Source: an uncultured Bacteroidota bacterium (GTDB taxonomy: Bacteria > Bacteroidota > Bacteroidia > Chitinophagales > Chitinophagaceae). Taken from it: a DNA stretch of 37,578 bases. Below are positions 1 to 37,578 of this stretch, piece after piece (position 1 is the stretch's first letter; the number at the start of each line of letters is the position of its first letter). The DNA lies in the NCBI GenBank assembly GCA_903871575.1, contig CAIQHJ010000010.1, positions 1 to 37,578 of the forward strand, written 5' to 3'. The position numbers and the translations under genes are program-made. The notes beneath the pieces were generated by a model. That model saw only the letters and a program-made list of their open reading frames with translations, searched no databases and was not told the DNA's origin.

Positions 1-1228
1 CTCCGGTTTCTGTTTGCCACCAAGTATCTACAATTGGACAATTTTTTTTGCCAATGTTTTCATCATACCAATGCCATGCTTCTTCATTGATGGGTTCGCC
101 AACTGTTCCCAATACATTCAATGAATCCAGATTTTTTCCTTCGATGGGGGATGTACCATACCCCATTAGACTGCGGATGGCTGTAGGGGCAGTATATAAA
201 ATATTGACTTGGTGTTTTTCAACGATTTCCCAGAATCTGCCAGCATCAGGCCAAGTTGGGATACCTTCAAACATCAAAGAAGTTGCTCCAGCACTTAAGG
301 GGCCATAAATGATATAACTGTGTCCTGTTATCCAACCAATGTCTGCAGTACAAAAATGTATTTGCTTGGGTTGGTATTGAAAAACATTTACAAAAGTATA
401 ATTCGCCCAAATCATATAACCGGCACAAGTGTGCACAACACCTTTGGGTTTTCCGGTGCTTCCGGATGTGTATAGAATGAACAACATATCTTCTGCATCC
501 ATTACTTCCGCATCGCAATTTATCGATCCTTGTTGTTCTACCCATTTCATTTCGTCTTCCCACCAAACATCTCTTCCTTTCATCATACTAACAGGTTCGC
601 TTGTACGCGTAAGTACAATTACTTTTTCAATAGAAGGACAGTACATTAGCGCATCATCCATCACAGATTTTAAGGGTATGGTTTTATTGCCTCTGTACCC
701 ACCATCTGCAGTAATAACCAATTTGCATGATGCATCTTGAATTCTGTCTGAAATACTTTGTGCAGAAAATCCACCAAAAACAACCGAGTGTATGGCACCA
801 ATTCTTGCACAAGCCAAGATGGCAATTGTCAATTCTGGAACCATTGGCATGTAAATACAGATGCGATCACCTTTTTGAGCACCATTGTTTTTTAAGACTT
901 GCGCAAATTGACAAACTTGATCATACAGTGCTTTGTAAGAGAGTGTTCTCGATGCTTCAGCAGGATCATTAGGCTCCCAAATAATTGCAGCGGTATCGGG
1001 TTGAGTGTCAACCCATCGATCCAAACAATTTTCAGTTATATTCAGTTTAGCGCCTTTAAACCATTCGATAGCGGGCTCATTAAAATTCCAATTTAACACA
1101 CTATCCCAGGTTTTGTGCCATTTAAAATGTTGTGCAATATCCGACCAAAATGCAGATGGATTATCGATACTTTTTTGATAAGCCAAATGATAAGCCTCTA
1201 AAGATTTTATTTGATATGGATATGGCAT
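1..1228 (-). CDS. acs: Acetyl-CoA synthetase (acetate--CoA ligase), N-terminal part, cut by window edge
   Basis: Converts acetate, ATP and CoA to acetyl-CoA through an acetyl-adenylate in the cytoplasm. The ORF track misses it because the stop codon lies outside the window. My reading starts at the ATG complementary to 1226-1228 (MPYPYQIKSLEAYHLAYQ) and stays open for 409 codons to base 1. Visible family marks are the adenylate-forming P-loop TSGSTGKPKG at about residue 253 and, at the very edge, VDTWWQTETG. The second Trp of that motif is the residue that restricts the pocket to acetate in known Acs enzymes. Full-length members are about 630-660 residues, so roughly the last third, with the C-terminal lid and acetylatable lysine, is missing. 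It is divergent from the MFS transporter with 111 bases between the starts, so a shared control region and acetate or carboxylate uptake are plausible but not shown. Confidence 0.95.
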   Translation of the reverse strand, partial: MPYPYQIKSLEAYHLAYQKSIDNPSAFWSDIAQHFKWHKTWDSVLNWNFNEPAIEWFKGAKLNITENCLDRWVDTQPDTAAIIWEPNDPAEASRTLSYKALYDQVCQFAQVLKNNGAQKGDRICIYMPMVPELTIAILACARIGAIHSVVFGGFSAQSISDRIQDASCKLVITADGGYRGNKTIPLKSVMDDALMYCPSIEKVIVLTRTSEPVSMMKGRDVWWEDEMKWVEQQGSINCDAEVMDAEDMLFILYTSGSTGKPKGVVHTCAGYMIWANYTFVNVFQYQPKQIHFCTADIGWITGHSYIIYGPLSAGATSLMFEGIPTWPDAGRFWEIVEKHQVNILYTAPTAIRSLMGYGTSPIEGKNLDSLNVLGTVGEPINEEAWHWYDENIGKKNCPIVDTWWQTETG

Positions 1229-1339
1229 AAACTTGCTGTGTTTGAATCGCTAATTTATATTTTAATTTCAAAAGCAATCTAGTTAATTGAAATTATTTGA
1301 TTAATATTTATATTTAGCATTACTAAACTAACCTGCAAT

Positions 1340-2896
1340 ATGGAATCAAACAAAGGCATTGGTAAAATTATATTTACTTCTTCGTTGGGCACGCTCATCG
1401 AATGGTATGATTTTTACATTTTTGGCATGTTGGCTAAAACCATTTCTATACAATTTTTTCCGGAGGGAAATGAAGCTACTGCATTGTTGAGCACCTTGGC
1501 CATTTTTGCAGCCGGCTTTTTAGTTCGTCCTTTTGGTGCAATGGTTTTTGGCCGATTGGGTGATATGATTGGCCGAAAATCTACTTTTTTACTTACGCTA
1601 ATTTTAATGGGGGGTTCTACTTTTTTAATTGGGTTGGTTCCCAGTTATAAATCCATTGGGATGATGGCGCCATTGTTGGTGTTGCTGTTGCGTTTGATCC
1701 AAGGGTTAGCCTTGGGCGGCGAGTATGGTGGCGCGGCAACCTATGTTGCAGAATATGCACCTGCAAATAGAAGAGGTTATTATACCAGTTGGATTCAAAC
1801 TACAGCCACCTTGGGATTGTTCGTTTCATTGGGTGTAATCATGGCTGTGAAATCCAATTTATCAGATGCACAATTCAATGCAGAATGGGGTGGATGGAGA
1901 TATCCATTTTGGGTTTCCATTATTTTGGTTGCAGTATCTATTTACATCAGACTAAAAATGGAGGAATCTCCGTTGTTTACAGCATTAAAAAAAGAAGGTA
2001 AAACATCAAAACATCCACTCAAAGAAAGCTTTGGAAATAAATCCAATTTTAAGATGGTGTTGCTGGCGCTTTTTGGGGCTGTAATGGGACAAGGAGTAAT
2101 TTGGTATACCGGGCAATTTTATGCGCAATCTTTTTTAGAGAATACAGCCAAGCTTGATTTTATGCAAAGCAGGGAAATATTATTGTGGGCTATCGCTTTG
2201 GGAACGCCATTTTTTTTGGTATTTGGTGCGCTAAGCGATAGGATTGGCCGCAAGTGGATAATGATTGGAGGCATGTTGTTGGGCGCAATTTGTTATCGAC
2301 CAATATTTACCGCATTTCTGCATGACACGGATATCAATTCGTTTGTTGTTGATGTGCATAAACCCGGAGCGCCATACGAATTAATACAAGCCAACATTAC
2401 TCATGCCGATACAAATGCTGTCAACCACACCATCATTACCAACAGCAAATCAACATGGAAATTGCCCAATAACATGCAGTTGTCCGAATCTCGAGCAGAT
2501 ACTTTATACAATTACAATATGCTTGCTGGTGCTTATTTGCATGCAGATCAACACCCCGTTTTCAATGGAATAATTTTACCAAATGCAAAGAAATGGAAAT
2601 TTATTTTTTTGGTTTGGATGATGATTGTTTTTGTGACGATGGCTTATGGTCCGATTGCTGCATTTTTGGTTGAATTGTTTCCAACTAAAATCAGATATAC
2701 CTCTATGAGTTTGCCGTATCATATTGGCAATGGTGTTTTTGGTGGCTTGGTTCCATTTATTGCCACCTTGCTTTCAGTTACTTTTACAACAGACCCATTG
2801 GTAGGTTTGTGGTATCCCATAGGTATAGCAAGTTTGAGCGCTATCATTGGCATATTGTTTTTACCCAATAAAATTGCACAAAACATTAAAGCATAA
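1340..2896 (+). CDS. MFS transporter, metabolite:H+ symporter (MHS/ProP-like) type
   Basis: A 12-helix secondary transporter that probably imports a small organic acid or compatible solute with protons. The MHS subfamily is suggested by the N-terminal SLGTLIEWYDFYIFG segment (residues 15-29), motif A GRLGDMIGRK (71-80), the LALGGEYGGAATYVAE segment (about 123-138) and the half-repeat GALSDRIGRK (296-305). An unusually long hydrophilic stretch of about 90 residues (about 328-418) follows the first helices of the second half and contains no membrane segment. Length is 518 aa against roughly 430-450 for minimal MHS proteins. Substrate cannot be told from sequence. Divergence from acs makes acetate or another carboxylate an attractive guess. 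The small membrane protein at 2900 starts 3 bases after its stop, so the two are almost certainly co-transcribed. Confidence 0.88.
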   Translation: MESNKGIGKIIFTSSLGTLIEWYDFYIFGMLAKTISIQFFPEGNEATALLSTLAIFAAGFLVRPFGAMVFGRLGDMIGRKSTFLLTLILMGGSTFLIGLVPSYKSIGMMAPLLVLLLRLIQGLALGGEYGGAATYVAEYAPANRRGYYTSWIQTTATLGLFVSLGVIMAVKSNLSDAQFNAEWGGWRYPFWVSIILVAVSIYIRLKMEESPLFTALKKEGKTSKHPLKESFGNKSNFKMVLLALFGAVMGQGVIWYTGQFYAQSFLENTAKLDFMQSREILLWAIALGTPFFLVFGALSDRIGRKWIMIGGMLLGAICYRPIFTAFLHDTDINSFVVDVHKPGAPYELIQANITHADTNAVNHTIITNSKSTWKLPNNMQLSESRADTLYNYNMLAGAYLHADQHPVFNGIILPNAKKWKFIFLVWMMIVFVTMAYGPIAAFLVELFPTKIRYTSMSLPYHIGNGVFGGLVPFIATLLSVTFTTDPLVGLWYPIGIASLSAIIGILFLPNKIAQNIKA

Positions 2897-2899
2897 GTT

Positions 2900-3163
2900 A
2901 TGAAACCACTGAAAAAATTGATGGGTTTAATTTTAATTATTCTATCGCCTGTTATTCTCTATTTTCTAATTAATGGCGCATTGGTTAATATAGATGTTAA
3001 TGGAAAGAGGGACATCAACAAACCTATTCCTTGGATAATTATTATCACCATTTTTACACCCATCTCTGTTGGCTTGGGTATTTTTGGATACTATGCATTT
3101 AAAGGGGAGTATGATGATGTGAATGACTATGCAGAAAATGATCATCATTTACAGATGCCATAA
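2900..3163 (+). CDS. Small two-helix membrane protein, unknown function
   Basis: An 87-residue protein with two clear hydrophobic segments, about residues 7-27 (LMGLILIILSPVILYFLINGA) and 45-67 (WIIIITIFTPISVGLGIFGYYAF), and an acidic C-terminal tail (GEYDDVNDYAEN). I do not recognise a named domain. It begins 3 bases after the MFS transporter stop, so it is probably translationally coupled and may be an accessory subunit or partner of that transporter. Its last 19 bases overlap the 3-prime end of the opposite-strand GH3 gene. The start ATG is the only reasonable one and the hydrophobic pattern supports a real gene. Confidence 0.72.
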   Translation: MKPLKKLMGLILIILSPVILYFLINGALVNIDVNGKRDINKPIPWIIIITIFTPISVGLGIFGYYAFKGEYDDVNDYAENDHHLQMP

Positions 3164-4857
3164 CCAAAAGGGTATTTTTCGCAAACACTTACTGGCAATG
3201 TTCCGCTATATGGCAATTTTCCTTTGAGCATTTCTAACGCAACCGTTTGCACAATTGCATCGTCTTCATAACACACTACAAAGTTTCGGGCGTCGCACCA
3301 ATTTTTTGCCGCATATGCATTGCCAAATAAAAACGTAATCGAATTTGTTTGACGTTGAAGCGCGGTTACAAAATTGACTACTTCTTTTGACATGCTGAAA
3401 TTGTTAATTGGGGCACGTTGGATTTGATGTATACCAATGATTACATTTTTTCCAGTAGCCACAATGCTATTCAATTTCATTTTTATAGAGTCTGCATTTT
3501 TTTTACCCAATGGAAAATAATAAACATCAGCATTGTACTCAGCTATTAGTTGTTTTGCCAATTCATTGGCAGTGTCCATTCCAATGCTCACATACACCAA
3601 CTTGTGTTTGTTTTTGTGTAGATGCAATGGGAAAAAATCTTGATCTTTATTTGATAACAAGGTGATGGCATTCGTTGCAATTGATTTGCGAATGGCTGGT
3701 ACATCCTTATTAAGGTCAGCGGTTAATTGTTGCTGATTAATGGTGTCATTATATGGTAAAACATATTTGTATTTTGCCATCAACACTCTTTTGCAATGCC
3801 ATTCAATATCGCCCCAAGTCAATAAATTTTGTTGGATGGCCGATTTTATCTTTTCAACTACCATTGGCAGGCTATCTGGCAAACACAACAAATCATTTCC
3901 TGCCATTAATGACCGTACAGATGCCTCCCCATTGGGGTATGCTTTTTTTACACCTTGCATTTCCAGTCCATCCGTAATCGTTAGTCCGTTATATTTTAAT
4001 TTGCTTCTCAATAAATCTTGAATGGCATTTGAAGAAAGCGAAGTAGGTTTATTTTTTGTTGAATCGATGGTGGGTATAAACAAATGAGCAATCATCACGC
4101 TCGAAACATTTTGTTTAAATGCCATTTTGAAAGGATACAATTCAAGGGCATCAATTTGTTCCATACTTTTTTTGATAACGGGTAAATCGAGATGAGAGTC
4201 AACATCAACATCACCATGACCTGGAAAATGTTTGGCACAAGCCATCACGCCATTATCCTGAAGACCTTTGATGTACTCCATTCCATAGGAGGCGACTTTG
4301 TATTTGTTCTCACCAAAACTTCTATCGTTGATGATTGGATTATTGGGATTGTTGTTTACATCCATCACCGGTGCGTAATTCATTTGAATACCCATTCTTT
4401 TACATTGAGCCGCTACTACTTTTCCGTATTGATAAATAAGTTGGCTATCTTTTACCGCACCCAACATCATTTGTTTTGGCAAAGGCATCACACTATCTAA
4501 AATTCTTTGTCCCAAACCCCACTCACCATCAATTGAAAATAAAATTGGTGTTTTAGCGGCCTTTTTCAATTCATTTATCATTCCAGCTTGAAGCGTAGGG
4601 CTGCCTTGAAAAATACAAATACTACCCACATTGTATTTTTTCACATAGTCCATCACTTGTTTGTTCAAAAAGGTAATTTTCATTGTTTTCATGTCAATTG
4701 ACGACAGCCGTGTAACGATCAGCTGACCAATACGTTCATCTTCGTTCAAACTATTGTAAACACTATCTGCCCAGCTGCCAGCCTTTATGGTATCGTTTTG
4801 TTGACCAAAAGCTGATTGCAAAGAAAATAGCAGTAAAAAAATAAAAGTTAAGCGCAT
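3145..4857 (-). CDS. Secreted glycoside hydrolase family 3 protein (beta-N-acetylhexosaminidase-like)
   Basis: A GH3 hydrolase probably acting on amino-sugar or peptidoglycan-derived glycosides outside the cytoplasm. The first 18-19 residues (MRLTFIFLLLFSLQSAFG) are a signal peptide. The NagZ-type signature KHFPGHGD is at about 209-216, followed by DSHLDLP, which carries the Asp/His pair used as acid/base in NagZ-like enzymes. The nucleophile candidate is D296 in LTITDGLEM. After about residue 380 comes an alpha/beta-sandwich-like second domain. Many Bacteroidota relatives, as I recall, carry an additional C-terminal serine-hydrolase domain; this protein ends at 570 residues without it. The gene is divergent from mutL with about 60 bases between starts and convergent with the small membrane protein, overlapping it by 19 bases. 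Exact substrate is uncertain. Confidence 0.88.
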   Translation of the reverse strand: MRLTFIFLLLFSLQSAFGQQNDTIKAGSWADSVYNSLNEDERIGQLIVTRLSSIDMKTMKITFLNKQVMDYVKKYNVGSICIFQGSPTLQAGMINELKKAAKTPILFSIDGEWGLGQRILDSVMPLPKQMMLGAVKDSQLIYQYGKVVAAQCKRMGIQMNYAPVMDVNNNPNNPIINDRSFGENKYKVASYGMEYIKGLQDNGVMACAKHFPGHGDVDVDSHLDLPVIKKSMEQIDALELYPFKMAFKQNVSSVMIAHLFIPTIDSTKNKPTSLSSNAIQDLLRSKLKYNGLTITDGLEMQGVKKAYPNGEASVRSLMAGNDLLCLPDSLPMVVEKIKSAIQQNLLTWGDIEWHCKRVLMAKYKYVLPYNDTINQQQLTADLNKDVPAIRKSIATNAITLLSNKDQDFFPLHLHKNKHKLVYVSIGMDTANELAKQLIAEYNADVYYFPLGKKNADSIKMKLNSIVATGKNVIIGIHQIQRAPINNFSMSKEVVNFVTALQRQTNSITFLFGNAYAAKNWCDARNFVVCYEDDAIVQTVALEMLKGKLPYSGTLPVSVCEKYPFGYGICK

Positions 4858-4891
4858 ATCAGCAATAAAATTATTAGTGAAAAGGAATGGT

Positions 4892-4899
4892 TATTTTTG
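4892..4899 (+). promoter_or_regulatory. Candidate -7 element of the mutL promoter
   Basis: TATTTTTG matches the Bacteroidota -7 consensus TAnnTTTG. It lies inside the first codons of the track ORF (ATG at 4887), which argues that translation starts further down. The distance to the TTG at 4920 is 20 bases, similar to the spacing seen before acpP and gldK. No convincing -33 TTG is visible. Confidence 0.45.
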
Positions 4900-4919
4900 T
4901 GCTACAAATTACATTGATT

Positions 4920-6740
4920 TTGACAGATATCATTCATTTATTACCAGATAACATTGCCAACCAAATCGCTGCAGGTGAAGTTATACAGCGGCCAGGAAGT
5001 GCGGTAAAGGAATTGCTCGAAAATGCAGTTGATGCCGGTGCGGATGAAATTAGGCTAATTATTAATGATGCGGGAAAGTCGTTGGTACAAGTTATTGATA
5101 ATGGCAAAGGAATGAGTGAAACCGATGCTAGAATGGCGTTTGAAAGACATGCCACTTCCAAGATCAAGCACATTGATGATTTATTTAGCATTAAAACCAT
5201 GGGATTTAGGGGAGAAGCACTGGCAAGTATTGCAGCGGTTGCACAGGTAGAACTTAAAACCAAACGGGCTGATGATGCTGCAGGTACATTTATTCAAATT
5301 GAAAATAGTAGAGTTGTTTTACAAGAGCCAGTGGCAGTAAATACAGGAACCAGCATTGCCATGAAGAATTTGTTTTTTAATGTACCAGCTCGTCGAAACT
5401 TTTTGAAAAGCAATACGGCCGAATTGCGCCATATTTTGGATGAGTTTATTCGGGTGGCGATGTCTTTTCCAGATATTTTATTTTCCTTGCAATCTAACGG
5501 ACAAGAAGTATTTCATTTAGAGAAAGGCAGTTTAAAACAAAGAGTGGTTCAAATTTTAGGCAATAGCTATAACGCGAAATTGGTAAGTGTTCAGGAAGAA
5601 ACAGACTATCTAAATATCATGGGTTTTGTGGGGAAACCCGAAACAGCCAAGAAAACAAGGGGGGATCAATATCTATTTGTGAACAATCGGTTTATCAAAA
5701 GTGCATATTTGAATCATGCCATCATGAATGCATATTCGGATTTAATTCCGAAAGATAGTTTTCCAATGTATGCTTTATTTATTGATTTGAATCCGGCTAA
5801 GTTGGATATCAATGTACATCCAACAAAGCAGGAAATAAAATTTGAAGATGATAAAATTGTATATGCATTTGTACAATCAGCGGTGAAGCATGCCTTGGCA
5901 CAATTTAGCATTACCCCTACATTGGACTTTGAGTTGGATGCAACAATTCAGCAGCTCGATGCGGTGAGTAAGCCAGTTTCTGATGCACAGCGCACTGCCA
6001 CAACATCATCACACTTATTCAAAACATTTACACAAAAAGGGCAAGCGCATTTTATTGAAAAGAGCAGTGATTTAAAACATTGGAAAGATTTTTACGAGCC
6101 ATCGGCTGAAAAAAATGAGGCATCATCAATAGATGTCAATGTATCCATACAAAGTATGCATCAAGGATATAAAGCAGAGCAAGTAATGTTACAACTGCAT
6201 CTATCCTATATCGTGATGCAAACAGAAGCAGGATATCTGCTCATACATCAACAAAATGCACACGAAAGAATTTTATATGAAAGATATACGGTGGCATTAA
6301 GTGGTAAACCCATTGCTACACAGCAGAGTTTGTTTCCAACAACCATTACACTATCACCTGCAGATGCCTTATTGTTGGATGAGTTGCTACCCGATATGCA
6401 AGCGCTTGGTTATCAAATTGAAATTTTTGGCAAACATACATATGTCATTCAGGGTACGCCTGCGGACGTACAAATAGGTAATGAGAAGGCGGCTATTGAA
6501 AAAATAATGGAACAGTATAAACATTTCAGTAGTGATTTGAAGTTTACGAAAAGGGAAAAATTGCTACGTTCTATGGCGATACAGAATGCTATTAAAGCTG
6601 GGACTGCACTTACACAGAAGGAAATGCAAGGGTTGGTGCAGGATTTATTTGCTTGTGAGGTTTCTAATGCTACTGCTACTGGCCGTCCAACCTACACACG
6701 TTTTGAGAAAGGAGAGATGGATAGGATGTTTGGGAGATAG
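4920..6740 (+). CDS. mutL: DNA mismatch repair protein MutL
   Basis: MutL dimerises and couples MutS mismatch recognition to strand removal. The GHKL ATPase is intact: QIAAGEVIQRP, ENAVDAGA (Mg/ATP-binding Glu/Asn), DNGKGM, FERHATSK and GFRGEAL. A variable linker (about residues 320-410) leads to the C-terminal dimerisation domain. I chose TTG 4920 (TDIIHLLPDNIANQ) over the track ATG 4887, because homologues begin at DIIHLLP and a -7 promoter element overlaps the extra 11 codons; TTG 4914 is the alternative. Oddly, the C-terminal endonuclease motif DQHA(X)2E(X)4E reads HQQNAHERILYE, and the usual CPHGRP zinc-site motif reads TATGRP, so nuclease metal ligands appear replaced. It is convergent with nrdJ across a repeat-bearing spacer. 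Confidence 0.96.
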   Translation: MTDIIHLLPDNIANQIAAGEVIQRPGSAVKELLENAVDAGADEIRLIINDAGKSLVQVIDNGKGMSETDARMAFERHATSKIKHIDDLFSIKTMGFRGEALASIAAVAQVELKTKRADDAAGTFIQIENSRVVLQEPVAVNTGTSIAMKNLFFNVPARRNFLKSNTAELRHILDEFIRVAMSFPDILFSLQSNGQEVFHLEKGSLKQRVVQILGNSYNAKLVSVQEETDYLNIMGFVGKPETAKKTRGDQYLFVNNRFIKSAYLNHAIMNAYSDLIPKDSFPMYALFIDLNPAKLDINVHPTKQEIKFEDDKIVYAFVQSAVKHALAQFSITPTLDFELDATIQQLDAVSKPVSDAQRTATTSSHLFKTFTQKGQAHFIEKSSDLKHWKDFYEPSAEKNEASSIDVNVSIQSMHQGYKAEQVMLQLHLSYIVMQTEAGYLLIHQQNAHERILYERYTVALSGKPIATQQSLFPTTITLSPADALLLDELLPDMQALGYQIEIFGKHTYVIQGTPADVQIGNEKAAIEKIMEQYKHFSSDLKFTKREKLLRSMAIQNAIKAGTALTQKEMQGLVQDLFACEVSNATATGRPTYTRFEKGEMDRMFGR

Positions 6741-6755
6741 GGGTCAGTTTTTATA

Positions 6756-7008
6756 GTCCACCATTTAAACGGTGGTTTGATGCATAGCTGAGAAAATCAC
6801 CATAAAAAATATTTGAAAAGACATCGCAAAGAAAGGGTTTTAAACCATCACCATGCAATCCACCATTTAAACGGTGGATTGATGCATAGCTGAGAAAATC
6901 ACCATAAAAAATATGTGAAAAGACATCGCAAAGAAAGGGTTTTTAACCATGATCATGCAAACCACCGTTTAAACGGTGGTTTGATACCCTCGCCGGAAAA
7001 TCACCATC
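6756..7008. repeat. 102-bp tandem direct repeat, about 2.4 copies, each led by a palindrome
   Basis: The 18-base cores start at 6758, 6860 and 6962, exactly 102 bases apart. Copies 1 and 2 are near-identical over the whole unit (for example GATGCATAGCTGAGAAAATC and GACATCGCAAAGAAAGGGTT); copy 3 decays after about 45 bases. Each begins with CCACC-n-TTTAAA-n-GGTGG. Copy 3 is a perfect 26-base palindrome centred on TTTAAA (6960-6985). In copy 2 the flanks are ATCCACC/GGTGGAT and in copy 3 AACCACC/GGTGGTT, a compensatory change that keeps pairing. Function is unknown; a folded RNA 3-prime end for mutL or a chromosomal repeat family are both possible. Confidence 0.9.
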
Positions 7009-7156
7009 CCCCCACAACCATTCACCACCCCAAAAACCGTTATTACAACATCCATTTTATTTTCCAAACAGATGTCTACTACTAGCATTGCTTCAATTCA
7101 GTTTTCAAAAAATGAATCATGAAGCCGCCAATCAGTTGAACTTCAAGTAAATGTTC

Positions 7157-7187
7157 AAAAAAAAACCACCGGCTTTCACCGGTGGTT
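7157..7187 (-). terminator. Intrinsic terminator of nrdJ
   Basis: On the minus strand a 9-bp stem AACCACCGG/CCGGTGGTT with a 6-base loop is followed by nine T residues (A-run 7157-7165 on the plus strand). It starts 32 bases after the nrdJ stop. The stem shares its AACCACCG core with the palindromes of the upstream tandem repeat. Confidence 0.85.
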
Positions 7188-7218
7188 ATGTTTGCATGCA
7201 ATTAATCAAACATTATCT

Positions 7219-10200
7219 TTAGCTGCAACCTAAACTATTGCCGCAGTTCAAACATTTGTAACAAGTACCGCTTCTTACGGTGATATGACCACAAGTATTG
7301 CATGCTGGGGCATCGCCTTGCATTGATTTGTTTGCAGCATTCACCGCATCCATTGAACTGGTCATTTTTGCGGGACTATCTGAACGATGTGATCTTGTTC
7401 CATCATTGCCAGTGCTTGCCAATACACGTACTTCGCTAAGCTCATGTGTTCTTTCGCCAATTGTTGGTGTTGTCTCATCCCAAGGTTCATTTCCCAAGTT
7501 TCCTACCTCTGGCTTATCCAATACATGTACCAAATCCGTTCTTCCTAAATATTCATATGCCAAGGATCTAAACATGAAGTCGATGATAGATGTGGTTGTT
7601 TTGATGTTTGGATGTTCTACCATACCAGCCGGTTCAAAACGGGTAAACACAAACTTCTCTACATATTCTTCTAAAGGAACACCATATTGTAATCCTATCG
7701 AAATGGCAATCGCAAAGCAGTTCAGCATACTACGCATAGTCGCACCTTCTTTCGCCATATCAATAAAGATTTCCCCTAATGTACCATCATTGTATTCTCC
7801 TGTTCTCAAGAACAAAGCTTGACCATTTATTTTGGCTTTTTGTGTAAATCCACGACGCTTAGCAGGCAAAGCACGACGCTCTACAATCATCGCCAATTGA
7901 CGCTTCAAAGATGTATCAGCACTACTTTGTACACGTTTGTTCATTTCTTCTAACAACTCGTCAATGGTCAATTTGCCCATGTCCACCAATGAACTTTCCA
8001 TTAGAGCACTTTCTGTTTTCTCTTCAGTTTCGTCGGCTGTCTTTTTCTTTTTGTCTGATTTGTTGCTCAATGGTTGGCTCAATTTTGAACCATCGCGATA
8101 CAATGCACATGCCTTCAATCCCAATTCCCAACTCAATCTGTATGAATCTGCAATTTCTTCAATCGTAGCTTCATTTGGTAGATTGATGGTTTTGCTAATC
8201 GCACCACTCAAGAATGGTTGCGCAGCCGACATCATTCTAATATGACCATGAGCATGAATGTAACGTTGACCAGTTTGACCGCATTTATTTGCGCAATCAA
8301 AAACAGATAAATGTTCGTCTTTTAAATAAGGAGCACCTTCAACAGTCATTGTTCCGCATACATAAATATTTGCAGCTTCAATTTCATCGTCTGTAAAGCC
8401 CAAACCTTCTAATAAACTCCATCCAAAATCATTGTATTGGTTTGGTGAGAATCCTAAACGTTGTAAACATGCTTCACCCAAAGTGAATACATTGAACACA
8501 AATCCAATTTCGAAAGCACTTGCCATTGCGGCGTTTAATTTCTCAATTTCGGCCGGGAAGAATCCTTTTGCTGTCAATGTTTCTTCATTGATGAAAGGAG
8601 CTCCTTTAAGTGTTGCGTGTCCTTTTGCAAAATTTACGATCTCTTCAATTTGCGATTCTGTATATTTCAAGTTGCGCAATGCTTGTGGTACACTTTGGTT
8701 GATGATTTTGAAATATCCACCACCACTCAATTTTTTAAATTTCACCAATGCAAAATCTGGTTCTACGCCGGTAGTATCGCAATCCATAACCAAACCAATT
8801 GTTCCAGTTGGTGCAATTACAGTGGTTTGTGCATTTCTATAACCATATTTTTCGCCCATTTGAACGGCATCATCCCATGCTTTTGTCGCAGCTTTTAATA
8901 AATAATCTGGACAATATTTAGCGTTGATACCATTTGGTTTGATTTCTAATCCTTCATAAGCATCTGTTGCATCGTAAGCAGCAGCGCGATGGTTGTGCAT
9001 CACACGCAACATATGGGTTTTGTTGTCTTCATATCTGTCGAAGGCGCCAAGGAAGCTAGCCATTTCTGCAGATGTTTTGTAGGCAATACCTGTCATGATC
9101 GCTGTTATAGCTCCGGCAATACCTCTCGCTTGTTCGCTGTCATAAGCAATACCACTTACCATCAACATGCTTCCCAAATTCGCGTAGCCTAATCCTAAGG
9201 TTCTATAATCGTAACTTAATTGAGCTACTTCTTTCGAAGGGAACTGTGCCATCAACACAGAAATCTCCAACACCACAGTCCACAATCTACAAGTATGTTC
9301 AAATCCTGCCACATCAAATGTGTTGTTGTCTTCGTTGAAGAAACGACGAAGATTTACGCTGGCCAAATTACAAGCAGTGTTATCTAAGAACATGTACTCA
9401 CTGCATGGGTTGGATGCCCTAATTGGACCTCCTTCCGGACAAGTATGCCATTCGTTGATGGTTGTATCGTATTGTGTTCCTGGATCAGCACAACGCCAAG
9501 CCGCATAGTTGATTTGCTCCCAAAGCTCAGTAGCCTTTACGGTTTTCATTGTTCTGCCATCACTTCTCGCTTTCAATTCCCAATCGCCATTGGCATCCAA
9601 CACCTTAAAGAAAGAATTGGGTATGCGAACAGAGTTGTTGCTGTTTTGTCCACTTACAGTTCTGTATGCTTCTCCTTCATAATCACTCGAATATCCAGCT
9701 GCAATTAAAGCAGCTACTTTATCTTCTTCTTTCAATTTCCAGGTTACAAACTCCATGATTTCTGGATGATCTAAATCCAAGCAAACCATTTTCGCAGCGC
9801 GACGAGTTGTTCCACCACTTTTAATTGCGCCAGCTGCACGATCGCCTATTTTCAAAAAACTCATCAAACCACTTGAAGTTCCACCACCACTCAACTTTTC
9901 ATTCTCGCCTCTAATGCTGCTATAATTCGTACCTACGCCACTACCATATTTAAAAATTCTTGCCTCTCTAACCCACAAATCCATGATGCCGCCTTCATTT
10001 ACTAAATCATCATCCACACTCAAAATAAAACAAGCATGTGGTTGAGGACGCTCATATGCGGATGTTGATTTTTTTAACTGACCATCTTTTCCATCAACAT
10101 AGTAATGTCCTTGTGGCTTTCCGCTAATACCATAAACTTCATGCAAACCAGTGTTAAACCACTGTGGACTATTGGGAACGCATGCTTGATTTAAAATACT

Positions 10201-10572
10201 ATAGACCAACTCATCGTAAAATATTTGAGCATCTTTTGCTGTGGTAAAATAATCGTTTCTTTCACCCCACACACGCCAGCAATGTGCCATACGATGCGCC
10301 ACTTGTTTTGAAGTGGTTTCTCTCCCCAAACTTCCATCTGGTTGTGGAACACCTGCTTTTCTGAAATATTTTTGTGCTAAAATGTCCGTAGCAATTTGAC
10401 TCCATTGCTTTGGCACTTCCACATTATCCATTTGAAAAACTACCTCACCACTCGGGTTCTTAATAACGGAAGTACGATAGTCGTATTCAAACATGTCGTA
10501 AGGACTCACATCGTCCTTTGTAAATTGACGCTGGAAACTGAGCGCCTTGGTGGTTTGTTTTTTTGATGGCAT
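7219..10572 (-). CDS. nrdJ: Vitamin B12-dependent (class II) ribonucleotide reductase
   Basis: Reduces ribonucleotides to deoxyribonucleotides using adenosylcobalamin, without oxygen dependence. Class II features are the glycyl-radical-fold core with SGVGTNYSSIRG, KSGGTTRRAAKM, NPCSEYMFLDNTACNLASVNL and the long GTIGLVMDCDTTGVEPDFAL segment. Towards the C terminus there is a TSCPD-type domain (FIDMAKEGATMRSMLNCFA) and a cysteine-rich tail CNTCGHITVRSGTCYKCLNC that probably relays reducing equivalents or binds zinc. The track start (10626) adds 18 unlike residues; I prefer ATG 10572 (MPSKKQTTKALSFQRQF), giving 1117 aa, normal for the family. The upstream 290 bases show no B12-riboswitch signature that I can recognise. 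A strong terminator follows the gene. Confidence 0.96.
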   Translation of the reverse strand: MPSKKQTTKALSFQRQFTKDDVSPYDMFEYDYRTSVIKNPSGEVVFQMDNVEVPKQWSQIATDILAQKYFRKAGVPQPDGSLGRETTSKQVAHRMAHCWRVWGERNDYFTTAKDAQIFYDELVYSILNQACVPNSPQWFNTGLHEVYGISGKPQGHYYVDGKDGQLKKSTSAYERPQPHACFILSVDDDLVNEGGIMDLWVREARIFKYGSGVGTNYSSIRGENEKLSGGGTSSGLMSFLKIGDRAAGAIKSGGTTRRAAKMVCLDLDHPEIMEFVTWKLKEEDKVAALIAAGYSSDYEGEAYRTVSGQNSNNSVRIPNSFFKVLDANGDWELKARSDGRTMKTVKATELWEQINYAAWRCADPGTQYDTTINEWHTCPEGGPIRASNPCSEYMFLDNTACNLASVNLRRFFNEDNNTFDVAGFEHTCRLWTVVLEISVLMAQFPSKEVAQLSYDYRTLGLGYANLGSMLMVSGIAYDSEQARGIAGAITAIMTGIAYKTSAEMASFLGAFDRYEDNKTHMLRVMHNHRAAAYDATDAYEGLEIKPNGINAKYCPDYLLKAATKAWDDAVQMGEKYGYRNAQTTVIAPTGTIGLVMDCDTTGVEPDFALVKFKKLSGGGYFKIINQSVPQALRNLKYTESQIEEIVNFAKGHATLKGAPFINEETLTAKGFFPAEIEKLNAAMASAFEIGFVFNVFTLGEACLQRLGFSPNQYNDFGWSLLEGLGFTDDEIEAANIYVCGTMTVEGAPYLKDEHLSVFDCANKCGQTGQRYIHAHGHIRMMSAAQPFLSGAISKTINLPNEATIEEIADSYRLSWELGLKACALYRDGSKLSQPLSNKSDKKKKTADETEEKTESALMESSLVDMGKLTIDELLEEMNKRVQSSADTSLKRQLAMIVERRALPAKRRGFTQKAKINGQALFLRTGEYNDGTLGEIFIDMAKEGATMRSMLNCFAIAISIGLQYGVPLEEYVEKFVFTRFEPAGMVEHPNIKTTTSIIDFMFRSLAYEYLGRTDLVHVLDKPEVGNLGNEPWDETTPTIGERTHELSEVRVLASTGNDGTRSHRSDSPAKMTSSMDAVNAANKSMQGDAPACNTCGHITVRSGTCYKCLNCGNSLGCS

Positions 10573-10862
10573 AAATTCTACTGTTATGTGGTTGTAAGTT
10601 AAAATGATTTTTCCCCTTGCGGCCAACGAAAATATCTGTTGTACGTCATCTTTTCACCCCTTAAATATCAACAATATGTGGACAAAAATGTGCATTGTTT
10701 TGGAAGTACTTATGCTTGCTGATTTTCGTGAGTTTTGCACCCTTTGTGGAAAGATTTAATTTTTTTCTCGTTTCAATTTGTCGTAAAAAATAAAGAAATC
10801 GTTTTTTATCGTTCGCTTGTACTAATTCATGTATTTTCAATTTCAAAATCTAGTTTCAATTT
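10573..10862. other. Divergent nrdJ-dtd intergenic region
   Basis: A 290-base spacer between divergent starts that must hold both promoters. I find no TAnnTTTG match in it. Sequence around 10669-10685 (CAACAATATGTGG) has a weak partial likeness to an NrdR box, not enough to call. A minus-strand ORF of 61 codons (10661-10846) is lysine-rich, has no recognisable features and is left out. Confidence 0.6.
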
Positions 10863-11315
10863 ATGAGAGTAGTTATTCAAAGAGTTACCGAAGCCAGTGT
10901 ATCCATCGATCATCAAATCACCGCAGCCATTTCGTTGGGACTATTGGTTTTAGTAGGTATTGAAGATGAAGACAATACAGATGATGTGGTGTGGTTGAGC
11001 AACAAAATCACACAACTTAGAATTTTTGACGATGCAGAAAAAACGCCCAATTTATCCCTAAAAGAAATTGGTGGAGATTTGCTCTTGGTAAGTCAATTTA
11101 CTTTACATGCAGCTACAAAAAAAGGCAATAGACCCAGTTACATCAAAGCAAGTAAACCCGAATTCGCCATTCCCTTATACGAACAGTTTATCGCTCAACT
11201 TGAAAAAGACCTCAATAAAAAAATTTATACAGGTACTTTTGGTGCTGATATGCAAGTGCGTTTATTGAATGATGGTCCCATTACCATTTTTATCGACACT
11301 AAAAATAAATCCTAA
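10863..11315 (+). CDS. dtd: D-aminoacyl-tRNA deacylase
   Basis: Hydrolyses D-amino acids (and glycine mischarged on tRNA-Ala) from tRNA, a translation-fidelity step in the cytoplasm. At 150 aa it matches the family length. Visible marks are the start MRVVIQRVTEASV, the catalytic-site SQFTLHA segment (about 78-84) and NDGPITIFID near the C terminus, corresponding to the family GPVT motif that holds the D-amino acid (Ile for Val here). The MazG-like gene follows after 18 bases, so the two are probably one transcript of quality-control enzymes. Confidence 0.96.
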   Translation: MRVVIQRVTEASVSIDHQITAAISLGLLVLVGIEDEDNTDDVVWLSNKITQLRIFDDAEKTPNLSLKEIGGDLLLVSQFTLHAATKKGNRPSYIKASKPEFAIPLYEQFIAQLEKDLNKKIYTGTFGADMQVRLLNDGPITIFIDTKNKS

Positions 11316-11333
11316 CTTCTAATTACTTTTCAA

Positions 11334-11675
11334 ATGAATGAATTGAGCATCGAAGAAGCACAAAAAAAAGTTGACGAATGGATAAAAACCATTGGTGTTC
11401 GCTATTTTAACGAACTCACCAACCTCGGCATTTTAATGGAAGAAGTAGGCGAACTCAGCAGGCTGATGGTAAGAACCTATGGCGAACAATCTTTTAAAGA
11501 ATCAGATAAAAACAAAGCACTGGCCGATGAGATGGCCGATGTTTTATGGGTGCTCATTTGTTTAGCCAACCAAACTGGTGTAAATCTAACGGAAGCTTTT
11601 CAACAGAATCTGCAAAAAAAATCTAGTCGAGATGCCAATAGACATCTTGATAATGAAAAATTAAAATCAGATTAG
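11334..11675 (+). CDS. MazG-like nucleotide pyrophosphohydrolase
   Basis: An all-alpha NTP pyrophosphatase that converts (d)NTPs, possibly damaged ones, to (d)NMP plus PPi. The 113-residue single-domain protein has the metal-binding EExxE (E36, E37, E40 in MEEVGEL) and ExxD (E66, D69 in DEMADVLW) motifs of the superfamily. It is 18 bases downstream of dtd and 58 bases upstream of the PhoD-like gene. The short form resembles house-cleaning MazG-like enzymes rather than the two-domain MazG. Substrate preference cannot be read from the sequence. Confidence 0.88.
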   Translation: MNELSIEEAQKKVDEWIKTIGVRYFNELTNLGILMEEVGELSRLMVRTYGEQSFKESDKNKALADEMADVLWVLICLANQTGVNLTEAFQQNLQKKSSRDANRHLDNEKLKSD

Positions 11676-11733
11676 TCAAAAAAAACGCAGTTTTACAGAA
11701 TTTCCTTTTTCAACTCAATACAACGCTCATCAA

Positions 11734-13089
11734 ATGAAACATCTTTGTAGCTTACTTATTTTTTTGGGATATTTTTTATTGGCATCAGCTCAACAAAATA
11801 CAAAACTCATCAGCGGTCCTTGGGCTGGAAATGTAGAATGTAGAACCGCTCAAGTTTGGTTAGAAGTTACAGCTGCAACAAAAAAAGTTGAACTCAAATT
11901 TGCGCCCATCACCAACAATAAAAACAGCACATCAATAACCTACAAAGGCAGTCTGGGCAATGATTTCAATCCCATTCACTTCGACCTCAACGGATTGGAT
12001 TTTGCAACCACTTACCAATACGATATTTTTTTAGATGGACAGAAAATTACACTGCCATTCAAAACCCAATTTGCCACCAAAGATTTATGGCAATATAGAA
12101 AACCTGTTCCCGATTTTAGCTTCCTCACCGGAAGTTGCGCTTATTTTAATGAATCAAAATTTGACAGACCGGGAAAGCCATATGGCAGCGACAGCACAAT
12201 ATTTGAAACCATGTCCAATACATCGGCAAATTTTCATGTTTGGTTGGGCGACAACTGGTATACAAGAGAAGTAGACTACACTTCCGGCTGGGGTTTGAAC
12301 TATCGCGCATCACACGATAGAGCAACGCCCGTTTTGCAAAAATTTATGGCCTCCATGCCGCAATACGCGATTTGGGATGATCACGATTATGGACCAAATG
12401 ATGCAGGAAAAAGTTACGTGTTGAAAGATAAAAGCAGAAATGTTTTTTCAAACTATTGGCTCAATCCTTCATCTGGCGAAGACAATCAAGGCATCTACAC
12501 ACAAATCAATTACAACGATATCGACATTTTTTTAACAGACGATCGATATTTCAGAGCAGAAGCTGATTTAAAAGACAGCATCAACGGCATGCCCAATACC
12601 GACAAAACCTACTACGGAAAAAAACAAATGGATTGGTTAAAGAATGCTTTACTCAGCAGCCATTCCGCATTTAAAATTATTGTCACCGGAAGTCAAGTGC
12701 TCAATCCACTCAACAAATATGAATGCATGCAACATTATCCTTACGAATACAATGAATTGATGCAGTTTCTATCAGCACAAAAAATTGAAGGGGTGTTGTT
12801 CTTAACAGGCGACAGACACCACAGCGAAGTCATTCAAATGAAAAGAGAAAGCGCTTACACATTATATGATGTAACCGTATCGCCATACACTTCTGGCGTT
12901 AGTAAAGCGTCTGGAATGGAAGCAAACAATCCAAATAGAATATCCAATACGTTGGTTGAAGCACAAAATTTTGCCAAATTCGCATTCAGTGGAAAAAAAG
13001 GAGAAAGGGTGTTGCAGGTTACCTTCATAGGTATCCATGGTGAGCAATTGGGCGAATGGTCTATCAATCAAAAAACGTTACAATATTAA
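11734..13089 (+). CDS. Secreted PhoD-like alkaline phosphatase / metallophosphatase
   Basis: Probably releases phosphate from phosphomono- or diesters outside the cytoplasm. It has an N-terminal signal peptide (MKHLCSLLIFLGYFLLASAQ, residues 1-20), a fibronectin-like N-terminal domain (about 25-115) and a PhoD-type metallophosphatase domain. Metal-site motifs are FLTGSCAY (130-137; family GSC), VWLGDNWY (169-176; GD with Asn), WDDHDYGPND (214-223; DDHD) and TGDRHHSE (about 359-366). Length is 451 aa. The next gene follows after 16 bases. No Pho-box-like element is evident, so regulation by phosphate is not shown. Confidence 0.9.
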   Translation: MKHLCSLLIFLGYFLLASAQQNTKLISGPWAGNVECRTAQVWLEVTAATKKVELKFAPITNNKNSTSITYKGSLGNDFNPIHFDLNGLDFATTYQYDIFLDGQKITLPFKTQFATKDLWQYRKPVPDFSFLTGSCAYFNESKFDRPGKPYGSDSTIFETMSNTSANFHVWLGDNWYTREVDYTSGWGLNYRASHDRATPVLQKFMASMPQYAIWDDHDYGPNDAGKSYVLKDKSRNVFSNYWLNPSSGEDNQGIYTQINYNDIDIFLTDDRYFRAEADLKDSINGMPNTDKTYYGKKQMDWLKNALLSSHSAFKIIVTGSQVLNPLNKYECMQHYPYEYNELMQFLSAQKIEGVLFLTGDRHHSEVIQMKRESAYTLYDVTVSPYTSGVSKASGMEANNPNRISNTLVEAQNFAKFAFSGKKGERVLQVTFIGIHGEQLGEWSINQKTLQY

Positions 13090-13105
13090 ATTCAATTATT
13101 CCAAC

Positions 13106-13591
13106 ATGACATCCAATTATTTCGAGTACAACAAACAAAAAACAATACAAGCGCTGCGGTATCATTTTATTTCCCGGAGAGAAATCAAGTTTATGATGGT
13201 GTTGGTGAATGTTTTTGCGATGTTGTCTGCCGGCTTGTATTATTTCAAAAAAATATCTCCCAATGCATTTTTAATGAGTTCGGTATTGTGGTTTTTTATG
13301 ATGATCATGTTTTGGTTTTTGCTACCTAGAATTATATACGCAAAATCACCTTCTTTTAAAGAGCGATTCAAAGCAGATATTACAGATGAACATTTTGGAT
13401 TAGAGAGCCAGAAAGGCAGTCGAAGTTGGGCATGGAATGATTTGTACAGCTGGATGGAAAGTCCTCATTTTTTTCATGTGTATTTTAGCAAAACAGCTTT
13501 TTTTATCATTCCCAAAGAAGCATTTGAAGAAGAAGACCTTACAAAAGTAAGGGGGTATTTTAAAGCACACATTAACGCATCCAAAAAGTAA
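13106..13591 (+). CDS. YcxB-like membrane protein
   Basis: A 161-residue protein with two adjacent membrane helices (about 31-49 FMMVLVNVFAMLSAGLYYF and 56-76 FLMSSVLWFFMMIMFWFLLP) followed by a soluble beta-rich tail with WAWNDLYSWMES and FFIIPKEAF. That tail is the pattern of the YcxB-like C-terminal domain. Function is unknown. The track start at 13037 lies inside the upstream phosphatase gene; ATG 13106 (MTSNYFEYNKQ) is 16 bases after that stop and is the natural start. It is convergent with the GNAT gene, with only 7 bases between stop codons. Confidence 0.75.
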   Translation: MTSNYFEYNKQKTIQALRYHFISRREIKFMMVLVNVFAMLSAGLYYFKKISPNAFLMSSVLWFFMMIMFWFLLPRIIYAKSPSFKERFKADITDEHFGLESQKGSRSWAWNDLYSWMESPHFFHVYFSKTAFFIIPKEAFEEEDLTKVRGYFKAHINASKK

Positions 13592-13598
13592 TGCTTCT

Positions 13599-14030
13599 TT
13601 AAATCAATGCTTTTTCCATGATGTGGTGTGGCAAATTGACTTCCGTAAAACAGTCTCCAACTATTCGATATCCAAATTTTTCATAAAAACCAATTGCTGT
13701 ATCTCTAGCGTGCATGATAATATATTGGTATCCTTTATCCTTAGCAATATTCTCTGCAAAAGAAATGATTGTAGCACCTACACCTTTCAATTGACTATCT
13801 GGTAAAACGGCCATCTGCCGTAATCTTAAACGATGCGCATCCACTTTACACAGCATGCAGCAGCCAAGGATTTCATCTTCATCAAAAGCTGCGATTAAAA
13901 TTTCATCTTGCTCTGCAGCCAACTCTTCCGGGGTAAAAGTTAATCCCAAAGGTTGTCGAAGGATTTGAAACCTCAACTGAACCATCTGTTTGTATTCTGC
14001 AGATCCATGATCAATTTGCTTTAGTCCCAT
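13599..14030 (-). CDS. GNAT-family N-acetyltransferase
   Basis: Transfers an acetyl group from acetyl-CoA to an amine on an unidentified substrate. At 143 aa it is a single GNAT domain: LAAEQDEILIAAFDEDEILGCCML (strands 2-3), MAVLPDSQLKGVGATIISFAENIAKDKG with the Q-x-x-G-x-G acetyl-CoA-binding motif, then ARDTAIGFYEKFGYRIVGDCF. The arrangement resembles the ElaA/YjcF-type small GNATs. The track start (14120) adds 30 Phe-rich residues unlike a GNAT domain, so I use ATG 14030 (MGLKQIDHGSAEYKQMVQLR). It is divergent from acpP with a 176-base spacer. Confidence 0.87.
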   Translation of the reverse strand: MGLKQIDHGSAEYKQMVQLRFQILRQPLGLTFTPEELAAEQDEILIAAFDEDEILGCCMLCKVDAHRLRLRQMAVLPDSQLKGVGATIISFAENIAKDKGYQYIIMHARDTAIGFYEKFGYRIVGDCFTEVNLPHHIMEKALI

Positions 14031-14171
14031 GGTTATTTTATTTTGATGAAAGAATCGGATTTTAAATATACTGCAAAACTTAAAACAATACAGAAAACAG
14101 AAAAAAACAAAGTTTTCCACAACTAAATAAATGTTATGGGCACTATTTATTTTTTATTAGTTCAAAAAGTA

Positions 14172-14179
14172 TATTTTTG
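14172..14179 (+). promoter_or_regulatory. Candidate -7 element of the acpP promoter
   Basis: TATTTTTG followed by C matches TAnnTTTG and ends 27 bases before the acpP ATG at 14207. It overlaps the longer track ORF start (14177), which supports the downstream ATG. Confidence 0.55.
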
Positions 14180-14206
14180 CAATCGTATAAACCAAATCTT
14201 ACTATC

Positions 14207-14443
14207 ATGTCAGACATTGCAACAAGAGTAAAGAAAATTATTGTTGACAAATTAGGTGTTGATGAAGCGGAAGTAACTCCCGAGGCATCATTCACAAACG
14301 ATTTAGGTGCCGATAGCCTGGACACCGTTGAACTAATTATGGAATTTGAAAAAGAATTTAATATTTCTATTCCTGATGAACAAGCTGAAACCATCACCAC
14401 TGTTGGTCAGGCCGTAACTTACTTAGAAGAAAACGCTAAGTAA
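14207..14443 (+). CDS. acpP: Acyl carrier protein
   Basis: Carries growing acyl chains on a 4-prime-phosphopantetheine arm for fatty-acid and phospholipid synthesis. The 78-residue acidic protein has the modification motif [15 protein letters not shown] with the phosphopantetheine-bearing Ser at residue 37. The start is ATG 14207 ([17 protein letters not shown]); the track ORF from 14177 adds ten residues across a promoter-like element. fabF follows after 30 bases, the standard acpP-fabF pairing, with rnc behind it. Confidence 0.97.
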
Positions 14444-14473
14444 TTATCTATTTTAATCTTACAGGCAAATCGT

Positions 14474-15727
14474 ATGGATTTAAAAAGAGTAGTTGTAACT
14501 GGGTTAGGCGCGCTAACTCCACTTGGTAGATCTGTCGAAGAATTTTGGCAGAATCTAGAAAATGGTGTGAGTGGATGTGACTTCATTCAACAATTTGACG
14601 TCTCTAAATTTAAAACCCGATTTGCTTGTGAGGTTAAAAATTTTGATGCTACCGAATATTTCGATCGCAAAGAAGCCCGCAAAATGGATCGCTATTGTCA
14701 GTTTGCACTTATTGCAAGTGATGAAGCAGTGAAAGATGCAGGCATCAACAAAGAAAATGTAAATCCCGATAGAGTGGGTGTCATTTTTGCTAGCGGTATC
14801 GGTGGCCTAATTACCTTCCAAGAAGAAGTAATCAACTTCGCTTCCGGAGATGGAACGCCTCGTTTCAACCCATTTTTTATCCCCAAAATGATTTTGGATA
14901 TCGCTGCAGGCCAAATCTCTATGAGACACGGTTTCAGAGGTCCAAATTATGCTGTTGTAAGCGCTTGTGCTTCTTCAACCAATGCCATCATCGATGCTTT
15001 CGATAATATTCGTTTAAACAAAGCGGATATCATCATCACCGGTGGTAGCGAAGCGGTAATTAGTGCAGCAGGTTTGGGCGGATTCAATGCGATGAAAGCA
15101 TTAAGCGAAAGAAACGACGATCCAGCCACAGCTAGCAGACCTTTTGATAAAGATAGAGATGGTTTCGTGATGGGCGAAGGATCCGGTGTACTTGTTTTAG
15201 AAAGTTTAGAACATGCATTGGCTAGAGGCGCGAAAATTTATTGTGAAATTGCTGGAGGCGGTGCAACAGCCGACGCCCACCATATTACTGCTCCACATCC
15301 AGAAGGGTTGGGTGCAAACAATGTAATGCGGGCTGCATTAAACGACGCCGGCATGAAACCTGAATCGATTGATTATATCAACGTTCACGGCACATCTACA
15401 CCGCTTGGAGATATCGCAGAAACCAAAGCCATCCTAAATGTATTTGGTGATCATGCATACAACCTCAACATCAGTTCTACCAAAAGCATGACCGGTCACT
15501 GCCTCGGAGCTGCAGGCGCACTCGAAGCACTCGCTTGTATCATGGCCGTTACAAAAGATATCATTCCGCCAACCATCAATCATTTTACCGACGATCCTGA
15601 TTTAGACGCCAACCTAAACTTCACGTTCAATAAAGCACAACACAAAGTTGTAAACGCTGCTTTGAGCAACACTTTTGGTTTTGGTGGTCACAATGCATCA
15701 GTTATTGTAAAAAAATATTCTGCTTAA
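14474..15727 (+). CDS. fabF: Beta-ketoacyl-ACP synthase II
   Basis: Condenses malonyl-ACP with acyl-ACP in fatty-acid elongation, including the temperature-responsive unsaturated step in many bacteria. The 417-residue protein has the thiolase-fold Cys-His-His triad: C165 in VSACASSTNAI, H305 in NVHGTSTPLGD and H342 in SSTKSMTGHCLGAAGA, with K337 in the last motif. The N terminus MDLKRVVVTGLGALTPLG and C terminus FGFGGHNASVIVKK are canonical. It follows acpP by 30 bases and precedes rnc by 85 bases, probably in one operon. Confidence 0.98.
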   Translation: MDLKRVVVTGLGALTPLGRSVEEFWQNLENGVSGCDFIQQFDVSKFKTRFACEVKNFDATEYFDRKEARKMDRYCQFALIASDEAVKDAGINKENVNPDRVGVIFASGIGGLITFQEEVINFASGDGTPRFNPFFIPKMILDIAAGQISMRHGFRGPNYAVVSACASSTNAIIDAFDNIRLNKADIIITGGSEAVISAAGLGGFNAMKALSERNDDPATASRPFDKDRDGFVMGEGSGVLVLESLEHALARGAKIYCEIAGGGATADAHHITAPHPEGLGANNVMRAALNDAGMKPESIDYINVHGTSTPLGDIAETKAILNVFGDHAYNLNISSTKSMTGHCLGAAGALEALACIMAVTKDIIPPTINHFTDDPDLDANLNFTFNKAQHKVVNAALSNTFGFGGHNASVIVKKYSA

Positions 15728-15812
15728 TTGGGAATAATAAGCGCACAATCATCTTCACACATCACCGTTTTTCAAAACAATACTATAATTTCGGCTTAAA
15801 TAATTGTAAAGC

Positions 15813-16529
15813 TTGTCATTCATTTCCCAATTTCTACAACGATTTAAAACGTCACTTGAGTTTAAAAAACATCTCAAAAACGTGCTCGGATTTTCACCCG
15901 GAAATTTGACATTATACAAAACGGCGCTCAGCCACCGCTCGGTTAGAGAAGGCGCAGATGAAAACAATGAACGATTAGAGTTTTTGGGTGATGCCGTTCT
16001 CAGCTCCATCATTGCACATTATCTTTTTAGAAGGTATCCCTATAAAGGCGAAGGGTTTCTCACAGAAATGAGAAGCAAAATGGTGAACAGGCAAAAGCTC
16101 AATGAAATCGCACTTAAAATGGGATTGAAAAAAATAACCATCTACAATAAAGCAGATGCTGCATTGAAAATATCTCAAATTTTTGGAAACACGCTCGAAG
16201 CATTAATTGGCGCAGTTTACCTCGACATTGGTTACGCCAAAACAAATCGTTGGGTAGAAGAAGTAATCATTCTTCCACATTTGTTTACCGATGACCTCGA
16301 AAATGTAGAAATCAACATCAAAAATAAATTATATGGCTGGGCAAATAAAAACGGTAAACAAATTGAGTTCGCCACACTGAATGAATCAATTGAAAATGGA
16401 AGACGATTGTTTACCATAGCAGCAACCGTTGACGGACAAATTATTGCACAGGCAAAAGGGTTTAATAAAAAAGATGCTGGACATATTGCAGCACAAATGG
16501 CCATTGAAAAATTAGGCATTACATCATGA
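15813..16529 (+). CDS. rnc: Ribonuclease III
   Basis: Cleaves double-stranded RNA in rRNA and mRNA maturation. The nuclease domain signature ERLEFLGDAV (53-62) supplies E53, E56 and D60, matching E. coli E38, E41 and D45. The second metal cluster reads GNTLEALIGAVYLD (125-138): E129 matches the essential E117, but Asn126 stands where E. coli has Asp114. A C-terminal double-stranded-RNA-binding domain follows (about 165-236, ending HIAAQMAIEKLG). The start codon is TTG (MSFISQFLQRF) and no better ATG exists before the conserved part. Placement after acpP-fabF is common in bacteria. Confidence 0.96.
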   Translation: MSFISQFLQRFKTSLEFKKHLKNVLGFSPGNLTLYKTALSHRSVREGADENNERLEFLGDAVLSSIIAHYLFRRYPYKGEGFLTEMRSKMVNRQKLNEIALKMGLKKITIYNKADAALKISQIFGNTLEALIGAVYLDIGYAKTNRWVEEVIILPHLFTDDLENVEINIKNKLYGWANKNGKQIEFATLNESIENGRRLFTIAATVDGQIIAQAKGFNKKDAGHIAAQMAIEKLGITS

Positions 16530-16555
16530 ATTCAACAAGAAAATAAAATTTCGTT

Positions 16556-17593
16556 ATGACTTTTGGAATTATTGGCAGTGGCAGTTGGGGAACTGCAATC
16601 GCAAAAATATTAACAGACAACGGGCAGCATATTTACTGGTGGAACAGGCATGAAGCTGCCATACAACAATTTATTGAGCAAGCTCACAACCCGCAATATT
16701 TATCTTCTGCCAAATTTAATATGCAGCAGCTTACCTTGTCTTCATCGGTATTGGATGTAATACAGCATGCAGACGTAATTGTAATAGCGGTTCCTTCTGC
16801 ATATGTAACAGAAGTAATTAGCTTGCTACCTCGTGATGTCTTTGTAGGAAAAAAAATCCTATCTGCAGTTAAAGGTATTCTACCAGAACAAAATATGTTG
16901 TTGAATGATTATCTCTCTCAGCATTTCGATGTACAACTCGAAAATTATTTTGCAGTAATGGGGCCATGTCATGCAGAAGAAGTTGCTGCTGAAAAATTAT
17001 CGTACCTAACTTTTTCTGGCATCGACAAACCCACAACAAAATTGATTGCGTCACATTTTAAAACAAGATATATTAGAACCATAACCAACAAAGATATTTA
17101 TGGCGTTCAATATGCTGCAGTTTTAAAAAATATTTATGCACTCGGTGCAGGTATTGCTCATGGATTAGATTATGGCGATAATTTCTTGAGTGTATTGATT
17201 GCAAACAGCGCCGACGAGATGGCCGATTTCTTGAGAAAAGCAGGAATCATCAATGCAGAAATTGGATACTTAGAAAAAAGAAATCAAGAACAAGAAGCGG
17301 CACATCAAAACTACTCTGCATCCGTTTACATGGGCGATTTGCTGGTTACTTGTTATTCTCTATACAGCAGAAACCGATTGTTTGGCAATATGATTGGAAA
17401 AGGTTATTCTGTAAAAAATGCACAACTCGAAATGAACATGGTGGCAGAAGGTTACAATGCCAGCAAATGCATGTTTATGATAAATGCAAACATCAAAGCC
17501 GATATGCCAATAGCGGAAACTGTATTTAAAATATTATGGGAGAAACAAAATCCCGTTGATGCTTTTAAACTCGTCGAAGAGCATCTAATATAA
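16556..17593 (+). CDS. gpsA: Glycerol-3-phosphate dehydrogenase [NAD(P)+]
   Basis: Reduces dihydroxyacetone phosphate to sn-glycerol-3-phosphate, the backbone of phospholipids. At 345 aa it has the N-terminal Rossmann motif GIIGSGSWGTAIAKIL (GxGxWG), the MGPCHAEEVA segment (family GP-x-A/H-E) and the catalytic-lysine region YAAVLKNIYALGAGIAHGLDYGDN, followed by the C-terminal helical domain with VAEGYNASKC. It starts 26 bases after rnc, so lipid supply genes acpP, fabF and gpsA share a run. It is convergent with the next gene, 14 bases between stops, with no obvious terminator. Confidence 0.96.
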   Translation: MTFGIIGSGSWGTAIAKILTDNGQHIYWWNRHEAAIQQFIEQAHNPQYLSSAKFNMQQLTLSSSVLDVIQHADVIVIAVPSAYVTEVISLLPRDVFVGKKILSAVKGILPEQNMLLNDYLSQHFDVQLENYFAVMGPCHAEEVAAEKLSYLTFSGIDKPTTKLIASHFKTRYIRTITNKDIYGVQYAAVLKNIYALGAGIAHGLDYGDNFLSVLIANSADEMADFLRKAGIINAEIGYLEKRNQEQEAAHQNYSASVYMGDLLVTCYSLYSRNRLFGNMIGKGYSVKNAQLEMNMVAEGYNASKCMFMINANIKADMPIAETVFKILWEKQNPVDAFKLVEEHLI

Positions 17594-17607
17594 TTTCACG
17601 AAATGGA

Positions 17608-18411
17608 TTAGAAATGATAACCAACTCTAATACCAATGGTAAAATTGAAATTGGTTTGTTTGTAATTTGCAAAACCTTCAATTGGTGCATTGGTAGAGGG
17701 GAATGAACCGTCTGTTCCAAAAGCATATTTTGTGCCTTTTACATTTCGTATACCCATACCCGTAGTGTAATCAACTGAAAGTCGATCGTACAAGTCATGG
17801 TAACCAAAATAAACCATCAAATCAGATAAATTTTCATGTTCTTTCTTCGTTGCTCCTTTATGGATATAAGAACTTGAAAAACCATTTTCTATCATACCTG
17901 GAATCTTAAATGCATAACGGCTATATTCATACGACAAGCCAAGGTATGCGCCATCAGGAGCTTCGCTGTCAAAATACAAACGCGGCTGTATAGAGAACAT
18001 ATATCCAAACGCAGCTGTTCTATGAGAAAAATCGAATGCATCATCTGCTTGATCATAAATTGTTGAAGCACTATTTCCATCTCCCCAAGGATAAACAATG
18101 TTGTTAAATCCGTCGCCATCCACTTGTCCAACCGATTGAATAGAGTTGCGCAAATAATTTCTATTGGTTAATCCTGCACCCAATTGCACAGTAAAAAATT
18201 CATTGACAACCCTTTCATAATAAATTGGAAATGATCCGGTAATAAAACCTAGTGGCGCAATTTTTAAGACGTTGTTTTCGGCTGTTGTTTTTTTCTTTTT
18301 TGATTTCTCCTCAAATCGAACAACTATATTGGTGTCTTTGTTTGACTTTACGTATTGTGCATTTGCCAACAAAGGTGTAGATAGCAAAAGGTAAATGATG
18401 AAACGCTTCAT
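17608..18411 (-). CDS. Predicted outer-membrane beta-barrel protein, unknown function
   Basis: A 267-residue protein with a signal peptide (MKRFIIYLLLSTPLLANAQ, cut after residue 19), a short charged stretch (EEKSKKKKTTAENN) and then alternating hydrophobic/polar strands rich in Tyr, Phe and Gly. It ends FTIGIRVGYHF, the terminal aromatic being typical of an outer-membrane insertion signal. I do not recognise a family beyond porin-like small barrels. It is on the same strand as hemW but downstream of it by about 100 bases, and convergent with gpsA. Confidence 0.75.
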   Translation of the reverse strand: MKRFIIYLLLSTPLLANAQYVKSNKDTNIVVRFEEKSKKKKTTAENNVLKIAPLGFITGSFPIYYERVVNEFFTVQLGAGLTNRNYLRNSIQSVGQVDGDGFNNIVYPWGDGNSASTIYDQADDAFDFSHRTAAFGYMFSIQPRLYFDSEAPDGAYLGLSYEYSRYAFKIPGMIENGFSSSYIHKGATKKEHENLSDLMVYFGYHDLYDRLSVDYTTGMGIRNVKGTKYAFGTDGSFPSTNAPIEGFANYKQTNFNFTIGIRVGYHF

Positions 18412-18512
18412 GATATAGGTTTTTTAAATATGGCGCAAATTTATATGTTTAATCCAAAACAAGACGCAATAATATCGATAGATGTTGCTTGTCTTTAAAA
18501 ATTATTCCAGTT

Positions 18513-19646
18513 TCATATAAACAAGGCACTGGAAATGCCATCTGCAAATAATTTTCCTTCTCGGGTTAAAACAACATGGTTGTTTTCTTTGATCAATAGC
18601 TTTTCATCTTTTTCAAATGGCCGTATGGCATTTTTTAAATTTTCCATTGTGGTGGTTCCAAAAATAGCAGCAACATGCGACAAGGAAATCCCCTCAATTG
18701 TGCGCAAAGAAATCATGATATACTCATTCAATTGTTGTTGTTCATCTAATTGCTCTTCCTCAAAAACTGGCCGGCCTGCCAACATGTTTTGGATATATAA
18801 AGCATTGTTTGCCACATTCCACCTGCGCAATTGTTTTCCATCATAAGCATGTGCCGATGGCCCGAAACCATAATATGCGGTGCCTTTCCAATAACTGCTG
18901 TTGTGTTTGCTTCGCATGCCCGGCTTCGCATAGTTGCTAATTTCGTATTGCTCATATCCCAACTCCGACAAACAATCCATTGTTATTAAAAACTGTTTCG
19001 CCTGTTGCGCATTGCTCACAGCAGGCGAGTTCTTTTTTTGAATGTCATGATGCAATGCCGTTTTTTCTTCAACCGTTAAAGCATAACAAGAGAAATGCGG
19101 AATGTTTTTTTGTGCAAGCAAACGGATATTTTTTTCGAGCTGAACATCGCTTAACAATGGACTTCCAAAAATCAAATCAATTGAAAAATTCTGAATAGGG
19201 GAATTCAAAATATCGTCTATGCTTTGCAGTGATTGTTGTGCACCATGCGCTCTTTTCATCCAAATCAATTCTTCCGATTCCAAAGATTGTACACCCAAAC
19301 TCAATCGATTAATGCCTATTGAATGCCATGCTTTCAATACCGCCGGATTGACATCATCTGGATTGGCTTCCAATGTGATTTCAGCCGAAGGATCTACCCT
19401 GAAATTGTTAAATATGGATTGAAGAATTCCAGACAATTCAGAGGGTGTTAATAAACTAGGAGTGCCGCCTCCAAAATAAATGGTTTCAATGATTTCACGA
19501 TTTGAAATAAATTCCTGTTGAAGCGAAATCTCTTTGTGAAGTGCTGTTAAAAAATCCAATTTTCGCTCAATATTGGTTGAGAAATGAAAATTGCAATAAT
19601 TACAAGCTTGTTTGCAAAATGGAATATGAATATAAATACCCGACAA
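18513..19646 (-). CDS. hemW: Radical SAM heme chaperone HemW (coproporphyrinogen III oxidase-like)
   Basis: HemW binds heme and a [4Fe-4S] cluster and delivers heme to membrane proteins; such proteins were long annotated as oxygen-independent coproporphyrinogen oxidases. The radical-SAM cluster motif CKQACNYC (C11, C15, C18) is in the N-terminal MSGIYIHIPFCKQACNYCNFH, followed by YFGGGTPSLL (SAM binding) and a HemN-like C-terminal domain (ISLRTIEGISL). At 377 aa it has HemW rather than HemN length, and the shorter N terminus also fits HemW. Its start is 31 bases from the divergent Omp85-type gene. Confidence 0.9.
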   Translation of the reverse strand: MSGIYIHIPFCKQACNYCNFHFSTNIERKLDFLTALHKEISLQQEFISNREIIETIYFGGGTPSLLTPSELSGILQSIFNNFRVDPSAEITLEANPDDVNPAVLKAWHSIGINRLSLGVQSLESEELIWMKRAHGAQQSLQSIDDILNSPIQNFSIDLIFGSPLLSDVQLEKNIRLLAQKNIPHFSCYALTVEEKTALHHDIQKKNSPAVSNAQQAKQFLITMDCLSELGYEQYEISNYAKPGMRSKHNSSYWKGTAYYGFGPSAHAYDGKQLRRWNVANNALYIQNMLAGRPVFEEEQLDEQQQLNEYIMISLRTIEGISLSHVAAIFGTTTMENLKNAIRPFEKDEKLLIKENNHVVLTREGKLFADGISSALFI

Positions 19647-19652
19647 AGGATG

Positions 19653-19660
19653 TAGTTTTA
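19653..19660 (+). promoter_or_regulatory. Possible -7 element before the Omp85-type gene
   Basis: TAGTTTTA followed by C is one base off TAnnTTTG and ends 17 bases before the TTG start at 19678. Similar TAnTTTTAC strings precede the next two plus-strand genes at comparable distance. Weak on its own. Confidence 0.3.
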
Positions 19661-19677
19661 CATGAAAAAATAATCAG

Positions 19678-21486
19678 TTGTTGAAACGTGTCAATATAAA
19701 AGTCTTGGTATTTTTCCCAGTTGTTGTATTGCTGGTATTATATTGTTCAACTTCCGGATGGGCACAAAACAAGTATGCCTTAAACATCAATTTCGCCGAC
19801 AAAGATAGCTCCTTTCGGCCGGATGATTTGTCATTGCCAAGGTATTTTGACAATCAAAATCTAGCACAAATCTATATTCAAAAATTAACTGCAACACTTG
19901 CTTCGAAAGGCTTTCCTGTTGCATCGATCGACAGTATTCGCATTACCGATACCAGCGCAGATTTACAAGTGTATTTAGGAAAGCAGTTTCAATTGATGAA
20001 CATCTCCTGCCATCGGCTAGAAGAAAAATTATCATCTAACAAATGGCTCAACATCATCAAAAGCAAGCCAACCATTTCCATCAAAGAATGGGAACTTATT
20101 CAAATGGAATTGTTGCATTTTTATGAAAATAATGGATATCCATTTGCAACGGTTTATTTAGATAGCATTCGAATCGATGGTTCAGCGATTGGTGCTGAAC
20201 TCGCCGTTGATAAGGGGTTGTATTATACCATTGACAGCATCTCTATTAAAGGAAATGCGCAAATAAAAAATCGATTTCTTCAACAATACTTGGGAATTCA
20301 AAATGGATCTGCTTATAACAAAGAAATGATATCGCAGGTTGACAAAAAACTATTGGCGCTGCCATATTTATCAGTTTTACAACCATCAGATGTACTCATG
20401 CTTGGAACAGGTGCTATACTCCAAGTTTATGTGAACAATAAAAAAAACAATCAACTTAATTTTTTATTGGGATTACAACCATCTGCTACAAACCCAGGCG
20501 CAGTGCAACTTACAGGCGATGTAAATATCGACTTAAAAAACCAGCTCAATCATGGAGAAAGCATTCTTTTCAAATGGCAACAATTGCAACCGCAATCACC
20601 CAGATTGAATATCGGGTTCAATCAACCCTATTTGTTTAACTCCGCTTTTGGTTTTGACATGGCATTTGAAATGTTCAAAAAAGATTCTACATTTTTGCTG
20701 CTTAATACACAGTTGGGCACTTTATTCGATTTGCCCAACAATCAAAAAGGAAAGCTTTATTTTCAATGGCAATCCACTAATTTATTATCTGGCGCGATAG
20801 ATACCAACAAAATAAAAATCGACAAAAAACTTCCAGCACAAATAGACATGCATACCCAAAGTATTGGATTGCAATATCAATGGAACAATTTGAACGACCG
20901 CTCAAATCCGCAAAATGGGAATGAGATAAAAATAAATTTTTCTGCAGGGATAAAGCGTATAAAGACAAACGATGGCGTCACTGGCATTGCCAATACAGGA
21001 TTTAATTATTCATCACTGTATGATTCGATTGCATTGCAAACGTATCAGTTTCGTTTAAAAATGAGCGGAGCACATTATTTTCCAATTGGAAAATTCACGA
21101 CCATTAAAACAGGATTGCAAATGGGTTACTATGGCAGCACCTCAATATTTAAAAATGAGCTTTTTCAAATTGGGGGCTATAAAACACTGCGTGGGTTTGA
21201 TGAAGAAAGCATCTATGCTACCAAATATGCTATAGCAACTGCAGAGTATAGAATTTTGTTTGGGATGAACACGTTTCTTTCGTTTTTTATGGATGGTGCC
21301 AAAATACAAAATCAAGTGCAAGATGTTCAGACCAATAACCATTTTTTTAGTGGTGGTATTGGGTTGACTTATGAAACAAAAGTTGGCCTGTTGCAAATGA
21401 ATGTTGCACTAGGAAAAAGAAACGATGTAGACTTTGATATTCGAAAAGCTTCGAAAATTCATTTTGGTTATATCAATTACTTCTGA
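19678..21486 (+). CDS. Omp85/BamA-TamA-type outer-membrane protein
   Basis: Probably inserts or translocates proteins or lipids at the outer membrane. There is a signal peptide (VLVFFPVVVLLVLYCSTSGWA, cut near residue 30), an N-terminal region with POTRA-like segments (about 60-255, for example YYTIDSISIKGNAQIKNRFLQQYLG) and a C-terminal beta-barrel (about 258-602) ending IHFGYINYF. The Omp85 lid-lock motif RGF is present as LRGFDEES (505-507). At 602 residues it is shorter than BamA (about 800) and nearer TamA or the two-POTRA proteins. The start is TTG (19678 or the adjacent 19681), since an upstream ATG at 19662 meets a stop after two codons. It is divergent from hemW, and the DUF4271 gene follows after 45 bases. 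Confidence 0.85.
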   Translation: MLKRVNIKVLVFFPVVVLLVLYCSTSGWAQNKYALNINFADKDSSFRPDDLSLPRYFDNQNLAQIYIQKLTATLASKGFPVASIDSIRITDTSADLQVYLGKQFQLMNISCHRLEEKLSSNKWLNIIKSKPTISIKEWELIQMELLHFYENNGYPFATVYLDSIRIDGSAIGAELAVDKGLYYTIDSISIKGNAQIKNRFLQQYLGIQNGSAYNKEMISQVDKKLLALPYLSVLQPSDVLMLGTGAILQVYVNNKKNNQLNFLLGLQPSATNPGAVQLTGDVNIDLKNQLNHGESILFKWQQLQPQSPRLNIGFNQPYLFNSAFGFDMAFEMFKKDSTFLLLNTQLGTLFDLPNNQKGKLYFQWQSTNLLSGAIDTNKIKIDKKLPAQIDMHTQSIGLQYQWNNLNDRSNPQNGNEIKINFSAGIKRIKTNDGVTGIANTGFNYSSLYDSIALQTYQFRLKMSGAHYFPIGKFTTIKTGLQMGYYGSTSIFKNELFQIGGYKTLRGFDEESIYATKYAIATAEYRILFGMNTFLSFFMDGAKIQNQVQDVQTNNHFFSGGIGLTYETKVGLLQMNVALGKRNDVDFDIRKASKIHFGYINYF

Positions 21487-21504
21487 GTTTTGAACGAACT
21501 CACT

Positions 21505-21512
21505 TAATTTTA
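21505..21512 (+). promoter_or_regulatory. Possible -7 element before the DUF4271 gene
   Basis: TAATTTTA followed by C, ending 19 bases before the TTG start at 21532. One mismatch to TAnnTTTG; part of the recurrent TAnTTTTAC pattern in this region. Confidence 0.3.
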
Positions 21513-21531
21513 CGCAAGAAATACTTATCTG

Positions 21532-22464
21532 TTGAAGACATTCATTTGTTTATCGTTATTATTTGTGATTGCTGTTGTTACCGTGCAAAGCGCATTGGCA
21601 CAGGATTCTGTTCTAAGCAACACAACGGCAAATGGTACGCTAAACAATACACAAAGCGCAGATAGATTTACAAATCCGCTACACGATTCTATCGATGGCA
21701 ACTCCACATCAATTCCAAAATCAGCCTCAACATGGCAAAGCATCTTCCTTCAAACGCGCTTTTTGAATAGTAAAGCGCCATCAACCACAAGCAATCAATC
21801 TATTCATAAAACAACATCTCAAAACATTGCGTTTTATATGCTTGCTTTGGTGTTTTTGTTTTTAGGCTTGCTCAAAACCATATACAGTAGATATTTCAAC
21901 AATCTCTTGAGGGTTTTCTTCAACACTTCGCTTCGCCAAAATCAATTAAAGGACCAATTACTCCAGGCCAAGTTGCCGTCGTTGTTGTTCAATATATTAT
22001 TTGCAATGGTGGGAGGTTTGTACTTGTATTTTCTACTCAGCAAATTAGGGATGGTTTTAGACCCATCGTTGCTTTTTTTATCGATTTGCATTGGTGCGGT
22101 AACCATTGTTTACACCGGTAAATTATTGATTTTGCAAGTTGCAGGTTGGCTTACTGGATTTAAACAAGATGCGGATGTGTATATATTTCTGGTGTTTTTG
22201 GTTAATAAAGTGATGTCCATAATGTTATTACCAATTGTAGTACTGATTGCTTTTACAGAAAATAATATTCAACAAGTTGCAATTGTAGCATCTATTGTGC
22301 TGGTTCTGCTCATGTTGATGTTGAGGTTTTTGCGATCATTTGGTCATTTTCAACAGAAACTTAAGATGAGCGGGTTTCATTTTTTATTGTACATCATTGC
22401 TATAGAAGTGCTGCCTATTTTTTTGATTTATAAATGGGGCTTGAGTATTCTAATCAAAAATTAG
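21532..22464 (+). CDS. DUF4271-family multi-pass membrane protein
   Basis: A 310-residue Bacteroidota-specific membrane protein of unknown function. It has a signal peptide (LSLLFVIAVVTVQSALAQ, cut near residue 24), a Ser/Thr/Asn-rich linker (about 25-95) and then about seven hydrophobic helices from residue 100 to the end (MLALVFLFLGLLKTIY through IIAIEVLPIFLIYKWG). The start is TTG 21532, which is needed to include the signal peptide. It lies 30 bases before hemD, and DUF4271-hemD adjacency is, from memory, recurrent in Bacteroidota. A link to tetrapyrrole biology is inference from that context only. Confidence 0.8.
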   Translation: MKTFICLSLLFVIAVVTVQSALAQDSVLSNTTANGTLNNTQSADRFTNPLHDSIDGNSTSIPKSASTWQSIFLQTRFLNSKAPSTTSNQSIHKTTSQNIAFYMLALVFLFLGLLKTIYSRYFNNLLRVFFNTSLRQNQLKDQLLQAKLPSLLFNILFAMVGGLYLYFLLSKLGMVLDPSLLFLSICIGAVTIVYTGKLLILQVAGWLTGFKQDADVYIFLVFLVNKVMSIMLLPIVVLIAFTENNIQQVAIVASIVLVLLMLMLRFLRSFGHFQQKLKMSGFHFLLYIIAIEVLPIFLIYKWGLSILIKN

Positions 22465-22472
22465 TATTTTTA
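22465..22472 (+). promoter_or_regulatory. Possible -7 element before hemD
   Basis: TATTTTTA followed by C directly after the DUF4271 stop, ending 22 bases before the hemD ATG. One mismatch to TAnnTTTG. It would act as an internal promoter within the run. Confidence 0.3.
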
Positions 22473-22494
22473 CACCACATAGGACAAACAAAGG

Positions 22495-23286
22495 ATGATT
22501 AAAAAAGCAGCAAAGAAATCTACAACTGTTGAGAAGTCAGTAAAGAAGATACTCATTACTCAGCCTAAACCCGAAGGCGTTAAATCACCTTATTATGATT
22601 TAGCCGTGAAATATGGATTGATGCTCGACTTCCATCCATTTATCAGTGTAGAAGGCATTCCTGCTAAAGAGTTCAGAAAACAAAAAATAGATATCACCGC
22701 ATATACAGGCGTCATTTTCACCAGCAGAAATACCATTGATCATTTCTTCAGAATTTGCGACGAAATGAAAATCAGCGTATCCCAAGAGACCAAATATTTT
22801 TGTATTACAGAATCGGTAGCCTTGTACCTACAGAAATTTATTTTATATAGAAAACGAAAAGTTTTTTATGGTGCAGATGGTTTAAATAAAAGTTTGTTTG
22901 ACGTCATCAACAAACACAAAGACAACGAGAAGTTTTTATATCCTTGTTCAGAATCTTTTGATTCAGACATTACCAATTGGCTGAAAAACAACAAATGCGA
23001 ATTTGCAACGCCTGTACTATATAAAATTGTGAGCAATGATATCAAAGCTGTAATAGCCAAAGAATATGATGTCATTTGTTTTTTCACACCAGGCGGTGTA
23101 AAAAGCTTGTTAGAAAATTTTCCAAAATACAAACAAAACGGCACCAAGATTGCCGCATTTGGCGCCAATACAATTAAATCTGTTGAAGATGCAGGTTTAG
23201 AACCCAACATCAAAGCACCGGCTCCACAATCACCAAGCATGGTAACCGCGTTAGATAATTTTTTGAAATCCACTTCAAAGAAATAA
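22495..23286 (+). CDS. hemD: Uroporphyrinogen-III synthase
   Basis: Cyclises hydroxymethylbilane to uroporphyrinogen III, the branch point to heme and cobalamin. The 263-residue protein follows the Bacteroidota form: a Lys-rich N-terminal extension, then KKILITQPKPEGVKSPYYDLAVKYGL, FHPFISVEGIPAKEFRKQKI, AYTGVIFTSRNTIDHFFRICDEM and FFTPGGVKSLLENFPKY. HemD is poorly conserved overall, so the call rests on the two-lobe pattern and on the FTSRN and TPGGV segments. It follows the DUF4271 gene by 30 bases and precedes the SPATA20-type gene by 21 bases. Confidence 0.88.
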   Translation: MIKKAAKKSTTVEKSVKKILITQPKPEGVKSPYYDLAVKYGLMLDFHPFISVEGIPAKEFRKQKIDITAYTGVIFTSRNTIDHFFRICDEMKISVSQETKYFCITESVALYLQKFILYRKRKVFYGADGLNKSLFDVINKHKDNEKFLYPCSESFDSDITNWLKNNKCEFATPVLYKIVSNDIKAVIAKEYDVICFFTPGGVKSLLENFPKYKQNGTKIAAFGANTIKSVEDAGLEPNIKAPAPQSPSMVTALDNFLKSTSKK

Positions 23287-23307
23287 TCCAATTACATAAA
23301 TCTATTC

Positions 23308-25362
23308 ATGGAACATCCATACACGAATGAGTTGATACATGAATCAAGCTTGTATTTGTTGCAACATGCACACAATCCAGTGAATTGGTTGCCATGGAGC
23401 GAAAAAGCAATGCTTTTGGCCAAAGCAAACAACAAGCCCATCATTTTGAGTATTGGCTATTCCGCTTGTCATTGGTGTCATGTTATGGAGAAAGAAAGTT
23501 TTGAAGATGTTGAAGTTGCCAAATTGATGAATGAGCATTTTGTTTGCATTAAAGTAGACAGGGAAGAGCGGCCAGACATCGATCACATTTACATGGACGC
23601 GGTACAACTCATGACAGGGTCGGGGGGATGGCCGCTGAACGTATTTCTTACACCCGATGGAAAGCCCTTTTATGGCGGCACTTATTTTCCGCCCATTGCA
23701 AAACACAATCGATCATCCTGGACTACCGTGTTGTTATCGATCAATAATTTATGGCGTGAAAAAAAAGAGACTGCCGTGTTGCAATCTGAGCGTATCATAC
23801 AGCACATTCAATCAATCACAGAAACCTTCAACAAAGAATCAAGTCGGGTAGGGTACAACATCAGTAAAGAAGATGTAATGGAAATAAAAGACAAATTGAT
23901 GTCGACCGCAGACTTGAGAAATGGAGGCTTTGGTTCTGCACCTAAATTTCCACAAACCTTTTCGTTGAAATATTTGTTGATGCATGATTTTTTCCATGAA
24001 GAAGAACAGGTTACACATCATGCAAACTTGTCCATAAAAAAAATATTAACAGGCGGCATTTACGACCAATTGGGAGGAGGCATGTGTAGATACAGTACAG
24101 ACGATTATTGGCTGGCACCTCATTTTGAAAAAATGTTGTATGATAATGCATTGCTCATCGATGTGATGTGTGATGCATATAAGCTAACACAGGATCCTCA
24201 AATAAAAAAAGGAATTGAACATACCATTGCGTTTTGTGAACGAGAATTAAAATCTCCAACAGGTGGGTATTATGCAGCGATAGATGCAGATAGCGAAGGG
24301 GTAGAAGGGAAATTTTATACATGGGAAAGATCGGAGATTGAATCCGTTTTGGGTGAATCCGCAGCATTGTTTTGTATGCGATTTGGTATCCTGCCAAATG
24401 GCAATTGGGAACATACAAACATCTTGCATGCATCAAAAGAAATTGATGAATTGGCATTGCAGTTTCACATGTCAGCACAAGAAGTGGAAAGCCTTATTGC
24501 AAAAGCATCAGCAACATTGTTAGCCACTAGAGACAAGCGCATCAGGCCTCAAACAGATGACAAAATAATATTGGGTTGGAATGCATTGTATCTAACAGCA
24601 TTGTGTAAAGCATTTGCAGCATTGTCAAATGAAGAATATAAAAACGCAGCCATCGCATTAATTCATTACTTGCAAAGCACATTCATCAATTCGGATAAAG
24701 TATATCATGTTGCTCAGCATGGTTTAGCCAAGCAAATGGCATTTTTAGATGACATGGCTTATATGGTGCAGGCAATGATTTGTATGCAAGAAATTACCGG
24801 GCAGCAAACTTATCTTGATGCAGCAAAACAACTGACGGAAAACATCATAGCAAATTATCAACAAGCATCAGGGGCATTGTTTTATTTTACACATCAGCTG
24901 CAATCAGATATTATTTTGAGAAAAGTAGAAATGTACGATGCGGCCATCCCATCAGGGAATAGTGTAATGGCTGATAATTTGCATAAACTTGGAATCTTGT
25001 TTTCGAATGACACATGGGTTAATCACTCAAAGCGTATGCTCGAAACAGTAATGCCAGTGGTTAAAAAGCACCCACATTCATTTGGTGTATGGGCAAGTGT
25101 AGCAATAAAACAACAGCAAGGGCTAGTTGAAGTCGTGATAACTGGAGAACAATATGAAGAAAAACTACATCCTTTGCTAAGTTTTTATTTCCCAAGTATA
25201 ATTTTTCAAACATCTGCAACAGAAATAAAATATCCATTATTGATGCACAAACAATACGGAAATCAAGCACTGGTCTATGTTTGCAAGGATTCTACATGTT
25301 ATGCGCCGGAAAAAGATATCAACATTATTAAAAAGTTGTTAAAAAAAATCAAAACAATTTAA
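23308..25362 (+). CDS. Thioredoxin-domain protein of the SPATA20/YyaL (DUF255) family
   Basis: A 684-residue cytoplasmic protein with an N-terminal thioredoxin-like domain (about 1-165) and a C-terminal (alpha/alpha)6-barrel resembling glycosidases or epimerases. Family marks are [12 protein letters not shown], the CHWC redox-like motif (C54, C57 in [12 protein letters not shown]), [11 protein letters not shown] and [24 protein letters not shown]. The C-terminal domain shows [27 protein letters not shown] and [13 protein letters not shown]. Biochemical function is unproven in the family. The sequence is full length and intact. It is 21 bases downstream of hemD and 138 bases upstream of gldK. 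Confidence 0.93.
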
Positions 25363-25469
25363 CATTTCAATTAGCAATAATTAAATAATTTAGTCGTTTA
25401 TGAAAACAGGTTTGATTTTTGCAGTAAAAAAAGCGCAAGATCAAATTGATTTTGAATTAAAATAATTGT

Positions 25470-25477
25470 TACATTTG
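25470..25477 (+). promoter_or_regulatory. Promoter -7 element of the gldKLMN cluster
   Basis: TACATTTG matches TAnnTTTG exactly and ends 23 bases before the gldK ATG. Candidate -33 TTG elements lie at 25446-25448 (21-base spacer) and 25452-25454 (15-base spacer). An imperfect inverted repeat (25411-25445) ends directly against the first TTG. Confidence 0.6.
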
Positions 25478-25500
25478 CCATCACCCACAAAGTACAAAAA

Positions 25501-26799
25501 ATGATGAATCGGTTATTAACTCTTGTAGCCTTTGGAGCTATCCTAACAAACCTAAGCAGCTGTAGTATGCTTGGTGGAAACAACAAGACCGGAAGCGCGT
25601 TGCCGAACGACGGACAACTGCACGGTGTTGCACCAGCAGAAAGATGGACACCTACCAGACCTCCGGGAATGGTTTATGTCAACTCTGGAACCTTTCACAT
25701 GGGTCCGAGTGATGAAGATGTCAATTACACCTACACCGCAAGAAACAAATCTGTATCCATTAGTGGCTTTTGGATGGACGCCACTGAAATTACCAACAAC
25801 GAGTATCGTCAGTTTACCAATTGGGTTAGAGACTCAATAGGTGCAAAATTGATGGGCTACGTAAAACAAGGACAAGATGGTAATGAATACATCGATTGGA
25901 AAAGAGCATCAACCATCAAATGGGGTGATAAAGCAGTCATCGAAAAAATTGACGCAATCATCGTAACACCAGACAATAGAATTTTTGGTAAGAAAGAATT
26001 AGATGCCAATAAAATTGTCTATCAATCAGAAATATTTGATTACAAAGCAGCAGCTCAAAATAGAGACGTTACCATTCCACGTTCTGCTTTCATTCTAAAA
26101 ACCAAAGTGCCTGTTTATCCAGATTCATTGTGTTGGGTTAGAGACTTTGCTTACTCATACAATGAGCCAATGGCTAAGAAATACTATAGTCACCCAGCAT
26201 ATGGCAATTATCCAGTTGTTGGCGTGAATTGGAAACAAGCTACTGCATTCTGCGAGTGGCGTACACACTACATGAACTCATTTTTAGAGTCGAAGAAAAG
26301 AGCACCAGAATCTAATTTCCGTCTTCCAACAGAAGCACAATGGGAATATGCAGCAAGAGGTGGTCGTTCACAAGCACATTATCCTTGGGGCGGTCCTTAT
26401 TTAAGAAATAAAAAAGGTTGCTTGCTTGCAAACTTTAAACCAGGCAGAGGAAATTATCCAGAAGATGGTGGATTTTATACTGTAAGAGCTGATGCTTATT
26501 GGCCAAATGATTTTGGTCTATACAACATGGCTGGAAACGTTGCAGAATGGACTTCATCATTATACTACGAAGGTGGATACAATTTTCAACATGATATGAA
26601 TCCGGATATTCGTTGGAATGCAAAAGATTCAGATCCTCCAAGAATGAAACGTAAAGTTGTTCGTGGTGGTAGTTGGAAAGACGTTGGTATGTTCCTACAA
26701 TGTGGTACTCGTGCATACGAATACCAAGACACTTCAAAATCTTACGTTGGATTCCGTTGCGTTTTGGATTTACCAGCTCAACCATCAAGACGCAAATAA
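25501..26799 (+). CDS. gldK: Gliding motility / type IX secretion lipoprotein GldK (PorK)
   Basis: A lipoprotein of the periplasmic ring that GldK forms with GldN under the outer membrane in the type IX secretion system. The signal peptide ends in the lipobox LSSC with C21 as lipidation site. The body is a formylglycine-generating-enzyme-like (SUMF1) fold: PPGMVYVNSGTFHMGPSDEDVN, GFWMDATEITNNEYRQF, VVGVNWKQATAFCEWRTHYMN, RLPTEAQWEYAARGG, YNMAGNVAEWTSS and VVRGGSWKD. Such GldK proteins are structural, not sulfatase activators. At 432 aa it is of usual length. It heads gldKLMN; a terminator-like hairpin separates it from gldL. Confidence 0.96.
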   Translation: MMNRLLTLVAFGAILTNLSSCSMLGGNNKTGSALPNDGQLHGVAPAERWTPTRPPGMVYVNSGTFHMGPSDEDVNYTYTARNKSVSISGFWMDATEITNNEYRQFTNWVRDSIGAKLMGYVKQGQDGNEYIDWKRASTIKWGDKAVIEKIDAIIVTPDNRIFGKKELDANKIVYQSEIFDYKAAAQNRDVTIPRSAFILKTKVPVYPDSLCWVRDFAYSYNEPMAKKYYSHPAYGNYPVVGVNWKQATAFCEWRTHYMNSFLESKKRAPESNFRLPTEAQWEYAARGGRSQAHYPWGGPYLRNKKGCLLANFKPGRGNYPEDGGFYTVRADAYWPNDFGLYNMAGNVAEWTSSLYYEGGYNFQHDMNPDIRWNAKDSDPPRMKRKVVRGGSWKDVGMFLQCGTRAYEYQDTSKSYVGFRCVLDLPAQPSRRK

Positions 26800-26850
26800 C
26801 AAAATTTAACAAGCTCCTATAGCAAATTTCTAAATAAACTTATTGTAAAA

Positions 26851-26880
26851 TAACCCACCAAGGAAAGTCTTGATGGGTTA
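26851..26880 (+). terminator. Terminator-like hairpin between gldK and gldL
   Basis: TAACCCACCAAG and CTTGATGGGTTA pair over 12 positions with one C-A mismatch around a GAAAGT loop, followed by TTTTAATAAAA. The U-tract is short and broken, so partial termination or 3-prime-end protection of gldK mRNA is more likely than full termination. It starts 52 bases after the gldK stop and ends 58 bases before the gldL ATG. Confidence 0.65.
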
Positions 26881-26938
26881 TTTTAATAAAAATTGTAAAA
26901 CCAACTTTCAAAACAATAAACCTTAAAATTAAAAAAAC

Positions 26939-27697
26939 ATGTCATCAGTTAGAATCAATCCCAAACTTAGTAAATGGATGGACGTTGCCGTTTCTCTTGC
27001 CGCCGCAGTTGTAATTTTCGGTGCACTACAAAAAATTCTTCATACGCCAATTGCGGATTTATTCCTTCAAATCGGATTGTATTCTGAAGCTGCTATTTTC
27101 GCGATGTATGGTATTGTGTACATCAAGGCTCCAATTATTGATGATCATGCTGGTGCAAGTCATGCAGCTAAGCCAATCAATCCAATGGAAGCAATGGATA
27201 AAATGTTGAAAGATGCAGACATCACTCCTGCAAACATGAAAAAATTAAGCGAAGGTTTCCAAAAATTAGGCACTACTGTTGCTGGAATTTCTGATGTTAG
27301 CGACGTAGTAAAATCTACTAGCGATTTCGGTGCAAAAACTAAAGAAGCTACTGCATCTATTGGTTCAATGTCTGCTGCATTCACTGCAAGTGCAACAACC
27401 ATGGGTTCTTTCAACAACGCTGCTGAAAGTGCAAAAGGTTTCCACGAACAAGTACAAGTATTAACCAAAAACTTAGGTTCATTAAATACCATCTACGAAT
27501 TGGAATTGAAAGAAAGCAACAACCACTTAAAAGCGTTGAACACTTTCTATGGTAAATTGGCTGAAGCTAGTCAGGCAATGACCAGCAGCGTAGAAGATGC
27601 AACTAAAGTAAAAGACCAAATTGCTGCTTTAGCTGGTAATTTAAGCAAATTGAATTCAGTTTATGGCAACATGTTAACTGCAATGCAAGGCAGATAA
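26939..27697 (+). CDS. gldL: Type IX secretion motor protein GldL (PorL)
   Basis: The inner-membrane stator-like subunit that, with GldM, turns proton-motive force into energy for secretion and gliding. Two membrane helices lie at about 14-32 and 40-61 (LFLQIGLYSEAAIFAMYGIVYI). E50 in LYSEAAIF matches the membrane-embedded glutamate known to be essential in Flavobacterium GldL. The rest is a long Ala/Ser/Thr-rich cytoplasmic helical region with coiled-coil character (SDVSDVVKSTSDFGAKTKEATASIGSM). Length is 252 aa. It starts 139 bases after gldK, the longest gap in the cluster. Confidence 0.95.
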   Translation: MSSVRINPKLSKWMDVAVSLAAAVVIFGALQKILHTPIADLFLQIGLYSEAAIFAMYGIVYIKAPIIDDHAGASHAAKPINPMEAMDKMLKDADITPANMKKLSEGFQKLGTTVAGISDVSDVVKSTSDFGAKTKEATASIGSMSAAFTASATTMGSFNNAAESAKGFHEQVQVLTKNLGSLNTIYELELKESNNHLKALNTFYGKLAEASQAMTSSVEDATKVKDQIAALAGNLSKLNSVYGNMLTAMQGR

Positions 27698-27701
27698 TCT
27701 T

Positions 27702-27757
27702 TTAGATTAACTGATAATAAAACTATCCAAACAATATTTATAAAATTATTAATCTAA
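27702..27757 (+). promoter_or_regulatory. Inverted repeat in the gldL-gldM spacer
   Basis: TTAGATTAA (27702-27710) and TTAATCTAA (27749-27757) are perfect 9-base complements around a 38-base AT-rich loop in which TAAT/ATTA could pair further. The right arm ends 6 bases before the gldM ATG. The stem is AT-rich, so stability is doubtful. Confidence 0.4.
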
Positions 27758-27763
27758 CAAGTT

Positions 27764-29299
27764 ATGGCTTTACCCGCAGAGCCCCGGCAGAAGATGATCA
27801 ACCTCATGTACTTAGTGCTTACAGCGCTATTGGCATTGAACGTTTCATCAGAAATCTTACACGCATTCGAGGTTGTAGACAAAAGTTTAGTTACATCAAA
27901 CTCTAACTTAAAAACCGCTAACCAAACATTATACACTTCTTTGGAAGCCAAATTAAATGATCCAATGACAGCTGAAAAAGCTAAGCCATGGTATGCAAAA
28001 GCAGAACAGGCAAAGAAAATTTCAGCTACAATGGATGATTATATTAATCTATTAAAAACAGAATTAAAAGCAGAAGCTGGAGCCAAAATGGTAGAAGTAG
28101 ATGGCAAGCAAGTTGAAGAATACAAAAAAGACGACTTGGAAGCTGCTACACGCCTTTTCGGAAACGAAAAAGGTGGAAAAAACAAAGGCCCTGAATTTGA
28201 AGCAAAGTTGAAAAAATTCAGAGAAGATATGTTAGGTATCGATCCTGAAATCAGAAAAGAATTTGAAAAAACCTTTCCAGTTGATGCCAGCTACAAAACC
28301 GTTGGACAAGATGGTAAAGAAAAAGATTTCACATTTGCTTATTTCCACATGACGCCTACGGTTGCTGCGATTACGTTATTAAGTAAGTTCCAGAACAACG
28401 TTAAGAATGCGGAAAATCAAATTGTAACCTATTGCCACAACCAAGTTGGTGCGGTAAAAGTTGTATACGATCAGTTTGCTGCATTGGTTGGACAAAGTTC
28501 TAACTACGTGATGCCTGGTGAAGAAATCGAAATCAATGCCGGTGTTGGTGCTTATAGTAAAGCAGCAGCTCCTCAAATTTCAATCGGTGGTGCATCAATG
28601 CCAATTGGCGACGATGGCAGAGCAACTTCAAAATTCAAAGTAAGCGGTTCAGGTTCTAAATCAGTGCCTGTAAATGTTACCTACACCAAACCTGATGGAA
28701 CAAAAGAAACCAAAACTTTCGAAGTAAAGTACACCGTAGGTACTCCTGGTGGAGCAGCGGTTATGCCTGATAAAATGAATGTATTTTACATGGGCGTAGA
28801 CAACCCGGTTACCATTGGTTCTCCTACAGGTTGGGATAAAACAACCGTTTCAATGTCTAATGGTACCATCACTGGACAAGGTTCCGTAAGAACTGTTCGT
28901 GTAAGCACTATTGGTAAAGCAAGCATTACGGTAGTTGCAGATAAAAAACCTACCACTTTTGAATTCAGAGTGAAAAGAATTCCAGATCCAATCTTCAAAG
29001 TGGGTTCTGGTAAAGTGAGAATGCCAGCAGTAGAATTTAAAAATCAACAATATTGCCGTGCAGAATTGGAAAATTTCGACTTTGATTTAAGATTTAGCAT
29101 CGTAGGTGCTACGGTTTATTTCTCTGGCGCTAACTTCCCTAATCCTGTTCCAGCAACATTAACCGGTAACAACTTATCTGGACTTGCTTCTTTAATTCAA
29201 AGATGTGGACCAGGTTCTGTTATCACTTTTGACAATGTGAAAGTTCAAGGTCCAGATGGTCCAAGAACAATTGAAGGAAAATCTATTGCCCTATACTAA
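27764..29299 (+). CDS. gldM: Type IX secretion motor protein GldM (PorM)
   Basis: The single-span motor rotor-like subunit that reaches from the inner membrane to the GldK-GldN ring. The N terminus MALPAEPRQKMINLMYLVLTALLALNVSSEIL carries one membrane helix (about 11-28); R8 corresponds in position to the conserved Arg in Flavobacterium GldM thought to pair with the GldL glutamate. A long periplasmic part follows: a helical domain (about 35-230) and Ig-like beta domains (KSVPVNVTYTKPDGTKE, MPDKMNVFYMGVDNPVTI, FRVKRIPDPIFKVG). At 511 aa it is of normal length. It begins 66 bases after gldL. Confidence 0.96.
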   Translation: MALPAEPRQKMINLMYLVLTALLALNVSSEILHAFEVVDKSLVTSNSNLKTANQTLYTSLEAKLNDPMTAEKAKPWYAKAEQAKKISATMDDYINLLKTELKAEAGAKMVEVDGKQVEEYKKDDLEAATRLFGNEKGGKNKGPEFEAKLKKFREDMLGIDPEIRKEFEKTFPVDASYKTVGQDGKEKDFTFAYFHMTPTVAAITLLSKFQNNVKNAENQIVTYCHNQVGAVKVVYDQFAALVGQSSNYVMPGEEIEINAGVGAYSKAAAPQISIGGASMPIGDDGRATSKFKVSGSGSKSVPVNVTYTKPDGTKETKTFEVKYTVGTPGGAAVMPDKMNVFYMGVDNPVTIGSPTGWDKTTVSMSNGTITGQGSVRTVRVSTIGKASITVVADKKPTTFEFRVKRIPDPIFKVGSGKVRMPAVEFKNQQYCRAELENFDFDLRFSIVGATVYFSGANFPNPVPATLTGNNLSGLASLIQRCGPGSVITFDNVKVQGPDGPRTIEGKSIALY

Positions 29300-29310
29300 A
29301 ATTTGATTTT

Positions 29311-29377
29311 GGTGTGATGCAATAATAAAATCTTCAATTTGACGTTTGCTCATTTGAAGATGATCATGCTTCACACC
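29311..29377 (+). promoter_or_regulatory. Large imperfect hairpin in the gldM-gldN spacer
   Basis: The outer stem GGTGTGA-t-GCA / TGC-t-TCACACC pairs 10 of 11 positions. After an asymmetric AT internal loop, an inner stem ATCTTCAA/TTGAAGAT pairs 8 of 8 around a 16-base loop. It starts 12 bases after the gldM stop and ends 30 bases before the gldN ATG. No T-run follows on either strand, so it is not a classical terminator. Confidence 0.6.
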
Positions 29378-29407
29378 AGAAAAAAATTAAAAACAAAACT
29401 AAATATC

Positions 29408-30442
29408 ATGAAAAGTACGATGCTCAAGTTTTTATTGTTGGCTGTAATATTTTGTGGCGCTGCAAACATGGCAGAAGCACAAAAGAAAAAGTCTACCAAA
29501 AGAACAACGAAGCCAAAGACAAAAGCCAAAATTCAGGCTAGTGCACCGTCTGAAGATACAGCAGCTGCTGCCATCGCAGCACCTCCAGCGCCTCCAGCAA
29601 AAGATAGTCTTCCTATTAAACAAGTGAAGCCTTCTCTTCGCCCAGATGAAGCTGTAGAAACTGCTGCATTAAGAGACAGAACACCTTTGCCTTACGAACA
29701 TCTACGTGCTGATGATGCGGTTTATAGACACAGAATTTGGAGAGAAATTGATACCAGAGAAAAAATCAACCAAACATTTTCTTATGCTGCTGATGCAGAC
29801 AATGGTAATCAACGCTTCATCTCTATCATATTACAATCGCTTGCCGATAGCACAAAAGGCATCACCGCCTTCTCTGCGTTGGATGATAGATTTACTACAC
29901 CAATGACGATGGGTGATATCGCCAAAGCAGTATTGGGTGAAGAAATCGATGTTCCACTTCAAGACTCATTAGGTAACATCATCGGAACCAAAAAAATGAG
30001 AAACGAAGTTAACCTTGATTCTTTCTACAAATTCCATGTAAAAGAAGAAGTTATTTTCGATAAAGAAAGCTCAAGATTATTCTGGAGAATCTTAGGTATT
30101 GCACCACTTAAAAGAATCGTAACGTCTACTGGATTAGATCTTGGTTTTACACCTTTGTTTTGGGTTTACTATCCAGATATGAGACCAATTTTTGCAAGCT
30201 ATGAAGTGTACAACGGTAAAAATTATGGCGGCAGAATGAGCTGGGAAGAATTGTTTGAAAGCAGAATGTTTTCTGGCAGAATCATCAAAAGCTCAATGGA
30301 CAACCCAAGAGATATCAGAATTGAAGATGTGAAAGGTATGGATGACAAAGAAAATCCAAACCATTTATTGCATCGCTTATTCGAAGGTGAAACAATCAAA
30401 GAGAAAATCTTTACTTACGAACAAGATTTGTGGTCTTACTAA
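29408..30442 (+). CDS. gldN: Type IX secretion ring protein GldN (PorN)
   Basis: The periplasmic partner of GldK in the type IX secretion ring. There is a signal peptide (MKSTMLKFLLLAVIFCGAANMAEA), a Lys-rich then Ala/Pro-rich linker (KKKSTKRTTKPKTKAK, AAPPAPPAKD) and a conserved domain: DDAVYRHRIWREIDTREKINQTF, TPMTMGDIAKAVLGE, FYKFHVKEEVIFDKESSRLFWRILGIAPLK and SWEELFESRMFSGRIIK. I use ATG 29408 rather than the track's TTG 29339, whose extra 23 residues cross the hairpin and precede the signal peptide. Length is then 344 aa. A strong bidirectional hairpin follows the stop. Confidence 0.95.
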   Translation: MKSTMLKFLLLAVIFCGAANMAEAQKKKSTKRTTKPKTKAKIQASAPSEDTAAAAIAAPPAPPAKDSLPIKQVKPSLRPDEAVETAALRDRTPLPYEHLRADDAVYRHRIWREIDTREKINQTFSYAADADNGNQRFISIILQSLADSTKGITAFSALDDRFTTPMTMGDIAKAVLGEEIDVPLQDSLGNIIGTKKMRNEVNLDSFYKFHVKEEVIFDKESSRLFWRILGIAPLKRIVTSTGLDLGFTPLFWVYYPDMRPIFASYEVYNGKNYGGRMSWEELFESRMFSGRIIKSSMDNPRDIRIEDVKGMDDKENPNHLLHRLFEGETIKEKIFTYEQDLWSY

Positions 30443-30466
30443 TTTTTTCCTAAACAAATTAATACC

Positions 30467-30494
30467 AAAAGCCCTTTCGCAAGAAAGGGCTTTT
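30467..30494. terminator. Bidirectional terminator between gldN and uvrC
   Basis: AAAAGCCCTTTC-GCAA-GAAAGGGCTTTT is a perfect 12-bp stem with a GCAA tetraloop, followed by TTTATTTTT on the plus strand and preceded by AATACCAAAA, which gives a short T-tract on the minus strand. It starts 24 bases after the gldN stop, and its right edge touches the uvrC stop codon. Confidence 0.93.
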
Positions 30495-32296
30495 TATTTT
30501 TGTAAAGCTTCAAAAACAATTTTTCCTTTTTGTTTGCCAATCAATTGCTCAATTGACGCCAACGATTGTTCTTTTATCTTTTTAACAGATTTAAATGTTT
30601 TTAACAATAACGCAGCAGTAGATGGACCAATTCCCACAATGCTTTCCAATTCGGTGTGAATGGCTGCAGCGCTTCTTTTGTTTCGATGATGTGTTATGCC
30701 AAAACGATGCACTTCATCTCGTATTCTTCTGATCAACTTCAAACTTTCACTCGTCCATGGTAGTTCAATCGAATTTGCATCACCAGGGAAAAATATTTCT
30801 TCCTTGTTTTTTGCCAATCCTACAACCGTTGTTTTTCCAACCAAATCCAAAGCGCGAATACTTTCCATAGCTGCACCCAATTGCCCTTTGCCACCATCAA
30901 TAATGATTAAAGAAGGAATGGGCGATTGCTCGGCGATTAACCTTGCATATCTTCTATGTACCACTTCTTTCATCGAAGCAAAATCATCAATACCTTCTAC
31001 TGTTTTGATATTAAAATGTCTGTAATCTTTTTTGCTGGGAAGGCCATGTTTAAAACATACCATTGCAGCAACCGCATTCGTTCCGTGTAAATTTGAGTTA
31101 TCGAAACACTCTATGTGCACGGGTAAGGTATGCAGCTGCAAACTGTTTTGCAATTGTTCTAAAATGCCATTGATTTCCTCAGTAGTTTTATCTTCTACAT
31201 GCAGCATTTTTTTTGCTGCCAGTTCATTCTTAAAATAATTTACATTTTTTTGAGAAAGCTCCAACAATTTCTTTTTATCGCCAAGTTTTGGAATCGTGAT
31301 GATGAGTTTTTCATCGGGATAAGCGATGTCAAAAGGAATGATGATTTCATTTGCTTCGCTGTTGAATGTGTTTCGGAGCTGAGCAATTGCAAAACACATC
31401 ACATCTTCCTTACTTTCATCCAATCTTTTTTCGAGCATAATGGTTTTGGTGCGATAAATACTCCCGTCGTTAACAGCTAAATAATTTACGTAAGCCAAAT
31501 TCCCTTCCTCTAAAATGCTAAAAACATCTATCGTACCTGTTTTGGTATTCACCACAGTTGACCTTGCTTTGTAATCTTGCAAACTTTCGATTTTCTGTTG
31601 AATCATGGCAGCCTTTTCAAACTCCAAATTGGTGGCATGTGTTTTTACTGCTGTTTTTAAATGAAGCATCAACGGCGTCAAATTTCCTTTCAATAAAGCA
31701 ATGAGTTGTTGAATACCATCGTCGTAATCGGTTTTATCTTGAAGCCCTTCACATGGTCCCTTGCAATTCCCCAAATGATATTCCAAACATACTTTGAATT
31801 TCTTCTTCTGAATATTGGCGGCACTTAAATGTAGCTTACAGGTACGCAATGGAAAATACAGCTTTATAAAATCCATCATTTCTCGCACGTTTGCAATGGA
31901 TGTATAAGGACCAAAATATTGCGCCCCATCTTTTAATTTCTTTCGCGAAAAAAATACCCTCGGAAAGGATTCATTTTTGATTACTACATAAGGGTAAGAT
32001 TTGTCATCTTTTAAATTGATGTTATAATGTGGCAGGTATTCTTTAATCAAACTGTTTTCTAAAAAAAATGCATCTGCTTCATTGTCTACAATGGTGTATT
32101 CTATTTGATGAATACGTTTAACAAGCTCCATTGTTTTTTGATTGGGTAGTTGACTGTTAAAATAACTACTCACGCGCTTGCGTAGGTGCTTTGCTTTACC
32201 TACGTAAATCAATTCGCCCGATTGATCAAAATATTTGTAAATGCCCGGTAGGGTGGGAATGCTAGCCGATATGGTTGCAAATGTTTCTTTGGTCAT
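30494..32296 (-). CDS. uvrC: Excinuclease ABC subunit C
   Basis: Makes both incisions around bulky DNA lesions in nucleotide-excision repair with UvrA and UvrB. The 600-residue protein has the GIY-YIG nuclease domain (GIY 18-20, YVG 31-33, KAKHLRKRVSSYF), a UVR motif for UvrB contact (LEFEKAAMIQQKIESLQDY), the RNase-H-like C-terminal nuclease domain (HIECFDNSNLHGTNAVAAMV, SLIIIDGGKGQLGAA, HHRNKRSAAAIHTELE) and a terminal helix-hairpin-helix pair (IVGIGPSTAALLLKTF). The start is 6 bases after the stop of the upstream lipoprotein gene, so it is probably translated from a shared message. Confidence 0.97.
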   Translation of the reverse strand: MTKETFATISASIPTLPGIYKYFDQSGELIYVGKAKHLRKRVSSYFNSQLPNQKTMELVKRIHQIEYTIVDNEADAFFLENSLIKEYLPHYNINLKDDKSYPYVVIKNESFPRVFFSRKKLKDGAQYFGPYTSIANVREMMDFIKLYFPLRTCKLHLSAANIQKKKFKVCLEYHLGNCKGPCEGLQDKTDYDDGIQQLIALLKGNLTPLMLHLKTAVKTHATNLEFEKAAMIQQKIESLQDYKARSTVVNTKTGTIDVFSILEEGNLAYVNYLAVNDGSIYRTKTIMLEKRLDESKEDVMCFAIAQLRNTFNSEANEIIIPFDIAYPDEKLIITIPKLGDKKKLLELSQKNVNYFKNELAAKKMLHVEDKTTEEINGILEQLQNSLQLHTLPVHIECFDNSNLHGTNAVAAMVCFKHGLPSKKDYRHFNIKTVEGIDDFASMKEVVHRRYARLIAEQSPIPSLIIIDGGKGQLGAAMESIRALDLVGKTTVVGLAKNKEEIFFPGDANSIELPWTSESLKLIRRIRDEVHRFGITHHRNKRSAAAIHTELESIVGIGPSTAALLLKTFKSVKKIKEQSLASIEQLIGKQKGKIVFEALQK

Positions 32297-32302
32297 TGTT
32301 AA

Positions 32303-32890
32303 TTATTTCCACTGATAGGTTGTTTCACTGACCATCATTTTTTGTGTGGCATCTCCTTCAGCAATATAGGTTTTTTTACAAAGGCTGCCCGGTATCCAAG
32401 TAAGTTGAAGGGTAGTGTTGTTGGGTAACGTCTTTACCAAATATATGCGCTCTACTTCGTTTGTTTCTGGTTGAATGTAGATGTCCCAATGTTGCCAAAG
32501 TATTGTATCTGGTAACATTTCTTTGGCATCATAACTCAAGGTAATGGCATTCAAGGTTTGGTCTTCAAATTTTGTTTCCTTGAAATATCTAGCAAGTGTT
32601 GTTGAGTCAATATTCGGCATTACGAAATCTGAAAAAATACTATCCATTTGGTTGGCAGCTACCAAAATGCTATCTGTTTGCTGATTTGCTGTATGATAGG
32701 CGGTTATTTTTTTATGTGCATTTTTAATCTCTACAATTTGACCTTCCAAATATGCGGTAACCGGAAAAAAAGAAGGCGCAACTGTTGCAGTATCTGTTGC
32801 TGGAATTTCAGTTGTTGTAGGTTCGTTTTTTTTATGTTGGCACGATGACAATATAACAACCATTACCATCGCGATGATTTTTATTTGCAT
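32303..32890 (-). CDS. Predicted lipoprotein, unknown function
   Basis: A 195-residue protein with a lipoprotein signal peptide: MQIKIIAMVMVVILSSC, cysteine at residue 17 of the chosen start. The mature part begins with a Lys/Glu/Thr-rich linker (QHKKNEPTTTEIPATDTATV) and continues as a mixed alpha/beta domain with WQHWDIYIQPETNEVERIYLVKTL and ETTYQWK at the end. I do not recognise a family. The track start (32920) adds ten polar residues before the signal peptide; ATG 32890 gives a normal lipoprotein. It sits 6 bases before uvrC and 99 bases after the barrel protein. Confidence 0.8.
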   Translation of the reverse strand: MQIKIIAMVMVVILSSCQHKKNEPTTTEIPATDTATVAPSFFPVTAYLEGQIVEIKNAHKKITAYHTANQQTDSILVAANQMDSIFSDFVMPNIDSTTLARYFKETKFEDQTLNAITLSYDAKEMLPDTILWQHWDIYIQPETNEVERIYLVKTLPNNTTLQLTWIPGSLCKKTYIAEGDATQKMMVSETTYQWK

Positions 32891-32989
32891 GTAAGCTGAT
32901 TTGTTGTTTTTATTTGTCACATGGTTTGCCTCAATGTGGATGGCATTTCATGTCCAATAGATTTGTTGCTAAAAGGGATTCTACTCAAC

Positions 32990-34264
32990 TTAGAAGTTCT
33001 TCGTAACACCCAACTTGATTCCAAAATTATATAATTTCTCACTGTAAATATAACTTTTATCGAAGGAGGATAAGAGTTGATATCTGAATTGCGGACCGGC
33101 ATTGATGACGGCCCCATTTTTTAATTTATAACTCAGGTAGGTTTCAATGCTGGTGTTGATGTTCCACTTCCGCACTAAAAAAGGGTCTTCAACAATGTTT
33201 TTCATGTCGTTGGTGACCATGATTTTATTGCCACCAAACAAATAACTGGGTTGTATAGTGGCGCCGGCAAACCATTGAAAATTGTCGTTTCCGGTTAATT
33301 CAAATTCGGTTCCAATGGGTAATGATATTTGGTAAGAACGGTTGTTGTTTTCAACTGCTCTTTGATTGAGCAATGTATTGTTTTCGGTATTGAGTAAACC
33401 GGTATTGTCGTTGATTGATTTGGATGCTGCTTTTAGATTTTCTGCATCAGTGCTGTTGCCATATTGCGCAAAATTAAATTGCATACCAGCTTTCAACCGC
33501 ATGTATTTGGAGATGTTCATTAAAAAAGCGCCACCAGCTTCTAAATTCCAGGATGGACCGGTATAATAAGCACTTGCATTTTCATTGCTGTTGGCATTCA
33601 TTCCCTCGGTGTTGTTCAATGCCACCAAAGGATCCGTATTTCTAATGGTGCTTCGATAACCAAATGAAGGTGTGGCGTAAAACTGGTACGCATAACCGTT
33701 ATTAGATTTTGTAGGAGTAGAAACTTGTACCGGATTGTTTCTACTTGCTATGTATTGATTTGAATTAACAGTAGCGTTCAATCGAAGTGGTGCATTGATA
33801 ATGTTCGATGCTTGGTCAATTGCAATCGAAGTTGTCATTTGTATTTCACCCAACGCTGTTGCTTTTTCTGTTTCTATGTGTAAGAAATCTTTATCAGCAA
33901 TGGATTGCTGCGGCATCATATTTTTTTGACTGGCATTTGTTTTGTTTTCAAATGCTGTTGCCTCATTTTTTAGAAAGTTGCCATCAACTTTGTTCTGCGA
34001 TAAAGTTATTTCATTGAGCGTTGTATTTTGTTTTACAGACACAACGGTTGCAATATGATTTGATGATGTGATAGGGGTTGATTTTTTTTGCATGAACATA
34101 ACGAGCATAAGCATCAACATAATGGTAGTGACAGAAGGCAATTTTCTGCCGGGATACATATTGTTATAAATGCTATTCCACAATTTTATAGAAGGACGCA
34201 ACTTAAAATCTGCTGTTGCTTCTTTCAAAAATTGTTCAAAATTTCCAGGTGCGTTGTTCTCCAT
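32990..34264 (-). CDS. Sigma-factor-linked membrane protein with cytoplasmic head, one helix and C-terminal beta-barrel
   Basis: A 424-residue protein directly downstream (27 bases) of the ECF sigma gene, the usual position of an anti-sigma factor. The N-terminal 43 residues (FEQFLKEATADFKLRPSIKLWNSIYNNM) are polar with a helical, W-containing pattern as in Bacteroidota anti-sigma-like proteins. One hydrophobic helix follows (about 44-58, VTTIMLMLMLVMFMQ), then a low-complexity Asn/Thr/Gln linker (about 60-190) and a region of alternating strands (about 190-424) ending YNFGIKLGVTKNF with a terminal Phe. The barrel part looks like an outer-membrane porin-family domain. No zinc-binding ZAS motif is present. 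Function is inferred from context. Confidence 0.7.
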   Translation of the reverse strand: MENNAPGNFEQFLKEATADFKLRPSIKLWNSIYNNMYPGRKLPSVTTIMLMLMLVMFMQKKSTPITSSNHIATVVSVKQNTTLNEITLSQNKVDGNFLKNEATAFENKTNASQKNMMPQQSIADKDFLHIETEKATALGEIQMTTSIAIDQASNIINAPLRLNATVNSNQYIASRNNPVQVSTPTKSNNGYAYQFYATPSFGYRSTIRNTDPLVALNNTEGMNANSNENASAYYTGPSWNLEAGGAFLMNISKYMRLKAGMQFNFAQYGNSTDAENLKAASKSINDNTGLLNTENNTLLNQRAVENNNRSYQISLPIGTEFELTGNDNFQWFAGATIQPSYLFGGNKIMVTNDMKNIVEDPFLVRKWNINTSIETYLSYKLKNGAVINAGPQFRYQLLSSFDKSYIYSEKLYNFGIKLGVTKNF

Positions 34265-34291
34265 GATTAAATTTCATTGGACACTGGCTTA

Positions 34292-34870
34292 TTAGCCATG
34301 TGTTGCTTTGCCAATTGTTTTTTGTTTAATTGGTGACGAAATGATTCCTTTTTTGATGAGGAGATTTTCTAGCATACCCTTAGCTCTGGCATACTGACTT
34401 CTACTGGTTCCTTCTTCAATCTCAAGCATACTCGCAATTTCTTTGTGCGAATAACCTTCAATGGCATATAAGTTCAATACCGTTTTATAGCCAACCGGCA
34501 ACGAGCGAATGCATTCTACAATTTGTTTGGCTTGTATTATGGCTGGAATAAAATCCTCATTGCTGTGTAAATATGCCGCATTGGAAATGTCAACAAATTC
34601 GTTGAAGCGTTTATTTTTTTTAAGGTGGTTGATACAGGTGTGCACCATCACACGCCTAATCCATCCTTCCAATGATCCTTCATTTCTAAATTGATGAAGC
34701 TGAGCAAATACTCTAATGAATCCTTCTTGCAACATGTCTTCTGCGTCCATTCTGTTTTTGGCATAGCGATAACATACTCCCAACATTTTGGGACTGTATG
34801 TTTGATATAAAAATTCTTGTGCTGCTTTGTTGTTCAATAAACTATCCTGCAGCATTTGCGCTTCTGTCAT
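34292..34870 (-). CDS. ECF-type RNA polymerase sigma factor
   Basis: A 192-residue group IV sigma-70 factor that directs RNA polymerase to a specific regulon. Region 2 spans about 20-88 (FLYQTYSPKMLGVCYRYAKNRMDAEDMLQEGFIRVFAQLHQFRNEGSLEGWIRRVMVHTCINHLKKN) and region 4 about 118-178 (IRSLPVGYKTVLNLYAIEGYSHKEIASMLEIEEGTSRSQYARAKGMLENLL). The downstream membrane/barrel protein is the likely regulator. The 73-base upstream spacer contains TATATTTA but no clear -33 partner; autoregulation is possible but unproven. Confidence 0.95.
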   Translation of the reverse strand: MTEAQMLQDSLLNNKAAQEFLYQTYSPKMLGVCYRYAKNRMDAEDMLQEGFIRVFAQLHQFRNEGSLEGWIRRVMVHTCINHLKKNKRFNEFVDISNAAYLHSNEDFIPAIIQAKQIVECIRSLPVGYKTVLNLYAIEGYSHKEIASMLEIEEGTSRSQYARAKGMLENLLIKKGIISSPIKQKTIGKATHG

Positions 34871-34943
34871 AGACTAAAAAAGTACATTAAATATAGGTCA
34901 AAATCCGCTCAATTCATGTAAAAATTTAGAGGATGAACAACGT

Positions 34944-35447
34944 CTATTTTGATTTTTTTCTATGAATGGAGTCAGCAGGATAAACATGTTGGAAACTATC
35001 CATCAGATTGGATGCCCAATTGTTGATTTCTTGTTTGTCTGTGTCAGATAAAACCGCGTTTTGGTGTATAATGGTATAGCTCTCAAGTGGCATTTCATCT
35101 TCTTCAATCTGTTCTTTTATTTCTTCGAGTTTATGGTATTGACGCCTTAAGGAGTAGCTTCCAAATTCGGAAAAGTTTAATTCGCCTTTGCCTTCTTCAA
35201 TGTGATCATTTAACCACCAAGCAACAGGCTGAATGTTAGCATACCAAGGATAATGGGTGTTGTTAGAATGGCAATCGTAGCAACTGTTTTTCAACAATGA
35301 AATTGTTGATGGTGGAACCTGATGAACCTGATCAATTGCCATGGTTTCCATTTTAGTTGATTGATTTTTAGCTGCCTTCGGAATGAACTGAACACCAACC
35401 AAAACAATGACGATTAGGAGTAAAAAGAATTTTAAAAATGACTTCAT
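34944..35447 (-). CDS. Membrane-anchored heme-binding-domain protein with one CxxCH
   Basis: A 167-residue protein with an N-terminal membrane helix or signal (MKSFLKFFLLLIVIVLVGVQFIP) and a c-type heme attachment motif CYDCH at 56-60, followed by SNNTHYPWYANIQPVAWWLNDHIEEGKGELNFSEF. This is the pattern of the small haem-binding domain family common in Bacteroidota. It probably acts in the periplasm in electron transfer or redox sensing. It starts 10 bases after gpmI stops, suggesting co-transcription with a glycolytic enzyme, and it precedes the sigma gene by 73 bases. Confidence 0.88.
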   Translation of the reverse strand: MKSFLKFFLLLIVIVLVGVQFIPKAAKNQSTKMETMAIDQVHQVPPSTISLLKNSCYDCHSNNTHYPWYANIQPVAWWLNDHIEEGKGELNFSEFGSYSLRRQYHKLEEIKEQIEEDEMPLESYTIIHQNAVLSDTDKQEINNWASNLMDSFQHVYPADSIHRKKSK

Positions 35448-35457
35448 CTAAAAAAAA

Positions 35458-36975
35458 TTATTGAATTAAAATTTCCCCTTTCATTTCTGTTGGAATGGGA
35501 AGGTCCATCATGTGTAAAATAGTTGGAGCAATATCGCCCAGCTTTCCAGGATGTATATTGCCTTTCCAGGTTTTGTCGATGATGAAAAGTGGAACCGGAT
35601 TTAAGGTATGTGCAGTATTGGGTGTGCCATCTTCGTTAATTTCATAATCAGCATTTCCATGGTCTGCGGTTAAGAAAATGGTGTATCCGTTTTCAATGGC
35701 AGTGCTTACAATTTTTTCAACACATTGGTCAACTGTTTCCACAGCTTTGATGACTGCCTCCCAAACGCCTGTATGGCCAACCATATCTGCGTTGGCAAAG
35801 TTTAAGCAAATAAAATCGGGTTTGTTTTCTTTTAATTCCTTTAATGCAGATTCGGTTAGTTCAATGGCGCTCATTTCTGGTTGAAGGTCGTAGGTAGCCA
35901 CTTTGGGAGAAGGAACCATGATTCTTTTTTCGCCTTCAAAAGGTGTTTCTCTGCCACCGCTGAAAAAGAAGCTTACATGCGGGTATTTTTCTGTTTCAGC
36001 CATTCGGAGCTGGGTTTTTCCATGTTGAGATAAAACCTCCCCGAGTGTATTTTTTAAATCATCATTCTCATAAACCACATGTACAGCTTTGAAATTTTGG
36101 TCGTACTGTGTCATGGTAGTATAATGTAAATCCAATGTATGCATATCAAAATCTGGCATATCGATTTGCGTTAGCACTTCAGTTATTTCACGACACCTAT
36201 CTGTTCTAAAATTGAAACAAATAACCGCATCTCCATTTTCAATCGTTGTTTTTCCAATGCTTTCGTTGATGATTGGCTTAATGAATTCGTCGGTTATGTT
36301 ATGCGCATATGCATTTTTCATTGCAGCTATCATGTCTGTGGTATGTTCACCAACTCCATTCACCATTGCATCATAGGCAATCTTTACTCTTTCCCATCTT
36401 TTATCTCTATCCATCGCATAATATCTACCGGTAATGGTAGCAAGTTTTCCGGTAGATTGTTCGATGTGTTGTTGAAGCGTTTCAATAAATTGTATCCCCG
36501 ATTTTGGATCGGTATCTCTTCCATCGGTGAATGCATGCACCAGTACATTTTGGAGATTGTGTGCTTTACAAGTACTCAAAATTGCTTTTAGATGATTGAT
36601 GTGTGAATGCACCCCACCATCGCTAACCAAACCCATCAGATGCAATGTTTTTTGCTTTGAGGCAGCGTATTCAATTGCAGCCAACAACTTCGGATGTTGC
36701 TGAAAACTATTATCGCGGATACCAACATTGATGCGTTGCAATTCTTGATACACAACCCTGCCAGCTCCTAAGTTTAGATGACCCACCTCACTATTACCCA
36801 TCTGCCCATCTGGCAAACCCACCGCCTCACCGCAGGTAATTAATGTAGTATTGGGATATTGATGATACAACGAGGTTACAAATGGAACATGTGCATGTTG
36901 TATGGCATCACTTTTTTTTACTTTCCCCAATCCCCATCCATCCATGATAACAAGCGCTACTTTTCTATTGTTCAT
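35458..36975 (-). CDS. gpmI: 2,3-bisphosphoglycerate-independent phosphoglycerate mutase
   Basis: Interconverts 3- and 2-phosphoglycerate in glycolysis and gluconeogenesis using two Mn ions and a phosphoserine. The 505-residue protein has the metal-site start VALVIMDGWGLG (D12), the nucleophile S62 in GQMGNSEVGHLNLGAG, VSDGGVHSHINHL, HAFTDGRDTDPKSG, the RYYAMDRDKRWER segment and the C-terminal metal cluster CLNFANADMVGHTG and TADHGNAD. All expected catalytic motifs are intact. It is the first gene of the minus-strand run, divergent from the DUF4783 gene. Confidence 0.98.
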   Translation of the reverse strand: MNNRKVALVIMDGWGLGKVKKSDAIQHAHVPFVTSLYHQYPNTTLITCGEAVGLPDGQMGNSEVGHLNLGAGRVVYQELQRINVGIRDNSFQQHPKLLAAIEYAASKQKTLHLMGLVSDGGVHSHINHLKAILSTCKAHNLQNVLVHAFTDGRDTDPKSGIQFIETLQQHIEQSTGKLATITGRYYAMDRDKRWERVKIAYDAMVNGVGEHTTDMIAAMKNAYAHNITDEFIKPIINESIGKTTIENGDAVICFNFRTDRCREITEVLTQIDMPDFDMHTLDLHYTTMTQYDQNFKAVHVVYENDDLKNTLGEVLSQHGKTQLRMAETEKYPHVSFFFSGGRETPFEGEKRIMVPSPKVATYDLQPEMSAIELTESALKELKENKPDFICLNFANADMVGHTGVWEAVIKAVETVDQCVEKIVSTAIENGYTIFLTADHGNADYEINEDGTPNTAHTLNPVPLFIIDKTWKGNIHPGKLGDIAPTILHMMDLPIPTEMKGEILIQ

Positions 36976-37106
36976 TTTTTATTTTTTGAAATGTAAAACT
37001 AAATAAATGGAAGTAAAGGTTGTGCTTTTCTTTTTATATAGCTGATAATTTGACGGAATACACAATTTTTCTAGCCGCTCCGTCGTTTCATAAATGGTTA
37101 ATTAGT

Positions 37107-37143
37107 TGAAGCTATGTCATACATGTTTATACATAGCTGCTTC
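37107..37143. promoter_or_regulatory. Inverted repeat upstream of the DUF4783 gene
   Basis: AGCTATGT (37110-37117) and ACATAGCT (37131-37138) are perfect 8-base complements around 13 bases; outer GAA/TTC can add pairs if two bases (GC) bulge in the right arm. It lies 39 bases before the ATG at 37182, within the 206-base gpmI-DUF4783 divergent spacer, which otherwise shows nothing I can name. It may be a regulator site or a leader hairpin. Confidence 0.35.
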
Positions 37144-37181
37144 AGATTTTTCAAATAACTGATTCAAAACAAAATATACAA

Positions 37182-37562
37182 ATGAAAAAGATCGTCGTAC
37201 TGATTTCTGCTTTTGTTGTTTTGGTTTCATTCACCACAAACAGTGCATGGGAAGATGTTTTATTGTCATTAAAATCTGGTAATTCAAGCCGCATTTCCTT
37301 ATTTTTTGACGAGCGTGTAGAATTGAGTTTTCCAGAAAGCAATTATGCATATAGCAAAACCCAGGCTGAAGCCGTTTTGAGAGATTTTTTTCAATTGCAT
37401 CAAGTGCGCAATTTTGAGCTGTTGCATAAAGGTGAGAATGTAGGCTCCTTCTATTGTATTGGTACATTGCATACCAAAAACGGCGTGTTTCGAACGACAG
37501 TGTTTGTAAAACAAAAAGGCAATAAGCAACTGGTACAAGAAATAAGGTTTGAAATCAAATGA
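37182..37562 (+). CDS. DUF4783-family exported protein
   Basis: A 126-residue protein with a signal peptide (MKKIVVLISAFVVLVSFTTNSA) and a small alpha+beta domain like the SnoaL/NTF2-like fold: WEDVLLSLKSGNSSRISLFFDERVELSFPE, AEAVLRDFFQLHQVRNFELLHKGENVGSFYCIGTLHTKNGVFRTTVFVKQKG. This is the DUF4783 pattern, found widely in Bacteroidota without known function. The stop TGA overlaps an ATG (ATGA), so a following gene is probably translationally coupled. Confidence 0.85.
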   Translation: MKKIVVLISAFVVLVSFTTNSAWEDVLLSLKSGNSSRISLFFDERVELSFPESNYAYSKTQAEAVLRDFFQLHQVRNFELLHKGENVGSFYCIGTLHTKNGVFRTTVFVKQKGNKQLVQEIRFEIK

Positions 37563-37578
37563 TATTAATCGCTCCTGA
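37559..37578 (+). CDS. Possible start of glycerate kinase, cut by window edge
   Basis: An ATG overlaps the stop of the DUF4783 gene by four bases (ATGA) and reads MILIAP plus D or E to the window end. Glycerate kinases commonly begin with ILIAPD, so this may be the first codons of one, but six and a half codons are too little for certainty. Confidence 0.25.

Follow-up and report, generated by a model that had tools for sequence, protein, structure and literature searches.

The closest described systems to the repeat analysed here are the REP/REPtron (RAYT, TnpA-REP) systems, which are best known in Proteobacteria (Nunvar 2010, PMC2817692; TnpAREP study, PMC8266576). In the survey of TnpA-Y1 transposases by Quentin et al. 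2018 (PMC6006769), subclass 1.2 was described as a low-copy, not IS-like group of Cyanobacteria and Bacteroidetes for which no REP is listed, and IS200 elements as multi-copy and nearly identical. For the automatic detection of REPs, GT[AG]G feet were used in that survey, and some classes were also inspected by hand (PMC6006769). Two further arrangements are related: IS200/IS605 elements with hairpin ends and small non-autonomous derivatives (PATEs), and BIME/REPIN compound repeats of at least two palindromes at fixed spacing. Relatives of the HUH transposase act on single-stranded DNA hairpins. E. coli REPs have, in addition, secondary roles as transcript-end structures.

The repeat lies in the window, i.e. 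the whole analysed stretch of 37,578 nucleotides, from an uncultured bacterium of a Ferruginibacter-like genus of Chitinophagaceae, placed near Ferruginibacter by its named relatives. The array is probably a cluster of REP-like elements, the non-autonomous partners of one resident TnpA-Y1 HUH tyrosine transposase.

The tandem array and its palindromic cores

The array is situated in a 478-bp gap with the convergent mutL on one side and a ribonucleotide-reductase-like gene on the other. The features of the region are:

4887–6740, plus strand: mutL (Pfam MutL_C, DNA_mis_repair), context outside the element
6757–7007, unstranded: 102-bp tandem array of 2.5 units (Tandem Repeats Finder)
6758–6775, unstranded: palindromic core 1, CCACCATTTAAACGGTGG, with an inner A/C mismatch
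6776–6859, plus strand: spacer 1
6860–6877, unstranded: palindromic core 2, with paired arms reaching 26 bases and one inner mismatch
6878–6961, plus strand: spacer 2, the repeat copy of the spacer
6958–6983, unstranded: palindromic core 3, a perfect 26-base palindrome
7164–7187, minus strand: intrinsic terminator of the ordinary type, serving the convergent ribonucleotide-reductase-like gene, context outside the element

A single tandem array was detected in the whole window by Tandem Repeats Finder, with a period of 102, 2.5 copies and 90% matches. Units 1 and 2 are distinguished by 5 of their 102 bases, and this 95% identity indicates that the last duplication was recent. The incomplete unit 3 differs at 13 of 48 bases, after which the similarity ends. 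The three TTTAAA-centred cores start at 6758, 6860 and 6962 and have the consensus CCACC(A/G)TTTAAACGGTGG. A tandem repeat with three cores exactly 102 apart, the third of them a perfect 26-base palindrome, had already been described in a reading made from the letters of the DNA (the sequence-only reading), and both statements agree with the Tandem Repeats Finder result and the determined core positions. No further core match within 3 mismatches was found elsewhere in the window (shuffle-based chance expectation 0.21).

The same reading had claimed that both arms were changed together in a compensatory manner, suggesting selection on pairing. In copy 1, 8 of the 9 core positions are paired and the positions immediately outside are unpaired. 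Just outside the core, copy 2 carries T...A and copy 3 A...T, so one pair was altered on both sides. The inner A/C mismatch of copies 1 and 2 was replaced by G/C in copy 3 through a one-sided change. The claim of compensation thus holds for the outer pair and not for the inner mismatch. As only one pair in the window is truly compensatory, the argument was thin but its direction was correct, and the wider family supplies the remainder of the evidence. Among 104 distinct copies of the genus, covariation was strong at core position 5 (C-G to G-C; z 9.7 against shuffles) and core position 6 (z 7.3, compared with shuffled partners). An excess was also seen for the TAGC/GCTA pairs on the flanks (z 2.7 to 4.3). 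None of these values takes account of the kinship among the copies. The pairing is conserved, in accordance with the proposed selection on it. For the hairpins of copies 2 and 3, folding as single-stranded DNA on either strand gave -8.6 to -12.4 kcal/mol, far better than shuffles.

Core 1 begins 18 bases past the stop codon of mutL. In the comparison of 30 mutL loci, palindromes directly 3' of the gene were detected in the window and two near relatives only, the three sequences being different, and none were found at the other mutL loci with enough sequence; the adjacency to mutL is therefore incidental. Due to the absence of the window's downstream neighbour gene from every other mutL locus fetched, a clean empty site at mutL could not be drawn. 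No T-tract terminator was called at the cores, and their interpretation as terminators was rejected on this ground. The nearest terminator, at 7164–7187, belongs to the convergent gene; it is strong, consisting of a AACCACCGG stem and a T tract, and is a separate feature with a superficially core-like stem. The Rfam search of the array region resulted in no family at, or near, the gathering score.

Dispersal of the cores and their association with tnpA

The genome containing the window (2.3 Mb in 279 contigs, 95% complete) carries 19 cores, spread over 10 contigs, when up to 2 mismatches are allowed, compared with 1 match of the reversed-pattern control. The sister type CCACG...CGTGG gave 1 match only. 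With one exception (18 of 19), the cores of this genome lie outside long ORFs, and several sit between convergent genes. At up to 1 mismatch, cores were detected in 28 of 93 congeneric genomes with a maximum of 32 in one genome, the fragmented MAGs under-counting palindrome copies. A search of the whole genome and of relatives had been proposed in the sequence-only reading, which listed an occurrence of the unit nowhere else among the findings against its interpretation; the recurrence on 10 contigs and in 28 of 93 congeners demonstrates that the unit does occur elsewhere. In the relative G095, several cores are located at or near contig starts (C68:6-23, C30:206-223, C86:377-394), which indicates that short-read assemblies may break there and that copies may be under-counted.

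The spacing of the cores is lineage-specific, being 102 in the window lineage and 114–115 and 60 in others. At a separate locus of the same genome (L028 4548-4769, G000:C138:18547-18768), three cores are exactly 102 apart although the spacers have no detectable similarity to those of the window. This points either to a constraint acting on the spacing or to an ancient shared origin.

Many cores are neighbours of genes for IS200-like Y1 transposases (family PF01797). The partner gene in the window's genome (G000:C205:8143-8541), tnpA, encodes an IS200-like HUH Y1 transposase of 133 aa with the motifs DHVH, WQ and YIKNQ. Directly upstream of it are two cores 101 bp apart, in a stretch 76% identical to the window unit over about 120 bases; the identity of the two full array units (6757-6858 and 6859-6960) to this 5' stretch was 74–76% over 118–126 bases. 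In the congeners G005 and G108, the cores are located at -227 and -125 from the tnpA start codon, 102 apart. No core of the window type was found beside the second Y1 transposase gene of the genome (C148).

The C205-type gene is present in one copy per genome and had glyS as its neighbour in 12 of 14 genomes, the copy of the window's genome being upstream of glyS. The gene thus looks stable, and the palindromes look mobile or variable. At least 4 cores were determined in 13 of the 14 genus genomes with C205-type TnpA versus 7 of the 79 without it (Fisher p 3.8e-10). Two of these seven, G095 and G112, were rated 100% complete, and the core-bearing genomes without the matching gene include the incomplete G113 and G114. 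In G095, G112, G017 and G030, 5–14 cores occur and the matching transposase type is absent; orphan palindromes, gene loss and mobilisation by another Y1 protein are candidate readings. In two relatives of TnpA, L115 (G111:C4:136463-136861) and L118 (G110:C8:24599-24997), Phe replaces the presumed catalytic Tyr (FIKKQ for YIKNQ). The genomes of these relatives contain 15 and 17 cores, respectively, and the proteins may have become relics without catalytic activity or have taken on a changed function.

The association extends beyond the genus. When GTDB genomes were scanned with the TnpA alignment, 57 loci were obtained, mostly of Bacteroidota, of which the 55 named loci were used for the density test. 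Up to 350 bp from tnpA, palindromes with an arm length of 10 or more reached a density of 3.05 per kb, compared with 0.25 per kb at distances above 1.5 kb, i.e. a 12-fold difference. Within the genus, the near and far densities were 3.39 and 0.19 for the near clade, and the contrast was weaker with other Y1 transposases (1.04 vs 0.34). The palindrome sequence differs among lineages, and the difference between arms rises with that between TnpA proteins (Mantel r 0.63, reached by 0 of 5000 permutations), a correlation which partly reflects the shared ancestry of the hosts. The mean arm distance was 0 at above 80% TnpA identity and about 5 of 11 at 30–40%.

The palindromes flanking tnpA recur away from the gene in several Flavobacterium genomes, a Pedobacter and a Flavobacteriales MAG, with up to 25 copies and 0 in the reversed control. 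In several other genomes, copies beyond those beside tnpA were few or absent. The palindromes CCAGCCATTTTAATGGCTGG of two Algoriphagus genomes (L230, L235) flank the transposase gene and occur almost nowhere else, so that the Algoriphagus locus is REPtron-like without dispersal. The strength of dispersal thus varies.

The transposase and the comparison with known systems

The C205-type protein was assigned by NCBIfam to IS200/IS605 transposases with 73 bits (cut-off 55), and remained below the cut-off of the REP-associated transposase model NF047646 with 35 bits (cut-off 80). The fold predicted for a relative 83% identical to it (pLDDT 88.7) was closest to the hairpin-bound TnpA of IS608 and ISDra2, and also matched the REP transposase 4er8. 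Both by sequence and by fold, the nearest solved structures are IS200/IS605 transposases.

Judged by its motifs, TnpA appears to fit TnpA-Y1 subclass 1.2 (PMC6006769), with which it shares DH[IV]H, WQ and YIKNQ, the short protein length, the low copy number, the distribution in Bacteroidetes and the not IS-like character. Two differences were observed. The HH of the subclass motif YIKNQ(KEHH) and the C-terminal tail have been lost in the window lineage, the HH being kept in 26 related proteins. Furthermore, unlike the subclass as listed without REP, nearly all proteins showing the canonical YxxxQxxHH motif (25 of 26) have a palindrome no more than 350 bp away. Only 2 of 118 palindromes carried a GT[AG]G foot, and the near absence of such feet may explain why the palindromes were missed by Quentin et al. 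2018. In the freely accessible literature searched, no prior report of REPs in Chitinophaga or of subclass 1.2 with REP was found.

With REP/REPtron systems, the window family shares small, intergenic, genome-dispersed and often clustered palindromes, which flank a single-copy gene of a HUH-Y1 transposase (TnpA-Y1, RAYT) that is not itself an IS, and both partners vary together. In contrast to REP/REPtron systems, the GT[AG]G foot is lacking, and the palindromes are often perfect with TTTAAA, TTGAAA or TTTCAA at the centre. The copy numbers of 5–32 are far below those of classical REPs, the copies in the window stand in direct tandem, and the protein is IS200-like (YxxxQ; YIKNQ here) and not of the class-2 TnpA-REP type (YxxNP; NF047646). 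Since the foot and the class-2 transposase are two classical features of REPtrons, the system was filed as a variant and not as a member.

The homologous transposase, the hairpin ends and the small non-autonomous derivatives are common with IS200/IS605 elements and PATEs. In contrast to these, one gene at a fixed site is surrounded by often several palindromes, and multiple near-identical mobile copies with a left and a right end were not seen. Like BIME/REPIN, the array is a compound repeat of at least two palindromes at fixed spacing; unlike them, the copies in the window and at C205 are direct repeats at 101–102 bp. In some Flavobacterium and other lineages, neighbouring palindromes have the opposite orientation and other spacings.

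Explanations for the array and their significance

The palindromes might form the ends of an IS200/IS605 insertion sequence of the ordinary kind, with the dispersed copies as its MITE-like remnants (PATEs). We consider this explanation unlikely, although worth keeping in mind. It agrees with the NCBIfam scores and the nearest solved structures, and is contradicted by the single gene per genome at the conserved glyS site and by the frequent clustering of palindromes around the gene, in place of one left and one right end. A transcript-end structure (terminator or mRNA stabiliser) selected for its RNA hairpin appears quite improbable. The intergenic position of 18 of 19 copies, several of them between convergent genes, the stable hairpins of copies 2 and 3 and the secondary roles of E. 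coli REPs are in line with it, but neither a T-tract terminator call at the cores nor an Rfam match at the gathering score was obtained, and the palindrome is missing after most mutL homologues. Moreover, clustering around tnpA and tracking of its sequence would not be expected of a general terminator. The RNA hairpin named as one option in the sequence-only reading is thus not supported as the primary cause, and an influence on mutL transcript ends, if any, would be secondary.

Local slippage duplication with coincidental palindromes is very improbable: the 95% identity of units 1 and 2 is compatible with it, but both the core and the 101–102 bp spacing are seen again at unrelated loci, and the genome-wide count of 19 cores against 1 in the control refutes slippage as the whole explanation. 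For the copy number inside the window array, slippage duplication is likely. The probability of a CRISPR or integron attC array is close to negligible, since the regularly spaced palindromic repeats are separated by spacers which are themselves 95% identical repeats, unlike CRISPR spacers or cassettes, and the palindromes go with a HUH transposase; CRISPR had rightly been dismissed from the letters of the DNA.

If the array consists of REP-like elements served by the resident TnpA, the palindrome would fold as a hairpin in single-stranded DNA, for instance on the lagging-strand template, and would be recognised there by TnpA, whose tyrosine would cut beside the hairpin. What is then pasted at new sites would be the palindrome alone or a unit of about 102 bp with two palindromes. 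All these steps, and transposition activity as such, are proposed on the basis of homology with IS608 and with the TnpA-REP of E. coli (PMC8266576). Due to the 76% identity with the doublet upstream of tnpA and the spacing of 102 in G005 and G108, the window array looks as if this two-palindrome stretch had been copied to a new place and extended there, one unit perhaps having been added by duplication or recombination.

An ordinary-looking repeat is, in our estimation with good probability, a REP-like element whose transposase partner could be identified and apparently comes from a subclass thought to be REP-less. With a chance only slightly better than even, subclass 1.2 TnpA serves as the transposase in an extensive REP-like system of Bacteroidota that had gone unrecognised, with perfect TT(N)AA-centred palindromes and no guide tetranucleotide, perhaps a separate domestication of an IS200-type TnpA parallel to RAYTs. 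The finding provides a candidate substrate and genomic partner for a HUH endonuclease subclass left without one by its defining survey (PMC6006769). It suggests that the domestication of an IS200-type transposase together with a population of small palindromes took place in a group other than the TnpA-REP class and with no GTAG guide. Two questions become testable: by what means such an enzyme selects its cut site when this guide is lacking, and whether palindrome populations persist via vertical inheritance of one resident gene.
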